In this document: positions 1 through 64,000 of the stretch, in pieces
Layout of the letters: the number at the start of each line of letters is the position of its first letter
How positions within the stretch are numbered: position 1 is the first letter of the stretch
Source of the DNA: Candidatus Zhuqueibacterota bacterium
GTDB taxonomy: Bacteria > Zhuqueibacterota > Zhuqueibacteria > Oceanimicrobiales > Oceanimicrobiaceae
Reading direction: 5' to 3'
DNA length: 64,000 nucleotides
NCBI GenBank assembly: GCA_029262055.1
Contig: JAJDAD010000063.1
Coordinates: 186,001-250,000 of the forward strand
Notes under the pieces: generated by a model
Databases searched by the model: none
Told to the model about the DNA's origin: nothing
What the model saw: only the letters and a program-made list of their open reading frames with translations
Made by a program: the position numbers and the translations under genes

Positions 1-1025
1 TCCGCCTTTATCAGGCGCCGATAGTGTTCGACAAGCCTAAAACTACTTTCTGCCGCTGGGACGAGCTCTCGTCTGCGCCAGAACGCCCGGATAAAGTCTC
101 CCTTTGCAGCAAGCCCAGCGCTGTCGAAGGTATCCAGTTCAGAATCCTTGAACAAATATTTGGCGTCATTGAAAAAAAACAAGGCATCGGCGGGCGTGCG
201 AATGGCGGCAACGGCGGTCCAGTAAAACTCGCTGGCGGCCGGCTCTTTTCCCTGCTGTACCAGAAGTCTCACCAGTGCAAGATAGGCCGGGATCTTTACA
301 GAATTCTTTCCACCCGCCAAAAGCGTACCAAAGATGTCTTCGGCCTCGGCCAACTTGCCTTGACGCCTGAGGTTTTCTCCCTCAAGATAGCGCACCCAAT
401 CTTCGCCGACATTTGCAAAAAGTGTGCTCTTTTCAGCCCGGGAGGCGTGCACCAGATAAAGTCGATAGAGATTATATATATCTACCTGGGCCTGCGCCAA
501 GTCTGGGCGTTTACGAAGTTGGCGATGACCCCAGTCCAGGGCCTGGCGCCAGTGATCGCGTCTGCGTTCCAGGAAGGCCCGCTGCATCAACACATCCGAA
601 TAACTGGAATCGATGGCCATGACGAGGTCAAACTGCCATTCGGCTTTCCCGAAGTCCTTGCTGCGCAGAAGCAAGCTCTTGAATTTTCCTGTCTCTCGAA
701 ATGCGATGCCGAGATTGAGGTTTGCTTCAAGATCTTCCGGACTATCCTGTAGAATCCTCCGATTCCATTTCTTCACGTCTCCCCAGTCAAAGGTAGCTTT
801 TGCTACCCTGGACAAGGCCCGTAAGGCTGGCAGCGAGTGCGCGTCGTGCCGCAAAACTTCCTCAAAATTTTTCTTCGCCTGTTTGAAATCATGAGAAATA
901 AGGAGGCTATCCCCCGAAGCCAGCAGCCTTTGTGCACTGTCATCGGCGAAAGGGTAAACCGGAACGAACGTTGGTGCCGCGCAGAAAAAAGAGAACAGAA
1001 AGAGAAGAGAAAGTAGTCGCTGCAT
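1..1025 (-). CDS. TPR protein with C-terminal GWxTD-type domain (3' end off the window)
   Basis: This open frame starts at ATG 1025 and runs off the left edge after 341 codons, so the C-terminus is missing. It begins with a hydrophobic secretion signal of about 20 residues rich in Leu and Phe. Helical TPR-like repeats follow (for example around 'LEANLNLGIAFRETGKF'). The last visible part reads FWRRRELVPAAESSF...EHYRRLIKA, which resembles the FWxRRDPTP...NE...YxRRV core of GWxTD-domain proteins known from FCB bacteria. That assignment is by recall of the motif. The protein is probably periplasmic or outer-membrane associated. The function of the family is not established. A weak sigma54-like element lies upstream, but its GG-GC spacing is 11 rather than 10. 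Confidence 0.7.
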   Translation of the reverse strand, partial: MQRLLSLLFLFSFFCAAPTFVPVYPFADDSAQRLLASGDSLLISHDFKQAKKNFEEVLRHDAHSLPALRALSRVAKATFDWGDVKKWNRRILQDSPEDLEANLNLGIAFRETGKFKSLLLRSKDFGKAEWQFDLVMAIDSSYSDVLMQRAFLERRRDHWRQALDWGHRQLRKRPDLAQAQVDIYNLYRLYLVHASRAEKSTLFANVGEDWVRYLEGENLRRQGKLAEAEDIFGTLLAGGKNSVKIPAYLALVRLLVQQGKEPAASEFYWTAVAAIRTPADALFFFNDAKYLFKDSELDTFDSAGLAAKGDFIRAFWRRRELVPAAESSFRLVEHYRRLIKA

Positions 1026-1094
1026 AATCAACAAAGGTCAGACTGTGCAACCCTTGTAGCCCAAGCAAGAGTGTTTAGTTAAGTCGAAAAGAGC

Positions 1095-1128
1095 GGCCAC
1101 CAGCCTCACCGGAAAAAGGCTGATGGCC
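1095..1128 (-). terminator. Hairpin terminator after the FadL-like porin gene
   Basis: The inverted repeat 1095-1106 / 1117-1128 pairs 12 positions with one mismatch around a 10-base loop. On the minus strand it is followed by a TTTT tract (1087-1090). It lies just past the stop of the outer-membrane protein gene. Confidence 0.6.
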
Positions 1129-1136
1129 AACTATCC

Positions 1137-2489
1137 TCAGAAACGGAAGGCGAAAGAAACAAATACTTTGTTTACCTTGATGTCCTCAACATAGTCGCCA
1201 ATGTCATTGGTTTGAGACAGGCCATTATTAAAACGTTTCCAGAAACCGTGGACGTAGGCCAGATCCAGGCGAACCTGTTTGTCAACCAGAAAACCAAGCC
1301 CGGCTGAGAGAAACTGCTTGTCCTCGTCGCTATCCGCATCCTGGAACACAGATGGGTCGAGGAAGTAGCCGGCTCTAAAACTCAACCCGGTTAGCGGCAA
1401 AGTAAATTCGCCTCCAAGCCTGACGCGGGTGGTGGCGCGGTAGGTATTTCGAATGGTGCGATTGGCCTCGTTTTCAGTTACCGGATTGCCGTTTTCGTCA
1501 GTAAATGGCGGATCGCTGTTGTACTCGATCTGAGACCAGTCATTATATTCCACGTCCCCGGAAAAGACAAAGTTGAGCAGGTGCAAAGACGCCCCACCCG
1601 AAAATGCCCACGGAGACTGAATCTCGTACTCGGTAACGCCTTCGTCAAAGAATGACTCATCCCCATCAACCACACCATCATCACCCAACAACTCAGTATC
1701 AGTAAAGAAGTTCTCGTCGACATTCAGTATGATCGGTGACGCGATGGTAGCGCCGAGGTGAAGCATAGGGCTAACCCGAAAGAGCCCCCCGACCTTCGCA
1801 TTGAAACCGGTAATATCTGAGTTGACATTGTCTTCGACAGTGAAAGTGTCAAAGGTCCACAGGTCGTCACGATCACTCTCGAAAAAGGTGGACTCAAAGT
1901 CAGTTCCACCGGCCCAGAAGTTTAATCCCAAGCCCACAGAAACGTTCGGGGAAACGTCGACCGCGCCAGCCAGGCTCCACAGATTCAGGCTGCCGTGCTC
2001 GATTTCGCGCCAGGCCTGGTTCACCTGGTCATCTGAGGTGTTGTTGAAGGTACGGAAATCAAGGTTTGAGTCATACGACTTGACCCGCTGAAACCCAAAC
2101 GCAAACACCAGACTGCCGCGAACGGTTGGTAGCGGATAGGCCAAACCAATGTCATTGAACTTGGTGAAGTTCTCCTCATTTTGTCGTCCGAATGGGTCGA
2201 ACGAAGCTTGATTTGCGAGTAGGCCAAAATCGTTTTGACGGGTCAGGTGACTTAAAGAGCCGTAAACCTCAACCCTGCCAATTCCACGTAACGCGGCGGG
2301 ATTCCAAAAGGAGGCGGTGTAGTCGCCACCGATCGAACTGAAGGCGCCGCCCATGGCAATTGCGCGTGACCCGGAACCCAACTGCATGCCCAAAGAGAAG
2401 ATCTCTTCCTGGGAGGAAGCCTTTTCAGGAGCAAACGTCAGCAACAAGGCCGGCAGTATACTGTATGTTAAGATAGTTCTAATTGACAT
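1137..2489 (-). CDS. FadL/PorV-like outer-membrane beta-barrel protein
   Basis: The 450-residue product has a signal peptide ending near ASSQ. It then carries the GSGSRAIAMGGAF...SFWNPAAL block typical of the FadL/TodX and PorV-like outer-membrane families. The rest is alternating beta-strand sequence ending in an aromatic residue (FAFRF), the usual signal for BamA-dependent barrel assembly. I start it at ATG 2489 because AGAGAGGGATT lies just before it; an upstream in-frame codon at 2522 would add a charged stretch ahead of the signal peptide. It begins 40 bases after the lipoprotein gene and probably shares its sigma54-type promoter. The likely role is transport of hydrophobic compounds or a secretion accessory role; the substrate cannot be read from sequence. 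Confidence 0.8.
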   Translation of the reverse strand: MSIRTILTYSILPALLLTFAPEKASSQEEIFSLGMQLGSGSRAIAMGGAFSSIGGDYTASFWNPAALRGIGRVEVYGSLSHLTRQNDFGLLANQASFDPFGRQNEENFTKFNDIGLAYPLPTVRGSLVFAFGFQRVKSYDSNLDFRTFNNTSDDQVNQAWREIEHGSLNLWSLAGAVDVSPNVSVGLGLNFWAGGTDFESTFFESDRDDLWTFDTFTVEDNVNSDITGFNAKVGGLFRVSPMLHLGATIASPIILNVDENFFTDTELLGDDGVVDGDESFFDEGVTEYEIQSPWAFSGGASLHLLNFVFSGDVEYNDWSQIEYNSDPPFTDENGNPVTENEANRTIRNTYRATTRVRLGGEFTLPLTGLSFRAGYFLDPSVFQDADSDEDKQFLSAGLGFLVDKQVRLDLAYVHGFWKRFNNGLSQTNDIGDYVEDIKVNKVFVSFAFRF

Positions 2490-2529
2490 AGTAATCCCTC
2501 TCTCTAAAGTGAGATTTCTCACTCTTTAC

Positions 2530-3852
2530 TTACCTTTTGCTTCTTCTACCGGATGAAGATCTTCCCGATGAACTTCTACCTGAGGACCTGCTGGAAGAAC
2601 CACCGCCACCTTTACTCCCACTCGAGTAGCTCTTCTTGCTGCCACTGGAGGACTTTGTGCTCGTTCTTGACGGGCTGGATTTGGTCGCCTTGCTGGACTT
2701 AGTACCCGACTTGCTTTTACTGACCTTTGAGGTACGGCGCGTGTTGGTCCTCTTACTGGCCGTTGCACTCTTTTTCTGCGTGGTTTTGCTCACAGTCGCT
2801 TTCGACTCTGGACTACCCTTGCTTCTGGTCGAACGGCTCACCCGACGACTTCTGCGGGCCGGTTCAGTTTTCCGTTCGGTGCTACGTGCTGAGCTGACGG
2901 TGCGCCCGCCAGAGCGGCTACGAGTCCGCCGCACTCTTGCCTTTGATTTCGTGTCAGACTTGCTGGAGGAACTGCGGGCTACCGAGGTCCGGGTCCTGGG
3001 ACTTCTCCGGACTGCCGCACGCCGGCTGCTTGAATTAGAGTCGGTCCCACTGGACTCAACCCGGCTTCCGGACTGTGCCCTTCTTCGAACGGATTTGACC
3101 GCGCCAAACTTGGTCGATGCAGACGACTTCCTGACGGCGGTGCCACGCGTTGCGACCGCATGTGTTGAATTAACCGCGACCCTGCGATTCTCAAACCCAA
3201 AGTTGTCGCGCCGGATTCCGCGCCGTGTGAAGGTGCGCTGCTTAAAGGCCACAGTCCGGCCGCTTGAGTAGTGGTGCGGATAGTAACCACTGCTGTACCC
3301 GCCATAATAGTAGGCGTCATGGTACCTGCCATACCCTCCGAATCCGAAGCTAAAATGACTACCATAGTAGGACCTCGGATAGTAAAAATAATCATAAAAG
3401 TATGGATCGTAGTATCCTACGGAAACCGAGATATGGCTGGAGTAAGGCCTGTGGTAATCATAAAAGTCTGGGTCATAAAACGGATCGTAATACCAGGACC
3501 GGTGGGAATACGGACCATAGTAGCTATTGTAGTAATGGTGCTCAATTCTAGTTTCAACATCGTCCTCATCATCGTAGGAGTAGGCTTCATAGTCATAATC
3601 ACCATCCTCTACATATTCTTCCTCGCCTTCGTAATCCTCATAATCTGCATAATCCTCATAGGAATAGGCCTCTTCCTCTTCTCTCTCATCCCTGTCACCT
3701 TCATGGTGACGGCTGTTCTTTTTTGTGTAACGTTCACTAGCAGGCTCTTGTGCCTCGGGTTTGGCCAGTTGCGTGTAACAGCTCGACAGCAGAAACGCCG
3801 ATAGCAGCAAGAGCACAGTTGCCAGATTCCTAAATAGCTGTCGCTTTTTCAT
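2530..3852 (-). CDS. Low-complexity lipoprotein: Tyr/Asp-rich front, Ser/Arg/Lys-rich tail
   Basis: The 440-residue product starts at ATG 3852, which has GGGAG nine bases upstream; an in-frame codon at 3876 is less likely. The N-terminus is a lipoprotein signal with lipobox LLSSC, lipidated Cys about residue 25. Residues 45-110 are very acidic and Tyr-rich. Residues 110-210 are Tyr/Gly/His-rich with repeated YYDPxxYDY-like units. From about residue 215 to the end the chain is strongly basic and Ser-rich, ending in SSGRSSSGRRSKR. I recognise no enzymatic domain. The split charge suggests a surface-exposed, intrinsically disordered protein that may bind polyanions or other envelope polymers; this is inference. 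It is first in a two-gene unit with the porin gene. Confidence 0.75.
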   Translation of the reverse strand: MKKRQLFRNLATVLLLLSAFLLSSCYTQLAKPEAQEPASERYTKKNSRHHEGDRDEREEEEAYSYEDYADYEDYEGEEEYVEDGDYDYEAYSYDDEDDVETRIEHHYYNSYYGPYSHRSWYYDPFYDPDFYDYHRPYSSHISVSVGYYDPYFYDYFYYPRSYYGSHFSFGFGGYGRYHDAYYYGGYSSGYYPHHYSSGRTVAFKQRTFTRRGIRRDNFGFENRRVAVNSTHAVATRGTAVRKSSASTKFGAVKSVRRRAQSGSRVESSGTDSNSSSRRAAVRRSPRTRTSVARSSSSKSDTKSKARVRRTRSRSGGRTVSSARSTERKTEPARRSRRVSRSTRSKGSPESKATVSKTTQKKSATASKRTNTRRTSKVSKSKSGTKSSKATKSSPSRTSTKSSSGSKKSYSSGSKGGGGSSSRSSGRSSSGRSSSGRRSKR

Positions 3853-3917
3853 TTTTCTTACTCCCAGTATAATCAATGCAGCTTAATAAGGTCTATCAGC
3901 TTTACATCTGCAACTTA

Positions 3918-3933
3918 AGCAAATGCTATGCCA
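3918..3933 (-). promoter_or_regulatory. Sigma54-type -24/-12 promoter for the lipoprotein/porin unit
   Basis: On the minus strand the sequence reads TGGCATAGCATTTGCT. The -24 GG and -12 GC are 10 bases apart, as in the sigma54 consensus TGGCAC-N5-TTGCW. The predicted transcript start is near 3906, about 55 bases before the ATG. A short palindrome, GTCGTTCGAC at 4000-4009, lies 66 bases upstream and could be an activator site. Confidence 0.7.
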
Positions 3934-4065
3934 GCACGGTTTTACAGAAATGTCTCATGTAAGTACACCATTGGCCTCAGAATCGGTTCCAAGTTTATCG
4001 TCGTTCGACAATGCCCCGGTGTCGTGTGGCTAGTGGCTTTACGCAACTGACAACCAGGTTAACAA

Positions 4066-4680
4066 CTACTCTTTGATGTCGAAACGATGCTCTTGCATAA
4101 TCCACGAGTTCACGGCTTTGCCACCCTCTCTGGCCGGAGTATATCTGCTGCCGTAGGCTGCCTCGGTTGCGGCCCTGGCAAATGTTTCACTTTGAGTCGT
4201 GTTGTCGATCACGAGCACCTCGACAACTTTTCCTTTTGCGTCTATGTGAAGACTAAGCTTCACAACTCCGCGAATGCCCTTTTCTTCCTTGGGGTATTCG
4301 GGGAATACCCGCGCAATCGCCCGCGCCGGCGTCAGACTCATAGCAGGAGCAGATCCGCCGGGTGTATTGTCAAAGAAGTTTGTCTCCCTGAGCGTTGTCT
4401 CAGGAATGGTTTCGTCTTCAGGAATTGACTCATCGTCTGAAGGCACCGGCACAGTGGGTTTCGGCGGTGGCGGTGTGCGACGTGCCTGCCGAGTAGATGG
4501 TATATTTTCTACGGTGATTGTGATCGCGGCGTTTTTTTGCTCAGAGAGGCGAAGCTTTACTCTGGGGGAAAGTAATACCAGAAAATTGCATACCAGAAGG
4601 ACAACCACCAACGCCTTGTGAATATTAAGTCGATAATGGGAGCAGTCATCCGAAACATATTTCTTAAACGACTTTGGCAA
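4066..4680 (-). CDS. TonB-family protein
   Basis: The 204-residue product has one N-terminal membrane helix (about residues 22-40), a proline-rich linker (TPPPPKPTVPVP) and a C-terminal TonB-like domain. That domain reads YPKEEKGIRGVVKLSLHIDA...GKVVEVLVIDNT...F.RAATEAAYGSRYTPA, matching the family pattern. It probably links inner-membrane energy to an outer-membrane receptor, or acts structurally in the envelope. No exbB/exbD are nearby. The start is TTG 4680; no ATG precedes the membrane helix. It lies 32 bases after batE and is probably the last gene of the Bat operon. Confidence 0.8.
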   Translation of the reverse strand: MPKSFKKYVSDDCSHYRLNIHKALVVVLLVCNFLVLLSPRVKLRLSEQKNAAITITVENIPSTRQARRTPPPPKPTVPVPSDDESIPEDETIPETTLRETNFFDNTPGGSAPAMSLTPARAIARVFPEYPKEEKGIRGVVKLSLHIDAKGKVVEVLVIDNTTQSETFARAATEAAYGSRYTPAREGGKAVNSWIMQEHRFDIKE

Positions 4681-4712
4681 GCCAGCTTACCTGTGGTTTT
4701 GGCGGACCGATA

Positions 4713-5483
4713 CTAGATGACTTCTATCTTCTCCTGTCTCATCCACCCGACTTTTCCGTCAGCCAACCGGATTTTCACCCATTCGAGCGAACGGTCCTTC
4801 ACTTCGACTTTTACGCCTTGGTGCAACGTAAAAACATCGGTACCTGCCTGGTCGGGTGCGCTCTTGACGTCTACCTTATCCGACAAGACTATGGCCACGG
4901 TATGGGTTTCATCGTGATATACTCGAACGCAGAAGACGGCCGCCAAAAACACAAAACAAACTGTCGAGACCACGAACGCAGAGGTCATCGCTTTACCTGA
5001 CAAGCGCGGACGAAACAAAATTCTCAAAATAACAACCGCCATGAGAAACAGATAGCTCGTAAGGGTCAGAAAGCCGAGCGGTTTCGTCCCGAGCAGAAAG
5101 GTGACTTTGTTGAGCCAGTCACCCAAAAGGAACCGTGGCAACTCCTGAATTCGGTCAACCACTTCCAGGTTGGCCAACTCAATATTGAATTCAATATCCT
5201 CGTCTTCCGGGGCTAAGCGTTTTGCACGCTCATAGTTCAAAATAGCCCGTGCTAAGGCGCCTTGCTTGTGGTAACAATTCCCTAAATTATAAAAAACCTC
5301 CCAGCTCTCGTACCCCAGATCCAGAATCTGTTGGTACTGAACTACGGCAGCCTCGTAGTCGCCAGCCTGGTAGAGTTCGCTCCCTTTTATGAAAAACTGG
5401 TCCGCCTGAGTTGCGACAGCAACATCAATGAAGCCACCCGTGAAAACACAGACCACAAAAAAAACCAGGGGAAACTGTTTCAT
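4713..5483 (-). CDS. batE: BatE: TPR protein with two membrane helices and SH3-like domain
   Basis: From ATG 5483 the product is 256 residues. It has a signal peptide, a block of two or three TPRs (YQAGDYEAAVVQYQQIL..., VFYNLGNCYHKQG...), two hydrophobic helices near residues 135-155 and 170-190, and a C-terminal bacterial SH3-like region (LSDKVDVKSAPD...GVKVEVKDR...GWMRQEKIEVI). This is the architecture of BatE in Bacteroidetes aerotolerance operons. The earlier in-frame start (5615) would overlap batD deeply and precede the signal peptide, so I reject it. The start is 10 bases after the batD stop, which suggests coupling. Confidence 0.8.
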   Translation of the reverse strand: MKQFPLVFFVVCVFTGGFIDVAVATQADQFFIKGSELYQAGDYEAAVVQYQQILDLGYESWEVFYNLGNCYHKQGALARAILNYERAKRLAPEDEDIEFNIELANLEVVDRIQELPRFLLGDWLNKVTFLLGTKPLGFLTLTSYLFLMAVVILRILFRPRLSGKAMTSAFVVSTVCFVFLAAVFCVRVYHDETHTVAIVLSDKVDVKSAPDQAGTDVFTLHQGVKVEVKDRSLEWVKIRLADGKVGWMRQEKIEVI

Positions 5484-5493
5484 TTTGCCCAAA

Positions 5494-7374
5494 CTAAAGC
5501 TCCCTCTCCAAAGTGACAATAGCCTCGCGAGCTCTATCAAAAAAACTGCGCATCTCGCCGTTGTCTGTTCCCCCGGGGGCAAACCGTTGAAAATCACAAT
5601 CTTGTAAACATTCAAGAAATTGCGTTACGACCTCTTGTTTCACTTTTCTTTCACTTAGAATTCTCTCAACCTCATCGGTCATGAGCCCGGCGGATGACAC
5701 GTTAAGCTTGTCGCCCACGTAGCCCATCAGCGCACTTGCAATTTCGCTGTAAAACTCTTTTGAACCACCTTTGGATAAGAGCTGGTTGGCCTTTTTCAAC
5801 CGCTTCATGGCCATTTGATTTGCCTTCCGGCTTCTGGCATAAGCGACATTGGAGCTCAATCGATCCTGATGGCGGCGATAGCCCAGCGCGCCTGCCAGAG
5901 CTGCCAGCGGCAGGAACAAAACAAGGTGAAACCACACGGTTTTATAGAGTACAGAGCCACGCAGCTTAAATTCCGGCAACCGGGTTTGAATAAAACGAAT
6001 GTCCTGTCCGATGAACCTGACATCCTCCTTCGAGCCCCCCACCCGTGTTGTGGCAAACTGCTCCTCACCACGGGCCACGGTTATGTCAATTGGGTTCGTG
6101 GCAATCTGTTTGTAGGTTCGCCGGGCCGGATCAAAATACGAAAACCTCACCGGTTTTATGGTCTGGTTCCCGGGAAAACGGGGAATCAAGATATATTCAA
6201 ATGTCCGGCTTCCTGAAATCTCTCCACCCTTCCGGCTGATAGTCTCGGTAATCTTCGGATCGTAAACTTCAAAATCTGCAGGAAAACTGACCACGGGCTT
6301 TGGCAGAATCTTGATATTCCCGTTGCCTGCAATAGTGACTTTGAACGATATCGCTTCATTGGTCTTGGCACTCGCTTTGTCAACGGTGGCTTCGATTGAA
6401 TAGGCGCCCACAGCTCCGGCAAAATCGCGTGGACGGCTTTCAGCAGGCAAAGGAAGGACGTCTATAGTAACCGGATTAGACCGCAGTTTCTTCCTGACCG
6501 TACGGCCAAAGTCAAAAAACGGGTCATTGAGGAAATTGTCGAATATATCGCGGCGCTGGCGACGCTGGCGCGGGACCTGCACTTCACATTCAATCTCCAT
6601 CGGGTCCAGCGTCTTCTTGCCGGGACCCTGCGGGAACAGAGCGACCTTTTTGATGTCCGCCACCTTAAACTGCCGACCGTTGACAACCCCCTCGTACAAG
6701 GGTGGCCGGCCAGGCAACTCGAAATTTTCCGTCCAGAACCCGGCCGTATTGGGCAGTTGTGAGACGCCGTAATTGCTCACATTGACGGCCGTGTAGATTT
6801 TGTAGGTGACGATTACCGGTTCATTCTGAAAAACGCGTTTCTTTTCGGCAAACGCCTTCAGAAACAAAACCTCATCGAGATTGTCAGCCGCGCCGGGCTT
6901 GCCCGGCTGGCGACGGCCCGATCTTCCCGGCTTTTGTGCGGCAGGACTCGCCGTGATTTCGAGCTTGACGGGAGTACTGGCATAGACTTTTCCGTTGTGA
7001 CGCAGTTCGACGGCGGGAATCGTATGTTTTCCGACGGTACCGGCGATGTAGTGGTGCGTATAGGTTTTGCTGACCGACATCTTGCCATTGACAAACTGCA
7101 TGCTGGTAGAAGTGCTGCTGCCAACATACGAAGCGAACCGGTCGAGACCGGGCACCGGCGGCTGCGGCGTACTATTGGCATCGGAGCCTGAAACCTCTAC
7201 CGTCAGCTCGAACTGCTGGTCCAAAGCAACGACCGGCCGGTTCAAATGGGCGCTGACCTGAATGTCCTGTGCCAGAACAGCAGACGGCAACAAGAGCACC
7301 AGCAGCGCCGGAAAACAGGACATCGCAGCCGAACCAGTTTTGAGTCCGCCGCCTTTGGGGTCGCGTTCAAGCAT
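5494..7374 (-). CDS. batD: BatD: large periplasmic protein with C-terminal membrane anchor
   Basis: The product (about 626 residues) has a signal peptide (ALLVLLLPSAVLA). Several Ig-like beta domains follow, typical of BatD (DQQFELTVEVSG...; VTYKIYTAVNV...; AISFKVTIAGNGNIK). It ends with a transmembrane helix near residue 490 and a cytosolic helical tail containing LKKANQLLSKG...CLQDCDFQRFAPG. The ATG at 7374 overlaps the batC stop in the pattern TGATG, so translation is coupled; TTG/GTG alternatives lie just upstream. It works with BatA/B/C/E in a MoxR-associated envelope complex whose biochemical role is still unclear. Its tail resembles those of the two shorter BatD-like proteins in this operon. 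Confidence 0.9.
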   Translation of the reverse strand: MLERDPKGGGLKTGSAAMSCFPALLVLLLPSAVLAQDIQVSAHLNRPVVALDQQFELTVEVSGSDANSTPQPPVPGLDRFASYVGSSTSTSMQFVNGKMSVSKTYTHHYIAGTVGKHTIPAVELRHNGKVYASTPVKLEITASPAAQKPGRSGRRQPGKPGAADNLDEVLFLKAFAEKKRVFQNEPVIVTYKIYTAVNVSNYGVSQLPNTAGFWTENFELPGRPPLYEGVVNGRQFKVADIKKVALFPQGPGKKTLDPMEIECEVQVPRQRRQRRDIFDNFLNDPFFDFGRTVRKKLRSNPVTIDVLPLPAESRPRDFAGAVGAYSIEATVDKASAKTNEAISFKVTIAGNGNIKILPKPVVSFPADFEVYDPKITETISRKGGEISGSRTFEYILIPRFPGNQTIKPVRFSYFDPARRTYKQIATNPIDITVARGEEQFATTRVGGSKEDVRFIGQDIRFIQTRLPEFKLRGSVLYKTVWFHLVLFLPLAALAGALGYRRHQDRLSSNVAYARSRKANQMAMKRLKKANQLLSKGGSKEFYSEIASALMGYVGDKLNVSSAGLMTDEVERILSERKVKQEVVTQFLECLQDCDFQRFAPGGTDNGEMRSFFDRAREAIVTLEREL

Positions 7375-8183
7375 CACCAATCTTTACCTCTGAACGCACC
7401 ACGGACTTTTTGCTTCTTCTTGTTCTTGAGTAACTCCTCTTCATCTCCCTGGAGGGCATCCAGGATACGCTCCGCATCCTCTTTTGAAATCTCTCTGGGT
7501 TCTTCACCTTGCTGCCCCTCTTGCTCCTCTTGCTTTTCTTCGTCACCGGGCCGCTCTTGATTCTCTCCCTGATCTTCCTGCTGTTGTTCTTGTTCGTCCT
7601 GCTGCTGGTCCTGCTCTTCCTGGTTTTGCTGGTCCTGCTGCTCCTGGTCCTGCTGCTGTTCCGGGTTCTGCTCCTGGTTCTGCTGATCCTGCTTCTGCTG
7701 CTGACTATCGTCCTGATTCTCCTGGTTGTCTTTCAGCTTGGCACGGACGTACTCAAGATTATATTTCGCATCTTCATCATCAGGATCGAGCTCCAGGGCT
7801 TTCTTGAAGTGCAGAACGCTCTCCGGCAATTTACCCATCTTGTAAAGCGTGTTCCCCATATTGTAGTAGCTCTTGGATTGCAGGGAGATATCATCGGACG
7901 AAAGTGACTTCTGGTAGGACTGCAATGCCTCTTCATAGTTATGCTTTTTGTAATGCACATCACCGATATTGAAGTGAACATCCTCCAAGTCAGGCTGTTC
8001 CAGGAGGGCGTCGCGATACTTGTTGTTTGCTTCGTCATACTTCTCTTCACTGAAGAGGCGGTTGCCTTCTTCCACCTGCTTGTGACCCTGGGAGAATCCC
8101 GGGGCTGCAAGAGTCATCAACACCAGCATCGGAATCAGAACCCGCAACCAAGAGGCGCTGCTGCTTTCCGCTCTACTGTTCAA
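7374..8183 (-). CDS. batC: BatC: TPR protein with long Gln/Glu-rich segment
   Basis: The 269-residue product has a signal peptide, three to four TPRs (LFSEEKYDEANNKYRDALL; VHFNIGDVHYKKHNYEEAL; YYNMGNTLYKMGKLPESV) and then about 85 residues made almost only of Gln, Glu, Asp and Asn (about residues 155-235). A short charged tail follows. The likely start is TTG 8183, which has GGAGAGG six bases upstream and overlaps the end of batB by 11 bases. The CAG-rich coding tract explains the long Leu-rich open frame on the other strand. In Bacteroides, TPR BatC acts with BatB; the Gln-rich tract is probably a flexible linker. Confidence 0.85.
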   Translation of the reverse strand: MNSRAESSSASWLRVLIPMLVLMTLAAPGFSQGHKQVEEGNRLFSEEKYDEANNKYRDALLEQPDLEDVHFNIGDVHYKKHNYEEALQSYQKSLSSDDISLQSKSYYNMGNTLYKMGKLPESVLHFKKALELDPDDEDAKYNLEYVRAKLKDNQENQDDSQQQKQDQQNQEQNPEQQQDQEQQDQQNQEEQDQQQDEQEQQQEDQGENQERPGDEEKQEEQEGQQGEEPREISKEDAERILDALQGDEEELLKNKKKQKVRGAFRGKDW

Positions 8184-9204
8184 ATCGGCCTCTCCATTCG
8201 GTCTCCTTTTTGACTCTGTCCGATAAAAGCAATTCCACCACTAAGAATACGATTGCCAGAAAGAGCACATACTGGAACCGGTCTTCGTACTGTGCAAATT
8301 TCATCGAGGCGAGTTGCTTCTTTTCCATTTGTGATACTTCTTCATAAATTCTTGCAAGCTTGGTCTCGCCCGTCACAGACTGATAGTATTTCCCTCCGGT
8401 CGTCAATGCGATCTTTTCAAGGGTGATCTGGTCGAGCTTGGTCAGGATGACTTCGCCCTTCCTGTCTTTCTTGAATTCGCGATTACCACGGCGGTCGTAA
8501 ACCGGGATCGGAACTCCTTTTGGGGAACCAATGCCAACCGTGTAAACCACCACGCCTTCGGTTTCCGCGGCTGCAACAACCTGCATCACGTCTTCACCGT
8601 GGTCTTCGCCGTCAGTAATTAATACGAGGACCTTGTACTTCCGCTCCTGGCTTTCAAAACTCTTCATCGCAGTGCTGATGGCTGCACTAACGTTGGTCCC
8701 CGGCTCCGGAATCAGGCTGGGATCCATGATTTCAAGAAAGGTCTTGGCCGCACCATAGTCGAGGGTCAACGGGCATTGCACGAAGGCCTCGCCGGCAAAG
8801 GCTATCAGGCCGACCCGGTCGCCGCGCAACAGGTCGACAAATTCAGAAATCTCGTGTTTCGCTTTGGCCAGGCGGCTTGGTTGAATGTCCTCCGCCAGCA
8901 TCGAGGCCGAGACATCGAGAGCGACGAAAATATCGACGCCCTCGCGCTGGACCTCTTCCAGTCGCGTCCCGATTTGCGGTCGGGCCAGCGCCAGAGTCAT
9001 GGTCAAGATTCCGAGCACGACCAGAGCGGCTTTAATGATTTGGCGCTCGCGGCTCACTGAACCGCTCAGCTTCTTGACCAGGTCGAGGCTACCGAACCGC
9101 GCCATGGCCTGCGCCTTCCACCTGAAGACCGAATAATAAAAGACGATAGCGACCGGGACAAGCAGCAGGAGGATAAAATACTCACTGTCGGCGAAACGCA
9201 GCAT
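8173..9204 (-). CDS. batB: BatB: membrane-anchored von Willebrand factor A protein
   Basis: From ATG 9204 the product has 343 residues. It has an N-terminal membrane helix, a second helix (KAALVVLGILTMTLALA), a VWA domain and a C-terminal helix. The MIDAS metal site is complete: DVSASM, the Thr of TNVSAA, and TDGEDHG. The ATG is one base after the batA stop. An upstream in-frame start at 9270 would lie inside batA and is rejected. Known family role: with MoxR-type ATPases, VWA proteins help metal insertion or complex assembly; the target here is unknown. Confidence 0.88.
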   Translation of the reverse strand: MLRFADSEYFILLLLVPVAIVFYYSVFRWKAQAMARFGSLDLVKKLSGSVSRERQIIKAALVVLGILTMTLALARPQIGTRLEEVQREGVDIFVALDVSASMLAEDIQPSRLAKAKHEISEFVDLLRGDRVGLIAFAGEAFVQCPLTLDYGAAKTFLEIMDPSLIPEPGTNVSAAISTAMKSFESQERKYKVLVLITDGEDHGEDVMQVVAAAETEGVVVYTVGIGSPKGVPIPVYDRRGNREFKKDRKGEVILTKLDQITLEKIALTTGGKYYQSVTGETKLARIYEEVSQMEKKQLASMKFAQYEDRFQYVLFLAIVFLVVELLLSDRVKKETEWRGRFEQ

Positions 9205-9205
9205 A

Positions 9206-10198
9206 CTACGGGATCTTCCTGAACTTTGTGTTTGTGATACTGACCTCGGCAATGACCAAACCGAGGGCAATAAAAAGCAATGACGAAAACAGTTCCTTAA
9301 AACGAGTGTACTGCTTAACCTCTATCTTGGTTTTCTCTAGCTTGTCAATTTCAGCAAAAATCTGGTCGAGGCTCTCTTTGTCGGTGGCGCGGTAGTAGTG
9401 GCCATCTGTCAGACGGGCAATTTCCTTGAGTGAGGCTTCATCTATCTGGACCGGCATTTGAACATAACGCTTACCAAAAATGGGATCGTCGACCGGGTAC
9501 ATGGCGGTGCCGCGCTTGCCGACCCCAACGGTGTAGATTTTGATCCCAAACGCTTGTGCCACCTGAGCGGCAGTTATCGGATCGAGCTGACCCCGGTTGT
9601 TCTGGCCGTCGGTCAGCAAAATGAGTATCTTGCTTTTTGCCTTACTGTCGCGCAAACGATTGCTGGCGTTGGCGATGGCCATCCCGATGGCTGTACCGTC
9701 TTCAATCATACCGCTTTCAACTTCCTGTAGGAAACTGAGCAAAATACCGTAGTCCAGGGTCAACGGACACTGCGTAAAGCTCTTTGCTGAAAAAACCACC
9801 ATGCCGATGCGATCGTTCTTTCGGCCCTGGATAAAGTCGCGCGCGACCAGCTTTGCAGCCTCCAGGCGATTGTGCGGCTTGAAGTCCTCCGCAAGCATGC
9901 TGCTCGAAATATCCAGGGCGAGAACAATGTCGACGCCCTCGGTGATAATCTCATCCTCTGTATGGCTGGACTGCGGACGGGCAAAGCAAACGATAAGCAA
10001 AGCGAGCGCCAGTATCCGAGCGATAAAACCGATGTGCCGGAGCTTTCGCTGACCTGAAACTTTCTGCACATGCTTGACGACATTCAGATTTGAATAGCGC
10101 AAAGTCGCTGGTTTCGCGCGGCGCTTTGTCAGATACCAAAAGGCCAGAAAGGGTAACAGTAGCAGGAGGAAGAGGAATTCAGGATTTGCGAATGTCAT
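9206..10198 (-). CDS. batA: BatA: membrane-anchored von Willebrand factor A protein
   Basis: The 330-residue product has the BatA layout: N-terminal helix (FLFLLLLLPFLAFWYL), a second helix (ILALALLIVCFA), a VWA domain with intact MIDAS (DISSSM, DGTAIG, TDGQNN), and a C-terminal helix. It overlaps the upstream gene by ATGA. It is about the usual family length (roughly 330) and clearly paralogous to BatB. Confidence 0.88.
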   Translation of the reverse strand: MTFANPEFLFLLLLLPFLAFWYLTKRRAKPATLRYSNLNVVKHVQKVSGQRKLRHIGFIARILALALLIVCFARPQSSHTEDEIITEGVDIVLALDISSSMLAEDFKPHNRLEAAKLVARDFIQGRKNDRIGMVVFSAKSFTQCPLTLDYGILLSFLQEVESGMIEDGTAIGMAIANASNRLRDSKAKSKILILLTDGQNNRGQLDPITAAQVAQAFGIKIYTVGVGKRGTAMYPVDDPIFGKRYVQMPVQIDEASLKEIARLTDGHYYRATDKESLDQIFAEIDKLEKTKIEVKQYTRFKELFSSLLFIALGLVIAEVSITNTKFRKIP

Positions 10199-11292
10199 TC
10201 CGTGCCTGCCCCGGTTTTCTCCGTAATTTTCTCTGCCGGCGACGACGCCTCATCAGCCGATGCCGGGGTGGCCTCAGTATCGTCATCGGTCCCGGATGCA
10301 GGCAAATCGTATGTTACTTTGGTACGCTCAACAATTTCAAAAGCCGAGGTCATAACTGACTGGTGTTGCTCATCGCCCGGCTGGAATTTGGCAAATTTCA
10401 CCAGATCGCAAACCTCCAGAAAACGCCGGATGCGTTCAACATTCTCCGGCTCGACGTCTGCCGCAAGCAAGTCATTGGTCAGCTCATAACTCGTCATCTC
10501 CAACGCAACCACAAAATAGCGACCTTCGATGTACCGCCGGATGATCTCGGAAACGCAGACATAGTATTCCTTTATCCTGCCCTCTTGCAACAGGGTTGAC
10601 TCCTGCAGGATGCGTAGTTCTTCCCACGCAACCTGGTCCGCGGGTCGCGGCGGCTCAACCTTGATGGGCAGAATGCCTTTGCCGGCGCGTTGCCGGCGCC
10701 AAATGTAGAGCGAAATCGCCAGCAGGACCAGGAACGCAACAGCCACACTGGTCCAGATGATCAGCTTGCGATAATCACGTTCGATCGGGACCGGCTGTTT
10801 TATGTCACGAATGTCCCCGGCCTCGCTCGGCTCCAGGCTTTTTACGTGGATCTTGATTTTCTGCGTTGCCAGCTCGTGCAGGGTCGAATCACCGGGAAAA
10901 GAGTAGTGATAGACCAGCGGCGGGATCTCAAAATCCCCGACATCAAAAGTCGAAATCGTGTAGTCAACCCGGTCGAGGACCGTGCCATATTCCTCGGCCG
11001 GCGCATGCACACTGTAATCCCGAATCTCAAACGCTCCCAGGTTTGCCGCAAGCTCCGGCACATCCAGATTGATTTCCGGTGAGCGGGTGACCGTGACCGT
11101 GTATTTGATAAGGTCGCCGATAGTTATCGTGCTTTTATCGACCTTGGAGTCGATTGAGATTTCGCCCTGAAACGAGAGGCAGTTCCCAACCAGGCCAAAC
11201 AGCAAGCCAATGACCAAAAAGGTCTTAGCCGGAAACGAGGTCTGCAGTTCCACGAGGGCGTTGTGTGATCTGTTCATTTGCTTTTTGTTCAA
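10195..11292 (-). CDS. BatD-like single-pass membrane protein (paralogue 2)
   Basis: The 365-residue product has a signal anchor, a beta-rich periplasmic part resembling the first BatD domain (TITIGDLIKYTVTVTRSPE...), then PIERDYRKLIIWTS followed by a transmembrane helix. The cytosolic helical tail contains RRYIEGRYFVVALEMTSYEL and FLEVCDLVKFAKFQPG. The same segments recur in the shorter protein at 14201-15151, and a weaker version in BatD. The C-terminal 40 residues are acidic and Thr/Ala-rich. The start is uncertain: TTG 11292 or ATG 11277. It probably forms part of the MoxR/DUF58/Bat complex. Confidence 0.75.
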   Translation of the reverse strand: MNKKQMNRSHNALVELQTSFPAKTFLVIGLLFGLVGNCLSFQGEISIDSKVDKSTITIGDLIKYTVTVTRSPEINLDVPELAANLGAFEIRDYSVHAPAEEYGTVLDRVDYTISTFDVGDFEIPPLVYHYSFPGDSTLHELATQKIKIHVKSLEPSEAGDIRDIKQPVPIERDYRKLIIWTSVAVAFLVLLAISLYIWRRQRAGKGILPIKVEPPRPADQVAWEELRILQESTLLQEGRIKEYYVCVSEIIRRYIEGRYFVVALEMTSYELTNDLLAADVEPENVERIRRFLEVCDLVKFAKFQPGDEQHQSVMTSAFEIVERTKVTYDLPASGTDDDTEATPASADEASSPAEKITEKTGAGTE

Positions 11293-11333
11293 AAACCGAA
11301 CCGCGGGTCCGTTTACGTCCGGATCAGGTCGCG

Positions 11334-12272
11334 TTATATTTTGCTTTCGTAAATCTCAACTGCCTCTGCCCGCATCATGCGTTTCACCAACCGATCGTAA
11401 GCTTCCTGCTGTTTTTCCCGAATTACTTCCTGCATCACCTGTGGCCGCGCCTCGGCAAACGATTTTGTCGAGACCACATTACCTTCCTCGTCTTTTTCAG
11501 AATAGCGTTGCTGATGCGCTTTGTAGTAGGTTTCGAGATCGGTTTCATCCACATTGACTTCAGTTGCGATTTCCTCTTCCAGCAGCTTTTGCACCATCAG
11601 ATTTTTTTTCGCTTGAAACGCGCCGGCAACCACGCTTTTGTCCTTTTCCAATCCCTTGCGTTTGGCCGTGTCATAAAGCAACTCAGTCGCGATAAACTGC
11701 TTCAGAAAATCGACTTTTTGGCTTTTTTCGGTAAGCTGCGATTTCATGAATGGCGGCAGTTGCGAGATCTCGTAGTTCAAGTCGCCGGTGGTTATCCGGC
11801 GCTTTCCGATCTTGGCGATGACTTCACCCGGCCGGCTTTTCTGCGCCTGCTTCGGTTCAAGCAGCGCTGACTCTTCCAGTGCTTGCTGCGCATCAGTGGA
11901 CCTGTCCAACCGTTCCAGGCACTCGACGATGCGTTTGTTGGTTTCATCCAACAAAGGGGTTGTGGGATAAAAGTGTTTGACCTTCAGATAGTAGGTCAGG
12001 GCGTTTTCATAGTCGTGCAAACGTTCGAAGTAGATTTCCGCGACAGTATAATTAACGTTGGCGGCCTCCGTGTCATCCTGGTCGTAGCTATCCAGATAAA
12101 ATTCATACTGTGACACCGCCTGATGGTAAAGCTGCCGGTTGTAGAGAGCGCTGGCGTAATCCCGCACTGTGTCTCTGTCAAATTTTGGGCTGTCCGCATT
12201 CTGACAACCCAAGAGGACAGAAAGGGCGATGAAGCCGGCGGGCGCCAGGCTTGCAACTTTCGCAAAATTCAT
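11334..12272 (-). CDS. Lipoprotein with TPR-like front and SurA-like chaperone module, no parvulin domain
   Basis: The product is 312 residues from ATG 12272, which is preceded by CGGAGGG. The lipobox is LLGC. Residues about 30-125 are TPR-like helices (LYHQAVSQYEFYL; AEIYFERLHDYENALTYYLKV). From about residue 145 the sequence follows the SurA/peptidyl-prolyl isomerase N-domain pattern (VIAKIGKRRITTGDLNYEI...LKQFIATELLYDTAKRKGL). The family's final helix follows (FAEARPQVMQEVIREKQQEAYDRLV). The parvulin catalytic domain that would normally sit between is absent, so it is probably a holdase rather than an isomerase. It sits inside the Bat operon, between the DUF58 gene and the BatD-like gene. 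Confidence 0.7.
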   Translation of the reverse strand: MNFAKVASLAPAGFIALSVLLGCQNADSPKFDRDTVRDYASALYNRQLYHQAVSQYEFYLDSYDQDDTEAANVNYTVAEIYFERLHDYENALTYYLKVKHFYPTTPLLDETNKRIVECLERLDRSTDAQQALEESALLEPKQAQKSRPGEVIAKIGKRRITTGDLNYEISQLPPFMKSQLTEKSQKVDFLKQFIATELLYDTAKRKGLEKDKSVVAGAFQAKKNLMVQKLLEEEIATEVNVDETDLETYYKAHQQRYSEKDEEGNVVSTKSFAEARPQVMQEVIREKQQEAYDRLVKRMMRAEAVEIYESKI

Positions 12273-12299
12273 AATTCCCTCCGTGAGTACATGCACTGC

Positions 12300-13178
12300 C
12301 TAGTGAAATCGTTTGGCACGTGACTTAAAAAACCGAATGAGCGGTTCGACATAGGACACGTCGGTGCGGATGTCGATGGAATCAACGCTCATGGAGCGCA
12401 ACAGACGATCACGCTTTTCTTTCAGGATCGAGTTTTCCTTTGTAAACATCGTCCGGGTGGTGGAGTTCGTCGTATCCAGCAGAACCACCTCTCCGGTCTC
12501 AGCGTCTTCAAGTTCAACCAAACCTATATTGGGCAGCTCCAGCTCGCGCGGGTCGGTAATCGTAATCGCGATCAGGTCGTGGCGCTTGTTCGCGATTTGC
12601 AGCGCCTTCTGATAGTCCTCCGAAATGAAATCGGACACCAGGAATACAACAGAACGCCGGTGAATAACATGGCTCAAGTACTCAAGAGCCATTGATAAGT
12701 CGGTGCCCTTCCCCTCCGGCTTGTGATAAAGAAGCTCGCGCAAAACGCGCAGCACGTGCGATTTTCCTTTCTTGGGCGGCACGAACTTCTCGATGCGGTC
12801 GGTGAAGATAATCAGGCCAACTTTGTCGTTGTTCTTGATGGCAGAGAAGGCCAGCAAGGCGCAAATCTCTATGGCAATTTCACCCTTCATCCGCTCCACG
12901 GTGCCGAAGTTTCCAGAAGAGCTTACATCCACGATCAGCATGACGGTCAGTTCGCGCTCCTCCTCAAAGACCTTCACAAAGGGATGCCCCATTCTGGCGG
13001 AGACATTCCAGTCGATGGTTCTGATATCGTCGCCGATCTGATACTCGCGTACTTCGGCAAACTCCATCCCGCGCCCCTTAAAGACAGAATGGTACTCGCC
13101 GGAAAAAACGTCATTCACCAGACCGCGCGTCTGGATCTCAATTCGTTTAACTTTTTTGAGAATATCTTTGGGGATCAC
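12300..13178 (-). CDS. DUF58 protein (MoxR partner)
   Basis: The 292-residue soluble product carries the DUF58 signature (GEYHSVFKGRGMEFAEVREYQIGDDIRTIDWNV, here read in parts) followed by a VWA-like fold with DVSSSG as a partial MIDAS. The GTG start shares one base with the moxR stop (TAGTG), which indicates coupling. DUF58 proteins nearly always accompany MoxR AAA+ ATPases. Confidence 0.9.
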   Translation of the reverse strand: MIPKDILKKVKRIEIQTRGLVNDVFSGEYHSVFKGRGMEFAEVREYQIGDDIRTIDWNVSARMGHPFVKVFEEERELTVMLIVDVSSSGNFGTVERMKGEIAIEICALLAFSAIKNNDKVGLIIFTDRIEKFVPPKKGKSHVLRVLRELLYHKPEGKGTDLSMALEYLSHVIHRRSVVFLVSDFISEDYQKALQIANKRHDLIAITITDPRELELPNIGLVELEDAETGEVVLLDTTNSTTRTMFTKENSILKEKRDRLLRSMSVDSIDIRTDVSYVEPLIRFFKSRAKRFH

Positions 13179-14170
13179 TAGGGCACTTCGATTTTGTTCA
13201 GGACTTTTCTGACCACATCCTCCGAGGTCAACTCTTCGGCCTCGGCCTCATAGGTAACGATGACGCGGTGGCGCAGAACATCCATTCCAATCGAGCGGAT
13301 GTCTTCAGGAGTTACATATCCGCGGCGGCGGAGAAAGGCATGTGCTTTGGCAGCCTGGTGCAGGTTGATCGACGCTCTTGGCGAGGCGCCAAAGGCAATC
13401 AGATCCTGCAACTCCTCCAAACCGTATTCCTTGGGATTGCGCGTCGCAAAAACAATGTCGATAATGTAGCGCTCGACCTTTTCGTCGATATAAACCTCGC
13501 TGACCAGAGAACGTGCTGAGATGATCTCATCCGGAGAAACCACGGGTTGGACGGTGGGCTTCTTCTCCGACGCCATCCGGCGCATAATCTCCAGTTCCTC
13601 TTCCTTGTTGGGGTAGCCCACTGATAGTTTCAACATGAAGCGGTCTACTTGCGCTTCGGGCAACGGGTAGGTTCCTTCCTGCTCAATTGGATTTTGAGTG
13701 GCGAGGACCAGGAAAGGGTCATCGAGCGGGAACGTGTTTTCGCCAATGGTGACCTGCCGCTCCATCATCGCTTCCAGCAGTGCGGACTGGACTTTGGCGG
13801 GGGAACGGTTTATTTCGTCGGCCAGCACCAGATTGGAAAAAATCGGCCCCTTCTTTGTCGAAAACTCACCCTTCCTTTGATCGTAGATCAGGGTACCGAG
13901 AAGGTCCGCAGGCAGCAGATCCGGTGTAAACTGAATGCGCTGGAACCTGGTCTGAATCGTGGACGAGAGCGTATTGACCGCCAGGGTCTTAGCCAGCCCG
14001 GGCACGCCTTCCAGTAGGACATGCCCATTGGTGAGCAGACCGATCAGCAGGCGCTCGATCATATACTTCTGACCGACGATAACCTTGGCGACTTCGCCCG
14101 TTATCTTCTCAACAAATTCGCTTTCTTTTGCTATTCGCTTGTTTATGGCCTCAATGTCGACTGTTGCCAT
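13178..14170 (-). CDS. moxR: MoxR-type AAA+ ATPase
   Basis: The 330-residue product has the MoxR Walker A GVPGLAKT, Walker B VLADEINRSP, sensor ATQNPIEQEGTYPLPEAQ and the C-terminal lid domain. It is the standard length. It starts at ATG 14170 with GGAGGG upstream. It is the ATPase motor of the Bat gene set and is thought to act as a chaperone-like ATPase with VWA proteins. Confidence 0.95.
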   Translation of the reverse strand: MATVDIEAINKRIAKESEFVEKITGEVAKVIVGQKYMIERLLIGLLTNGHVLLEGVPGLAKTLAVNTLSSTIQTRFQRIQFTPDLLPADLLGTLIYDQRKGEFSTKKGPIFSNLVLADEINRSPAKVQSALLEAMMERQVTIGENTFPLDDPFLVLATQNPIEQEGTYPLPEAQVDRFMLKLSVGYPNKEEELEIMRRMASEKKPTVQPVVSPDEIISARSLVSEVYIDEKVERYIIDIVFATRNPKEYGLEELQDLIAFGASPRASINLHQAAKAHAFLRRRGYVTPEDIRSIGMDVLRHRVIVTYEAEAEELTSEDVVRKVLNKIEVP

Positions 14171-14200
14171 TTACCCTCCTGACTATTTACTGTACTTAAA

Positions 14201-15151
14201 CTATGTGCCGGTTTCGTTTTCAACTAAATCGCGTCTCCGGTACTCTTGCAAGATTTCCTCGGTGAGTGCATAGGCACGATCCAGCCTGCTCTGCTCAATC
14301 TGCCCACCGGAAAACTTGGCAACGTCGCAAGCGTCGAGAATCTCATTGCTCGCATCGACTGTTTTTTGTTCCAGGCCGTGCAAGAGCAGCGCGCTGCTGA
14401 TTTCCTGTGTCGCCATGCCGCCGGTATCCAGCCCGAACTTCTCAGCAAGATATCTGCGCCACAATTTGGCCAGTGCGGAAAATGCCTCGACCTTTTCAGA
14501 GCCTTCAGGATCTACGTTCTTGCTCAAATCAGCAAGATACTTATCCTCGACCGGGCCGGCCGATTCCGCCAACTTCAGACGCTCCGCCGCCCGGGCACGC
14601 TTACGTTTGATGCCGAACACTGCGGCAATTGCCAACGCAAAAACGAACAGTATGGCACTGGTCCATAAGATGTACCGTTTGTAATCGCGTTCGATGATCG
14701 GCGGTGTCACTTCGACTTCCAGCCGGTTGGTGACCAGATGATGCTTCTTGTCTGTAATCGTGTCGCGGTACTCGATGATAGCAGCATCCACGTAGGCCAT
14801 TCCGAGCGCCTTGGGCTGCAAGATGAACTCGTAGGTCTTTACTGCCACCTTCGTGCCCTGTTTCTCCCCAACCCAGTTGGAGGATGCGTTCTCCACCACC
14901 TCCAGATTTGTCAGAACCGGTACTTCGACATTTTCGATTTCGAACCTGCCAAGGTCACCTTGCCAGGTTACCTTAATCGCCAAGCTCACGCTCCGGTTCT
15001 GTGCCACCTGCCGCGCCGACACTCCGACACTCGCCGTAACCTCGGCAGCATAATTGGGGGCGGAGGTCCCGGTGGAGTCCAAATCCTGGGAATAGCAAAG
15101 GCCCGGGCCGAACGAAAGAATGAGTGGAATTGTATAATTCAGTACATTCAT
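14201..15151 (-). CDS. BatD-like single-pass membrane protein (paralogue 1)
   Basis: The 316-residue product has a signal peptide ending near CYSQ, a beta-rich periplasmic domain, the segment PIIERDYKRYILWTS followed by a transmembrane helix, and a cytosolic tail. The tail contains WRRYLAEKFGLDTGGMATQEI and ILDACDVAKFSGGQ. These match the second paralogue at 10195-11292, so two related proteins flank moxR-DUF58-SurA-like. It is the first gene of the Bat operon; a hairpin terminator separates it from the gene upstream. Confidence 0.75.
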   Translation of the reverse strand: MNVLNYTIPLILSFGPGLCYSQDLDSTGTSAPNYAAEVTASVGVSARQVAQNRSVSLAIKVTWQGDLGRFEIENVEVPVLTNLEVVENASSNWVGEKQGTKVAVKTYEFILQPKALGMAYVDAAIIEYRDTITDKKHHLVTNRLEVEVTPPIIERDYKRYILWTSAILFVFALAIAAVFGIKRKRARAAERLKLAESAGPVEDKYLADLSKNVDPEGSEKVEAFSALAKLWRRYLAEKFGLDTGGMATQEISSALLLHGLEQKTVDASNEILDACDVAKFSGGQIEQSRLDRAYALTEEILQEYRRRDLVENETGT

Positions 15152-15235
15152 TTTAAAAAAATTCGAATATGTATACTTTGATTAAAAACGAAAGTTCCAG
15201 CAGATCTGGCCGGGTCCTGGCCTGCAGCGTACAAC

Positions 15236-15289
15236 AAAAAAGCCGAATCAAGAAACAACCTGACCAAAGGCAGCAATCGAGATTCGGCT
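15236..15289 (-). terminator. Terminator after the TPR lipoprotein gene
   Basis: Perfect 9-bp arms AGCCGAATC (15241-15249) and GATTCGGCT (15281-15289) flank a 31-base loop. On the minus strand they are followed by TTTTT (15236-15240). The element separates the lipoprotein gene from the Bat operon. Confidence 0.6.
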
Positions 15290-15310
15290 GGCTATAAGAT
15301 CTAGTTCAAA

Positions 15311-15826
15311 TCAGTTAGACTCAACCCCTCCATCAGCACCATCGCTACCGACCAGGTTAAGAAGCTGCTCGTCAACGTCCTTGCCCAGGTGCTCCAATTC
15401 CCACTTGACACTCTCCGCCAGTTCACTTTCAGGGTGTTGCTGCAAAAACTCAGCATAAGCGGTTTTGGCGGCATCAAAATCCTGCAAGTCGTTTGCGTAA
15501 ATGAAGCCAATCATAAACCTGGCCCTCGAGACAAACTCACTTTGCGGATGTTTCTCGATCAAGCGCTGCTGCAGCTCGATAGCTTTGCGAAAGTCATGTA
15601 TGTTGTTATAATAGAGGAAGGCAGCTCTTTGCAACGATTCGTCAGCTTTCCCGCCACTCGGATATTCACGGGCGAGCTTCTCATATCCGTAAATTGCTTC
15701 CTCAAAGTTCTCTTCCTCTTCAAATGCCATAGATGCCTTGTACAAATCTTCCTCGGACTCTTTCTTGCCACAGGAAAAAAGTGCCAAAGTGATCAGTAGA
15801 ATCAACGATCCCCGAACAGCTTTCAT
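15311..15826 (-). CDS. Small TPR lipoprotein
   Basis: The 171-residue product has a lipoprotein signal (LITLALFSC; Cys about residue 19) and three TPR-like repeats (FEEAIYGYEKLAREYPSG; FRKAIELQQRLIEKHPQS; FDAAKTAYAEFLQQHPES). It resembles BamD or YbgF-type TPR lipoproteins but is shorter than BamD, so I do not assign it to the BAM complex. AGGAAAGCG before the ATG could be its ribosome site. A terminator follows it. Confidence 0.75.
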   Translation of the reverse strand: MKAVRGSLILLITLALFSCGKKESEEDLYKASMAFEEEENFEEAIYGYEKLAREYPSGGKADESLQRAAFLYYNNIHDFRKAIELQQRLIEKHPQSEFVSRARFMIGFIYANDLQDFDAAKTAYAEFLQQHPESELAESVKWELEHLGKDVDEQLLNLVGSDGADGGVESN

Positions 15827-15944
15827 GTTTTCGCTTTCCTCCGGTTAAACTCTGCTAAAGTCTGTTTTAGTTAATTTATTGGTCCAAAGCAAGCATTTTC
15901 TAAAACAAGAGCAGCGGCCATTCCAGCACATTCTACCCACAGCA

Positions 15945-15972
15945 GGAAAAGAGGCGAGAAAAGAATCTCGCC
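15945..15972 (-). terminator. Terminator after dnaK
   Basis: The arms GGCGAGA (15953-15959) and TCTCGCC (15966-15972) form a perfect 7-bp stem with a 6-base loop. On the minus strand TTTT follows two bases later. Confidence 0.7.
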
Positions 15973-15996
15973 CCTCCGATTGCTCAAGAAATAGTG

Positions 15997-17898
15997 TTAG
16001 CTTTTGGATTTGTCATCGTCGACCACTTCAAAGTCAGCCTCTTCGACTTTTTCGTCTTTCGGCGCATCATCAGCAGGCTGGGCATCGCCACCATCCGCAC
16101 CTTGCTCCTGATACATCTTGGACGCCATTTCGTTCCAGACTTGATTCAACGCCTCGGTTGAAGACTTCATCTCCTCCGGGTTGTCCGATTTGATAGCCTC
16201 CTTCACCCGTCCGACTGCAGCTTCTAACTTACCTTTGTCATCCGCAGAAAGTTTGTCACCCATTTCGGCGATGTTCTTCTCTGTCTGATAAACGAGTTGA
16301 TCGGCCTGATTATGGACATCGACAGACTCGCGTTTCTTCTTATCCTCAGCCGCGTGGCTTTTGGCGTCACCCTTCATCTTCTCCACTTCCTCCTTGGACA
16401 AACCGGTTGCGGCCTCGATGCGGATCTTCTGCTCTTTGCTCGTGGCTTTGTCCTTGGCAGATACATTCAAGATGCCATTCGCGTCGATGTCAAACGTCAC
16501 CTCAATTTGAGGAATGCCTCGCTGTGCGGGCGGGATACCATCCAGAATAAACTTGCCAAGAGTACGGTTGTCGAGCGCCATCTCGCGTTCGCCCTGCAGA
16601 ATATTGATCTCCACAGAGGTCTGATTGTCGCCGGCCGTCGAGAAAATCTCTGACTTCTGGGTCGGGATGGTCGTATTCGATTCGATCAACTTGGTGGTTA
16701 CACCACCCAGTGTTTCGATACCCAGAGAAAGCGGCGTAACGTCAAGCAGAAGAACGTCCTTAACATCGCCCGACAAAACGCCACCTTGAATCGCGGCGCC
16801 AACAGCGACGACCTCATCCGGATTTACACCTCGGTGGGGTTCTTTGCCGAACAAGTCTTTGACCATTTCCTGCACTTTGGGCATCCTGGTGGAGCCGCCA
16901 ACCAGCACGACTTCGTCTATTTCGGATGCCTTCAGGCCGGAGTCTTTCAATGCTGCCTTGCAAGGTTCCAGTGTACGCCGAAAAAGATCTTCGCTCAACT
17001 GCTCAAACTTCGCCCTGGTCATCGTGAGGTTGAGGTGCTTCGGCCCGGAATCCGTAGCCGTGATGAACGGAAGGTTGATGTCGGTTTGAGCGACCGTCGA
17101 TAACTCACACTTGGTCTTTTCCGCGGCTTCTTTTAAGCGCTGCACGGCCATCGGGTCCTTGGAAAGATCGACTCCCTCTTGCTTCTTAAACTCATCGACT
17201 ATCCAGTCGATTATCCGTTGGTCAAAATCGTCACCGCCAAGATGGGTATCGCCGTTGGTCGACTTGACCTCAAACACGCCATCGCCAATCTCCAGGATCG
17301 AAATATCAAAAGTACCGCCACCGAGATCGTAGACGGCAATCTTTTGCTCGGTCTTTTTATCCAGACCGTAAGCCAATGAAGCTGCTGTCGGTTCATTGAT
17401 AATGCGCTTTACTTCCAACCCGGCGATTTCACCAGCCTCTTTCGTCGCCTGGCGCTGGCTGTCATTGAAGTAGGCCGGGACCGTGACTACGGCTGCAGTG
17501 ACCTTTTGTCCCAGATAGTCTTCCGCGGTCTGCTTCATCTTCTGCAGGACCATGGCAGACAATTCTTGCGGCGAATACTCCTTGTCTTCTATTTTCACTT
17601 TGGCGACATCGTTGGAACCTTTTACAACCTGATAGGGGACTTCACTTATTTCAGTCCCTACCTCGCCGAAACGACGTCCCATAAACCGCTTTATTGAAAA
17701 AATGGTATTCTCAGGGTTGGTGATAGCCTGTCTCTTGGCGACCTGCCCAACAAGCCGCTCGCCGTTCTTTGAGAAAGCTATAATCGAGGGTGTCGTTCTG
17801 GCCCCCTCAGCATTTGGGATCACCACCGGGTCCGCACCTTCCATGACTGCCACACAGGAGTTGGTGGTCCCCAAATCGATACCGATAATCTTACCCAT
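15997..17898 (-). CDS. dnaK: DnaK (Hsp70) chaperone
   Basis: The 633-residue product is a complete Hsp70. The N-terminus [18 protein letters not shown] is the first phosphate-binding loop, [14 protein letters not shown] the second, and [13 protein letters not shown] the adenosine motif. The substrate-binding domain and helical lid follow, ending in an acidic tail ([11 protein letters not shown]). It is transcribed alone, with a sigma54-type promoter in front and a terminator behind. No CIRCE repeat is visible. grpE is not in the window. Confidence 0.98.
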
Positions 17899-17976
17899 AA
17901 TAAACGTCTCCTTGAATCAGATGTATTGCAAATACTTGTGAAGTTTTTCGAGTCTTACATTTCGTTGCCTGCTCAA

Positions 17977-17992
17977 AGCAAACACTATGCCA
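17977..17992 (-). promoter_or_regulatory. Sigma54-type -24/-12 promoter of dnaK
   Basis: The minus strand reads TGGCATAGTGTTTGCT, with GG and GC 10 bases apart. The predicted start near 17966 gives a 5' leader of about 68 bases. I see no convincing sigma70 hexamer pair or CIRCE element in 17899-18117. Confidence 0.7.
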
Positions 17993-18102
17993 TCAAAACC
18001 ACAGCTGGGGCAACGTCTCTTATTCTGTTATTTCTAAATACTTTAACTCCTCTTATGACCTCGTCCCAACTACGGAGGTATCGAACATTCTGCCGAATGC
18101 CT

Positions 18103-18117
18103 CTGTCATTATGACAG
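18103..18117. promoter_or_regulatory. Candidate activator-binding palindrome upstream of dnaK
   Basis: CTGTCAT-T-ATGACAG is a perfect inverted repeat with 7-base arms. It lies 110 bases upstream of the dnaK -24 element, a normal distance for a sigma54 enhancer. Related sequences sit at similar distances before dnaJ and before the zinc-ribbon gene. It directly abuts the fmdB terminator. Confidence 0.5.
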
Positions 18118-18147
18118 AAAAAAAGGACGCTGTTCAGAACGTCCTTT
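18118..18147 (-). terminator. Terminator of the dnaJ-htrA-fmdB unit
   Basis: The arms AAAGGACG (18122-18129) and CGTCCTTT (18140-18147) form a perfect 8-bp stem. It is followed on the minus strand by a run of seven T. Confidence 0.8.
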
Positions 18148-18177
18148 CACAATGCAATTGTTGTCTGGGCTTTTTCC

Positions 18178-18474
18178 CTATTCGCTCTTAGTGGAAGTCC
18201 CCTCGGCTTTTGCCGGTTTGCTACTGTCGGTACCTTTACTTTCAGCAGTCCCCTTGGTTTTGGGCGCGGTTTTCGAATCAGGGTTGGCTTTAGTGTTCTT
18301 ATAATCGGTGATATAAAAACCAGACCCTTTAAAGATGAGTCCGTTGCCGGCGCTTATGAGCCTTCTCACCGCGCCTTTACACTTAGGGCAATTTTCCAGT
18401 GCTGCGGCAGTGATGCTTTGAAATTCTTCGAATTGGTGTTCGCAGCTACCGCAAACGTATTCATAGGTGGGCAT
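18178..18474 (-). CDS. FmdB-family zinc-ribbon protein
   Basis: The 98-residue product begins MPTYEYVCGSC and has the CPKC pair about 20 residues later, the FmdB/'CxxC-CxxC-SSSS' zinc ribbon. It continues with the family's GSGFYITDYKN segment and a Ser/Thr/Lys-rich tail. The biochemical role is unknown. It lies 47 bases after htrA and before a strong terminator, so it is probably the last gene of the dnaJ-htrA-fmdB unit. Confidence 0.9.
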   Translation of the reverse strand: MPTYEYVCGSCEHQFEEFQSITAAALENCPKCKGAVRRLISAGNGLIFKGSGFYITDYKNTKANPDSKTAPKTKGTAESKGTDSSKPAKAEGTSTKSE

Positions 18475-18521
18475 CGGACATCATTCCTTTGGTTAACATC
18501 GACTGAGCAACATTGTTGAAC

Positions 18522-20033
18522 TTACTTTGGAACCTTCAAAGCAATAAAGTGATTTCCGCGACCACGCCGGACCTGAAACAGCGCGATTTGTCCCGGCTCA
18601 AATCGTTCCACGATTCCGCGCACTTCGCGGACGGACTTTACTTCTTTCCGGTCCACCTCGACAATCAGATCTCCGGTGCGCAGGCCCTTTTCTTCAGCGA
18701 CGCTATTGGAACGTACGTCAGTAACCAACACACCTTCCGTGTCATCCAGCTCGAACCGGTCCGCCAACTCTGAAGTGACGTCGGAGAGCTCCAGGCCGAT
18801 TTTTTCAGTCATCTCGTCTTTGCGTGAAATTTGTGGTGCGGGACTATCAGGCGAACCCCGTTTCTCGAGGACAACAACGATATCTCTGGTGCTTCCATCT
18901 CTAATCACGCTCAAGTGAACACTTTGTCCGGGCAGGTACGAAGCGATTAGATTGGTCAACTCCTGCGACCCGTCAATCTTTTTGCCCTCCACCGAAACGA
19001 TCACGTCATACTTTTTTAGACCTGCTTTGTCAGCCGGCGTGCCTGCGACTACTTCGGTTACCACCGCACCCTTATTGTCATCAATTTTCAGGGCTTCGCT
19101 CAACTCATCATCCGGGGTAGTGATGTAAACTCCGAGATACCCGCGCACGACCTCTCCGTGCGCGATCAGATCGTCCATAACCTTCTTGGCCAGGCCGATT
19201 GGGACCGCAAACCCAATCCCGATGTTGCCACCCGAGTTGCCGGCGTAAATAGCTGTGTTGATGCCGATCAATTCACCTTTGATGTTGACCAGGGCACCGC
19301 CGCTGTTGCCGGGATTGATTGCTGCGTCGGTTTGAATGAAATCCTGATAGGTCAGTTCCCCACTCAGGTTCAAAGTGCGTCCCATCCCACTAATAATGCC
19401 TGAGGTGACTGTATGCTGCAGACGCAAATCAAACGGGCTGCCGATTGCCAAAACCCATTCGCCCACCTCAAGCTTCTCGGAATTGCCTAAGACGACGGCC
19501 GGCAAGTCCTTAGCATCTATTTTTATGACCGCGATATCAGTGGCGGGATCGGTGCCGATAATTTTCGCGTCATAAGGCTTCTTGTCGAGCATGACGCTGA
19601 TCTCATCAGCATCTTTGATAACATGGTAATTAGTCAGGATATACCCGTCGAACGAAACGATAACTCCGGAGCCCAAACCACGCTGCTTGTATTCCTGATC
19701 ACCGTTGGGCTGGCGGAAAAACCTTCTAAAGAAATCATCATTGTGGAAGAAGTTTGAAAGAGGCTCCTTGACCTTAACGACTTTTTCGCTTGTGATGGAT
19801 ACGACAGCGGGCGTCACGCGCTTTGCGATTGCAACAAACGCGCGGCTGGCACTTTCAAGATCCGAGCTAACTTGCGGAACAGTCTGACTCTGGTGCGTAA
19901 ACTCGTTCTCCGACTCGCTATCAGCGAAACCGTTCTGCGCCAGATTGAAATTCGAAGCCAGAACCAACCCGATCACTACACCTATGAATATAGACAAAAC
20001 AACGATGGTTCTTTTGGTTGTCCTTTGACTCAT
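18522..20033 (-). CDS. htrA: HtrA/DegP-type periplasmic serine protease with two PDZ domains
   Basis: The product is 503 residues from ATG 20033, with GGAGGG six bases before. An N-terminal signal anchor is followed by a trypsin-like domain with the catalytic triad His (LTNYHVIKD), Asp (DPATDIAVIKID) and Ser (NPGNSGGALV). Two PDZ domains follow (YLGVYITTPDD...; IGLELSDVT...). The family degrades or refolds damaged envelope proteins. It lies 90 bases downstream of dnaJ and probably shares its sigma54-type promoter. Confidence 0.95.
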   Translation of the reverse strand: MSQRTTKRTIVVLSIFIGVVIGLVLASNFNLAQNGFADSESENEFTHQSQTVPQVSSDLESASRAFVAIAKRVTPAVVSITSEKVVKVKEPLSNFFHNDDFFRRFFRQPNGDQEYKQRGLGSGVIVSFDGYILTNYHVIKDADEISVMLDKKPYDAKIIGTDPATDIAVIKIDAKDLPAVVLGNSEKLEVGEWVLAIGSPFDLRLQHTVTSGIISGMGRTLNLSGELTYQDFIQTDAAINPGNSGGALVNIKGELIGINTAIYAGNSGGNIGIGFAVPIGLAKKVMDDLIAHGEVVRGYLGVYITTPDDELSEALKIDDNKGAVVTEVVAGTPADKAGLKKYDVIVSVEGKKIDGSQELTNLIASYLPGQSVHLSVIRDGSTRDIVVVLEKRGSPDSPAPQISRKDEMTEKIGLELSDVTSELADRFELDDTEGVLVTDVRSNSVAEEKGLRTGDLIVEVDRKEVKSVREVRGIVERFEPGQIALFQVRRGRGNHFIALKVPK

Positions 20034-20123
20034 TTTATCCCTCCACGGAACATGCAAGCTTGTCAAGTTTTCTACAAGTCATAGAACCTACTTCCTACGG
20101 ATAAGTTCCTACGGGGAGCCTTA

Positions 20124-21011
20124 TCAAGCCGCAACTTTGATCGTGACGTATTGGTCTCCAACCCTCTTTCCGCACCGGATGCCCATACCTTTGAGTTTGA
20201 GCTTTTGTCCGTCAGCAGAATCGGGTGGCACTCGCAACTCCACAGTGTTCGAATGAATGGTTTTTACTCTGATCTTTGTGCCCTCTGCTGCCTGGTCGGC
20301 TTGCAGCGGGACGTTACAAAAAATATCAAGCCCGCGCATCTCAAAAAAACGGTCCTTACCCACCGAAACATGCAAAATCAGATCCCCCACGCGGCCACTA
20401 CGGGCATCGGGTCTGCCTTGACCGGCAAGCTTCAGTTTTTTGCCGTCCTGAGTGCCCGGCGCTATGTTGATTGCAAACTTCTTCGTCCCCTTCTCCGGAA
20501 CTTTGAAGGATGTTTTCCCCCCCAGTGCTGCAGTCTTAAACGGTATCTGCAGGGTGAGATGAATGTGCAGGCTTTCCTTTGCCCGTCTCCTGCGCGTGCC
20601 CCCCCGGTCCTGGTTGTCAAAAATCTGACCGAACATATCAGAAAGGTTGTCAAACCCAAAAACATGATCAAGGTCAAACTCCGCTCCTCTGCGGCCGCCA
20701 CTATGGCCACCGGCGAAGCCGCCAAAAAGATCCTCCATGTTGAAACCCGCGGTCCCTGGGTTAAACCCGCCACCGGCATGAGCACCGTTCATCCCTAATC
20801 GCCTGAATTGATCATACTGTTGTCGTTTCTTGGAATCATTGAGAATGCTGTATGCCTCCGAAACCTCCTTAAAGCGTTGCTCGGCTTGTTTGTCGCCGGC
20901 ATTGGCATCAGGATGATTGTCTTTGGCTAGCTTGCGATAGGCCTTTTTGATTGCCTCTGCGCTGGCGCTTTCCTCTACACCGAGAATCTTGTAGTAATCT
21001 TTCTGGTTCAT
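20124..21011 (-). CDS. DnaJ-type co-chaperone lacking the zinc finger (CbpA-like)
   Basis: The 295-residue product has a J domain with HPD (KDNHPDANAG), a Gly/Phe-rich linker and two C-terminal beta domains. The four CxxCxGxG zinc repeats of classical DnaJ are missing, so this is a type II, CbpA-like protein. It stimulates DnaK ATP hydrolysis and delivers substrates. The conserved partner order here is dnaJ-htrA-fmdB with dnaK next. Confidence 0.92.
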   Translation of the reverse strand: MNQKDYYKILGVEESASAEAIKKAYRKLAKDNHPDANAGDKQAEQRFKEVSEAYSILNDSKKRQQYDQFRRLGMNGAHAGGGFNPGTAGFNMEDLFGGFAGGHSGGRRGAEFDLDHVFGFDNLSDMFGQIFDNQDRGGTRRRRAKESLHIHLTLQIPFKTAALGGKTSFKVPEKGTKKFAINIAPGTQDGKKLKLAGQGRPDARSGRVGDLILHVSVGKDRFFEMRGLDIFCNVPLQADQAAEGTKIRVKTIHSNTVELRVPPDSADGQKLKLKGMGIRCGKRVGDQYVTIKVAA

Positions 21012-21057
21012 TCGCTTTTTAGAAACATTTTGTCGGGCAATATAGCCTTATGACCAA

Positions 21058-21073
21058 AGCAATTCGTATGCCA
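21058..21073 (-). promoter_or_regulatory. Sigma54-type -24/-12 promoter of the dnaJ-htrA-fmdB unit
   Basis: The minus strand reads TGGCATACGAATTGCT, identical to the dnaK element at the TGGCATA and TTGCT blocks with the same 10-base GG-GC spacing. The predicted leader is about 35 bases. Confidence 0.7.
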
Positions 21074-21172
21074 GAACCAACTTAAGACAGCAACATCATG
21101 TTTAACAGAACCTTATGTATCACGCTCACTTCGTCCTTGTCTGACCTGCATGGCAAAACGTACGACTAAATC

Positions 21173-21187
21173 ATGTCATAGTGGCAG
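21173..21187. promoter_or_regulatory. Candidate activator site upstream of dnaJ
   Basis: ATGTCATAGTGGCAG matches the dnaK palindrome at 11 of 15 positions, with the left half-site TGTCAT intact. It lies 99 bases upstream of the -24 element. The right half-site is degenerate. Confidence 0.35.
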
Positions 21188-21239
21188 ACAACGTCACATA
21201 AACAACACAACAGATAGCAACAAGCGCAGAAGGTAAATA

Positions 21240-21443
21240 TCACCGCTTGAACAGTCGCAGAATTTTCTTCTGAAAGTCTGAATCGAATCGAGGGAAAAGT
21301 AGTAGCAGGGCAAGCAAAAGCAGAGGAAGACCGGGAAGCACCGGAAGCACGAGTCCGGCTATCCCTAAAAGGAGCAAAAGAGGGATTATTTTTTTCTTGC
21401 TGGTTCGAAACGCCGCTATCTTCTTGGCGAGGTTATCACTCAT
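21240..21443 (-). CDS. Small membrane protein, 67 residues
   Basis: The product has a basic N-terminus, one long hydrophobic stretch (IIPLLLLLGIAGLVLPVLPGLPLLLLALLLL) that could form a helical hairpin around the Pro-Gly turns, and a basic tail. The LPVLPGLPLL pattern recalls PGPGW/DUF454-type membrane proteins. It overlaps the stop of the upstream STAS/HATPase gene by 8 bases, so the two are probably coupled. Confidence 0.65.
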   Translation of the reverse strand: MSDNLAKKIAAFRTSKKKIIPLLLLLGIAGLVLPVLPGLPLLLLALLLLFPRFDSDFQKKILRLFKR

Positions 21444-22410
21444 TCCGCTCGATAAACTTAATCATGGTCAGTCGATTACCCCGGTTTGGGTCCGGCCGGT
21501 ATTCAAGTTTATCCATGGAACGCCTGATAATATACAGCCCAAAGCCACCGGTCTGACGATCGGCCATCGCGGATTCCACATCATATTTCTTGTTCTCAAA
21601 GCCTTCGAAGCCTTCCCCATAATCTTGGATAATGATCTTGAACATCTCCGCATTATACTCAATCCAGACGTCGATCCAGTTTTCGGAGTTGGAGTGATAC
21701 GCATGCTCGATAACATTCAGCGTCGCCTCGTAAACCGCGATCTTAATCTTGCCGACTTCCTTGACGTTAAATCCGGCACGCTCCGCATACTTGGTAATGA
21801 AGTCGCAAATCGAGTAAAGGTTCTGTGCATCACTCTTGACGCGTTGATGACTTCTCTCACCTTTACGTTCGCCGGCGTGATCGCCAGCCGCAACTTCTGA
21901 ACCCTCGGCTGCCGTAGTGTCGGACTGATGGGACCCGTTCTCTTTTAGCTTATTTTCCAGGAGGTCAATAATGGGATCTTCGGCAATGTCTTCTGTGGGA
22001 ACAACCTCATTGGTTGGGACGTCATCTGTCAGCAATTCGGGCTCGCTGTCCTTAATGTTGAATTCTGCAAGCGCGCTCGTTTCAGCCTCATTGAAAGACA
22101 GGTAATAGGTCGGGGAAAACGTTTCAACCTTCTTCCTGGTTTCCTTTGACAGGTTGAGGAGTTTCACATCTCCGTGCAGGCGTCGCGCGCGCGACGTCAC
22201 TTCTACCAGCAAGGCGACCAGCGTGGAAGAAGGATAGTCGATATTTTCCAGGTCCACCAGATACATCGAATAACCCTGTTGAAAACAGGCCTCGAATGTA
22301 TCTTGCAAGACCTCAAGAATGAATTGAGTATCCTTAATATTACCGAGTGGTATCCTGACAACGTCATCCAGGCCTTCAACCGGTTCGAACGCAATTTTGA
22401 CTGAGTCCAT
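21436..22410 (-). CDS. STAS domain fused to RsbW-like histidine-kinase-type ATPase
   Basis: The product has about 324 residues. Residues 1-105 form a STAS-like anti-sigma-antagonist domain (GYSMYLVDLENIDYPSSTLVALLVEV). An acidic linker follows (about 115-190). The C-terminal 130 residues are an anti-sigma-factor type HATPase with the N box (KIAVYEATLNVIEHAY), G1 box (QDYGEGF) and G2 box (GGFGLYIIRR). Normally the kinase and its STAS antagonist are separate proteins, so the fusion suggests self-contained partner switching. The start is uncertain: ATG 22410 or TTG 22422. Target sigma factor unknown. Confidence 0.8.
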   Translation of the reverse strand: MDSVKIAFEPVEGLDDVVRIPLGNIKDTQFILEVLQDTFEACFQQGYSMYLVDLENIDYPSSTLVALLVEVTSRARRLHGDVKLLNLSKETRKKVETFSPTYYLSFNEAETSALAEFNIKDSEPELLTDDVPTNEVVPTEDIAEDPIIDLLENKLKENGSHQSDTTAAEGSEVAAGDHAGERKGERSHQRVKSDAQNLYSICDFITKYAERAGFNVKEVGKIKIAVYEATLNVIEHAYHSNSENWIDVWIEYNAEMFKIIIQDYGEGFEGFENKKYDVESAMADRQTGGFGLYIIRRSMDKLEYRPDPNRGNRLTMIKFIERNE

Positions 22411-22703
22411 TCCTTGAGCCAATGTTGGGAGTTTTAAGTTCGTTCAATCCTTAAACTTTTGAAATGATAAAAATTGTCGGCAATAAATCAACATTTTTTT
22501 GAAAAGACGGGGAATGCCTGTAGCTTGTTTTCATGAATTCCTTCCCCTTCATCCGATAGGATTCTTTTCGGATTGGACTCGTGCCCGGTGAATGCTGCCG
22601 GCCCTTGTTCAAAAAGACTCCGCCTGAATGAGAGTGATCGTGAGATTGAGCTCAATGCCCAGCTTCATGAATTACCCAGGATAGGGAAGCAAACGGGCTC
22701 TCT

Positions 22704-24365
22704 TTACTCACTTTCTTCCTTCAGGACGCGCCGAAGTATCTTCCCAATACTACTTTTCGGCAGCGATTCTCTAAACTCAATTTGCTTCGGGACCTTGAAA
22801 GGGGCAAGCCTGCTGCTGCAAAATGCCATGATATCGTCCACGGTAGGGGATGTGTCGTCGACCGGCACCACAAAAGCTTTCACAGTCTCACCGCGGTATT
22901 TGTCTGTGACGCCTATGACAGCGGCTTCCATGATTTGCGGGTGCTCGTACAGAATATCTTCAATTTCGCGTGGGTAGATGTTGTAGCCTCCGGCAATGAT
23001 CATGTCTTTCTGGCGGTCAACGATGTAGAAATACCCCTCCTCGTCGACCCGGGCAAGGTCCCCGGTAAAAAGCCATCCGTTGCTCAGCACTTGAGAACTT
23101 TCCTCCGGCATGCGCCAGTAGCCACTCATCACCTGTGGACCACGTACAGCCAACTCCCCTATTTCACCTGTCTTGACCTCCTGCTTTGTGTCCGGAGCAA
23201 CGACCCTGGCTTCCGTGCCGGGCAAAGGCAACCCGATGGCGCCCGTTTTGCGCTTCCCCGTAATGGGATTTGCGTGGGTAACCGGCGATGCCTCTGACAG
23301 GCCGTAGCCTTCGACGAGCTTTCCGCCTGACAGGCCTTCAAATTGATGAGAGACTTCTGCTGGAAGCGGAGCACCGCCGCTCACACATACTCTCACGGAA
23401 GAGAGATCGAAATCCCTGACTTTCGGAAAATTATTGACGGCGACAAAGAGGGTTGGTACGCCAGGAAAAAGCGTTGCTTGTTGTTTGGCAATCGAACTGA
23501 GTATCGCCTTTATGTCGCGTGGGTTAGGCAATAAGATCATCTTTGACTGAGTCAATACCGCCATGTGCAAACACGTGGTCAGGCCGTAGCTGTGAAAAAA
23601 AGGTAACGCTGAGAGCAGGACTTCCTGTCGATCCTGAATGTCCGGGCACCAGGCGCGCAACTGAAACGTATTTGCAAAGAGATTTTTGTGGGATAAGACA
23701 GCCCCCTTCGCGACTCCAGTCGTGCCGCCTGTATAGAGTAGCATGGCAGTATCTTGTGGTTCCACTTTGACAACGGGCAGGGCAATCGGAAAGCTCTCAG
23801 CGAGCAGATCTTCATAAAAATGAACGCCCTTTTGCCGCGCGACCGGCGCGTGCCGCCCCTCCAGGTAAGCCTTCAACGGGTAGAAGAGCTTGAGCAAGCG
23901 CGGCAAATAGTGGCTAACGCGGGTCACGATGATATTTTCAAGACCCGCCTCAGCTCTGACAGCGGCGGTTTTCGGAAACATAAAATCGAGTACAATGACG
24001 GTGCCGGCACCACTGTCCCGCAACTGATGAGAGAGTTCCCGCTCTACATAGAGGGGATTGACGGGTACAATGATGGCTCCGATTTTCAGAATGGCAAAGT
24101 GGAAGACCACATACTGCGGAATGTTTGGCAGCATGATGGCTACCCGATCGCCTGGGCCGACACCGAGCCGGGTCAGGGCCAGCATGCATTGTTCAACGTC
24201 GCGGGCCACCTCGGCGTAGCTGAGGTCGCGACCGAAGTATGAAATAATGGAGTCGTCAGGAGCCTGCTCCACAGCCTCATCGAATGCAGCCACAATCGAC
24301 TTATCAGGGATCTGCACTGAGCGCGGAACGCCCTCATCATAGAACTGCAACCATGGTGAAGTCAT
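22704..24365 (-). CDS. fadD: Long-chain fatty-acid--CoA ligase (AMP-forming)
   Basis: The 553-residue product is a complete adenylate-forming enzyme. It has the P-loop-like LLYTGGTTGVAKGAVLSH, the A5 region GYGLSEASPVTHANP, the hinge LFTGDLARVDEEGYF...VDRQKDMIIAGGYNIYP and the C-terminal Lys region SLPKSSIGKILRR. It activates fatty acids to acyl-CoA using ATP. It stands alone; nearby beta-oxidation genes are absent. The exact chain length is not readable. Confidence 0.92.
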   Translation of the reverse strand: MTSPWLQFYDEGVPRSVQIPDKSIVAAFDEAVEQAPDDSIISYFGRDLSYAEVARDVEQCMLALTRLGVGPGDRVAIMLPNIPQYVVFHFAILKIGAIIVPVNPLYVERELSHQLRDSGAGTVIVLDFMFPKTAAVRAEAGLENIIVTRVSHYLPRLLKLFYPLKAYLEGRHAPVARQKGVHFYEDLLAESFPIALPVVKVEPQDTAMLLYTGGTTGVAKGAVLSHKNLFANTFQLRAWCPDIQDRQEVLLSALPFFHSYGLTTCLHMAVLTQSKMILLPNPRDIKAILSSIAKQQATLFPGVPTLFVAVNNFPKVRDFDLSSVRVCVSGGAPLPAEVSHQFEGLSGGKLVEGYGLSEASPVTHANPITGKRKTGAIGLPLPGTEARVVAPDTKQEVKTGEIGELAVRGPQVMSGYWRMPEESSQVLSNGWLFTGDLARVDEEGYFYIVDRQKDMIIAGGYNIYPREIEDILYEHPQIMEAAVIGVTDKYRGETVKAFVVPVDDTSPTVDDIMAFCSSRLAPFKVPKQIEFRESLPKSSIGKILRRVLKEESE

Positions 24366-24386
24366 AGATCAACCGCCAGTATTCGC

Positions 24387-24422
24387 TAAAAAGAAAACGC
24401 CCACCTGTGCCAGGCGGGCGTT
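24387..24422 (-). terminator. Terminator after the TPR gene at 24449-25498
   Basis: Arms 24396-24406 and 24412-24422 pair over 11 positions with one mismatch and a 5-base loop (AACGCCC.../...GGGCGTT). On the minus strand TTTCTTTTT follows. Confidence 0.75.
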
Positions 24423-24448
24423 CGTTCCACATCCATTTTGCAGCAACT

Positions 24449-25498
24449 CTATTCGCTGCCGTATTTGTCGCGGTTTACAATCAAGTCGATCTCGTATTCG
24501 GCGGTTCGTTTCCATTGTCGACTTTTCGCTGCGGTCTTGAAATAAGCGATCGCTTTGGTGAACTGACCGAGTGACTTTGCCGCCTTACCTGCTTCGTAGG
24601 CTGCGGGGGCATAACTTTTCTTCAGCTTCAAAGCCTGGTCGGCGGCGGCGATGGCCTTGGTGGCGCTACCCTTCTTATTGAGAATGACTGCTTTGCGGTA
24701 GTAGGGCGTGTGCCATCTCTTGCGCTTGGTAGAGTCAATAGCGTTATCCAATGCAAGCAGAGCATCATCAAGCCTGTTCAACTCCGTGAGACTTACACCG
24801 AGGCTGAGATACGCGAGATCATAATTGGGATTAATCTGAGTAGCTTTGCTGAAGTTTTGCGCTGCCTTGTTATAGTCCTTTTTCTGGTCAAGGTAAACCC
24901 GGCCGAGCTCGTAATAGACTTTATAAGCGCCGGAGTTACTTTGCAGTGCCTCATCAAAAACGCCAATAGCCTTGTCATTCTGCCCCATCGCAACGTAGAG
25001 CTTGCCCAATTCGGCGGCGGCTTCGCTGTAACCCGGATTCTGCTCGAGGGCCGCCTTGAAAGCGCCCGTTGCCTCGGTGGTTTTCCGGAGTTTCTTCAGG
25101 CACAGGCCTTTCACGTAATACGCCTTGAAAAACGTCGGGTCCGTAGCGACCGCGCGGTCCGCGTTTTCGATACCCTGTTGGAATTGACCGAGCTTGTAAG
25201 CATTCAACGCTTCATTAAAGGCCTTCTTGACCGCATTGATCTTTTTCATGGCATCCGCATCGGCCAACAGTTTCCTCTGCACATCTTTGAGCTGTGCCTC
25301 AATGGACTCACGTTGCTTGATAAGATCTGCATATTCATCAGCGGAAGGGTTGTCGTTAAGCTGCTTATCAATGTCGCGTACTTGCTGGATCAAAGCTTGC
25401 TTTTGCTGATTCAGGTCTTGCCCAAAAACCAAACTGCAAAACAGCAGACCGATTAGAAGTGCAATTGCTCCAATTCTAACTGTTGTTAAAAACCTCAT
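24449..25498 (-). CDS. Secreted TPR-repeat protein with coiled-coil front
   Basis: The 349-residue product has a signal peptide (ALLIGLLFCSLVFG), a coiled coil of about 60 residues (QQKQALIQQVRDIDKQL...), and then seven or so TPRs (for example AYKLGQFQQGIENADRAV; AYYVKGLCLKKLRKTTEAT; AYLSLGVSLTELNRLDDAL). It is probably a periplasmic scaffold; no catalytic motif is seen. GGAGGCAAG precedes the ATG. A TATAAT box lies at 25559-25564 on the minus strand, without a good -35. Confidence 0.8.
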   Translation of the reverse strand: MRFLTTVRIGAIALLIGLLFCSLVFGQDLNQQKQALIQQVRDIDKQLNDNPSADEYADLIKQRESIEAQLKDVQRKLLADADAMKKINAVKKAFNEALNAYKLGQFQQGIENADRAVATDPTFFKAYYVKGLCLKKLRKTTEATGAFKAALEQNPGYSEAAAELGKLYVAMGQNDKAIGVFDEALQSNSGAYKVYYELGRVYLDQKKDYNKAAQNFSKATQINPNYDLAYLSLGVSLTELNRLDDALLALDNAIDSTKRKRWHTPYYRKAVILNKKGSATKAIAAADQALKLKKSYAPAAYEAGKAAKSLGQFTKAIAYFKTAAKSRQWKRTAEYEIDLIVNRDKYGSE

Positions 25499-25558
25499 AA
25501 CTTGCCTCCGGTTAGTGAACGGACATCAATGACTGTCTCAGCAAAATATCTTTAGTAT

Positions 25559-25564
25559 ATTATA
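25559..25564 (-). promoter_or_regulatory. Possible -10 box for the TPR gene
   Basis: The minus strand has a perfect TATAAT about 60 bases before the ATG at 25498. No close match to TTGACA lies 16-18 bases upstream, so this is weak. Confidence 0.25.
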
Positions 25565-25684
25565 AGGCGACGTTCGCGGCCAAGTTCCATCGAACGCTCA
25601 TTCCTCATTGATTGCCTGGGAAGTGCTTCCTGCCTGAAGGGAAATCGTCAAAGCCTCTGACAACTTAGATTACTAACACAAGAG

Positions 25685-25766
25685 TGCCGAAGGGGGGACT
25701 CGAACCCCCATGGGTTGCCCCACACGGCCCTCAACCGTGCGTGTCTACCAATTCCACCACTTCGGC
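25685..25766 (-). tRNA. tRNA-Leu (anticodon GAG)
   Basis: Acceptor arms GCCGAAG and CTTCGGC pair perfectly. The anticodon stem-loop CACGG-TTGAGGG-CCGTG gives anticodon GAG. A long variable arm (GTGGGGCAACCCAT) marks a class II tRNA, and the T arm GGGGG-TTCGAGT-CCCCC is standard. CCA is not encoded, so the CCA-adding enzyme at 44960 would be needed. It lies 15 bases after secG; secG followed by tRNA-Leu(GAG) is also the order in Escherichia coli (secG-leuU). Confidence 0.95.
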
Positions 25767-25781
25767 TAATAAATATAGCCT

Positions 25782-26156
25782 TTACTGAGTTGAATCTTCG
25801 GTTGCTGGCGCGGGTGGGATCGACTGTTCCTGGAACTGATCTGTACTTTGCCCCGCAAGAGGAAGACCGGAAGCCGCAGTACGCTTCTGCTGTTCCTGTT
25901 GCACCAACCCAGTACTTCCTGAACTCCCTCTATTTAAAAACGAAATGAGTAAAGACAAGACCAAAAAAGCCACGGCCAATCCGGTCGTGAGTCTGCTTAG
26001 AAAATTCGCGGCGCCACGCCCGCCAAAAACTGCTCCCATGTCACCGCCACCACCAAAAGCTCCGGCCAGTCCGCCGCCCTTGCTTGACTGCAAGAGAATA
26101 ACCGTTATCAGTCCGAAGCATGCAATCAGGTAAAAACCTATAAGTATACCGTACAT
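25782..26156 (-). CDS. secG: SecG, preprotein translocase subunit
   Basis: The 124-residue product has the SecG layout: a first helix ([21 protein letters not shown]), the conserved [16 protein letters not shown] loop, a second helix ([16 protein letters not shown]) and a disordered tail. It assists SecYEG protein export. It sits 17 bases after tpiA. Confidence 0.93.
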
Positions 26157-26173
26157 AATTCCCTTCTTTTCTG

Positions 26174-26944
26174 TTACGAAACGCTTTGTCCGGCCTTGAT
26201 GATTGCAGCAAAGTCGTCCGCATTCAGACTAGCTCCGCCGACCAAAGCACCGTCGATGTTCTCTTGACCTAAAAGTTCTTCTGCGTTCTGTGGTTTTACA
26301 CTGCCGCCGTATTGAATACGGACCTGGTCAGCGGTTGCCTTACCCCATAATTGACCGAGGAATTCCCGAATGAAAGCATGAACATCCTCAGCCTGTTGCG
26401 GAGTGGCGTTTACCCCCGTTCCGATGGCCCAGACCGGCTCATACGCGACAACGATCGAACCCGGATCGTCGACCACAATTCCGGCCAGACCATTTTGTAA
26501 CTGCTCACGTACCACAGCTTCCGTCCTGCCCCTCTCGCGGTCGTCAAGGGTCTCCCCTACGCAAAAAATGGGTATGAGACCCTCCTGCAACGCCTTGATC
26601 GCCTTCTTATTTAGGCCCTCGTCACGTTCGCCGAACACGTGTCGTCTCTCGGAATGGCCGACAATAACGTAGGAACAGCCGGCATCCTTTAACATTTTTG
26701 CAGAAATCTCACCGGTAAACGCACCCTCATCTGCCCAATGCAGATTCTGTCCACCGAGCTTAACCACGGTATCCTTCAGGATCTGGTTGACAGCAAGCAG
26801 TGCGGTTGCCGGCGGACAGACGACAACGTCGACAGCTTCCACATTGATAAGCTTAACCTTGAGTGCTTTGCTGGTTGTTGCGGCTTCAGTTGGAGTCTTG
26901 TACATCTTCCAATTGCCACCGATCACCAGGCGACGCTTAGCCAT
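26174..26944 (-). CDS. tpiA: Triose-phosphate isomerase
   Basis: The 256-residue product has all family landmarks: GGNWKMYKT at the start, the catalytic His of VIVGHSERR, the catalytic Glu of VAYEPVWAIGTG and the phosphate loop IQYGGSVKPQNA. It interconverts dihydroxyacetone phosphate and glyceraldehyde 3-phosphate. It follows gap directly. Confidence 0.98.
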   Translation of the reverse strand: MAKRRLVIGGNWKMYKTPTEAATTSKALKVKLINVEAVDVVVCPPATALLAVNQILKDTVVKLGGQNLHWADEGAFTGEISAKMLKDAGCSYVIVGHSERRHVFGERDEGLNKKAIKALQEGLIPIFCVGETLDDRERGRTEAVVREQLQNGLAGIVVDDPGSIVVAYEPVWAIGTGVNATPQQAEDVHAFIREFLGQLWGKATADQVRIQYGGSVKPQNAEELLGQENIDGALVGGASLNADDFAAIIKAGQSVS

Positions 26945-26965
26945 TATCGGGTTCTCCAGCCTGTA

Positions 26966-27979
26966 TTATTTGCAGCTTGGCGCGATGTATTCAATCAGAT
27001 CGAGGACCCTATTGGAAAAGCCCCATTCATTGTCATACCAGGAGAGCACCTTGGCAAAGTTTCCATCGAGCACGTTGGTTGACAACCCATCGACAATCGA
27101 TGAATACGGGTTACCATTCAAGTCCTTTGAAACCAGTGGTTCCTCCGAATAGGACAAGACGCCTTTCAATTCACCATCAGCAGCTTTGCTCAGTGCAGCG
27201 TTTAGCTCTTCCGTAGTGGTCGTTTTTTCCAACTGAAAAACGACATCTACCAGAGAGACATTCGGTGTTGGCACACGAATCGCCATTCCGTCCATCTTTC
27301 CTTTCAGCTCCGGCACTACCTCGGCCACTGCTTTAGCAGCACCCGTAGTCGTCGGAATCATCGAGACGGCGGCTGCCCGCGCACGGCGCAAATCAGAATG
27401 CGGCAAATCCAGAATTTTCTGATCGTTCGTGTAGGAGTGAATCGTGGTCATCAGCCCCTTGACAATACCGAAATTGTCCATGACGATTTTCGCAACCGGT
27501 GTAAGGCAATTGGTCGTGCAGGAAGCATTCGAGATAATGTGATGTGTCTCCGGGTTGTACTTTTTGTGATTCACACCATAAACAACCGTCAAGTCTGGAT
27601 TTTTTGCCGGCGCGCTGATGATTACCTTCTTAGCTCCAGCACTCAGATGTTTACTGGCGTTCTCCCGGGCGGTAAAAATACCTGTTGACTCAACAGCAAT
27701 GTCAACCTTGAGCTCTTCCCAAGGCAACTGCTCCGGATCCTTTATTGCCAGCACCTTGATGGCGTGCCCATCTACAACTAGCTGGTCGCCATCAACCACG
27801 ATTTCCTCTTCAAAAACACCAAAATTGGAATCGTATTTGAGCAAATGCGCCAAGGTGCCGGGATTAGTCAAATCATTGACGGCAACAAACTCGATATCAT
27901 CTTTTCGGTACTTCTTGGCGGCACGAAAGATGTTGCGTCCGATTCTTCCAAAGCCATTTATTCCAACCCTGACTGCCAT
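26966..27979 (-). CDS. gap: Glyceraldehyde-3-phosphate dehydrogenase
   Basis: The 337-residue product has the NAD site [12 protein letters not shown], the catalytic Cys in [12 protein letters not shown] and the C-terminal [13 protein letters not shown]. The start is ATG 27979, with AAGGAG nine bases before. The gap-tpiA-secG-tRNA-Leu order suggests one transcript; pgk, often between gap and tpiA, is not here. Confidence 0.98.
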
Positions 27980-28020
27980 CAATAAACTCCTTTTTTAATA
28001 GAAATTAGCTGATTACCTAC

Positions 28021-28053
28021 AAAGAAAAAAAGCCTCTGACAACGGCAAGAGGC
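28021..28053 (-). terminator. Terminator after comF
   Basis: Arms GCCTCT (28032-28037) and AGAGGC (28048-28053) with a 10-base loop are followed on the minus strand by TTTTTTT. It separates comF from gap. Confidence 0.65.
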
Positions 28054-28141
28054 AATTGAACCAGCATATAACGACCTCAAAAAAACGTAGCAAGGTAACA
28101 AATAATTGCTGGAATGTCAAGAACAAAGTAGCAGTCAAAGC

Positions 28142-28831
28142 TCATGCTTTGGCCACCGTCAATGCCACGACCCGGCCTGCACCTGCTGCCTGTAGCGCGA
28201 GGGCACAAGCGTTCAATGTAGCACCGGTGGTGACCACATCATCGACCAGCAACACCCTTTTCCCAGCCACCCTTTCAGGGTCGGTTACCATGAATGCACC
28301 TTTAACATTGTCAAGTCGTTTTCGGGCCGAAAGCCTGGCCTGCGGCTTGGTAGATTTCACCCGACGCACCGCGGCCTCCACAATGGGAAATCCCGCCCGC
28401 GCTGAAATGGGGATCGATAAGAGGTGGCTTTGATTATAACCGCGTATCCGGCGCCTGGTGTGATGCAGCGGCAAGGGGATGATCACATCGACTTCCCGCA
28501 ACGCCTGATTTTCGGCAACAAGACTCGCCAATTCAAATCCTACTTTGTCGGCCAGTGACTTTTTCCTGTTGAACTTAATTTCATGGATAATTCTTTGCAC
28601 ACCGTCACCAAACTCCCAGAGCGAATAAACCCCATCAAGGTCAAAATCATTACCGGCTGCCTGTGCGTCCGGAGCGGCCCGCCGTAGACTTTGCCAACAA
28701 GTGTTGCAGATCAATTTCTCGTCCGGGTGCAAATACGCTTCACACAGGTGACAGAGAGGAGGATAAACGAAATTGAGCAGTGCATTAAAAGTACTCTGGA
28801 TAAATCGCCTGGCGAGATTTACAAAAGGCAT
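28142..28831 (-). CDS. comF: ComF-family phosphoribosyltransferase-like protein
   Basis: The product has an N-terminal zinc site (CHLCEAYLHPDEKLICNTCW) and a PRTase fold with the PRPP loop VLLVDDVVTTGATL and the family motif RRRIRGYNQSHLL. ComF proteins act in DNA uptake in some competent bacteria; the presence of type IV pilus genes just upstream fits that idea but does not prove it. I prefer ATG 28831 (229 residues, near the usual length); a GTG at 28918 would give 258. Confidence 0.88.
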   Translation of the reverse strand: MPFVNLARRFIQSTFNALLNFVYPPLCHLCEAYLHPDEKLICNTCWQSLRRAAPDAQAAGNDFDLDGVYSLWEFGDGVQRIIHEIKFNRKKSLADKVGFELASLVAENQALREVDVIIPLPLHHTRRRIRGYNQSHLLSIPISARAGFPIVEAAVRRVKSTKPQARLSARKRLDNVKGAFMVTDPERVAGKRVLLVDDVVTTGATLNACALALQAAGAGRVVALTVAKA

Positions 28832-28950
28832 GAGTCGCTCGTCCCAATCTGTCACCACTACTTGTAATCGCGGCTTAATATACGGAGCAGCGCTGAAAGG
28901 ATCAAGCAAAGCGCCCACGCTTTACGGCAAACAGATTTTGCAGGGACTAA

Positions 28951-30279
28951 TTAATTAGATGTAAAATTGAGGGGAAGGACAAAAGTCAGGCGGGGTTCAA
29001 CACGACGTTGACTTTCCAGCTTACCGGTGGTGGCATTTACTTCAAAAGTCCGGACGTAGTCGGTGAACAAGTAAAGGTAAGCATTGACCTGGTACCCGAG
29101 GCCTGCCCGGAGAATAGAGCGCTCGTCAAGGGTAAAGGCATCGGCGAAATCATCGATGCGCGTCTTATCGTAAATTGCGCGGGCTGAGATCGGTCCCAGG
29201 CCACGGGATAAAAAACCCGCCAAATGCAATCTGCCGCTGTTGGCGAAACCGTCGATGCGCTCAAAGGTCCCCAGAAGTTTTACGACATTCAGGACATGAC
29301 CGAAAAGCTCGCCATAAATACCCTGCTCACGTGAGGTCCTCGCCAGCAACAGATCGGTTTTTCGCACCGGAGCGACACCACTGTTGTCAAACCTTTCGAC
29401 CTCATAAAATGGGCCGAAATAGGAGGGCAGGAACCGCTTGCCGAGAAATCTACGCTCAAGCTTAGTCTGCAAAGTCAACAGGCCACCAAGTTTCCACAAG
29501 CCGAGCTCGATACCCACGGCCTGCCCGGAACCAAAATTGAAAATCCGCGCGTGGTCTGCATAGAGCAAGCTGAAGAAAGGACCGGTAGAGACCAGCGGCA
29601 GCTCAATATCGAGACCACCGATGCTGACGTCGTCGTCGGTTGCGCCGGTGGCATCGGGATCCCGATCGCTGACCAGTGTGGCGCCGAATTTCAGCCGATT
29701 GAGTAAGCCAACCCCGGGCGTGTCACGCAGCGGTTGCACATACGCACGGCCGCCAATCACCTCGACGCGGTCGTAGTTGCTGACGATTGATTCAAGGCCC
29801 CAGTAGCGGAATCTCAGGTCGAACTCCGAACCTATTTTTCGGTCGTCATAACGGGCTTCATTCGTGTAGTAGTTGACGATAAACCCATGTCCCAGGCGAG
29901 CGGCCTCGATGGTGCCGAGTCGGGCGTAGACGGGTGAGCGACGTTTCCTGCCGTAGCGAATATACCTGAGAGCCCGGAAGAAGTCGTAAGTGGAGTTCCA
30001 ATCCTCGTCGCGCAACTCTCCGTTGTCGGTATTGAAGCGCAGCGGCACGTCGATACCAACACCAAACTGGCCAAAGGTTAATTCGGTGCGCAGAGCAAAA
30101 ACAAAAAATGACTCCCCGTCGATGAACGACATGCCGGCCCCTCCCATTGCAACACCATCCCCACGGATCTGTACCTGGTTTTGCCAACTCCACTGTGCTT
30201 GCACCGGCCAGGCAATGACGGCTACAAAAATGACCAGGGTCGTTACTCGAATGAAATTCAGCTTTCGTTCTTTTTGCAA
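28951..30279 (-). CDS. Predicted outer-membrane beta-barrel protein
   Basis: The 442-residue product has a signal peptide (VIFVAVIAWPVQAQ) followed by many amphipathic beta strands with periodic aromatic residues, as in outer-membrane barrels. I recognise no specific family. It starts with TTG 30279, with AAGGGA upstream. It is transcribed from its own sigma70-type promoter. It lies between pilT and comF, but its link to pili is unknown. Confidence 0.7.
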   Translation of the reverse strand: MQKERKLNFIRVTTLVIFVAVIAWPVQAQWSWQNQVQIRGDGVAMGGAGMSFIDGESFFVFALRTELTFGQFGVGIDVPLRFNTDNGELRDEDWNSTYDFFRALRYIRYGRKRRSPVYARLGTIEAARLGHGFIVNYYTNEARYDDRKIGSEFDLRFRYWGLESIVSNYDRVEVIGGRAYVQPLRDTPGVGLLNRLKFGATLVSDRDPDATGATDDDVSIGGLDIELPLVSTGPFFSLLYADHARIFNFGSGQAVGIELGLWKLGGLLTLQTKLERRFLGKRFLPSYFGPFYEVERFDNSGVAPVRKTDLLLARTSREQGIYGELFGHVLNVVKLLGTFERIDGFANSGRLHLAGFLSRGLGPISARAIYDKTRIDDFADAFTLDERSILRAGLGYQVNAYLYLFTDYVRTFEVNATTGKLESQRRVEPRLTFVLPLNFTSN

Positions 30280-30327
30280 GGAAGTCCCTTTCCGGGATTG
30301 AGCAACAAGTGACGAAACAAAGAAAGA

Positions 30328-30356
30328 AACTTAGAAATCGGCCTTCCGAAAGTCAA
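30328..30356 (-). promoter_or_regulatory. Sigma70-type promoter of the outer-membrane barrel gene
   Basis: On the minus strand TTGACT (30356-30351), a 17-base spacer and TAAGTT (30333-30328). The same -10 variant is used by the plus-strand cassette promoter at 38141. Confidence 0.5.
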
Positions 30357-30392
30357 GTTGCAAGATTGTAACGATTGAACTTGCAGGCAGAA

Positions 30393-31442
30393 TCACTCAA
30401 ACAGTTTTCTGTCGGTGGCGTTCGTCAGGGCTTCTTTCTGCGAGATTCGCCCCTGCGCTAAATAGTGTTTCAAGGCCTGGTCGATTGTCTGCATCCCGAA
30501 GGAAGCGCCGGTCTGAATCATGGAATGAAGTTGGTGGGTTTTTTCTTCACGAATCAAGTTCCTGACGGCCGAAGTACCGACCAGGATTTCGTGAACTGCG
30601 ACCCGGCCGCGACCGTCCCGGGTCGGCAGGAGCCGTTGCGCGACCACACCCTGTATCGCGTTGGAAAACATAGCCCGTATCTGGCGTTGCTGCTCAGGAG
30701 GGAAGACGTCCACAATCCGGTTTACGGTCTCGGCGGCGCTCATGGTGTGGAGAGTTGCAAAAACCAAATGCCCGGTCTCAGCGGCGGTCAGCGCCAGCGA
30801 AATGGTCTCCAGGTCGCGCATCTCCCCAACCAGGATGACATCCGGATCTTCGCGCAAAGCACTTTTCAACGCGTTGGCGAAAGAGTGAGTGTGCTCCTGT
30901 AACTCGCGTTGATTGATGAGACAGTTCTTGCTTTTGTGCACGTATTCGATGGGATCTTCAATGGTGAGGATATGCTCCCGCCGCTCCTGGTTAATCAAAT
31001 CCAACATGGCTGCAAGTGTCGTACTTTTCCCTGACCCCGTCGGTCCGGTAACCAGGACAATGCCTTTATTCAGCTTGCAGAGTTGGTGGATCCCTTGCGG
31101 TACATTCAACTCACTGAGATTGCGAATCCGGTCCGGGATCGTCCGGAACGCTCCCGATTCGCCCCGCAGTTGAAAAAACAGGTTTGTTCTGAAGCGCGCG
31201 ACACCAGGGATGGTGTAGGCAAAATCCAACTCGAGATGCTCTCTGAGGGCAGTCGCCTGGCGTTCCGTGAGAATCGCCTCAAACAGAGTGCGCAGGTCCG
31301 AGCTCGTCAGCGTCTTACTTTCCATACGGCGCAAACGGCCGTGGATGCGCAGAATCGGCGGGCTGCCGGCACTCAGATGAATATCGGAAGCCTCCTTTTC
31401 GGCGGCAAATGTCAGAAGTTGATCAAGTTCTGCCTTTTGCAT
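30393..31442 (-). CDS. pilT: PilT, pilus retraction ATPase
   Basis: The 349-residue product has the PilT domain order: PAS-like N-domain (ASDIHLSAGSPPILRIHGRL), Walker A GPTGSGKST, the Asp box, Walker B DVILVGEMRD and the His box ETGHLVFATLHT. The C-terminal AIRNLIRE-like motif appears as AVRNLIREEKTHQL. It powers type IV pilus disassembly. It is the last gene of the pilus operon (13 bases after pilQ). The extension ATPase pilB is not in the window. Confidence 0.95.
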   Translation of the reverse strand: MQKAELDQLLTFAAEKEASDIHLSAGSPPILRIHGRLRRMESKTLTSSDLRTLFEAILTERQATALREHLELDFAYTIPGVARFRTNLFFQLRGESGAFRTIPDRIRNLSELNVPQGIHQLCKLNKGIVLVTGPTGSGKSTTLAAMLDLINQERREHILTIEDPIEYVHKSKNCLINQRELQEHTHSFANALKSALREDPDVILVGEMRDLETISLALTAAETGHLVFATLHTMSAAETVNRIVDVFPPEQQRQIRAMFSNAIQGVVAQRLLPTRDGRGRVAVHEILVGTSAVRNLIREEKTHQLHSMIQTGASFGMQTIDQALKHYLAQGRISQKEALTNATDRKLFE

Positions 31443-31454
31443 GACTCGACTACC

Positions 31455-33221
31455 TCAATTTGAAACTATCCTGGGTGTTATAAAAATAAGAAGATCGGTC
31501 TGCTTTTTGCTTTTTGACTTGCTGCGGAACAGGTTGCCGATTAAAGGGATGTCGCCGAGCAACCAGACTTTGCGCAAAGTATCCGTGCTGTTCTCGCGGA
31601 TAAGGCCCCCGATGACGACCGTCTCATTATTCTTCAACGACACCACGGTCTCGACCTTGCGCAGGGACGTGATCGGCGCAGAGTTGCCGGCCACCGAGAC
31701 CTCCCCGATCACCTCCTCCACCTGCGGATTGACGAACAGGGAGATGGTCTCATCCTCACCAACGTGCGGTGTTACGCGCAGCGATATATTAACATCCCTG
31801 TATTCGAAACTCACCACATCGCCTTGACCGCCAACACCGCGCGTGATCTCCGGAATGGGAAAAGTCGTGCCGACGCTGATGGTTGCCTCCTGATCATCCA
31901 TGGTCATGATGCGCGGATTGGAGATAAGTTTGGAATTGGTTCTGGAGCTGAGAAAATTGAGAACAGCGCCGTATTTCTCGATGCTGAGCGTGCCGTAGTT
32001 CACACTACCACCCTCCAGTGGAATTTCCGCTGCAAATTGAAAAGCTTCCCCGGACGGCAGCACCACATCGCGAAAAATACTTCCGGTGATGCTCTTGTCC
32101 CAGTCGATCCCGAGCTTGGTCTCGTTTTGCGGCGAGACTTCGATGAGCTTCGCTTCGATCATTACCTGCGGGGTCGGCACGTCCAGAGCTTCGATCAGGG
32201 AAGTAAGGTGCTCTATCTTTTCGCCCGAGTCCGTCACAATCAGAGTGCTGCTCCGTCGCCTCGCACCGCTCTCGCCACCCTCCTCCCCACCGCCACTGCC
32301 GGACCCGGTTGCCCCACCCTGAAAATTGCTGTAAAAAACCTGAACCTTCGCCTGCGGGGATAGCACCTGCGCAACGGTTCCCTTCAGATTGTTGGCATCC
32401 AGGTACTGCAACCGGTAGACTTTGGTCTGCAGCTCCAGCGAATCGAATTGCTCGCGTGACTTTACCACAACCACGTCTCCGGCAACGGTGTAATCCAAGC
32501 CGTTGGACTTGACCACCACGTCCAGCGCTTCCTTTAAGGTCACATCGGTCAGACTCACAGTCACCGGGCCGGTTACCTCTCTCCCCGCGACGATGTTCAG
32601 TCCGCTCTGCGCCGCAAGCAAGCGCAGCACGTTTGAGATGTCCGCCGCGTGTACATCCACTGTAATATTGCCCGCATTTCGCAGAACGGCCGGACCTGCC
32701 TTCCTGGTGGCACTCTTGCCCGGCACGGGCCTGTAATAACTGCCGGTTTTGGCCGGACGGGCCGTGTACCTGTTCTCCCAATCTGAATCAGGTTGGTGAC
32801 CGGCGGCAGTTTCCAGAGAACGTTGAAAGCGCTCCGTTACATCCACGAAATAGAGACCATCGATACTCTTCTTCACCTCGGCATGGAGGCCGGGAGCCAG
32901 TTCGATATCAACCCGTGTGACCGGAGGATTCTTCTGCCACTGCGAAACCTCCACGTGTCGCAACATATCTTGTGAAAAATCAATGTTCGGGCTCGCACTT
33001 CCCGATCGGGTGTCTCCGAAGAAGAGACTGAGGCGATTCGCCTCCTCGTCAAAGCGTTCAACGTACTTCGCCGGACCCGTACACGAGATTTCTACACGGT
33101 AGTAGCCCCCCATGTTGATCAGGTCTACTCCCTGCAGTATGTATGGCTGTGCCCCGAGCCAAGCGGGCATCACGATGGCCACCAACATGATAGGCGTTAG
33201 TATCGATCTGCTATTCTTCAT
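31455..33221 (-). CDS. pilQ: PilQ-type secretin with AMIN domain
   Basis: The 588-residue product has a signal peptide, an AMIN-like domain (about 30-130), a secretin/TonB short N-domain (ITVDVHAADISNVLRLLAAQSGLNIV), an N1-type domain containing a Gly/Glu/Ser loop (GATGSGSGGGEEGGESGARR), and the secretin core with VPLIGNLF near the C-terminus. It forms the outer-membrane pore for the pilus. Its start overlaps pilP by 11 bases. Confidence 0.93.
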   Translation of the reverse strand: MKNSRSILTPIMLVAIVMPAWLGAQPYILQGVDLINMGGYYRVEISCTGPAKYVERFDEEANRLSLFFGDTRSGSASPNIDFSQDMLRHVEVSQWQKNPPVTRVDIELAPGLHAEVKKSIDGLYFVDVTERFQRSLETAAGHQPDSDWENRYTARPAKTGSYYRPVPGKSATRKAGPAVLRNAGNITVDVHAADISNVLRLLAAQSGLNIVAGREVTGPVTVSLTDVTLKEALDVVVKSNGLDYTVAGDVVVVKSREQFDSLELQTKVYRLQYLDANNLKGTVAQVLSPQAKVQVFYSNFQGGATGSGSGGGEEGGESGARRRSSTLIVTDSGEKIEHLTSLIEALDVPTPQVMIEAKLIEVSPQNETKLGIDWDKSITGSIFRDVVLPSGEAFQFAAEIPLEGGSVNYGTLSIEKYGAVLNFLSSRTNSKLISNPRIMTMDDQEATISVGTTFPIPEITRGVGGQGDVVSFEYRDVNISLRVTPHVGEDETISLFVNPQVEEVIGEVSVAGNSAPITSLRKVETVVSLKNNETVVIGGLIRENSTDTLRKVWLLGDIPLIGNLFRSKSKSKKQTDLLIFITPRIVSN

Positions 33222-33687
33222 TGTCTCTCAGGGTAAGTGTGATGATTTCATGACCGATTCGACAGATAACTTGCTCTTTCTGGATTTCCAGAACTTTCAA
33301 ATTGCCGCTTACATCTCCTTGCGTAAGGATATCATTGCCGATCAAGACATGTGCACGATCCCCGCGCCAGACGATTCCGCGCAAGGCATATTCTGCCAGC
33401 CCGGCCTGGGAAGTATCCACAGGTGCCAGACGGTATGACTGTGCGAAGGGATCTCTACTCCAGGACTTGACGACGGGAGCACTGTCAGGTCGCTTTGCTC
33501 CGGCGCCGGTCACTCCCTGAGCTACGGACAAAACCTGGGCAGAAATATCGCTGGCCGCTTGCTCGATCTGAGAGACCGCACCTGCCTCGCCCGCATCTTC
33601 CGGGTCTCCACAAACAAGAAGGTTGATCAAAAAAACGACGACCAAGCCGCCAGCGGCGCCGACGAGTGTCTTTTCCCGTTTCTTCAT
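33211..33687 (-). CDS. pilP: PilP-like pilus assembly protein
   Basis: The 158-residue product has an N-terminal membrane helix (VGAAGGLVVVFLINLLVC), a flexible linker, then a small beta domain (YALRGIVWRGDRAHVLIGNDILTQGDVSGNLKV, read in parts) like PilP/GspC. Unlike classical PilP it has no clear lipobox, though a Cys ends the hydrophobic stretch. Position between pilO and pilQ supports the assignment. Confidence 0.75.
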   Translation of the reverse strand: MKKREKTLVGAAGGLVVVFLINLLVCGDPEDAGEAGAVSQIEQAASDISAQVLSVAQGVTGAGAKRPDSAPVVKSWSRDPFAQSYRLAPVDTSQAGLAEYALRGIVWRGDRAHVLIGNDILTQGDVSGNLKVLEIQKEQVICRIGHEIITLTLRDNEE

Positions 33688-33728
33688 CTGCTTATTTATT
33701 GCGGTTCTCTTTCAATCAATCTCTCTCC

Positions 33729-34304
33729 CTACATGACATTTCGGGTATCATTGCGCATATAGAGTACGGCGTCAAACAAAATCGCAACGTCCGGAAAAAT
33801 TTCCGTGTCATAGGCAAGGCTCATATCGCCAAACGATACCAAAAACGGCAACGTCTCGAGACTGGCGAGATAGCGCCCGAATGAGTTGTATCGTCCCCGC
33901 AGCTTTATATGCACGGGTAGTTTTAACACGGCGGCACCAGGGCCGCCCTTTGTCTTAGCCGCCGCTAATGCGGCGTAATCAGGAATCATGTTCTGAAACT
34001 GCAGCCCATATTTCTTGCCTTCAGACTTCAGGCGCATAATGGCTGTACCCAGACCTTCTTTTGCAAGAATTTTCGACCGCGTGCCCTCCAGGTCCTGTTT
34101 AAGCTCCTCGATCTCCTTTTCCAGGCCTGCGACCTCCTGCGAGCTCGAACGAAAGCTCTTGATGAGCGAAATCACGTTCTGGGACTCGGTCTGCAATGTC
34201 TGCAACCGGGAACGCTTGGGTTGGTACAGCACAAAGAACCACACCAGCGCGATCACCAGCAAAACAGCCGAAGCCACGGCGAGAGTTCGAACGGAATCTT
34301 TCAT
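33729..34304 (-). CDS. pilO: PilO-like pilus assembly protein
   Basis: The 191-residue product has one N-terminal membrane helix, a coiled coil (about 35-75) and a ferredoxin-like domain (PVHIKLRGRYNSFGRYLASLETLPFL). It forms the inner-membrane alignment complex with PilN and PilP. It starts 1-2 bases after the pilMN stop. Confidence 0.85.
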   Translation of the reverse strand: MKDSVRTLAVASAVLLVIALVWFFVLYQPKRSRLQTLQTESQNVISLIKSFRSSSQEVAGLEKEIEELKQDLEGTRSKILAKEGLGTAIMRLKSEGKKYGLQFQNMIPDYAALAAAKTKGGPGAAVLKLPVHIKLRGRYNSFGRYLASLETLPFLVSFGDMSLAYDTEIFPDVAILFDAVLYMRNDTRNVM

Positions 34305-34305
34305 A

Positions 34306-37074
34306 TCACTTCAAATAGTTTTCGCATTCAATAGTGAATTGTAGCGCGCCATCCTCCCGGACACTTTGTTTCGCCAAAGCCACACCTTTAAAGTAGTCTG
34401 ATCCCTCCAGTTCAAGGAGGAATTTTGCCAGATTCAGGCCTTCAAGCGAGTTATCTTCAAACGCCACGCCTTCCATTATGAGGAATTCCTTGTCGGCCGT
34501 GGTCTCACCTTCTTTGTCGCTGACATTTCTTTTTTCAATGCGTAAAAAACTGAGGGTGAGTTTACTCGGGAAGTAGTTCCCGATAACCTTCAGGTGTTGC
34601 GTGGCCTGATGATTAACGGCCAGAGAGTTATTGTAGTTACTCTTCAGGTGTGTTAGATCCTGCAGAATCCGCTGTGAAGCCAAATAGCGCTGACGCACCG
34701 GCTCAGACTGCTCAAACTCCGAACTCACACGGACAAACTCCGCGCTGACCTTTTTGACTTCGCGACTTACATCCTGATAAAGAAAAGTCATCAAGAGCAG
34801 AAGGATTACGAACGCATATCGAAGAATGCGCTTGGTCAACACCGTCGTCTGGCTGGTCTTAAGGTGGCCCGGCATGAGGTTGAACTCATCACTCTGGTCG
34901 AGGGCCAGGCCGGCGGCTACCGCAAATCGCGGCCCGAGTTTTCTCAAGCTGTCGGCATCCGAGAATTTGCCTAACGAACACTCCTGTAACGGGTTCAGAA
35001 GCGCTACCGGCGTTGCAAGCTCCTTGCTAAGCCACTCACCCAGGTTGGGCATCAGCGCCCCACCGCCGGAGAGCATAGCTTGCTCAATCTCACTGACATG
35101 AAATTTTTCTTTGTAAAAATCAAAGGTCCGCTGGATGTCGCGCACAAGCCGCTCCAAGACCGGAACCATAAGAACAGACACTTCGCGCAGAGGGACACCA
35201 TCGGCAGTGACCGAATCATCCTGTGGCTGTGGGATTCCGTGTTTGCGCTTGACTCGCTCGGCACTTACGGAATCATGTTCAATTTCCCGGCCATCGATAA
35301 ATACCGGACTGGTCAGGGCCTCGGTAAAGTCCGAGCTGGCAGTCGATATTTCACGCGCAAACTGAAGCTCGCCATCATTGACGAAAACAATGTGGCTTGA
35401 GTCCGAGCCGATATCTACAATAGCATAACACTTGTCCGAATAATCACGCACGCAAAATCTGAACGTGTGCCACAGAGCCACGGGCACCGTCGATACTTTC
35501 ACCGGCGCGATACCGGCGTTATCCAGCACATCGAGATGGTCATTTACCACCTCCTGTTGCACCGCCACCACAAATACTGCTATTTTGTCGTCGCTCGTCG
35601 CGTTGCTCTGCCCGGTCCGGGCGAACTCGAGGGTAGTCGCCTCAAGCGGAAATGGCAGGTCCTTGCGGCACGCCCACGGCACTGCTTTCGCCAGGTCGCG
35701 GTCGGCCATCTTCGGGACGCGAATGTGGTTGAACCATACTTCCAGCCCCGAAACGCACGTAGAAAAAAGTGCTTTCTTGAACTTGCCGGCCTTGAACCAG
35801 TCGCCGAGATAAGCTGAGAGTTTCCCTTGCTTTTCCTCCTTACCGGCGTCAAAGGTGATGTCCGGGATGCTAGCACGGCCACAGTTTACCAACTTCAGCC
35901 CACGCCCCGACTTCTCGAATTGCACATACTTCACCGCTCTCGAACTGATATCAAGTCCCAGTGGTTGTGGATTCTCAAAAAGAGGCTTAAGCGAAAAGGA
36001 AAGAAAGTTTGAGCGCGCCCTTGCCTTTTTAGCCGGTCGCGCTTTTTCCTTTGGTTTGCCCTTGTCCTTTCTTCCTTCGGAAGCAGATCCCCGAAAAGGA
36101 GTGCCTTGATCCGCATCTGCATCCGATGGTTGGGATTGGCGGGCGATGGTCTCTTCCAGCTGCAAGGGTGGTGCTTCGCTCTTTACCGCAGCGCTGTCTT
36201 CCGCCTGCTCTTGTTCAGCCGGCAGTACTGAATCGGTTTCTTCAGTATCCGCCTCCGCTTCATCTACGACCTCCAAAAGCGAATCAAGAGCCTTGACGGC
36301 CTCTTTTTCCGAAGTTTCGGAGGATAGCACCAGTCGGTCTTCACTCGGGCCCTGCTCTGTTGCATCACTTAGGCCGATGCCATCCCGAAAAATGGCTTTG
36401 GCTTCTGTGGTTTCCGGTTCGTCTGCTGCATCGAGCGAAAACTCGGTTCCCAGCTCCACTCCCGGGCCAGTTTCGGGATCTATTGTATCTGCTTCGCTTA
36501 CATCTGTGGGGTCAAGTGTAAACTCGACCGTGTCGGGGATTTCATCTACTTCCAAAAGGCTCTGGCGCAGCTCAGCCAAAACCGCATCGATCTCCGACTC
36601 TACCCGGCCCGATGCTTCCTGGATGTTGAATTCCTCATCATGATCCGGGTCAGTTTCAGGGCCGACAGCCGCCGCATCGTCAGGGGCCGCTGCCCCTGGC
36701 TGCGCCTCATCCTCGAAATCCACTGAGTCGGAAATATCCAAAGGTAACTGCAGGAGGTCGGCACTCTCATCCGGGGCCGGAGTTCCATCTTCGGCGTCGA
36801 CATTTTCATCGCCGAGGGCGGGAAGCGCAGTGGCAGGGGTATCTTTAACAGAGGCAGGTGGGTCGCTTTGCCTTCCTTCCGGCAGCACCTCCTCAGGGAG
36901 AATGAGGTTGTCCTTACCAGCGGCCGACGGGGCGGTATCCGTGTCGCCCCCCAACACCCTGTCAATGAGATCGGAATGCTTCTGTGTGCCTCCCGGAGTA
37001 GATCTCTGCGATTGTCCCCGGCGAAACTTTTCCTTTTCCTCAATCAGAAAAAGTAGATCTAAATTCTCAGACAT
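34306..37074 (-). CDS. PilM-PilN fusion with long acidic N-terminal extension
   Basis: This 922-residue product joins three parts. Residues 1 to about 350 are disordered, acidic and Pro/Glu/Asp-rich. About 360-740 is a PilM actin-like domain (LGLDISSRAVKYVQFEKSG; YAIVDIGSDSSHIVFVNDG; MLSGGGALMPNLGEWL). About 745-922 is PilN: FNLMPG, one membrane helix (YAFVILLLLMTFLYQ), coiled coil and ferredoxin-like fold. In most bacteria PilM and PilN are separate proteins bound through the PilN INLLP-like peptide; here that peptide is the fusion joint. The start may be ATG 37074 or TTG 37098. Confidence 0.9.
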   Translation of the reverse strand: MSENLDLLFLIEEKEKFRRGQSQRSTPGGTQKHSDLIDRVLGGDTDTAPSAAGKDNLILPEEVLPEGRQSDPPASVKDTPATALPALGDENVDAEDGTPAPDESADLLQLPLDISDSVDFEDEAQPGAAAPDDAAAVGPETDPDHDEEFNIQEASGRVESEIDAVLAELRQSLLEVDEIPDTVEFTLDPTDVSEADTIDPETGPGVELGTEFSLDAADEPETTEAKAIFRDGIGLSDATEQGPSEDRLVLSSETSEKEAVKALDSLLEVVDEAEADTEETDSVLPAEQEQAEDSAAVKSEAPPLQLEETIARQSQPSDADADQGTPFRGSASEGRKDKGKPKEKARPAKKARARSNFLSFSLKPLFENPQPLGLDISSRAVKYVQFEKSGRGLKLVNCGRASIPDITFDAGKEEKQGKLSAYLGDWFKAGKFKKALFSTCVSGLEVWFNHIRVPKMADRDLAKAVPWACRKDLPFPLEATTLEFARTGQSNATSDDKIAVFVVAVQQEVVNDHLDVLDNAGIAPVKVSTVPVALWHTFRFCVRDYSDKCYAIVDIGSDSSHIVFVNDGELQFAREISTASSDFTEALTSPVFIDGREIEHDSVSAERVKRKHGIPQPQDDSVTADGVPLREVSVLMVPVLERLVRDIQRTFDFYKEKFHVSEIEQAMLSGGGALMPNLGEWLSKELATPVALLNPLQECSLGKFSDADSLRKLGPRFAVAAGLALDQSDEFNLMPGHLKTSQTTVLTKRILRYAFVILLLLMTFLYQDVSREVKKVSAEFVRVSSEFEQSEPVRQRYLASQRILQDLTHLKSNYNNSLAVNHQATQHLKVIGNYFPSKLTLSFLRIEKRNVSDKEGETTADKEFLIMEGVAFEDNSLEGLNLAKFLLELEGSDYFKGVALAKQSVREDGALQFTIECENYLK

Positions 37075-37154
37075 TCCGTGACAAGATAAAGTGGTCAAAA
37101 TCGACCGCCCGTTTTGAGCCGGTAAGCGAGCAGGATCGACAGGGGTTGTGAATA

Positions 37155-37169
37155 GCTGGAAGATCCAGC
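37155..37169. promoter_or_regulatory. Inverted repeat between the ECF ATPase gene and the pilus operon
   Basis: GCTGGA-AGA-TCCAGC is a perfect 6-base inverted repeat just after the position where the ATPase gene ends and before pilMN. It lacks a T tract, so it could be an operator or a weak hairpin. Confidence 0.25.
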
Positions 37170-37175
37170 ACTAGG

Positions 37176-38000
37176 TTATGATATCGGCAGAAATTCTGAG
37201 GGGTTGAGTAAGAGTCGACCGTCGGAAGTGGTTTTCAAATAGTCGTTTACGGCAAACTCAAGGGGGATGTCGACACCTAATGATTCCATTCGCGCTACTT
37301 GTGAAAATACCTCCTCAGGGGAACCGGTAATCACGATTTTGCCCTGATCCAAAATGACTACTCGGTCGCAGGTAAGCACTTCATCCGGATATTGTGTGAT
37401 AAAGAGGGTCGTGAGCGCTTTCGGCCTGCTCTGGTCGCGGTGTAAATCATCAATGAGGCTGAGCAATTGCCGGCGACCGGCACCGTCAAGATAGGAGGAT
37501 GGCTCATCGAAGATGATGGTTTGCGGGGACATCGCCACCACGGACGCCAAGGCCAGGCGCTGCATCTCGCCGCCGGAAAGGCGATGTGGTGGATGGGTAC
37601 GATAGCGCGCAAGGTCGAACTTGTGAAGCGTGTCCGCGACCACCTTGTGCATCTCTGCACGCGGCACGCCCAGATTCTCCAATCCGAAGGCAATCTCACG
37701 TTCGACAGTGGTGGACACGATCTGATTTTCCGGATTCTGAAAGACCATACCGACGCGACGACGGATCTCAGGTAGATGTGCGTCATTGGTTGTGGAAAGG
37801 TCGTCGACCTCAACGGCGCCACTGCTGGGGGACAGCAACCCGTTCAAGCAGCGCGCAAAAGTGGTTTTGCCTGAACCATTCGGCCCCATCAGACCGACGC
37901 GCTCGCCATCCTCGATGGCAAAGTTGATGCCGTCGAGAACGCGGCGGCGCTGACCGCCGGAAGTTGAGTACCCTAAATAAAGATCGGAAACGTTGATCAT
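37176..38000 (-). CDS. ECF-type ABC transporter ATPase (orphan)
   Basis: The 274-residue product has Walker A GPNGSGKTT, the Q-loop VFQNPENQIVSTTVEREIAFG that is typical of EcfA/CbiO ATPases, signature LSGGEMQRLALA, Walker B TIIFDEPSSYLD and the His switch ITQYPDE (His replaced by Gln). It would energise uptake of a vitamin or metal. Neither EcfT nor an S component is adjacent, and the second ATPase is missing. Confidence 0.88.
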   Translation of the reverse strand: MINVSDLYLGYSTSGGQRRRVLDGINFAIEDGERVGLMGPNGSGKTTFARCLNGLLSPSSGAVEVDDLSTTNDAHLPEIRRRVGMVFQNPENQIVSTTVEREIAFGLENLGVPRAEMHKVVADTLHKFDLARYRTHPPHRLSGGEMQRLALASVVAMSPQTIIFDEPSSYLDGAGRRQLLSLIDDLHRDQSRPKALTTLFITQYPDEVLTCDRVVILDQGKIVITGSPEEVFSQVARMESLGVDIPLEFAVNDYLKTTSDGRLLLNPSEFLPIS

Positions 38001-38140
38001 GTCTGACTACAGGAGTAAATCGAAGCTCATAATTTGCGCGTCTCCTTCTAAGGAAGCCAATCAAATAGTCAAATCCCAACAAAATCATCTTATCCAAATA
38101 AAGATAGGCCGGGCCGTTCTAATATCAACCCCCACAAGTG

Positions 38141-38169
38141 TTGACAAATAAGCATGGGTTGCTTAAGTT
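38141..38169 (+). promoter_or_regulatory. Sigma70-type promoter of the GTPase/OmpA cassette
   Basis: TTGACA (38141-38146), a 17-base spacer and TAAGTT (38164-38169). The perfect -35 and exact spacing support it. Its TTGCTTAAGTTG stretch is also found just downstream of the -24 element of the lipoprotein promoter. Confidence 0.6.
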
Positions 38170-38206
38170 GTAAACGGTCAACAGAAGAAGCACAGGGAGG
38201 AACGAA

Positions 38207-38608
38207 ATGCCAGAGCGTAATATAGAGAGCCTCAAAGACACCCAGCAGCAATTCCCCAACGGCATAGATCAAATCAAAGAAATTCTCCTCGGAGAAGAGA
38301 TAAAGAGCTGGGACGAACGACTGTCCGAGCTCGCAACCCGCCTGCACGATCTAACGAAACTAACCGAAAAAAGACTAAGCCAACTTGAGGCGAAGATAAC
38401 AGCTACGCAAGAGCAAGCCACCCTGGAAAAACAGCAAACCACCACAGAGCTGGACAAAACCCGCAGCACCCTTCAAACCCTTCTGGATGATTTCAAGAAT
38501 GAGTTGGAGTCCCAAATAGCGAATTTGGCCGAGAGTAAGGTCGACCGGGATTCCATCGGCGAGGTATTCATTCAGTGGGGGCAGAAGGTCAAAGCCAAAG
38601 ACTCCTAA
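38207..38608 (+). CDS. Coiled-coil protein, first gene of the GTPase/OmpA cassette
   Basis: The 133-residue soluble product starts at ATG 38207 behind AGGGAGG. Almost all of it is predicted coiled coil rich in Glu, Lys, Gln and Leu. Residues 23-46 (IKEILLGEE...LSELATRL) match the N-terminus of the next protein (LREIILCEE...LRAELRRL). The shared segment may be a dimerisation or docking helix. No enzymatic motif. Function unknown. Confidence 0.75.
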   Translation: MPERNIESLKDTQQQFPNGIDQIKEILLGEEIKSWDERLSELATRLHDLTKLTEKRLSQLEAKITATQEQATLEKQQTTTELDKTRSTLQTLLDDFKNELESQIANLAESKVDRDSIGEVFIQWGQKVKAKDS

Positions 38609-38635
38609 AACAACCTAGCTTACGCTGATTTGACC

Positions 38636-40228
38636 ATGGCGCAAAATCAATCAGAAGCACTCGGTCGGCTGCGTGAAATCATCCTCTGCGAGGAGGAGAC
38701 GCGTGTCAAGGAGTTGCGGGCGGAGCTAAGACGCTTGCAGGGCCGCCTTGACGACACCGGCGAACTTTTGCAGAAACTGGAACCGGTGATAGCGGACACC
38801 CTGGCCATCAAGATCAGAAACTCGCAAAACGAGATGGCCGAGGTGCTCGGGCCGGTGATGGGTCCCGCTATCAAATATCAGATCCAGAACGCAAAAGAGG
38901 ACATGGTCGACGCACTCTATCCGGTCATCGGCAGCACCATCCGGAAATCTGTCGCCGAAGCCATGAAAGAGCTGGTGCGGGCGCTCAACCAGAGAATTGA
39001 CGATGCGCTCAGCAAGAACAGATTTCTAAGAAGATTTCAATCCACAGTGAGCGGCGTCTCTGAAACAGATTTGCTGCTAAAGCAATCCCTGCCGTTTCAA
39101 ATTCACCAACTGCTGCTCATCCACAAAGAAACCGGCATCCTGCTGGTACAAGTGTCAGGCATCAATGCATCTTCCGCAAACAAGGATTTGGTGAGCGGCA
39201 TGCTGACAGCGATCAGGGACTTTGCGCAAACCGCACTGACGCCGGGCGAGGGACGTGAGCTAACCCAAATCAAGTACGAGGACCTCGACATCTACCTGGA
39301 CGACAGCAAGTACTCGACACTTGCCATCGTCGCAGCCGGCCAGCCGCCGCCCCAATTCACCGAAAGCACAATCCGCTGCCAACAGAAAATTCACAACCAG
39401 TTCTACAAATTGCTGCGCTCATTTTCCGGAGATACCAGCCAACTCTCATCTTGCGTCCCCATTCTTGAAAGCCTATACCGACAATTCTCCCTGCCTGAAA
39501 GCAACGCCGGAACCAGTGCAAGCAAAAGCGGCAAGGCAACCGGCATTATTGCTCTGCTATTGCTTCTTCTGTTGTTTGCCGTACCGATGGTCCTTTGGCT
39601 GAAGCTTGGGGAGACGCCGCCCGAACCGGCAAAAATCAACCACAGCGCGCTGGTTTTACAAATCAGGGACCATCTGAATTCGACACTGGAGTTTGATAGC
39701 TCGAATTTGAAATTCATCTGGGATGATGATATGCTCACGCTCGCGGGTGAAGGATTTGATGGCCAGCAGAGGTTAGAGCTGGCAAAAAGCGTGGCACAGG
39801 TCGCATCGGTTTCCGTGATAATTAATGAAATAGCTACAGAGCTTCAGCCACGAGCCATGCCCGAGAACGTACGGCAACAAATCGAAAATACCGTGATCTA
39901 TTTCCCACACAGCGTGACGCAACTAACGGATGTGGCTTCGTCGAAACTGCAGGCACTCGTCCCGCTGCTGGCCGCATACCCAAAGCAGACGATCACAATC
40001 CGGGGCCATTCGGACCTCCCCGGAGACGCCCAGGCAAACCTTCTTGCTTCCAGAAAGAGAGCTGAACAGGTCAGAACTACCCTGGCTCAAGCAGGGGTCG
40101 AATTGGCTCGAATGACGATTGTCGCATCCGGAGCCGACGAGCCGGCCGCTAGTAACGATACAGAAGAAGGTCGTGGCAAGAACCGCCGGGTTAACTTTAA
40201 ATTGCCTAGGACGACCTCATTTGAATAA
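38636..40228 (+). CDS. Inner-membrane protein with cytosolic sensor-like region, BON-like and OmpA domains
   Basis: The 530-residue product has a cytosolic N-terminus: EIILCEE coiled coil (10-50), two repeats of (L/Y)xPV(M/I)GxxI (70-115), and a mixed alpha/beta region 155-260 (LLLIHKETGILLVQVSG...DLVSGMLTAIRDFAQTA) that resembles roadblock/longin-like folds by pattern. A transmembrane helix (303-325), a BON-like domain (335-400) and a C-terminal OmpA domain (410-525) follow. The OmpA domain has the conserved NLLASRKRAEQV and NRRV residues for peptidoglycan binding. The topology is like MotB, inside-out across the inner membrane. The start is ATG 38636; there is no clear ribosome site. Confidence 0.85.
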   Translation: MAQNQSEALGRLREIILCEEETRVKELRAELRRLQGRLDDTGELLQKLEPVIADTLAIKIRNSQNEMAEVLGPVMGPAIKYQIQNAKEDMVDALYPVIGSTIRKSVAEAMKELVRALNQRIDDALSKNRFLRRFQSTVSGVSETDLLLKQSLPFQIHQLLLIHKETGILLVQVSGINASSANKDLVSGMLTAIRDFAQTALTPGEGRELTQIKYEDLDIYLDDSKYSTLAIVAAGQPPPQFTESTIRCQQKIHNQFYKLLRSFSGDTSQLSSCVPILESLYRQFSLPESNAGTSASKSGKATGIIALLLLLLLFAVPMVLWLKLGETPPEPAKINHSALVLQIRDHLNSTLEFDSSNLKFIWDDDMLTLAGEGFDGQQRLELAKSVAQVASVSVIINEIATELQPRAMPENVRQQIENTVIYFPHSVTQLTDVASSKLQALVPLLAAYPKQTITIRGHSDLPGDAQANLLASRKRAEQVRTTLAQAGVELARMTIVASGADEPAASNDTEEGRGKNRRVNFKLPRTTSFE

Positions 40229-40748
40229 ACCTGCCATTACTCTTAGCAAAAAAATCTGCATGTTAGGCACGTTCAGTGTCGGTAAAACCAGCCTGGTCCG
40301 GCGCTTCGTGCACGGGCTGTTTGACGACCGCTACCTCTCCACCATCGGCGTTCAGATTTATGAGAAACAGTTGCCGTCAATCCCGGGGCGAAGAGCGGAA
40401 AACCTGAAGCTCATCTGTTGGGATCTCGCAAACATTGAGAAGCTAACCCCTGCTATAAAGAATTACTTCCGGGGCGCATCAGCAGCCATAGTCGTCTTCG
40501 ATCTAACCCGGCCCGCAACCTTTGACGTAAAAGACATCCACCTCGATGCATTCAAGCAAGTGAACCCGTTGGCAGGTCTGGTGTTTGCGGGCAACAAGAT
40601 CGATCTCCTCCCTGATGTGAGCTCACCGCCGTCCGAACTGGCAGACTTGGCGGGTTCCCACTCTGCACCGCTTTTATTTACCAGCGCCAAGTCCGGCGCC
40701 GGAGTGGCCGAGATGTTTGCCGCGCTCGGCCAACTGCTGCTGAGGTAA
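40221..40748 (+). CDS. Rab-like bacterial small GTPase with degenerate G3 motif
   Basis: From TTG 40221 the product is 175 residues, a normal small-GTPase length. The TTG overlaps the upstream stop by 8 bases and has AGGACG before it; a start at 40119 would add 34 residues in the upstream frame. Motifs: G1 GTFSVGKT (16-23), G2 Thr41 in LSTIG, G3 WDLANIE (67-73), G4 NKID (125-128), G5 TSAK (154-157). In Ras/Rab proteins G3 is DTAGQE; here Gly is Asn and the catalytic Gln is Ile. Slow or activator-dependent hydrolysis is therefore likely. Bacterial relatives (KICMLGxxxVGKTSLVRRFV) are common and largely uncharacterised. Confidence 0.88.
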   Translation: MNKPAITLSKKICMLGTFSVGKTSLVRRFVHGLFDDRYLSTIGVQIYEKQLPSIPGRRAENLKLICWDLANIEKLTPAIKNYFRGASAAIVVFDLTRPATFDVKDIHLDAFKQVNPLAGLVFAGNKIDLLPDVSSPPSELADLAGSHSAPLLFTSAKSGAGVAEMFAALGQLLLR

Positions 40749-40755
40749 GACACTC

Positions 40756-42156
40756 ATGCCTGGCCGCTACCTCAAACAGATCCTGAAGGCGCACAGGACT
40801 GCGTACGCCGTCTTCGACGAATCGCTGCAATCACTTGATTATGACTTCCGCAACAGCGTTTTTTTCAGCGAAAAAGAACTAGGCCGCAACTTTTCCCTGT
40901 GGGAGTGCTTTCCCCTGTTGGCAGGCTATGAGGACGTGGTGCGAGAGATTCTGCAGGGTAAACTCAGACAGTATCTTCTGGAGAAGATCAACCATTGCGA
41001 CGATGCCGGCAAGCTAACCTACCACACAATCCTTCTGACAGCCGTGCAGGACAAGGACTATGGTGCAACCAGACTGTTTTGCCTCGTCAGCGACGTTACC
41101 CGGGAAACTGCTCTGGAACAAAGTCTGAGACAGAAGGATTACGAAGTCCGTGTCTTGCGGGCGGATTTGCTGAGCAACGGCCAATTCCTGCACGACAGCC
41201 TTTTGGGTGAATCGCAACCAGTGGCAAAAGTGCGGGAGTTTGTAAAAAAGGTATCGCAGTACCAAGCCACCGTTTTGCTCCAGGGAGAAAGTGGCACCGG
41301 CAAAAGCCTCGTGGCCAAACTCATCCACCGCGCCAGCCCTCTTTCTTCCGCACCTTTTGTGGAAATAAACTGTGCCGCCATCCCGGATACACTGATGGAA
41401 TCAGAATTGTTCGGCTATGAAAAGGGCGCCTTTACCAACGCACTTAGCAGCAAGAAGGGGCTAATAGAAGAAGCGGATAAGGGATCGCTCTTTCTCGATG
41501 AAATTGGAGAGTTACCCCTGTCACTGCAGGCAAAACTACTGACCTTTCTTGAAACACAACGTTTCCGGCGACTTGGTAGCACCATCGAAAGAAAAGCCAA
41601 TGTCCGCCTCCTGGTCGCGAGCAACAAGGAACTGGCCGCGGCGGTTGAACAAAAAGAATTCCGACAGGATCTGTTCTTTCGGCTAAATGTCGTGACCGCG
41701 GTCCTACCGCCGCTCAGGGAACTGGGAGAAGACATTCTCCTGCTCGCGGGACACTTCGTAGAGCTGTTAGCGATTGACCTAAAAAAGCAGGTCACCGGCT
41801 TGACACCGTCTCTCGCACAGAAGCTCCTTTCCTACGACTGGCCTGGAAATGTCCGGGAACTGCGCAATGCACTGGAACGCGCTGTCATCTTCTGTGAAGG
41901 GAAACTGCTCGACATCGACGACCTTTCCCTGTCGTCCATAAGGCCCGTGGCAGAATCCGGGCTTGGCAACGTTCAAATTCCGGAGGACGGACTTGCCTTT
42001 GACGATGTGGAGAGGGCTTTCCTGGAGGAGGCCCTCAACAAAGCAGGCGGCAATCAAACCCGTGCCGCCCGGTATTTAGATCTCAGTCTCGACACCTTCC
42101 GCTACCGGCTCAAGAAATTCAAAGTGCGGCCCGGCCATCCGCCTAACAAGAAATAG
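40756..42156 (+). CDS. Sigma54-dependent transcriptional activator (PAS-AAA+-Fis) with GAFTNA loop
   Basis: The 466-residue product has an N-terminal PAS-like domain (about 10-120), a linker helix, and an AAA+ sigma54 activator domain (150-375): Walker A GESGTGKS, Walker B GSLFLDEIGELP, and RQDLFFRLNVV. A C-terminal Fis-type helix-turn-helix (KAGGNQTRAARYLDLSLDTFRYRLKKF) follows. The sigma54-contacting loop, normally GAFTGA, reads GAFTNA (224-229). There is no receiver domain, so the signal probably enters through the PAS domain or the GTPase partner. The ATG lies 7 bases after the GTPase stop, with GAGGT in that stop region. Confidence 0.92.
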   Translation: MPGRYLKQILKAHRTAYAVFDESLQSLDYDFRNSVFFSEKELGRNFSLWECFPLLAGYEDVVREILQGKLRQYLLEKINHCDDAGKLTYHTILLTAVQDKDYGATRLFCLVSDVTRETALEQSLRQKDYEVRVLRADLLSNGQFLHDSLLGESQPVAKVREFVKKVSQYQATVLLQGESGTGKSLVAKLIHRASPLSSAPFVEINCAAIPDTLMESELFGYEKGAFTNALSSKKGLIEEADKGSLFLDEIGELPLSLQAKLLTFLETQRFRRLGSTIERKANVRLLVASNKELAAAVEQKEFRQDLFFRLNVVTAVLPPLRELGEDILLLAGHFVELLAIDLKKQVTGLTPSLAQKLLSYDWPGNVRELRNALERAVIFCEGKLLDIDDLSLSSIRPVAESGLGNVQIPEDGLAFDDVERAFLEEALNKAGGNQTRAARYLDLSLDTFRYRLKKFKVRPGHPPNKK

Positions 42157-42186
42157 GAACGGTATGGCCAAATCCCCCACGGACCC

Positions 42187-42198
42187 GGTCATTTGACC
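42187..42198. promoter_or_regulatory. Candidate activator-binding palindrome upstream of the zinc-ribbon gene
   Basis: GGTCA-TT-TGACC is a perfect inverted repeat sharing the GTCAT...TGAC core of the dnaK palindrome. It lies 111 bases upstream of the sigma54-like element at 42310. It also lies just after the activator gene, so a weak terminator is an alternative, but no T tract of note follows. Confidence 0.4.
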
Positions 42199-42309
42199 AT
42201 TTTCATCCTCTCTTTGAGACACCACTTCTCACTCTCCATCTTTCTGAATGAGTCCCAACCACAGCGCGAACAATACCTTACGAAGAACCCGCTTGTGACC
42301 TCCAGATAC

Positions 42310-42325
42310 TGGCACGGCCTTTGAA
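42310..42325 (+). promoter_or_regulatory. Sigma54-like promoter of the small zinc-ribbon gene
   Basis: TGGCACGGCCTTTGAA matches the -24/-12 consensus at the TGGCACG block and at TTG with correct spacing, but the -12 GC is GA. The ATG at 42370 is about 34 bases past the expected start. Confidence 0.4.
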
Positions 42326-42369
42326 TGGATGTGAGCTGCAACCTGAACCAGTGCCTTGAGGGGCCCGAA

Positions 42370-42546
42370 ATGTCGATTGACTGCAAGTGTCCACGATGTT
42401 CTCACAATAACCAGTTTAACCTGGACGACTTGTTGGGCAAGTATGCAGCATGTAAGAGGTGCGACTTCATGTTCATAATCGGAGACCTTGATCTGCAATC
42501 AGGTGTAAAAAGCGACGATCAGCGCTCCCGTGGGGAGCAAGCATAA
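42370..42546 (+). CDS. Small zinc-ribbon protein
   Basis: The 58-residue product starts at ATG 42370 behind GAGGGG. It has two CxxC pairs (CPRC at about 8-11 and CKRC at about 28-31) with the spacing of a zinc ribbon, and an aliphatic middle (FNLDDLLGKYAAC). It follows the sigma54 activator gene by 213 bases. Function unknown; it could be a small regulator or protein-binding module. Confidence 0.65.
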   Translation: MSIDCKCPRCSHNNQFNLDDLLGKYAACKRCDFMFIIGDLDLQSGVKSDDQRSRGEQA

Positions 42547-42826
42547 AGCGTTTCGCCTGGGCGCACGATGAGATGGTCAAGCATCGTTAAACTGGCGTGC
42601 CAGACTCATTGCCTCACGCTTCTGGCACAACAACTACTTGACTTGAACAATGACTGTCAAGGAACCATGGTAAGGACACCTGTGCCTTCGGGCTGGGCCA
42701 TGACGGCCCACTTGCACTATGTTGCGCTCACGGAGGAGCGCGACAGTTTGTCACCTTTGGAGAAAGCATGAATCGGAGGAAAGGACAGGTACGGGCTTGA
42801 CCCTACGCAACTCTCCCCCACCACAA

Positions 42827-42859
42827 GTAGCCGTCGGCTTAGTGCCAGCCGGCGGCTAC
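42827..42859 (+). terminator. Possible terminator hairpin after the zinc-ribbon gene
   Basis: Arms 42827-42839 and 42847-42859 pair at 12 of 13 positions around a 7-base loop. The following sequence is T-rich (CCTTATTCTATTCCTTTC) but has no clean T run. Confidence 0.4.
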
Positions 42860-42996
42860 GACCTTATTCTATTCCTTTCAGTAACGAAAGCCGAAGAGAA
42901 CTTCCGACACATTAGGGACGAACAGTAACGCCTGCTTCCATGTCCGGGCTCAAACGAGAAACAAGTAAGGAACAGAGAGTCACCCAACTGATATAC

Positions 42997-43025
42997 TTGA
43001 CTAGACCAGACTCAATTTCTATATT
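42997..43025 (+). promoter_or_regulatory. Sigma70-type promoter of the mscS gene
   Basis: TTGACT (42997-43002), 17-base spacer, TATATT (43020-43025), 42 bases before the GTG start. Confidence 0.65.
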
Positions 43026-43067
43026 CAGGTCGCAAACTACAACCTACTCGAAAAGGAGGGGCTAACG

Positions 43068-43871
43068 GTGGATATTCTGGCAACAGTAAAAGGGATTGCA
43101 ATCACGTACGGGCCGCAATTGTTGTTGGCCGTGGTGACACTGCTGGTTGGTTTTTGGATTATTGGAATCGTCACCAAGGTGCTGCAAAAGGGGCTTGAAC
43201 GCAGCAGAGTCGACATCTCGCTACAACGGTTCCTCGGCAGCCTGGTTAGCGTCTTGTTGAAAGTGATGCTGATGATCAGTGTCGCTTCCATGATCGGCAT
43301 AGAGACCACATCGTTTGTTGCGGTTATCGGTGCGGCCGGCCTGGCGGTCGGGCTCGCCCTGCAGGGAAGTCTGGCAAATTTTGCCGGTGGTGTCTTGATT
43401 CTGCTTTTCAAGCCGTACAAAGTTGGTGATTTCATAGATGCGCAAGGCGTCACTGGCAGCGTCAAAGAAATCCAGGTGTTTAACACAGTCATGAAAACAG
43501 GCGACAACAAGACGATTATCATTCCCAACGGAGCTATTTCGAATGGCATTATCACCAATTTCTCAACCGAGGCGACGCGACGGGTTGACATGGTATTCGG
43601 CATCGGTTATACCGATGATATTCAACACGCAAAAAAGGTGTTGAACCAAATAATCTCCGCTGATGACAGAATCCTGAAAGAACCCGAACACCTGGTGGTA
43701 GTATCGGAACTGGCGGACAGCTCGGTGAATTTCACCGTGCGGGTTTGGGTCAATGCATCGGACTACTGGGGCGTCTACTTCGGCATGCACGAGAAGGTCA
43801 AAGAAACCTTCGATCAGGAAAAAATCTCCATTCCGTTCCCGCAGAGGGATGTGTACGTTCACAACAGTTGA
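43068..43871 (+). CDS. mscS: MscS-family small-conductance mechanosensitive channel
   Basis: The 267-residue product has three membrane helices, the third being the Gly/Ala-rich pore helix (AAGLAVGLALQGSLANFAGGVLIL), then the beta domain (KPYKVGDFIDAQGVTGSVKEI...VIIPNG-type IIIPNGAISNGII) and the C-terminal alpha/beta cage. It is the length of the E. coli MscS. It opens on hypo-osmotic shock. It begins at GTG 43068, with AGGAGGGG eight bases upstream. Confidence 0.93.
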   Translation: MDILATVKGIAITYGPQLLLAVVTLLVGFWIIGIVTKVLQKGLERSRVDISLQRFLGSLVSVLLKVMLMISVASMIGIETTSFVAVIGAAGLAVGLALQGSLANFAGGVLILLFKPYKVGDFIDAQGVTGSVKEIQVFNTVMKTGDNKTIIIPNGAISNGIITNFSTEATRRVDMVFGIGYTDDIQHAKKVLNQIISADDRILKEPEHLVVVSELADSSVNFTVRVWVNASDYWGVYFGMHEKVKETFDQEKISIPFPQRDVYVHNS

Positions 43872-44036
43872 ATTCCTTAGTCTCGGCCGGACTCAGCCAG
43901 AATCTGGGCCGGCTGGGTACTGATGGGATACCTTACCAGTTCGGCACTCAAGTCCGGAACGGCACAATGTCGTCAGGTGAGAAAGAGCGGCGGCCGTCCA
44001 CCCACATCATTTTCAAACACTATTTTTGGAGGCATC

Positions 44037-44891
44037 ATGAAAGGACTCTTAACAGCTATATTGACGCTTGCCACGCTGTGCGTAGCCTCGGCCCGGCAAG
44101 CGCCAGACGATTCAACAAACTATGGCTGGAAAAACGATCTTACCGGTAACGTCACATTGACACAGGCCAGTTTTGTCAATTGGCAGCAGGGCGGGGAAAA
44201 CACGCTCGCATGGCAAGCCAAGGTCAATGGCAATTTCGTCCGCGATGAAGAAAAATATAACTGGGCAAACCAGATAAAAGCCACACTTGGTTTTGCCAAG
44301 GTCGGCGACCAGGAAGCGCGGAAATCAGCCGACGAAATCTTTGTCGAGTCAGTTTACACCAGAAAGCGCAGCAAATTGCTCAACCCGTTTGTGGCAGTCA
44401 CCGCCAAGACGCAATTTGTCAGCGGATTTGAGTACAATGATGATAACAAAACCAAGATATCCAGATTCTTGGATCCGGGTTATTTCACCCAGAGTCTTGG
44501 CCTGGGTTACAAACCGAACGACAGGTTACAAACCAGGTTCGGAGTCCTGGTCAAAGAAACCATCACCAGCGATTTCCCTGTGCCATTTGCCGATGACGCA
44601 AGCACTGTCGAAATCGAAAAAACGAAAGTCGAGCCCGGACTCTCTTCGGTGACCGATTACAAACACGCCCTGCGCGAAGATATTATCTACACTTCCAAGC
44701 TTGATATATTCAGTGATTTGGAGGCGTTCAACCGCATTGATATTTTGTGGGAAAATAACATAACCCTCAATATCACCAAGATCATCAATGTCAGTTTTGA
44801 ATTCAACTTGTTCTACGATCGGGATCTGTCTAGCAAGCGGCAAATCAAGCAGGTTTTGGGACTGGGTTTAAGCTATGCTTTTATTGAGTAG
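44037..44891 (+). CDS. DUF3078-like secreted/outer-membrane protein
   Basis: From ATG 44037 (GGAGG five bases before) the product is 284 residues with a signal peptide. The mature part has the pattern W...GNVTLTQASFVNWQQGGENTLAW, typical of DUF3078 proteins of Bacteroidetes. Many amphipathic beta strands and an aromatic C-terminus (LSYAFIE) suggest an outer-membrane barrel. The role is unknown. An in-frame start at 43923 would precede the signal peptide and is rejected. Confidence 0.8.
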   Translation: MKGLLTAILTLATLCVASARQAPDDSTNYGWKNDLTGNVTLTQASFVNWQQGGENTLAWQAKVNGNFVRDEEKYNWANQIKATLGFAKVGDQEARKSADEIFVESVYTRKRSKLLNPFVAVTAKTQFVSGFEYNDDNKTKISRFLDPGYFTQSLGLGYKPNDRLQTRFGVLVKETITSDFPVPFADDASTVEIEKTKVEPGLSSVTDYKHALREDIIYTSKLDIFSDLEAFNRIDILWENNITLNITKIINVSFEFNLFYDRDLSSKRQIKQVLGLGLSYAFIE

Positions 44892-44915
44892 AAATCTATA
44901 GGCACCGTAGCAGAA

Positions 44916-44950
44916 GAGCCGGTTCATTTCTTCGGACCAGGAACCGGCTC
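44916..44950. terminator. Terminator between convergent DUF3078 and cca genes
   Basis: Perfect 10-bp arms GAGCCGGTTC (44916-44925) and GAACCGGCTC (44941-44950) with a 15-base loop. T-rich sequence follows on the plus strand. It may serve both convergent genes. Confidence 0.65.
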
Positions 44951-44959
44951 GATTTCATT

Positions 44960-46348
44960 CTACTTCCCCCTGATTTTCCTGAGGTAGTCCAGGGCGGCAT
45001 CATAGTCATTGGGTATCTCACCTTCCAGGATCGCCTCTTCGATCAGAGACTTAATGCGCCCGACCTCGGGCCCGGGACTGAGATTGCAAACTTCCATAAT
45101 CTCGGCGCCGCGCACCGGTGACTGAAACGCCCGCATGCGGTCCTTCTCCTCGACCTCATGCAAACGCTTGACCACAAAATCAAAATTGCTCAAATGCTTT
45201 TGAATCCGCCGCTGGTTTTGTGAGGTGATATCCGCCCGGCACAGGATGAGAAGGTCGTCGAGAACCTCACCCGCCTGCACCAGGAGTCTGCGGTAGGCAG
45301 AGTCTGTCACATCTTTTTCGGTAAGCGCAATCGGGCGCAGATGCAAACGGGTCAGCTTTTGCGCATAGGTCGTCATCTCTTTGGCAAGACGCAAACGTCG
45401 GCCGATAGCCGGCAGCATCCGGGCGCCGACCTCCTCGTGATTGTGAAAGGTCCAACCCTTCCCTGCCACAAATTGCTTGGTGCGCGGTTTCGCGATATCG
45501 TGCACAAGAGCGGCATAGCGCAGCTCAGTTTTGCGCGTCATCGCGGATATGTTGTCAACAACCTTTAGGGTGTGGTAGAAAACATCTTTGTGGTGATGGC
45601 CCGCGACCTGCTCAACGCCCTGCAAGCTTAACAGTTCAGGAAAAATCACTTTCAGGATTTTCACTTCATCCATCAGAAGAAAACCGGTGGAGGGTATTTC
45701 GGCCATCAGAATTTTGAGAAACTCATCCGTGATTCGTTCGGCTGACACGATGCTGAGACGCTCCGCCATCTCACGCATGCCAGTCCTGGTTGCAGCATCG
45801 ATCTCGAAACCGAGCTGCGTGGAAAAACGGATGGCGCGCATGATACGCAGCGGGTCGTCATTGAAGGTCTGCTTCGGTTCCAGCGGCGTCCGAATCCTCC
45901 CTGCCTGCAGATCCCGCAACCCGTCGAACGGATCCGTGATTTCCCCGAAATTGGATTTGTTCAAGCCCGCAGCCAGGGCATTTATGGTAAAATCCCGCCG
46001 GGACAGGTCCGCCTGCAAGTCTGCCGGCTCAACCGCCGGTTTACGCGAATGGCTGCGATAGCTTTCCTTGCGCGCCCCCACAAACTCCAGCTTGTAGTCT
46101 CCGACCTCCACCAGTGCCGTGCCGAATTTTTCATAAACGGCAAAATTCCGCGCTGAAAGCGTAGCACTGACCTTTCTCGCAAAAGCCGGTCCATCCCCAA
46201 CAACTACGAAATCGATGTCTTTGCTGGCTTTGCCCAATAGCTGGTCCCGGACGAAGCCCCCTACAGCATGGACTTCTACCTGTTCCCGGTCCGCGACGCT
46301 CCCCACGGACACGAGGATTTTGTGTTTACTTAGATCAAGCTCTCTCAT
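44960..46348 (-). CDS. cca: CCA-adding / poly(A) polymerase-type tRNA nucleotidyltransferase with HD domain
   Basis: The 462-residue product has the class II nucleotidyltransferase motif (GGFVRDQLLG...DIDFVV), the flexible loop (RRDFTINALA), the motif D helix (DDPLRIMRAIRFS), and a C-terminal HD domain (HHKDVFYHTLKVV...VHDIAKP). It adds CCA to tRNA 3' ends, matching the tRNA-Leu gene above, which lacks CCA. Bacterial members may instead be A-adding or poly(A) polymerases; sequence alone does not separate them here. Confidence 0.92.
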   Translation of the reverse strand: MRELDLSKHKILVSVGSVADREQVEVHAVGGFVRDQLLGKASKDIDFVVVGDGPAFARKVSATLSARNFAVYEKFGTALVEVGDYKLEFVGARKESYRSHSRKPAVEPADLQADLSRRDFTINALAAGLNKSNFGEITDPFDGLRDLQAGRIRTPLEPKQTFNDDPLRIMRAIRFSTQLGFEIDAATRTGMREMAERLSIVSAERITDEFLKILMAEIPSTGFLLMDEVKILKVIFPELLSLQGVEQVAGHHHKDVFYHTLKVVDNISAMTRKTELRYAALVHDIAKPRTKQFVAGKGWTFHNHEEVGARMLPAIGRRLRLAKEMTTYAQKLTRLHLRPIALTEKDVTDSAYRRLLVQAGEVLDDLLILCRADITSQNQRRIQKHLSNFDFVVKRLHEVEEKDRMRAFQSPVRGAEIMEVCNLSPGPEVGRIKSLIEEAILEGEIPNDYDAALDYLRKIRGK

Positions 46349-46386
46349 CCGAAGAATAACTTTGGTGGTAATTCACTGTGTATCCG

Positions 46387-47040
46387 TCATTTGGCCAAAT
46401 GCTTCAGACGCTCAAGAACATCTTTGAAACTGTGGTATGGCAGGTAATCAATACCGTGCTCCCGGCAAAAAAAGTATAAATCGCACCCCTCTTTTGCGTA
46501 GACCGTGTCGGCAGCTTTGGCGCCGCAGCGATCGGACAGGCCGTCGCCGACATAGATAACATGGTCGTGTGTTTTTTGCGCTTGCGCAACATGGTAGCCT
46601 TTACAATTGCCGCACTGCCCGCAGCCGTATTCAAAATAGGGGAATTCCGCCGTGATAGACGAGCCGCCATTGAATACCAGATGATTCGCCCGAACGCCGA
46701 CCTCAGAGGAAAGGTCATATTTTTTGAGAATTTGTTCAATATAAAAATCAAGGCCATCACTCGCAATTTCAACCTCAATGTTGTGGTTGCGGCAGTACCC
46801 CACAAAGGCACCGAAGTGGTCATCAAGCTCCTGGCTCAGGGCAAACTCAGTCAGTTGCTGTCGATCGATGTTGGCGATAGCGCATTCTTGCAGCAGACAC
46901 TCTTTTGAGTTGATGCGGCCTGCGCGCCACGCCTGCACGATCTCGTAGCAGCGTTCATCTCCGAAGGTGCGAAACAACAGGTTCCCGACATCATTCTTGG
47001 CAGTAGTACCGTCGAAGTCACAAATAATTTTCATATTCAT
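46387..47040 (-). CDS. HAD-IB phosphatase (MtnX-like)
   Basis: The 217-residue product has the HAD motifs: DFDGTTAKND (motif I), ASDGLDFYI (motif II), and GDGLSDRCGAKAAD (motif IV). It has the CGQCGNCK insertion seen in MtnX-type enzymes of methionine salvage. The substrate could be 2-hydroxy-3-keto-5-methylthiopentenyl-1-phosphate or another phosphoester such as phosphoserine. No mtn genes are near. The start is ATG 47040 or 47034. Confidence 0.8.
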   Translation of the reverse strand: MNMKIICDFDGTTAKNDVGNLLFRTFGDERCYEIVQAWRAGRINSKECLLQECAIANIDRQQLTEFALSQELDDHFGAFVGYCRNHNIEVEIASDGLDFYIEQILKKYDLSSEVGVRANHLVFNGGSSITAEFPYFEYGCGQCGNCKGYHVAQAQKTHDHVIYVGDGLSDRCGAKAADTVYAKEGCDLYFFCREHGIDYLPYHSFKDVLERLKHLAK

Positions 47041-47227
47041 CAGAAGTCACGATTTTGGCTTTTCACAAACTGCCCTTTGGGGCATCCTGGAAACATTCTT
47101 TTTGGTAAAATCCGTGCCCGTTACGCGTTGTCGGATCTGTCCCAAAGGGATTCCTCCTGAATGACTGGAGTTGCTTGATTTGTGCCTAATACGGAAATTC
47201 ATGAATTATTCAGTGTATTCAGTCTAG

Positions 47228-47259
47228 CAAAAAAATCGCCCACAAACAGGTGGGCGATT
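47228..47259 (-). terminator. Terminator after ppdK
   Basis: Perfect 10-bp arms AATCGCCCAC (47234-47243) and GTGGGCGATT (47250-47259), 6-base loop, followed on the minus strand by seven T. Confidence 0.85.
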
Positions 47260-47307
47260 GTTGGAAAAATTAGATGAAACCAGGTCAGACGTCAAAGCAG
47301 ACACACC

Positions 47308-47344
47308 GCGCCGACGCGATAAAATGTGCTATCGCGGTCGGCGC
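47308..47344. repeat. Large GC-rich hairpin in the ppdK 3' region
   Basis: Arms 47308-47321 and 47330-47344 pair over 14 bases with one bulge around an 8-base loop. There is no T tract on either side. It sits between the ppdK stop and the true terminator, so it may stabilise the mRNA end or be a mobile palindromic repeat. Confidence 0.55.
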
Positions 47345-47360
47345 AAAAGGTGTCCGGCAA

Positions 47361-50072
47361 TCAGGACGACTTCTCTTCAATAACCGCCTGGGCGGCAGAC
47401 AAGCGCGCGATGGGCACGCGGAACGGAGAACAGCTCACATAGTCCATTCCGACCCGGTGACAGAACTTCACTGACTCAGGGTCGCCGCCGTGCTCGCCAC
47501 AAATTCCGACTTTCAGGTCGGTCCGTGCACTGCGGCCGCGCTCTACGCCCAACTCAATGAGCTGCCCCACACCCTGTTGATCAATGGTCTGGAACGGGTC
47601 GGCGGCCAGAATTTTGTTGTCCAGGTAATCAAAAAGAAAATTCCCGGCATCGTCTCTGGAATAGCCGAAGGTCATTTGGGTCAGGTCATTTGTCCCAAAT
47701 GAGAAGAACTCGGCAGTCTCGGCGATCTTGTCGGCGACCAAGGCAGCCCGTGGAATCTCGATCATCGTGCCGACCTGATATTTGACTTGCACGCCTTCCT
47801 CTTTCTGAACGGCGTCGGCGACTCGTCGTACGATAGCCATCTGATTGTTGAACTCCGTGTCGGTACCAGTCAGCGGAATCATGATTTCGGGAAAGACCTC
47901 GATGCCTTCGGAGTAGCATTGCACGGCAGCTTCGATGATTGCGCGTGCCTGCATCTCCGTGATTTCTGGATAAGTCACACCAAGCCGGCAACCGCGATGC
48001 CCCAGCATCGGATTGAACTCGCTCAGTGACTCGACCTTATGCTTTATTTGGTCCACGGAAACATTCAGGCGGGTTGCCATTTCTTGCTGTGCCTCGACCT
48101 CATGCGGAACAAACTCGTGCAGTGGCGGATCGAGCAGACGAATGGTCACAGGTCGTTGTCCCATCACTTTTAGAATGCCATAGAAATCCTCACGCTGCAT
48201 TGGCAGAAGCTTGGCAAGAGCGGCTTTTCTGCCGGCAAGATTCTCAGCCATAATCATTTCGCGCATGGCCCAGATGCGGTCACCAAAAAACATGTGCTCG
48301 GTGCGGCACAGCCCGATGCCCTCGGCGCCAAAACCGATGGCGGCGGCTGAATCATCCGGGGTGTCTGCGTTGGTGCGAACCTTGAGTTTGCGCGTTTCGT
48401 CGGCCCAGCTCAACAATCGTTTGTAGTACTCGTTATGCTCAGGATCGACGGTAACCAGGGGTATCTTGCCTTCAAAGATTGTGCCCTTGGTTCCGTTCAG
48501 AGTGATCCAGTCACCTTCCTGCAGTGTACGGTCCCCAAAAGTAGCAGTCTTGTTTGCGAAATCAATGGATAGGTCGCCGCAGCCGACAATACAGCACTTC
48601 CCCCAACCGCGTGCTACCAGCGCAGCGTGGCTGGTCATACCGCCTTTTGAGGTCAGGATTGCCTGCGCGGGTTTCATGCCGTGGACGTCCTCGGGACTGG
48701 TTTCTTCACGAACCAGAATCACCTTCTCACCCTTGGAGCCCAACTCCTCGGCCTTATCCGCGGTAAATACCATGGCGCCAAACGCACCGCCCGGGCCGGC
48801 GGGGAGACCTTTCGCCAGGACCTTGCTGGTCTTTTCAACCTGCGGGTCAACCATCGGGTGCAGCAGCTCATCCAGTTGCTCCGGCTTGACTCGCAGCAAC
48901 GCTTGCTCTTTTGTGATGAGCCCTTCGTTGGCCATCTCGACTGCCATCCGTGTGGCAGCGATGCCGTTTCTCTTTCCTACCCGGGTCTGCAACATCCAAA
49001 GCCGCCCACTTTCAATGGTAAACTCCAAATCCTGCATATCCTGATAGTGATTTTCCAGTTTGATCCGGATGCTTTCCAGTTTATCATAAGATCCCGGTTG
49101 CAGCTCTTCCAGGGAGGCGAACTCCCGGTTGTTGTCTTGTTTGGATTTGATGTTGACGGCGTACGGGGTGCGGATACCCGCAACCACGTCTTCACCCTGG
49201 GCGTTAATCAGCCACTCGCCGTAAAAGTAATTTTCGCCGGTGCCCGGGTCACGGGTGAACGCGACACCGGTAGCGGAGTCATCGCCGGTATTGCCGAACA
49301 CCATGGCCTGGACGTTGACGGCTGTTCCCCACTCCTCGGGAATGCCTTCGATTCTCCTGTACGCGATGGCGCGTTTGCCATTCCACGATTGAAAGACCGC
49401 GGAGATCCCGCCCCACACCTGTTTGCGCGGATCGTCCGGAAACTCTTTGCCCAACACTTCTTTGACTTTTGCCTTCATGCGCTCAGTCAAATCCATCAAA
49501 TCCTCAGTGGTCAAATCGGTGTCGTTCTTATAACCCTTGCTCTGTTTCAGGCTTTCCAGCAGGTGCTCAAGCTGGCTGCGAATCCCTTTGCCTTCTTCCG
49601 GCTCGATGCCCGCAGCCTTCTCCATCACAACATCACTGTACATAGAGATAAGCCGGCGGTAAGAATCGTAGACGAAACGCGCGTTTCCGGTTTTCTTAAT
49701 CATTCCCGGAATGGTAACACTCGTCAGTCCGGCGTTTAAAACAGTCTCCATCATGCCCGGCATTGAGACGCGAGCCCCGGAGCGGACGGAAAAGAGCAGA
49801 GGATCGTTCACGTCCGCAAATTTTTTGCCGAGACTCTCCTCGACCTTTGCAATAGCTGCCTCTACCTGTTGGTCCAGCTCGGCCGGGTACTGCCTGTCGT
49901 TTTGGTAGTAGTGGGTACAAACTTCAGTGGAGATGGTGAACCCGGGAGGGACCGGCAGGCCCAGATTCGACATTTCCGCGAGATTGGCGCCTTTGCCACC
50001 CAGCAGATTCTTCATGTTCGCCTGGCCGTCCGCCTGACCGTCACCAAAGGAATAAACGTATTTTTTACTCAT
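47361..50072 (-). CDS. ppdK: Pyruvate, phosphate dikinase
   Basis: The 903-residue product is full length. The N-terminal ATP-grasp part begins YSFGDGQADGQANMKNLLGGKGANLAEM. The central phosphohistidine domain has the catalytic His in KGGMTSHAALVARGWGKCCIVGC. The C-terminal PEP-binding TIM barrel has FSFGTNDLTQMTFGYSRDD and the catalytic Cys in VGICGEHGGDPESV. It interconverts pyruvate, ATP and phosphate with PEP, AMP and diphosphate, in glycolysis or gluconeogenesis. Confidence 0.98.
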   Translation of the reverse strand: MSKKYVYSFGDGQADGQANMKNLLGGKGANLAEMSNLGLPVPPGFTISTEVCTHYYQNDRQYPAELDQQVEAAIAKVEESLGKKFADVNDPLLFSVRSGARVSMPGMMETVLNAGLTSVTIPGMIKKTGNARFVYDSYRRLISMYSDVVMEKAAGIEPEEGKGIRSQLEHLLESLKQSKGYKNDTDLTTEDLMDLTERMKAKVKEVLGKEFPDDPRKQVWGGISAVFQSWNGKRAIAYRRIEGIPEEWGTAVNVQAMVFGNTGDDSATGVAFTRDPGTGENYFYGEWLINAQGEDVVAGIRTPYAVNIKSKQDNNREFASLEELQPGSYDKLESIRIKLENHYQDMQDLEFTIESGRLWMLQTRVGKRNGIAATRMAVEMANEGLITKEQALLRVKPEQLDELLHPMVDPQVEKTSKVLAKGLPAGPGGAFGAMVFTADKAEELGSKGEKVILVREETSPEDVHGMKPAQAILTSKGGMTSHAALVARGWGKCCIVGCGDLSIDFANKTATFGDRTLQEGDWITLNGTKGTIFEGKIPLVTVDPEHNEYYKRLLSWADETRKLKVRTNADTPDDSAAAIGFGAEGIGLCRTEHMFFGDRIWAMREMIMAENLAGRKAALAKLLPMQREDFYGILKVMGQRPVTIRLLDPPLHEFVPHEVEAQQEMATRLNVSVDQIKHKVESLSEFNPMLGHRGCRLGVTYPEITEMQARAIIEAAVQCYSEGIEVFPEIMIPLTGTDTEFNNQMAIVRRVADAVQKEEGVQVKYQVGTMIEIPRAALVADKIAETAEFFSFGTNDLTQMTFGYSRDDAGNFLFDYLDNKILAADPFQTIDQQGVGQLIELGVERGRSARTDLKVGICGEHGGDPESVKFCHRVGMDYVSCSPFRVPIARLSAAQAVIEEKSS

Positions 50073-50412
50073 TAAAATCCTCCATCCGATTAGTATGAAC
50101 CGGCTACCAGATTTGGCGCTGATTCAATCCGAGTTTTCGATAACCTGACTCTGTAGTCAGAACCACATCAACTAGCGTAGCGTTAATCGATTTTGTCGCA
50201 GGTACCATCGAAATTCGAGAGGCACAACCAAAAGCGATTCGAAATTCGGGACCAGAACTCTTTCACACTACCTTTAAGTTATTCACTAGCATTTCTTATT
50301 TACGTATCTAACCCCAAGCAAACGCACGTATCGTTTTTCACATGCAGTTCTGCATGCTTATCTTAACCAAGGCCTGATATTGTGCGAAGGGTTTTCTCCA
50401 GCGTATTCGTAG
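50073..50412. other. Intergenic stretch upstream of ppdK
   Basis: The 340 bases hold the perfect inverted repeat at 50341-50356. I find no convincing promoter pair and no open frame with gene-like features. Confidence 0.5.
50341..50356. promoter_or_regulatory. Perfect inverted repeat upstream of ppdK
   Basis: CATGCAG-TT-CTGCATG, 7-base arms. It lies 270 bases before the ppdK start and 57 bases after the ctp stop region begins upstream. No T tract, so an operator is more likely than a terminator. Confidence 0.3.
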
Positions 50413-52170
50413 TTAATCAACTTTGGTGCCGGCAGAGGCCAGGATGGACTCATAGCGCTCCCCGTCATTGAGCACACTGATGGCCTCCCGGATTACAGGA
50501 TCATCATCAAACGTAGCTTCGATTTCAGCCCTGGATCCCCACAGTTTTGCAGAGATTTCCTTTTGCAGCTCCTCCATGATAAAATCGGTACTGGCGCCAA
50601 ATTCGCTTGCTTTCTGTGCGAGCAGGCTGGCACGAATCTCGGCCAACGGAGACGCAATTGCAGCAGAATAGTCCTTCGTGCTCGCGATCTCCGACACCCT
50701 GCGCAATGCGCTCTGGGCTTCGGAAGTGTAGTCGAACTCTTTCTCCGCAAGGAATGCCTTGAATGCCTGGATGATTTCGGGACTGACCTCAAACCCGCGT
50801 TTCAGTTCCGGGTGTTGCGCGGCGTAGACAACCGCAAACTGAAACGGCATGGTCTTGCGCAATAGCTCGATCTCGAACTGGGACAGCTTCTCAACGTCAA
50901 TCAGAATGTCGGGGGTGATTCCGTGTTTCTCGTATACTTTCCGGCCGTTTGCAGTAAGATAGGGGGTTCCTAAATCGTCCTCCGCGTCTTTGCTGTTAAG
51001 CGGTTCCGCGTCGACCTGGTTGTCTCTCTCCCTCGCTTCTTCGGCATTTGGGTGATAAAGAATACCGCTTGGGTCGGCAAGATAACGCTTTGGGTCCTGA
51101 ATCGAGCGACCGCTTGGGACCAGGTACTTGGCGGTGGTCACCTTCAAGGCTGCCTCTCCTGTAATCGGAATGACAGTCTGCACCAGGCCCTTGCCAAATG
51201 TATTGCTGCCTATTATCACACCGCGATCCAGATCCTGAATTGCGCCGGCGACAATCTCCGATGCAGAAGCACTCAAGCCGTTGACCAAAACTACCAGTGG
51301 CAATTCCTCGAGTACGGGCGATTTACTGGCCAGATACTTTTGGGCGGCAGCAGCGGTCCTGCCTTCCGTGGAAACAATCAGCTCACCTTTCTTGATGAAG
51401 TTCTCACCGACGCTGACAGCCGCGTCGAGCAAACCGCCGGGATTAGAGCGCAGATCCAGGATCAGCCGTTGTAATCCTGATTTCTTAAGCTCCCGAATGG
51501 CCTTCTCGATGTCTTTGCCGGCATTGCGGGAAAAGTGGCTGAGTCGAATAAGTCCGGTGCCGGATTGTTCGTCAATAATACCGACATAGACGACGTCCGT
51601 CACAATGATCTCCGCGCGAATGAGGCGAAACTCGATCGGCTCTGCCTCGCCCTGGCGTTCGACCTTCAAAGAGACTTCGCTATCGATCTCGCCGCGGAGC
51701 AAGTTGGCCACCATAGATACGGTCAAGCCTTTGGTGTCGGCGCCATCGACCGCGATGATGCGATCACCCTCGCGGATGCCGGCCTTCAAAGCAGGCGTAC
51801 CGTCAAAAGGCGGTTCCACGACAGTCGGCCAGCCGCCACGCATTCCGATTCTCATCCCTAGACCTCCGTACTTTCCGGAGGACATGATTTGCAGTTCCTG
51901 ATTGTCCTCTTTTTCCACCAGGACGGTGTAGGGATCAAGCGTGGCAAGCATGCCCTGAATACCGGCTTTCATAAATTTACCGGGATCCACCTCTTCAACA
52001 TACTTGCGCGAAATCTCCTGGTAGACCCGTCCGAAGATTTCGATGTTCCTCTGGACCTGGTGATAGTAGTCCGGACTATTTGCGGAGACCCATCCTGTAA
52101 GCCAGCCGCTGACTGTGACCAGCAGGATTGCCAAAGCGCCTATGATTAAGGCATGCTTTTTAGTAGACAT
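50413..52170 (-). CDS. ctpA: Carboxyl-terminal processing protease (S41 family)
   Basis: From ATG 52170 (GGAGG five bases before) the product is 585 residues. It has a signal anchor (ALIIGALAILLVTVSGWL), a PDZ domain (GGLGMRIGMRGGWPTVVEP), and the protease core. The catalytic Ser is in VNGLSASASEIVAGAIQD and the Lys in SNTFGKGLVQT. It is longer than most CtpA; the extra C-terminal 150 residues are helical. It cleaves C-terminal tails of periplasmic proteins. Confidence 0.93.
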   Translation of the reverse strand: MSTKKHALIIGALAILLVTVSGWLTGWVSANSPDYYHQVQRNIEIFGRVYQEISRKYVEEVDPGKFMKAGIQGMLATLDPYTVLVEKEDNQELQIMSSGKYGGLGMRIGMRGGWPTVVEPPFDGTPALKAGIREGDRIIAVDGADTKGLTVSMVANLLRGEIDSEVSLKVERQGEAEPIEFRLIRAEIIVTDVVYVGIIDEQSGTGLIRLSHFSRNAGKDIEKAIRELKKSGLQRLILDLRSNPGGLLDAAVSVGENFIKKGELIVSTEGRTAAAAQKYLASKSPVLEELPLVVLVNGLSASASEIVAGAIQDLDRGVIIGSNTFGKGLVQTVIPITGEAALKVTTAKYLVPSGRSIQDPKRYLADPSGILYHPNAEEARERDNQVDAEPLNSKDAEDDLGTPYLTANGRKVYEKHGITPDILIDVEKLSQFEIELLRKTMPFQFAVVYAAQHPELKRGFEVSPEIIQAFKAFLAEKEFDYTSEAQSALRRVSEIASTKDYSAAIASPLAEIRASLLAQKASEFGASTDFIMEELQKEISAKLWGSRAEIEATFDDDPVIREAISVLNDGERYESILASAGTKVD

Positions 52171-52196
52171 GGACACCTCCGCCTAAAAAATAACCA

Positions 52197-52832
52197 TTAG
52201 CTCAAGTTCAACCTGTCCTGCACACAACGCCGGACCTCGGTTTGAATTTCATCAACCGGCTGATTTCCGTCAATTACAATAAAACGCATTTTGTTGTCCT
52301 TTTCCGCGGCGATTTCCAAATAGCCTGCGCGTACTTTCCGTTGAAAGTCAGTTCCTTCTTTTTCAAGACGGTCGACTTTTCCGCCATTGACTTTGTTGCG
52401 TTCAGCCGCCAGACCGGGCTCCAGATCGATCAAAAAAGTCAGATCCGGCCTAATTTTGCCAACTACAAAATTATTTAATTTTTTTATGAATTCCAAATCA
52501 ATTTGTCGGCCATAACCCTGATAGGCGACGGTAGAATCGTAATAGCGATCACAAATGACGACATGATCCTGCGCCAGAACCGGCAAAATCTCCGAACGGA
52601 TCATCTGGGCCCGTGCGGCTGAGTAGAGCAGAAGTTCAGTCTCCTTTACCATTTGTTCATTGGCCCGGTCCAGGAGAACCTCCCGAATCTTCTCGGAGAT
52701 CTTTGTCCCTCCGGGCTCGCGCATAAAACTGACAGGCAACCCAATACTTTTCAGGTGATCGCAGAGCAACCTGGCCTGCAGCGACTTGCCACAAAAGTCA
52801 ATCCCCTCAAACGTGATAAGATGTCCGGTCAT
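52197..52832 (-). CDS. tmk: Thymidylate kinase
   Basis: From ATG 52832 the product is 211 residues. The P-loop reads FEGIDFCGKS instead of the common GIDGAGKS/T; DFSGKS-type loops occur in related phyla. DR(Y/H) motif: VICDRYYDSTVAYQGYGR. The lid region LEKEGTDFQRKVRAGY follows. It makes dTDP from dTMP. The ATG is one base after the MATE gene stop. Confidence 0.93.
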   Translation of the reverse strand: MTGHLITFEGIDFCGKSLQARLLCDHLKSIGLPVSFMREPGGTKISEKIREVLLDRANEQMVKETELLLYSAARAQMIRSEILPVLAQDHVVICDRYYDSTVAYQGYGRQIDLEFIKKLNNFVVGKIRPDLTFLIDLEPGLAAERNKVNGGKVDRLEKEGTDFQRKVRAGYLEIAAEKDNKMRFIVIDGNQPVDEIQTEVRRCVQDRLNLS

Positions 52833-52833
52833 T

Positions 52834-54171
52834 TTATAAATCCGCGGCCTTCCACTTCCCACTACGGAAACGCAAGAAGTTGATAATGGACCTGGTCACT
52901 TCATCCGTGAGATGAACCGACCAGAGCGCCATCAGTGAATAGTTGCACACAAAGACCAGGAACCAGTTTAGGCTGACCTCAAACAAGATCACACTGAGAG
53001 CAGTCACAACCATGAGCCACTTCAGGTCACCTACGCCGCGCAGATTACCGATAAGCACTCCATCCAACGCCTTCGGGATTTGCACAAGTGCAAAAATGAT
53101 TATCGCGGACGAGCCCAAGGCCACAACTTCTGCTTCTGAAGTGAAGATTTCAACCAACCAGCGGCGCAGCATAACCATCACCACAAACACCGCTACTGAA
53201 AATACCAGCACGACGCGATTGGCCGCAAAAGCAGTCCGGAAGGCCCCTTTGCGGTCGGCAGCACCTATGTTTTTCCCTACCAGTGTCATCGCGCCAATAC
53301 TGAAGCCCAAATAGAACATTGACAGAATCGCCTGAATGCGCAGGAAAACCTGGTGCACCGCCAGGACAACCACCCCAAGGCTCGCCGCATAACCGGTCAC
53401 AACCAATTGACCTAATGCCCAAACAAGCTGCTCGACGGTCGTCGGAATGCCGGCATTGAACAGGCGTTTGAAAGTCTTGGCGTTGGGCGTGGTCAGCTCT
53501 TTAAAAGAGAGAAACAGGCAGCAGCGATGACTGCGCAGTGCATAGAAAGTCGCCAAAGAGCCCAGCGAATGCGCGATGCCCATGGCACATGCCGCTCCCC
53601 GGACCTCGAGTCGAGGCAAACCGAGCAGGCCAAAAATCAACATCGGCGCCAGAACAAAGTTGAACGCCACGACAGACAGGTTGATAGTCATCGCAATTCG
53701 GGTTTCTCCGGCAGCCCGGATGATACCAAGGGCGACAAAGTTGGTAAGCACCAACGGTGCAAAGAAGGCAACGGTGCGCAGGTAGGTGACGCCGGCATTC
53801 CTTGCCTGCTCACCACCCTCACCAACCAGTTGAAAGATAAGCTCGGCTCCCCAATAGAATCCGGCGGCAATAATAACGGACATGATGATGCCAAGAATAA
53901 GAGCCTGGCCCATTATGTGGTTGGCTTCCCAGGTGTTATTGGCCCCAAGGTACCTGTTGATAATAATCGAGCTTCCTACAATGAAGGTAAGCAGGAGGGT
54001 CAGGACCACGACGATGATCTGTACGGCCATGCCATGGCCCCCGAAGGCGCCGGCGCTTAGCTTGCCAATCAGAATGGCCTCGAACGTCCACATGAACGTC
54101 GAGGCCGAAAGATCAACAACTGCCGGCAGGGAGGTCTTTAGAATCTTCTTTAAAGGAGATGTGTCGGACAA
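52834..54171 (-). CDS. MATE-family efflux transporter
   Basis: The 445-residue product has twelve hydrophobic segments in two homologous halves, with the MATE-type first helix (LPAVVDLSASTFMWTFEAILIG) and helix 7 (AGIPTTVEQLVWALGQLVVTGYA). It exports cationic or lipid-like compounds with H+ or Na+; the substrate cannot be read. Confidence 0.9.
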   Translation of the reverse strand: MSDTSPLKKILKTSLPAVVDLSASTFMWTFEAILIGKLSAGAFGGHGMAVQIIVVVLTLLLTFIVGSSIIINRYLGANNTWEANHIMGQALILGIIMSVIIAAGFYWGAELIFQLVGEGGEQARNAGVTYLRTVAFFAPLVLTNFVALGIIRAAGETRIAMTINLSVVAFNFVLAPMLIFGLLGLPRLEVRGAACAMGIAHSLGSLATFYALRSHRCCLFLSFKELTTPNAKTFKRLFNAGIPTTVEQLVWALGQLVVTGYAASLGVVVLAVHQVFLRIQAILSMFYLGFSIGAMTLVGKNIGAADRKGAFRTAFAANRVVLVFSVAVFVVMVMLRRWLVEIFTSEAEVVALGSSAIIIFALVQIPKALDGVLIGNLRGVGDLKWLMVVTALSVILFEVSLNWFLVFVCNYSLMALWSVHLTDEVTRSIINFLRFRSGKWKAADL

Positions 54172-54250
54172 ATCAGACGATAATCCCTTAAGATGTCACT
54201 TGGCCGCTCACTCTCTGCCATTACCGCAATGACGAGAGCGAGTACTGAAT

Positions 54251-54281
54251 GCAGTTGTCTCAAGAGTGCCGAAACAACTGC
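54251..54281 (-). other. Hairpin after the inositol-phosphate synthase gene
   Basis: Arms GCAGTTGT (54251-54258) and ACAACTGC (54274-54281) with a 15-base loop. No T run follows, so termination is uncertain. Confidence 0.3.
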
Positions 54282-54323
54282 GTTCAGCAGCCGCCGATAG
54301 ACGGCTTGTGGAGCAGTTACCTG

Positions 54324-55643
54324 TCAGTCGTAGTACTCGAGGCCGAGATGAGTAATGAGCTCCTCACCCTTGAGATACCGTAGCGTATTCTTTAACTTCA
54401 TCAGTTGGATAAAGATGTCATGCTCAGGATAAAGTCCCGCCGCAGCCTGAGGGCTCTTGAAATAAAATGACAGCCACTCCTGAATTCCCCGCATGCCGGA
54501 GCGCGACGCCAGGTCCAGGAACAGAATAAGATCGAGCACGATCGGGGCTGCGAGAATGCTGTCTCTGCACAGGAAATCAATCTTTATCTGCATCGGATAG
54601 CCAAGCCATCCGAAAATATCGATATTGTCCCAGCCCTCTTTGTTATCTCCGCGCGGCGGATAGTAGTTGATCCGGACTTTGTGGTGAATGTCGCCGTAAA
54701 GATCGGGGTAAACCTCAGGCTGCAGAATGTAGTCGAGCACGCCAAGCTTGCTCACTTCTTTCGACTTGAAAGATTCCGGGTCATCCAAAACCTCGCCGTC
54801 CCGGTTGCCAAGAATGTTGGTTGAGAACCATCCGTTCAGTCCCAGGCAACGTGACTTAAATCCGGGTGCAAGAATGGTTTTCATCAGAGTCTGGCCGGTC
54901 TTGAAATCTTTGCCCATAATCGGAACGTCCTGGGCCTTGGCAAAATCAACCATTGCCGGAAAGTCCACGGACAGGTTGGGAGCGCCATTGGCATACGGAA
55001 CACCTTCAGCAATAGCAGCATAAGCATACAGCATACTGGGAGCGATTGACTGATGATTCTGTTTCATGGCGTTTTCAAAGGCGGACAGGTCCTTGAAAAT
55101 GTCATCTTTCGGGTCCATGTAGATTTCGGTACTGCCGCACCAAACCATGGCCATACGCGACAAATTTTGACTGCTCTTGAAGTTCCTGATATCCTCTCTT
55201 ACTTTCTCCATCAAGTCCCATTTTGATCCCCCCGACTTGACATGGGTGCCGTCAAGCTTCTTGACATATTGCTTATCAAACACTGCTGGCCAGGGACGAG
55301 TCTGCTCCAGCTCCGGCTTGATCTGCTCCAACAAGTAGCGGTCGAGCACACCGGCATTTGAGGCTGCATCAAAGCAGCTGTCTTCAAAAATATCCCAGCC
55401 ACCAAACACCAAATCATCGAGACCTGCGAGAGGCACAAAGTCCTTTATCAACGGGCTACGGTTATCGGTTCTTTTTCCCAACCGTATGGTACCCATCTGC
55501 GTGACGGAACCGACAGGCTTGGCCAGTCCTTTCTTAATCGCTTCGACGCCGGCGACAAATGTCGTTGCCACTGCCCCCATTCCGGGCAGCAGGACTCCGA
55601 GCTTACCATCCGGTTCGACTATTTTTGTACTTGGCTTGTTCAA
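54324..55643 (-). CDS. Myo-inositol-1-phosphate synthase family protein
   Basis: The 439-residue product has the MIPS-type N-terminal NAD site (LGVLLPGMGAVATTFVAGVE), the central GTPAL-like segment with MGKDFKTGQTLMKTILAPGFKSRCLGLNGWFSTNILGNRDGEVLDDPESFKSKEVSK (read in parts) and the catalytic Lys-rich region. It would convert glucose 6-phosphate to 1L-myo-inositol 1-phosphate. It lies 98 bases upstream of a CDP-alcohol transferase gene in the same direction, which fits inositol lipid synthesis. Confidence 0.9.
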   Translation of the reverse strand: MNKPSTKIVEPDGKLGVLLPGMGAVATTFVAGVEAIKKGLAKPVGSVTQMGTIRLGKRTDNRSPLIKDFVPLAGLDDLVFGGWDIFEDSCFDAASNAGVLDRYLLEQIKPELEQTRPWPAVFDKQYVKKLDGTHVKSGGSKWDLMEKVREDIRNFKSSQNLSRMAMVWCGSTEIYMDPKDDIFKDLSAFENAMKQNHQSIAPSMLYAYAAIAEGVPYANGAPNLSVDFPAMVDFAKAQDVPIMGKDFKTGQTLMKTILAPGFKSRCLGLNGWFSTNILGNRDGEVLDDPESFKSKEVSKLGVLDYILQPEVYPDLYGDIHHKVRINYYPPRGDNKEGWDNIDIFGWLGYPMQIKIDFLCRDSILAAPIVLDLILFLDLASRSGMRGIQEWLSFYFKSPQAAAGLYPEHDIFIQLMKLKNTLRYLKGEELITHLGLEYYD

Positions 55644-55741
55644 AACTCCCTCCTAATAAGATTATCCCTCGAAGATGTCTGCTGCTACGATTAGCATCCT
55701 TGAACCAGCGTCGCTCATTCGAAGTCCGAGAGATAGATTGG

Positions 55742-56395
55742 TTAATCTCCGAGCAACTCTTCCATTTCTTTGGAAGTAAGCTTTTCCTTTTTCTTCCCGT
55801 TTTCTACAATCCAGATGTGATAGAGCCGATGGATCGCTGTTATGTTTGCCAAAACCGCGATAAGCATGATCGCAAAAATCAGAACGTACAAATGCACGAG
55901 GGCCCCGACGCCTATGTAAACCACTCTCTCGGGTCTCTGCATAATACCCACTTTACACTGAAACCCCAACGCTTCGGCGCGTGCACGGACATAACTCACC
56001 ATCACGGAGCCGCCCAGAGCAAATGAAACAGCCACCGAAGTGATCATCATGTCCGCCTCGACGAAGTAGAACGCCAGTCCGAAAAACATGATGACTTCAG
56101 AATAGCGGTCGAGAGTGGAATCGTATAACGCCCCGAATTTGGTCACGCGGTTGGACAGGCGCGCGACTTTGCCATCGACAATATCAAAGGTGCCTGCCAG
56201 AAGCACAATTGCCCCGGCGATGCGCAGGTAACCCGTGGCAAAAAGCAACGCAGCACCGACGGTCAGGATAAAGCCGATGGTTGTAAAAAAATTGGGGTTC
56301 AGCTCCAGCTTGATAAAAAAATCGATGACCGGCTGAATCAGACGCAAATACCAGCTCTTGATATCATCCGGCAGTATATTCAATTTAAGTTTCAT
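55742..56395 (-). CDS. CDP-alcohol phosphatidyltransferase, probably phosphatidylinositol-phosphate synthase
   Basis: The 217-residue product has five to six membrane helices and the complete motif DG-AR-G-D-D: DIVDGKVARLSNRVTKFGALYDSTLDR spans the eight conserved positions. It transfers a phosphatidyl group from CDP-diacylglycerol to an alcohol. Because the neighbouring gene makes inositol 1-phosphate, inositol phosphate is the likely acceptor. The alternative is phosphatidylglycerol-phosphate synthase. Confidence 0.88.
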   Translation of the reverse strand: MKLKLNILPDDIKSWYLRLIQPVIDFFIKLELNPNFFTTIGFILTVGAALLFATGYLRIAGAIVLLAGTFDIVDGKVARLSNRVTKFGALYDSTLDRYSEVIMFFGLAFYFVEADMMITSVAVSFALGGSVMVSYVRARAEALGFQCKVGIMQRPERVVYIGVGALVHLYVLIFAIMLIAVLANITAIHRLYHIWIVENGKKKEKLTSKEMEELLGD

Positions 56396-56425
56396 AGGCT
56401 ATAAAAGATAAACGGTTATTGTTAC

Positions 56426-57124
56426 CTATTTCGGCTTCCCGGCCACCACCACCACAAACTCGCCTTTTAGTTTCCTCGCCATCGACTCCTGGAGCAAGTC
56501 ACTCAAACTCCCGCGCAAAACCTGCTCAAACTTTTTTGTTAATTCACGCGCAATCGCCGCCTGCCGGTCCCCGAGAAAAGTCTCTAAATCCCTGAGTGTT
56601 CGCGTAATCCGGTGCGGCGACTCGTACAACACAATGGTCCTGACCTCGCCCTGCAACTCTTCGAGTCTCTTCCGCCGCCCCTTTTTGACCGGAAGAAATC
56701 CTTCAAAAACAAAACGGTCAGTCGGCAGCCCCGACAGCACGACTGCCGGCACAAAAGCCGTGGCTCCAGGCAGGGCCTCAATCTGGATATCGTTTACGAT
56801 ACACTCGCGCACGATGCGGAAAGCCGGATCCGAAATACCGGGAGTACCGGCATCGGAAACAAGCGCCACAGTTTTTCCAGAACACAGCTTGGCGAGCAGT
56901 TGCGGCAGCTTTCGCTCTTTGTTGTGATCAAAGTAACTGGTTGTGGGTGTGGCAATATCATAGTGCTGCAACAACACCCTCGTACGTCGGGTATCTTCAG
57001 CCGCAATCAGGTCGGCAGCCTGCAACACCTCTAAAGCACGCAAGGAAATATCCTTTAGATTGCCAATCGGCGTACTAACCAGGTAGAGCATACCCGGGCA
57101 CGACTGGCTGCCGTCATCCCCCAT
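56426..57124 (-). CDS. rsmI: RsmI, 16S rRNA (cytidine-1402-2'-O)-methyltransferase
   Basis: The 232-residue product has the family start LYLVSTPIGNLKDISLRAL, AEDTRRTRVLL, the SAM-binding VSDAGTPGISDPAF and the C-terminal KKFEQVLRGSL. It methylates the 2'-O of C1402 in 16S rRNA. The start may be ATG 57124 or ATG 57091. Confidence 0.96.
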   Translation of the reverse strand: MGDDGSQSCPGMLYLVSTPIGNLKDISLRALEVLQAADLIAAEDTRRTRVLLQHYDIATPTTSYFDHNKERKLPQLLAKLCSGKTVALVSDAGTPGISDPAFRIVRECIVNDIQIEALPGATAFVPAVVLSGLPTDRFVFEGFLPVKKGRRKRLEELQGEVRTIVLYESPHRITRTLRDLETFLGDRQAAIARELTKKFEQVLRGSLSDLLQESMARKLKGEFVVVVAGKPK

Positions 57125-57160
57125 AAGACCAAAGCAGCGCTACTTTAAGCATGATTCCTT

Positions 57161-58486
57161 TCAAAGCACCTGCTGCAGGCTCTTGCGTATTATCTCAGTC
57201 GCTTCATCCGCGAGCTCAGTTGTCAGATTCAATGCCGGCCGAAACCTGATTGAATTTGGCCCGGAGCTCAGGGCGATCATTTTATTCTCATAAAAACGGG
57301 CCAGACACTTGTCCCGGGTTTCACCATCCTCGAGGTCAAAGGCAATCATCAAACCGCGCCCGCGAACACCGCCAACCTTGCCGGGGAAGTCATCCTGCAA
57401 CCCCGTAAGCCTGGAGAGAAAATAGTCGCCTACTTTAGCCGCATTCTCCACCAGACTCTCAGTGACCATAATTTCCATGTATTTCCGGCATCTGACCATA
57501 TCTACCAAATTGCCGCCCCAGGTCGAGTTGATGCGACTGGATTTCTGAAAAACATTGTCATCAACTTCATCGATGCGCTTGCTGCAAAGAAAACCACAGA
57601 CCTGGGTCTTCTTACCAAACGAAATCATGTCCGGAGTGACACCGAAGTGCTGGAAACACCACATTTTCCCCGTGAGGCCGGCTCCGGTTTGGACTTCATC
57701 AAAAATCAACATCACATCGTTTTCATTGGCAATCGTCCGGAGCTCGCGAAAAAACTCCTTACGGAAATGATTGTCTCCGCCTTCACCCTGAATCGGCTCG
57801 ATGATGATGGCTGCGATATCGTCCGCATTGCTGCGGATCGCGTCTTTAATCTCGCGGACAGCCTGCTTTTCCAGGTCTACGACCCGCTCCAGGTTAGCTC
57901 CGGCCAGCGGAAACGCAATCTTGGGATTGGTTACGCGCGGCCAACTGAACTTCGGGAAGTAATCGGTCTTCGTCGGGTCCGTATTGGTCAGTGACAGAGT
58001 ATAGCCGCTGCGGCCGTGAAACGCTTCTTTGAAATGGATGACCTGGGCACCCTTTTCGGTCGGGACACCTTTCGCAAAATTCTTACGAACTTTCCAGTCA
58101 AAGGCGGCCTTGAGCGCATTTTCGACCGCAAGGGAGCCACCGCTGACCAGGAACATATAGGGCAGCTCTTCCGGGATGGCGTGCTCGGAAAAAACTTTGA
58201 CAAACTCCGCCATCTCCGCAGTGTAGAAATCGGAATTGGACGGTTTCATCAAAGCGACACTCAGAATCTTCTCCTTGAACTCAGGCTCAAGTATGCGTGG
58301 ATGGTTATGCCCAACCGGAACTGTAGCAAAAAAGCCAAACATGTCCAGGTATTCACACTGATGCAGTGAATCAAAGAGCCGGCTGCCCCGGCTCTTCTCT
58401 AGGTCGACGACAATATCCGAATAACCATCGACTAGCATGTGTTGGTCTAAAGTCGGGAAAACATCCTGTGGTGACAGTTTAAGCAA
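57161..58486 (-). CDS. lat: L-lysine 6-transaminase (class III PLP aminotransferase)
   Basis: The 441-residue product has the lysine epsilon-aminotransferase pattern: FGFFATVPVGHNHPRI near the start, FLVSGGSLAVENALKAAF, IIEPIQGEGGDNHF, FDEVQTGAGLTG and the PLP Lys in SFGKKTQVCGFL. It moves the lysine epsilon amino group to 2-oxoglutarate, giving 2-aminoadipate 6-semialdehyde. The adjacent aldehyde dehydrogenase (9-base gap) would oxidise that product. Confidence 0.93.
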   Translation of the reverse strand: MLKLSPQDVFPTLDQHMLVDGYSDIVVDLEKSRGSRLFDSLHQCEYLDMFGFFATVPVGHNHPRILEPEFKEKILSVALMKPSNSDFYTAEMAEFVKVFSEHAIPEELPYMFLVSGGSLAVENALKAAFDWKVRKNFAKGVPTEKGAQVIHFKEAFHGRSGYTLSLTNTDPTKTDYFPKFSWPRVTNPKIAFPLAGANLERVVDLEKQAVREIKDAIRSNADDIAAIIIEPIQGEGGDNHFRKEFFRELRTIANENDVMLIFDEVQTGAGLTGKMWCFQHFGVTPDMISFGKKTQVCGFLCSKRIDEVDDNVFQKSSRINSTWGGNLVDMVRCRKYMEIMVTESLVENAAKVGDYFLSRLTGLQDDFPGKVGGVRGRGLMIAFDLEDGETRDKCLARFYENKMIALSSGPNSIRFRPALNLTTELADEATEIIRKSLQQVL

Positions 58487-58494
58487 AGGAACTC

Positions 58495-59982
58495 CTAGTA
58501 GTTATCAATTTGGGCGCGCTGTAATTTGCCCGAATAGTCCACGAAGACAGACTTCGTCTCAGTGTAGAACTCATAGACTTCCCAGCCACCTTCGCGGTGC
58601 CCGTTGCCCGTTTCCTTCACACCGCCAAACGGCATATGCGCCTCTGCGCCGATGGTGGGACCGTTAATGTATGTAATACCCGCTTCGATATCGCGCATCG
58701 CCTTAAACGCGCAATTAACGTCGTTGGTATAAATCGAGGAAGAGAGACCGTACTTGGTGTTGTTGAGCACCTGAATTGCTTCTTCAAAAGAGTTGATCGT
58801 AAGTACGGACAGAACGGGACCAAATATCTCTTCTTTCGCGATGCGCATCTCCGGGGTTACTTCGGTGAAAATCGTGGGCTCGTGGAACCAGCCGTCAGCG
58901 CACGCTCCTTCCCGGTACGGGCTGCCGCCCAGGGCGAGCTTAGCCCCCTCGTCTTTGCCGATTCCAATGTATCTTTGGACGGTGTCGATCTGGTCTTGGT
59001 TGACCATGGGGCCGACATCGGTGTCCGATTGCAGGCCATCTCCAAGCCGAAGACTAGCGGCCCGCGACGTCAACATCTCCATAAACCGGTCATAAACCTT
59101 CGCGTGCAGAATCAGGCGGCTAGTGGCGGTACAACGCTGACCCGTGGTGCCGAAGGCGCCCCACAGGACACCTTCAAGGGCGAGTTCCAAGTCCGCGTCA
59201 TCCAGGACAATCTGGGCATTCTTCCCACCCAGCTCGAGCGAAACGCGTTTCAGAGTATCGCTGGCTGACTTTGAAATACTCTTGCCAACTACGGTGGACC
59301 CGGTGAAGGAGATCAAATCTACATTTTCATGATTGACCAAAGGTGTCCCGACCGCGCTGCCACGCCCGTGCACCAGATTGATAGCTTTCGGCGGAATTCC
59401 TGCTTCGATGAGGATTTCAACAAACGTCGTTGCAGTCAACGGCGTATCGCTTGCCGGCTTAAAGACCACGGTGTTGCCACAAACCAGCGCCGGGAAGATT
59501 TTCCAGGTAGGTATCGCCATGGGAAAATTCCACGGGGTAATGATCCCGGCCACCCCGATCGGCCGGCGCACGGACATATTGAACTTATTATGAAGCTCGG
59601 ACGGCACGGTGTGGCCAAACATCCGACGTCCTTCGGTGGCAGCATAGTAGGCAGTATCGATGCCTTCCTGCACATCTCCCATAGTTTCGTCAAGCACTTT
59701 GCCCATTTCGCGGGTCATGTTACTGGCGATTTCCTTCTTGCGTGCTGTCATAATATCACCAACACGCCTGAGAATGTCCCCACGTTCCGGAGCAGGAGTA
59801 AGACGCCATGCATCGAAAGCTTCGCGGGCCGATTCGACGGCCGCATTTACCTCTTCAGCGCCAGAAGAAGGAAACGTCCCAATGATCTCATTCCAGTTGG
59901 CGGGATTGCGATTCTCAAACGTCTCCCCGCTCACGGCGTCTATCCATTTGCCGCCAATATGATTTTGATATCGCTTACTCAT
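58495..59982 (-). CDS. Aldehyde dehydrogenase, likely 2-aminoadipate-semialdehyde dehydrogenase
   Basis: The 495-residue product has NAD site and catalytic residues: TPWNFPMAIP, Glu in LELGGKNAQIVLDD and Cys in FGTTGQRCTATSRL, with TGSTVVGKSI for NAD. It is the usual family length. The adjacent lysine aminotransferase suggests the substrate is aminoadipate semialdehyde. The family does not fix the substrate by sequence. Confidence 0.88.
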   Translation of the reverse strand: MSKRYQNHIGGKWIDAVSGETFENRNPANWNEIIGTFPSSGAEEVNAAVESAREAFDAWRLTPAPERGDILRRVGDIMTARKKEIASNMTREMGKVLDETMGDVQEGIDTAYYAATEGRRMFGHTVPSELHNKFNMSVRRPIGVAGIITPWNFPMAIPTWKIFPALVCGNTVVFKPASDTPLTATTFVEILIEAGIPPKAINLVHGRGSAVGTPLVNHENVDLISFTGSTVVGKSISKSASDTLKRVSLELGGKNAQIVLDDADLELALEGVLWGAFGTTGQRCTATSRLILHAKVYDRFMEMLTSRAASLRLGDGLQSDTDVGPMVNQDQIDTVQRYIGIGKDEGAKLALGGSPYREGACADGWFHEPTIFTEVTPEMRIAKEEIFGPVLSVLTINSFEEAIQVLNNTKYGLSSSIYTNDVNCAFKAMRDIEAGITYINGPTIGAEAHMPFGGVKETGNGHREGGWEVYEFYTETKSVFVDYSGKLQRAQIDNY

Positions 59983-60300
59983 TCAAACCCTCTGTTATTT
60001 CTTAGCCTCAAAATACAAACGCCCATTCGAGAATGGGTGCAGGTCTATCAAAAACAATAAAATAAATCAACAATTGTGAAAATGCTATCATTTTGCAAAA
60101 CTAAAAAAGATAGAAAAATGCCGACTAAAAGTCAAGCTTCAAAATAAGTGCTGCGCCTCAAATATAAGTCGAATATCGTGGGCTGCGTGCGAGTAGAATT
60201 TCTATCCTTTCTTGTAAAGAATTCCGCCAAAACCCCGAATATCAAAAAAAGACAAACAAGTCCTTTATAGACACAACACAAGCTTGCCCTGGAGGTAATC
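59983..60300. other. Divergent intergenic stretch between the aldehyde dehydrogenase and hemerythrin genes
   Basis: The 318 A/T-rich bases hold the inverted repeat below and promoters for both genes, but no hexamer pair is convincing. GGAGG precedes the hemerythrin ATG. Confidence 0.5.
60022..60037. promoter_or_regulatory. Inverted repeat upstream of the lysine-degradation pair
   Basis: CCCATTC-GA-GAATGGG, perfect 7-base arms, 40 bases before the aldehyde dehydrogenase ATG. An operator or a 5' leader hairpin. Confidence 0.35.
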
Positions 60301-60702
60301 ATGCTAGAATGGGACGACAAATACCGCACCGGGATCGCCAAAATAGATGAACAACACAAGACCCTGTTCCAAATGCTGAACAAGTTTGAAGAAGACATCC
60401 ATGATGGCAAGGCGGAAAGCGCCTTTAGAGCGACGCTGGTTTTCCTGTCCGGATATGTCAAGAATCATTTCGGCTACGAGGAGGAGTGTATGGCCGAACG
60501 CAACTGCCCGTTCGCACTACAGAACTTGCAGGCGCACCAGAAATTCATCGAGGCCTTCAGGATGTTTGAAGACAGGCTGGGCAATGAAGGTTTTAGCTGG
60601 GAGCTGTTGCGCGAACTCCACACTTCAGTGGAAGAATGGCTTACAAATCACATCTGCAAGGTAGACATCAAGTTGCGAGAGATAACCACGGCAGATGTCT
60701 GA
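60301..60702 (+). CDS. Bacteriohemerythrin
   Basis: The 133-residue product keeps the di-iron ligands of the family: His19 (IDEQHKTLF), His56 and Glu60 (NHFGYEE), His79 (AHQKF), His117 (NHICKV) and Asp122 (VDIKL). It binds O2 reversibly and may store or sense it. The convergent partner is the nucleotidyltransferase gene. Confidence 0.95.
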   Translation: MLEWDDKYRTGIAKIDEQHKTLFQMLNKFEEDIHDGKAESAFRATLVFLSGYVKNHFGYEEECMAERNCPFALQNLQAHQKFIEAFRMFEDRLGNEGFSWELLRELHTSVEEWLTNHICKVDIKLREITTADV

Positions 60703-60737
60703 TTTTAGTCTGAAGGATACCGGAACAAATCCACCCT

Positions 60738-61811
60738 TTAGAGCTCTTCAGGATACATCGTCACACCACCGGCAATTTCCGCGTAAGGATTCACTTTGAC
60801 ATTGGCATGGATGTGGCAATTGGGACCAATGGACGCTTCCTGGCCAACCACTGCTCCACGCTCGACAACTGTTCGGTGGCCGAGCTGTGCGGACTCGGCG
60901 ACTACTGCGCCGTCCAGGCGGCAATCCGAACCGAGCACAACACCCGACCAGAGGACAGTGTTGTTGATCGAGCAGCCGTGACCGATGCGGCAGGATTCGC
61001 CAATGATAGAATTCCTGATGGTCACGTCGGGGCCGAGCTCAGAACCACCTCCTACAATCACTTTCTGCTCATTGCTCTTTACGCCACCATCGCCGGTCAG
61101 TTCGGCGCGATTGTCCAGCACGTCTAAGTTGGCAGATCTGTAGGAATCCGGATTGCCGATATCGCGCCAGTAAGAGCCGGAAGAAAAGCCACAGAAATTA
61201 CTTCTTTGGCGAAGCAAGCCCGGAAACAGATCTCTGGCAAAATAGAATGCCCCGGCATCAGGTATGTCTTCGAAGATCTCACGCTCCAGCACATAAATAC
61301 CTGCGTTGACATCACGGCCATAGGATTCCGCGCTTGCAGGTTTTTCAATGAAGCGACGGATTCTGTGCTGAGAGTCAACCTCAACAGATCCGAATGGCCT
61401 CGGGTCGTCCACCTTGGTAATCGCCAGGGTTGCCGGGCAGTCCCGGTCTTTGTGGAACCGTACGAGTTCGGAGAGATTCAGGTTTGTAAGCACGTCGCCG
61501 GAAAACACCACAAATGTACTCTCAATGAGATTTTTTGCCAGCCTAACCGCCCCCGCGGTACCATAATCCGCTTCCGCTTCGATGTACTGAATATTCACCC
61601 CGAAACGCCTGCCATCGCCAAAATAGCTCGTCACGCTTTCGGGCAGGTAGTGAAGCAAAAAAATGAGGTCGGAGAAGTTGTGTTTCCTCAGGAGGTCAAT
61701 GGTCCAGTGCAGAAGCGGCCGGTTCAGGATCGGCACCATACACTTGGAAACGCGGTGGGTCAGAGGCCGCAGGCGCGTACCACCGCCTCCGGCCATGATT
61801 ACGGCTTTCAT
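60738..61811 (-). CDS. NDP-sugar pyrophosphorylase with left-handed beta-helix
   Basis: The 357-residue product has the nucleotidyltransferase signature AGGGGTRLRPLTHRVSKCMVPILNRPLL, then SGDVLTN, IEKP and a C-terminal hexapeptide-repeat beta helix (IGESCRIGHGCSI; VVGQEASIGPNCHI). It resembles mannose-1-phosphate guanylyltransferase or glucose-1-phosphate nucleotidyltransferase. It follows the glgC-like gene with adjoining stop and start (TAGATG). Confidence 0.9.
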   Translation of the reverse strand: MKAVIMAGGGGTRLRPLTHRVSKCMVPILNRPLLHWTIDLLRKHNFSDLIFLLHYLPESVTSYFGDGRRFGVNIQYIEAEADYGTAGAVRLAKNLIESTFVVFSGDVLTNLNLSELVRFHKDRDCPATLAITKVDDPRPFGSVEVDSQHRIRRFIEKPASAESYGRDVNAGIYVLEREIFEDIPDAGAFYFARDLFPGLLRQRSNFCGFSSGSYWRDIGNPDSYRSANLDVLDNRAELTGDGGVKSNEQKVIVGGGSELGPDVTIRNSIIGESCRIGHGCSINNTVLWSGVVLGSDCRLDGAVVAESAQLGHRTVVERGAVVGQEASIGPNCHIHANVKVNPYAEIAGGVTMYPEEL

Positions 61812-63083
61812 CTAAGCCTCTGTATACATAGGTCGAAGGGTGGCTCCGGCTCCAAGTACTGTTGAACCATAATCGGCGGGCGTCACTTCCGGGTGGAGAA
61901 TGCAATGACGGCCGATTTTTGCACCGGCGGGGACAATCGCATCTTTTCCCACCAGTACGAGGCCTGCGGAGAGATGATCCGGACTGTCGGTATTTGCCAC
62001 GTCTTCGCTGCCGTGTCCGACAACGGCCCCAGGTCCGACGTACACCTGCTTGTCCAGGATTCCCCGGTCGACACTGGTATTGGCGCCGACCACAACATCA
62101 TGCATGATCACGGAATTCGAAATGACCGCTCCCTTTTCTACGCGGACACCCGGCGAAAGTACTGAATCTTCGACGTGTCCGGAAATTCTGCATCCCGGCG
62201 AAATAATCGAATTGACCACGCTGCTATTCGGAGAAAGGTAAACCGGGGGCCGATCACCAAGCCCACCTTCTTCCTCGACATTGGTGCGCAAGCGCCAGCC
62301 GGACAAATCGATACCCGAGGCGGGGTCGAGCAAGTCCATGTTGGCCTGCCACAACGCTTTGATCGTTCCAACATCGCGCCAATACCCTTCAAACGGATAC
62401 GCGAAAACACGATCTTTCTTGAGGGCATTGGGGATGATGTGTTTGCCGAAGTCATGCTCGGAGGAGGCGCTTAGGGCATTGAGGAGATAGTCTGACTTAA
62501 AGACATAAATCCCCATCGAAGCCAGGTTGCTATTTGCCGACTGCGGTTTTTCCTCCCATTTGACAATCCTATCATTCTCGTCGGTAACGCCAATGCCAAA
62601 ATGATGCGTCTCGTCCCAGGGTACGCGCATCATGGCGATGGTCAAGTCGGCGTTCCGCTCAGCATGAAAGTCGATCATCGCGGCATAGTCCATTGTATAA
62701 ATATGGTCGCCGGATAGAATGAGCAGATGTTCGGACTGGTGCGACCGGATAAAACCCATATTCTGCCGAACCGCATCGGCCGTACCGCGATACCAGTCAG
62801 AGTCTTTTTGCCCTGTGCGCGGAGGAAGAATCTTGGCGCCGCGCGAGCGCCCGGTAAAATCCCAGGGGTCGCCGGTACCGACATGCCACATCAGGGAAAG
62901 CGGCTTGTACTGCGTCAAAACGCCCACAGTGTCCAAACCGGAATTCATGGCGTTGCTAAGGGTGAAATCAATGATACGGTACATGCCGCCAAAGGGAACT
63001 GCCGGCTTTGCGCGTTGCGCGCCAAGTATATTCAGCCGGCTACCTACTCCCCCGGCCAACAGCAAGACGAGGGTGCGATTCAT
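61812..63083 (-). CDS. glgC: Glucose-1-phosphate adenylyltransferase (second copy)
   Basis: The 423-residue product has the GlgC start LLLAGGVGSRLNILGAQRAKPAVPFGGMYRIIDF, the ATP/sugar sites (WYRGTADAVRQN; SGDHIYTMDY; VFAYPFEGYWRDVGT) and a C-terminal beta helix. It makes ADP-glucose for glycogen. It overlaps the upstream glgC gene by ATGA. Confidence 0.95.
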   Translation of the reverse strand: MNRTLVLLLAGGVGSRLNILGAQRAKPAVPFGGMYRIIDFTLSNAMNSGLDTVGVLTQYKPLSLMWHVGTGDPWDFTGRSRGAKILPPRTGQKDSDWYRGTADAVRQNMGFIRSHQSEHLLILSGDHIYTMDYAAMIDFHAERNADLTIAMMRVPWDETHHFGIGVTDENDRIVKWEEKPQSANSNLASMGIYVFKSDYLLNALSASSEHDFGKHIIPNALKKDRVFAYPFEGYWRDVGTIKALWQANMDLLDPASGIDLSGWRLRTNVEEEGGLGDRPPVYLSPNSSVVNSIISPGCRISGHVEDSVLSPGVRVEKGAVISNSVIMHDVVVGANTSVDRGILDKQVYVGPGAVVGHGSEDVANTDSPDHLSAGLVLVGKDAIVPAGAKIGRHCILHPEVTPADYGSTVLGAGATLRPMYTEA

Positions 63084-64000
63084 AGAATGGTCAATCCTGA
63101 GCCATATTTTAATTGCTTAAATGCATCCTCGCTTAATCCCGGCGCGACGATGCAGTTCTTTCCCAACTGTACGTTCGAGGGTAGTCTGGCACCCTTCCCC
63201 AGCAGAGATATCCCACATTTAAGAAGTTCGGGATAGTCGCGATTGCGGATGAGATTCGCACCATGTCCGATTTCGCTGCCTTTACCGACGTAGACCTCAA
63301 AATCGGCAATGGTTTTTTCCAGGCTGGCATCGTGCTCAACGACACAGTCGTAGAAAAGGATGGAATCGTTCACCCGCGCCCCGGCTTTTACTTCAACACC
63401 CGGGAAGAGGATACTATTTGTGACTTCTCCATGCACCACACAACCGTTGTGTATCAGGGAATTCTCGATTTTTGAGCGCGGACCTATGTAGGCGGGCGGA
63501 CGATCGCGCAAGAGATCGTGGTCCAGGTTCGTCCGCAACTGCCACTCGTCCAGGTTGACGCGTGGCTCGTCCCCCAGCAGATCCATGTTGGTTGCCCAAT
63601 ACTCATCCACCGTTCGGGTATAGCCCCAGTAGCCATCAAACTTGTAGCCATGGACATTGTACCGGCCCAGCATGGTCGGGATAATATCTTTCCCGAATTG
63701 GAAGGACTGCCCGGACTGCGCGTTTTCCGCCAACACCTCTTCAAGCACTTTGGTTTTAAAAAAATAGATTGTCAGACTCGCCCAGCGGAAATTGCCCTGC
63801 TTCGGCTTTTCCTGATAATCGACAAGGGCGCCGCCCGGCTCGCCGGTGGCATCGGCGATTTTGCCCACTCCGAACCGGCTGCACTCCTTGGGATCGATCT
63901 GTGAGAAGGCAATGGTCAGGTCTGCATCCTGCGCAAGGTGGTACGCCAGTATCTTCTGATAGTCCATATGGTAAACGTGATCGCCGGACAGCACCATCAC
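63080..64000 (-). CDS. glgC: Glucose-1-phosphate adenylyltransferase (first copy, 5' end off the window)
   Basis: The visible 306 residues are the C-terminal three quarters of a GlgC (VLSGDHVYHMDYQK; GYKFDGYWGYTRTVDEYWATNMDLL; hexapeptide repeats). The N-terminal catalytic loop is outside the window. It is distinct from the adjacent copy, so the pair may form a mixed enzyme, as in plant large and small subunits. Confidence 0.93.
   Translation of the reverse strand: MMVLSGDHVYHMDYQKILAYHLAQDADLTIAFSQIDPKECSRFGVGKIADATGEPGGALVDYQEKPKQGNFRWASLTIYFFKTKVLEEVLAENAQSGQSFQFGKDIIPTMLGRYNVHGYKFDGYWGYTRTVDEYWATNMDLLGDEPRVNLDEWQLRTNLDHDLLRDRPPAYIGPRSKIENSLIHNGCVVHGEVTNSILFPGVEVKAGARVNDSILFYDCVVEHDASLEKTIADFEVYVGKGSEIGHGANLIRNRDYPELLKCGISLLGKGARLPSNVQLGKNCIVAPGLSEDAFKQLKYGSGLTIL

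Follow-up and report, generated by a model that had tools for sequence, protein, structure and literature searches.

A conserved palindrome upstream of sigma54-type promoters marks heat-shock genes in uncultured KSB1/Caldithrix-like bacteria and is probably an activator site

A palindrome with the consensus TCTGTCA-WWW-TGRCAGA lies upstream of sigma54-type promoters at heat-shock genes in a phylum of poorly known, uncultured bacteria (candidate division KSB1/Caldithrix-like). We consider it very probable that palindrome and promoter together constitute a sigma54 heat-shock regulon controlled through an upstream activating sequence (UAS), a judgement that concerns the regulon and is separate from the identity of its activator. 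The UASs of enhancer-binding proteins (EBPs) are inverted repeats, typically located about 100 bp upstream and common to co-regulated sigma54 promoters. The palindrome described here is an inverted repeat shared by 44 loci at gaps of 70–112 bp from the promoter element, a range that takes the place of the fixed distance assumed in an earlier note on this DNA; sites at dnaK and lon are mostly found at 106–112 bp.

The stretch of DNA analysed (the window, 64,000 nucleotides) contains two such sites. The palindromic UAS of dnaK, CTGTCATTATGACAG, was found at 18103–18117 (no strand assigned), exactly where the earlier note had located it. Its core, TGTCATTATGACA (18104–18116), is followed 111 bp downstream by the −24/−12 element TGGCATAGTGTTTGCT (17977–17992, minus strand) and then by dnaK itself (15997–17898, minus strand; Pfam HSP70, E=1.2e-271; NCBIfam DnaK). 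The 13-bp dnaK core, TGTCATNATGACA, occurs only once in the 5.7-Mb genome. The UAS of the dnaJ operon, CTGCCACTATGACAT (21173–21187, minus strand; core TGCCACTATGACA, 21174–21186), precedes the element TGGCATACGAATTGCT (21058–21073, minus strand) by 100 bp. The site is thus present as first noted, but its description there as an 11/15 match was too modest, as it fits TGYCA-N3-TGRCA completely. Both elements match TGGCAY-N5-TTGC with no mismatch, with GG at −24 and GC at −12 in register, and are predicted to be sigma54 promoters.

The features follow one another along the minus strand as dnaJ, htrA, fmdB, terminator, UAS, sigma54 element and dnaK. The first of these genes encodes a CbpA-like DnaJ without zinc finger (20124–21011, minus strand; Pfam DnaJ and DnaJ_C). 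It is followed after a 57-bp gap by a gene for an HtrA/DegP-like protease with PDZ domains (18522–20066, minus strand) and by an FmdB-type zinc-ribbon gene (18178–18474, minus strand; Pfam Zn_ribbon_8). An intrinsic-terminator-like hairpin with a U-tract (18121–18148, minus strand) marks the 3' end of what is probably a single co-transcribed dnaJ-htrA-fmdB operon, with dnaJ first and fmdB last. Since htrA is located 57 bp behind dnaJ on the same strand, the HtrA-type protease is probably also driven by the dnaJ promoter. The dnaK UAS begins directly behind the U-tract of this terminator, and a comparable arrangement of a T-tract followed by a UAS was observed at four other loci (L033, L041, L042 and L043).

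A third site, GGTCATTTGACC (42187–42198), which had been grouped with these two, does not belong to them: its core is spaced by N2 rather than N3, and its supposed sigma54-like partner TGGCACGGCCTTTGAA (42310) has no GC at −12. The pair was accordingly rejected as a regulon member. The zinc-ribbon gene next to it is distinct from the FmdB-type gene beside dnaK. Elsewhere in the window, a perfect sigma54-type element, TGGCATAGCATTTGCT (3918–3933, minus strand), is located upstream of an ORF without a Pfam family (2530–3876); TGYCA-N3-TGRCA was sought upstream of this element and not found, and the element is probably under a different EBP. An RsbW-like HATPase_c_2 gene of the anti-sigma/serine kinase type (21436–22422, minus strand) lies directly ahead of the dnaJ promoter region, and a tRNA gene (25685–25766, minus strand) is the sole Rfam match in the window.

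The arrangement was sought elsewhere, without regard to the genes downstream, with the combined pattern TGYCA-N3-TGRCA, a gap of 70–115 bp and TGGCAY-N5-TTGC, using the reversed pattern as the control. In the 5.7-Mb genome, the combined pattern matched twice, before the dnaK and dnaJ genes of the window (control, 0). The class yielded 34 matches in 30 of 63 genomes, and the phylum 44 matches in 38 of 82 genomes with none for the reversed control, so that the enrichment proposed as a check in the earlier note was indeed found; by our own arithmetic, about 0.003 matches per genome, or about 0.25 over the 82 genomes, would be expected by chance. The matches precede hsp20 (16), dnaK (10), grpE (6), lon (6), dnaJ (4) and clpB (1), that is, proteostasis genes in 43 of 43 classifiable cases; the 44th is at a contig end, with its gene out of view. 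Downstream genes were read for all matches, and family checks were made on examples of each kind. Given that every readable match is at such a gene and that the control gave none, we read the palindrome as the UAS of a conserved sigma54 heat-shock regulon. The idea of a UAS for a sigma54 activator at dnaK and dnaJ is thus strongly supported by conservation across the phylum and by specificity for heat-shock genes.

Two features that the pattern does not impose lend further support to a real binding site: the spacer is 86% A+T, and a C stands ahead of TGYCA at 30 of the 44 loci. The combination is kept over most families of the phylum, and about half of the 82 genomes have no strict match. The palindrome without the promoter is not enriched in the genome of the window (27 sites against 22 for the control) and was therefore discarded as a regulon marker by itself. 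At the 15 of these 27 sites whose surroundings were inspected, no near match to a sigma54 element was found 40–180 bp away. A search for an IHF site between UAS and promoter gave no significant signal (mean best score 7.23, against 7.04 in shuffled sequences). The gap lengths showed phasing at 10 bp (Rayleigh p about 0.0004) and 10.5 bp (p 0.008), values to be read with the relatedness of the loci and the trial of several periods in mind.

Conservation was also followed gene by gene. CbpA-like dnaJ genes were sought in 40 related genomes, and every one of the eight family genomes proved to have a sigma54 element, TGGCAY-N5-TTGC[AT], 47–88 bp before the gene. Outside the family, the element occurs before dnaJ in one locus (L012) and before a grpE-dnaJ pair in another (L027). 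Further upstream there is mostly TGYCA-N3-TGRCA or a variant differing by one or two letters; orthologous dnaJ UASs were identified at L004, L008, L010, L011 and L012, and no clear palindrome was seen upstream of the dnaJ element at L005 and L006. The sigma54 element before dnaK is likewise conserved in the family, and the dnaK UAS motif is also present at L033, L034, L044, L050, L051, L052 and L060–L062. Family members that fail the strict pattern retain the sigma54 element and have degenerate half-sites. In the dnaJ leaders of L010 and L011, and in that of L008, the region from the sigma54 element to the start of dnaJ contains conserved TGTC/GACA inverted repeats (AATGTCGTTTAGACAGATT; TATGTCTAAATGACAGACAT), which may be a further regulatory site on the downstream side of the promoter.

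An inverted repeat beside a heat-shock gene is a typical sign of CIRCE/HrcA, and HrcA is encoded in 75 of the 82 genomes, so the palindrome might be the operator of an HrcA-like heat-shock repressor, with the sigma54 elements incidental. We regard this as very improbable. No match to CIRCE (TTAGCACTC-N9-GAGTGCTAA) was found in the window, even with up to three mismatches allowed, the 70–112 bp from the palindrome to the −24 element downstream is more than would be usual for a repressor, and the sigma54 element before dnaJ or dnaK is kept even where the palindrome is degenerate. In the genome of the window, hrcA is found near a canonical zinc-finger dnaJ (G000:C31, around 7400–9760), apart from dnaK, which suggests a split control with hrcA beside the canonical dnaJ and dnaK under a sigma54 promoter. 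Because hrcA is elsewhere in the genome and CIRCE is missing from the window, the sigma54 layer seems to act beside HrcA; the wide occurrence of HrcA also means that this layer is not the sole heat-shock control. That the palindrome arose by chance at a terminator end has practically negligible probability: it does directly follow the U-tract of a terminator, a kind of site where inverted repeats are frequent, but such an origin would not explain 44 matches against a control of zero, every readable one at heat-shock genes, and the motif also occurs with no adjoining terminator.

As the palindrome is almost exclusive to heat-shock genes, an enhancer-binding activator is probably what turns on the response in these bacteria. 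From the established biology of sigma54, a dimeric EBP of the NtrC/Fis-HTH type would bind the palindrome TCTGTCATAATGACAGA and form an ATPase ring. Looping of the intervening 70–112 bp would bring it to sigma54-RNA polymerase at TGGCAY-N5-TTGC, and ATP hydrolysis would drive promoter opening at dnaK, dnaJ(-htrA-fmdB), grpE, hsp20, lon or clpB. The trigger may be protein-folding stress, signalled by heat or by misfolded protein, although this last step is more weakly founded. The host presumably has rpoN, as indicated by its EBPs with GAFTGA and by the promoters themselves.

Which EBP acts at these sites was approached by phylogenetic profiling. The genome of the window has 42 EBP candidates, 30 of them with a GAFTGA-like loop. 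EBPs were gathered from three motif-bearing genomes that are only distantly related, leaving aside a few EBP-like proteins with weak scores, and compared with those of the window genome by reciprocal best hits. Only two had reciprocal best hits in all three genomes: L148, encoded next to lptE (G000:C61:3106-4278, 391 aa), and L162, a receiver-domain EBP beside a histidine kinase. A single copy of the lptE-linked EBP is encoded in 77 of the 82 genomes and in 37 of the 38 motif-bearing ones, the exception (G080) being 80% complete. As the sole fit by profile, it is favoured as the single phylum-wide activator, and we regard it with moderate confidence as the candidate activator of the regulon. 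This argument presumes one orthologous activator, and a replacement in some lineage would escape its notice.

The lptE-linked EBP contains a sigma54-interaction domain (PF00158, E=4.9e-73) with GAFTGA and a Fis-type HTH (HTH_8, E=3.3e-14), whose recognition region, ERTLYRKIK, is nearly invariant. It begins directly at the AAA+ domain, with neither an N-terminal sensor nor a receiver domain, and its lid and HTH are separated by about 80 residues that include a conserved helix-like stretch. Having no N-terminal sensor, it may be held back by a partner, in the manner of PspA and PspF, and the obvious candidate for that role would be free chaperone. Its conserved neighbourhood, by our reading (with lptE assigned by Pfam), is purD, an epimerase gene, the EBP gene and lptE; in this phylum, the EBP gene has no adjoining heat-shock gene and no strict site of its own. 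The protein is also present in motif-negative genomes (e.g. family f8), where it must either use degenerate sites or serve another role.

With 42 EBP candidates in one genome, the same enhancer-type regulon could be served by another EBP, be it the one encoded at 40756–42156, a two-component candidate such as L162 or L153, or EBPs that differ from one lineage to the next. We hold this to be possible but rather doubtful. L162 has no counterpart in 18 genomes, of which 11 are motif-bearing, and L153 has no reciprocal hit in the motif-bearing genome G081; both were rejected on these grounds. The EBP at 40756–42156, named as the activator in the earlier note, is encoded on the same contig and has what we read as a PAS-like N-terminus, but reciprocal hits are absent from the motif-bearing genomes G070 and G081. 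With an ortholog (51%) in only one of the three genomes (G020), it is an improbable candidate for the phylum-wide activator, and the presence of that ortholog makes a regulon of its own probable. Its gene (plus strand) follows an OmpA-family gene, and the PAS-like N-terminal region has no Pfam hit. The maintenance of a single motif across the phylum also argues for one orthologous activator.

Matches to the lptE-linked EBP extend to Bacteroidota, with one above threshold in each of eight genomes (40–46% identity; alignment full-length in five of the eight). In one Bacteroidota locus (L369), the gene order is miaB (our own reading), EBP, lptE, one unassigned gene, secG, groES and groEL, an encouraging, independent link of this EBP with a chaperone operon, though a single case. 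TGGCAY-N5-TTGC was observed shortly before grpE in Prevotella-type loci (L107, L115, L124, L127 and L142). A palindromic UAS was sought there and not found, most of these loci having coding sequence of the upstream gene in front, and an extension of the same palindrome to Bacteroidota heat-shock genes was therefore dropped; the activator at these loci may bind elsewhere or need no DNA. Loose TGTCA half-sites near groES and grpE in one Bacteroidota genome are suggestive only. Tentatively, and with more doubt than conviction, we propose that the lptE-linked EBP is an old master heat-shock activator, the sigma54 equivalent of sigma32, and that a partner or chaperone titration, rather than a sensor domain, controls it.

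Accounts of heat-shock control in bacteria usually invoke activation by sigma32 or repression by HrcA, CtsR or HspR. A sigma54 enhancer regulon extending across a phylum and over dnaK, dnaJ, grpE, hsp20, lon and clpB would be a third architecture, the activator of which may itself lack a sensor domain. The motif provides a precise, testable marker of heat-shock genes in uncultured bacteria, and the analysis offers a candidate function for the conserved EBP beside lptE, Bacteroidota included. In Myxococcus xanthus, HsfA/HsfB and lonD likewise link an NtrC-like regulator with a lon gene of the heat-shock response; HsfA, however, is a response regulator with a receiver domain, which the lptE-linked EBP lacks.

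Partner proteins may control those EBPs that lack N-terminal domains, in the way that PspA controls PspF (PMC4641369). The lptE-linked EBP resembles PspF in having no N-terminal sensor domain but scores below the curated PspF cut-off (299.3 against 443.55 bits, TIGR02974), is longer by about 80 residues in the stretch from AAA+ lid to HTH, and has cytosolic chaperones and proteases as candidate targets. The sites of FlrA/FleQ-type regulators and DVU2894, yGTCA-N6-TGACr, serve flagellar targets (PMC4641369); their GTCA/TGAC half-sites are like those found here, and their spacing is N6 rather than N3.

Neither the palindrome, nor a sigma54 heat-shock regulon in this phylum, nor the lptE-linked EBP as a heat-shock regulator was described in the literature searched, which included few subscription papers. 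In Chlamydia trachomatis, hrcA-grpE-dnaK has a tandem sigma66-sigma54 promoter with AtoS/AtoC as the activator, and sigma54 falls upon heat shock (PMC8762339). What the two share is a sigma54 promoter at a heat-shock operon in addition to control by HrcA; the difference is that a two-component system acts there, whereas one enhancer motif is common to the whole proteostasis regulon here. PMC12316311 reports GroEL/ES, GrpE, DnaK, DnaJ and IbpA as an enriched cluster of predicted sigma54 targets in Bacteroidota and Planctomycetota and calls grpE/groES of B. thetaiotaomicron sigma54-dependent, in line with the elements just before grpE in the Prevotella loci; it mentions neither Calditrichota nor KSB1, nor an upstream activating sequence, and the sections consulted name no activator. 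Given these two precedents, sigma54 control of a chaperone gene is not new, and it is the enhancer motif, the regulon and the candidate activator that appear to be so.

Follow-up and report, generated by a model that had tools for sequence, protein, structure and literature searches.

The stretch of DNA analysed here (64,000 nucleotides, hereafter the window) comes from a 5.7-Mb genome of Candidatus Zhuqueibacterota, where it lies on contig C74, and carries a module of four genes on one strand, encoding in order a 133-aa protein, a 532-aa OmpA protein, a small GTPase and a 466-aa output protein. The product of the first gene (38207..38608, +) is a coiled coil by appearance, which would make it the coiled-coil component of a Group 1 Rup system; Pfam gave no family for it, and phmmer found relatives at many loci of its own phylum. 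The second gene (38630..40228, +) encodes, from the open reading frame together with Pfam, a structure model and fold searches, a helical N-terminus, a longin-like cytosolic domain, a transmembrane (TM) helix and an OmpA-type domain. The N-termini of these two proteins, IDQIKEILLGEE in the coiled-coil protein and LGRLREIILCEE in the OmpA protein, are alike, with a local score of 45 that was reached by none of 300 shuffles, and perhaps represent a shared docking segment. The GTPase gene (40221..40748, +; 175 aa, no internal stop) starts with TTG at 40221 and overlaps the upstream OmpA reading frame by 8 nt, its own frame being open from 40119, and the output gene (40756..42156, +) begins 8 nt past the last base of the GTPase. 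On the opposite strand upstream of the module lie a PilM protein of 930 aa whose N-terminus is extended by a long acidic segment (34306-37098, -) and then a PilO protein (33729-34304, -).

The GTPase was assigned to the Rab-like, Group 1 Rup type from its translation, its Pfam matches (Ras, 2.9e-24; Roc, 2.1e-22), its solved relatives, topped by Rab-22A, Rab-31 and Rab-5C, and its family profile. Its G1 (GTFSVGKTS), G2 (YLSTIGV), G4 (NKID) and G5 (TSAK) motifs are all present and normal, while the G3 motif DLANIE (40422..40439, +), part of WDLANIE, keeps its Asp and carries Asn at residue 71 in place of Ras Gly60 and Ile at residue 72 in place of Ras Gln61. Translation and motif alignment thus bear out the sequence-only reading, which had described an altered G3 between intact G1, G4 and G5 motifs. 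That reading had also considered a one-off sequence error, an explanation that we rejected because the identical motif occurs in two separate genomes, at our loci L008 and L077, and because the absence of Gln61 is common in the family (79 of 113 GTPases). The nearest relative, with 60% identity across the matched stretch, is the GTPase of L008, a KSB1 record. Asn and His are able to replace Gly in backbone geometry, and for this reason we do not take Asn60 as a loss of the gamma-phosphate sensing that had been ascribed to the Gly.

Genome searches with a GTPase profile (A1) built from 15 relatives placed the GTPase in at least 31 of 82 genomes of its own phylum and at least 33 of 63 genomes of one class, in at least 12, 8 and 8 genomes, out of 247 each, of three other phyla, and in at least 3 of 194, 13 of 395 and 20 of 396 genomes of further samples; the samples overlap and in many genomes only part of the candidates was scored, hence all of these counts are lower bounds. 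Across 113 GTPases, position 61 is Gln in 34, Glu in 33, Ile in 19, Lys in 5, Ala in 4, Leu, Thr and Arg in 3 each, Phe, Asp and Ser in 2 each, and Val, Met and His in 1 each. Absence of Gln61 is therefore common in this family and Ile is one of many substitutes. Gly60 is replaced in 25 of the 32 own-phylum GTPases (18 His, 6 Asn, 1 Ser) and in none of the 81 from outside the phylum, some rows being near-duplicates. For the comparison of G3 motifs, 101 of 104 GTPases were kept, and 12 of the 113 had no assignable output (L013, L015b, L058, L064, L084b, L087, L092, L100, L127, L136, L143, L150). Two further loci were observed in the course of the survey. One is L019 in genome G089, a Euryarchaeota record, where the Rup profile matched 19 times within a single 2.5-Mb archaeal genome, a large Rab-like expansion; the other is L084, with Rup GTPases in tandem (6393-6974 and 7103-7615), the second with the G3 motif WDLPGEGE, and two candidate outputs downstream.

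Pfam and the structure model divide the output protein into a PAS-like domain, a helix, a sigma54-type AAA+ domain (Sigma54_activat, 2.7e-65) and a Fis-type HTH (HTH_8, 3.7e-13). The model, built with 6 sequences, has a mean pLDDT of 79.4 and predicts a PAS fold for residues 1-114 (40756..41097, +), with VIA Z scores up to 9.1, little above the level that the tool calls common; a profile search of solved chains with this N-terminal region found nothing significant. Right after the PAS-type domain, the model places a helix of residues 115-149 (41098..41202, +), which holds Gln126 (41131..41133, +). An HMM of residues 1-160 from 26 sigma54-type outputs, seven duplicate loci being dropped at this stage, matched a Nostoc output in its N-terminus (2.9e-24) and, weakly (1e-4), a Mesorhizobium cyclase output in the same part, from which we conclude that the N-terminal region is common to different effectors. 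With the near-duplicates L022, L053, L079 and L098 removed, the Gln126 column is the most conserved of the output region: among 65 outputs paired with a GTPase without Gln61, 94% have Gln there, followed by columns at 85% and 75%, and in the own phylum it is Gln in 27 of 27 such outputs. In sigma54-type outputs this column sits in a Gln-rich helix, so part of the identity could be compositional.

By short motif, 101 outputs were classified as sigma54-type (33), GGDEF (34), histidine kinase (13), cyclase (2) and HD-GYP (1), leaving 18 unclassified. All 30 complete own-phylum outputs are sigma54-type, and two more outputs of the phylum are interrupted. RpoN is encoded in the genome (PF04552, 4.8e-62). 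The loop of the window's output reads GAFTNA instead of GAFTGA, and among the 33 sigma54-type outputs it is GAFTNA in 24, GAFTHA in 6, GAFTDA in 2 and GAFTGA in 1. Because the loop deviates from GAFTGA and varies within the clade, activation through sigma54 is likely for this output, not certain. An output of the sigma54 type would mean that the small GTPase acts on a transcription activator without an intermediate. The search for sigma54 promoters gave no clear site: allowing one mismatch, the pattern occurred 5 times against 2.69 expected, and the sole site near the module, at 42310, is without the -12 GC; a weighted promoter scan with a consensus was too noisy for any site call. Downstream of the module (42325-44891) lie a 73-aa reading frame at 42325, for which Pfam gave no family, a gene for an MscS-type channel identified by Pfam (43068..43871, +) and a gene for a DUF3078 protein (43923..44891, +; DUF3078, 6.3e-22). 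The latter two are possible members of the regulon or bystanders. Relatives of all or some of the three genes lie downstream in a few own-phylum loci, those of the MscS-type gene in stretches at L008, L009/L053 and L057 and those of the DUF3078 gene near L057, L062, L010 and L009/L053.

Gln126 is a candidate for a catalytic Gln supplied in trans, and the comparison of GTPases with their outputs points in the same direction. Among 101 GTPase-output pairs, which still contain the near-duplicates L022, L053, L079 and L098, 65 have no Gln61 and a Gln in the output, and 30 have Gln61 and no output Gln, so that exactly one Gln is found in 95 of the 101, chiefly through one clade. Six pairs break the rule, with both Gln in two (L059, L148) and neither in four (L015, L094, L104, L105); in three of the latter outputs a Gln lies one residue off. 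The Gln61 rows with a changed output form one GTPase clade; in place of the Gln, the outputs of this clade carry Arg or, in one case, Ser. Most of the evidence for the exchange comes from this clade, and its 30 rows are therefore not 30 independent events; a Fisher value computed over the pairs treats the rows as independent and does not serve as a probability. Two further pairs, L144 and L154, were found in two different phylum searches and have a Lys61 GTPase together with an output reading VIQKARE or ILQKARE, nearly the same context as the ILRKAR of the Gln61 clade and within an N-terminus of the same kind. In a tree of 45 chosen rows made without the G3 columns (an earlier GTPase tree, which showed the Gln61 clade, had left out five rows), these two group together (99/82), outside the Gln61 rows. 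Close homologues that differ in Gln or Lys at position 61 and in Gln or Arg in the output turn the trans-Gln proposal into a point-mutation test. The whole pattern is as expected if one Gln were required, on either partner, and the conserved output Gln with its exchange for Gln61 supports dependence on an activator in trans as the likely consequence of the altered G3, an idea already raised from the sequence as one possibility. Co-variation by itself would not separate catalysis from contact: the output Gln may be a binding residue, its helix docking on switch II and the residue packing against Ras position 61 so that the two co-vary through contact, hydrolysis then being slow or served by another GTPase-activating protein (GAP), either the longin protein or an unlinked one. 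The pairs with both Gln or with neither would agree with such loose coupling, but the residue that is swapped is precisely Gln while Glu, Ile, Lys, Ala, Thr and others are tolerated at position 61, and the Gln is the top-conserved column of the output, for which reasons we consider a purely binding role unlikely, though a serious alternative.

The other potential partner in the module is the OmpA protein, whose OmpA-type domain (residues 424-519; 39899..40186, +; Pfam OmpA, 4.7e-15) presumably binds peptidoglycan and whose cytosolic part contains a longin-like domain at residues about 155-287 (39092..39490, +). The model of the first 333 residues, made with 9 sequences, has a mean pLDDT of 64.9 and a pTM of 0.42, and the region 151-290 shows pLDDT blocks of about 70-90 with a weak stretch at about 181-210. 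The predicted topology of this region is beta-beta-alpha-beta-beta-beta-alpha-alpha, the longin order, and VIA put the longin of Sec22b on top (Z 14.3, 127 residues, 2.9 A), with VAMP7 at 13.1, a Lokiarchaeal longin at 12.9, Ykt6 and Fuzzy-Inturned at 12.4 each, Mon1-Ccz1 at 11.1 and TRAPP subunits at about 10-12. Foldseek gave a best E of 2e-4, with adaptor sigma chains, Mon1-Ccz1, TRAPP and MglB among its matches, and MglB was not among the best 50 VIA entries. Pfam at E values up to 1 gave no family for the longin-like region, and a profile search of solved chains with the N-terminal region of the protein gave no convincing or significant match. Of 111 loci, 90 contain a reading frame matched by an HMM of the longin-like region, and some of the other 21 lie on short contigs. 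We thus predict a longin fold for the cytosolic part of the OmpA protein, which assigns a putative family to a hitherto unknown partner domain of the Rup systems. In eukaryotes and archaea, GTPases are known to bind to platforms made of longin and Roadblock domains, and MglB is the bacterial example (PMC3521125, PMC10933270). By analogy, a longin domain beside a GTPase suggests a role in exchange or docking. The cytosolic part of the OmpA protein had been named before as a potential partner in hydrolysis; as a partner it is plausible, but the predicted longin points to exchange or docking and the output Gln is the better catalytic candidate.

The same domain could instead be the GAP, as the Roadblock protein MglB is for MglA, with the output Gln just reading the GTP state. 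The kinship of the longin and Roadblock folds, both of which bind GTPases, and the GAP function of MglB (PMC3521125, PMC10933270) speak for this, yet the nearest folds among the matches listed are longins that belong to SNAREs, adaptors and exchange factors, which makes this assignment rather improbable. A nearly locked, slow switch in which Asn60 and Ile61 abolish efficient hydrolysis, signalling then depending on nucleotide exchange or on production and turnover of the protein, as in the Rnd proteins, would suit the deviation of both G3 residues and the loss of Gly60 in 25 of 32 own-phylum GTPases, but we regard it as the least probable of these alternatives, since Asn or His can stand in for Gly and an output Gln kept in 27 of 27 own-phylum outputs paired with GTPases without Gln61 would be unexpected if hydrolysis were dispensable.

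The reading that we prefer, with a probability of roughly 0.58, is that the GTPase is loaded by a longin protein anchored to the wall, that it engages the PAS helix of the activator, and that this helix donates the catalytic Gln. The coiled-coil protein and the inner-membrane protein, with its longin, TM and periplasmic OmpA parts, would together form an envelope-attached platform for the Rab-like GTPase. The state of the envelope, presumably sensed through peptidoglycan, would be passed by the OmpA domain and the TM helix to the longin domain, which would load the GTPase as a guanine nucleotide exchange factor (GEF). The GTP-bound GTPase may then bind the activator at its post-PAS helix and so change how the activator assembles. 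With Ile at position 61 and Asn at position 60, the GTPase would need a Gln from its partner, and Gln126 may enter the active site, complete it and so end the signal. An effector that donates Gln126 would double as a GAP and end its own activation, and with a sigma54-type transcription activator as the output the switch would set transcription directly. More broadly, the module might exemplify a bacterial Rab-longin circuit with a longin exchanger tied to peptidoglycan, an effector that is also the GAP, and transcription coupled to hydrolysis in one contact, one clade carrying the Gln on the GTPase and Arg at the donor position. We offer this wider picture tentatively and think it doubtful in its entirety.

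Several known systems share parts of this arrangement. MglA-MglB, which the sequence-only reading had invoked as a parallel, likewise joins a bacterial small GTPase to a partner of the Roadblock/longin superfold, but no MglB gene adjoins the window's GTPase, whose G3 keeps the Asp (WD) and is without PGQ. We therefore abandoned MglA-MglB as the model, there being no Roadblock reading frame in the module and the Robl_LC7 match lying on contig C23 beside another GTPase. That GTPase (L142, same genome) is MglA-like with the G3 motif TVPGQ and sits between Roadblock-like reading frames of 127 and 175 aa. A catalytic amide side chain is given in trans by the TBC-domain GAPs of Rabs and by RapGAP of Rap, which is the step proposed here, although the proposed donor is the PAS helix of an effector and of unrelated fold. 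The longin platforms Mon1-Ccz1, TRAPP and Fuzzy-Inturned resemble the module in that a predicted longin is encoded beside a Rab-like GTPase, whereas here it is bacterial, part of a single polypeptide with a TM helix and an OmpA domain, and its exchange role is putative. Finally, sigma54 enhancer-binding proteins with PAS domains have the same succession of PAS, sigma54-type AAA+ and Fis HTH, while the present output differs by a Gln motif common to other kinds of Rup output and by its GAFTNA loop.

The closest counterpart is the Group 1 Rup system, which Wuichet and Sogaard-Andersen described computationally in 2014. As given in that paper, the system consists of a Rab-like GTPase without the G3 Gln, a coiled-coil component, a protein in which an unknown domain is followed by a TM segment and OmpA, and an output, typically GGDEF/EAL or histidine kinase, with an invariant N-terminal Gln that was proposed as the catalytic residue in trans (PMC4316618); the same text states that no Rup member had been experimentally characterised at that time (PMC4316618) and names both Mesorhizobium and Nostoc, the genera of our loci L020 and L021 (PMC4316618). 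In the open-access main texts searched, we found no other paper on Rup GTPases, none that connects a bacterial GTPase with longin and OmpA, and no sigma54 activator with Rup. Measured against the published description, the window's module has the same type of single-domain GTPase uncoupled from MglB, a coiled-coil gene, a TM-OmpA gene and an output with a conserved Gln, and differs by its sigma54-type output and the loss of Gly60. GGDEF/EAL or kinase outputs are only typical in the source, and a sigma54-type output therefore marks a variant and does not decide membership. By its gene content and motifs we assign the module to the Group 1 Rup systems, as a variant in which the output is sigma54-type and Gly60 is substituted, and we infer that the Gln126 column corresponds to the invariant Gln of the 2014 paper. 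The trans-Gln idea is thus that of its authors; relative to the open text, our analysis adds a location for the Gln, the helix that follows the PAS domain, together with the Gln61 clade, the predicted longin domain and an output that is a transcription activator. It thereby bears on a proposal for GTP hydrolysis by Group 1 Rup GTPases that has stood since 2014 (PMC4316618). Given that the same authors derive the eukaryotic Rab, Ras, Rho and Ran GTPases from Group 1 Rup (PMC4316618, open text), the pairing of Rab with longin could be bacterial in origin, and the predicted longin domain, by connecting the fold of Rab exchange factors with a Rab-like GTPase from a bacterium, would bear on the origin of the Rab machinery.
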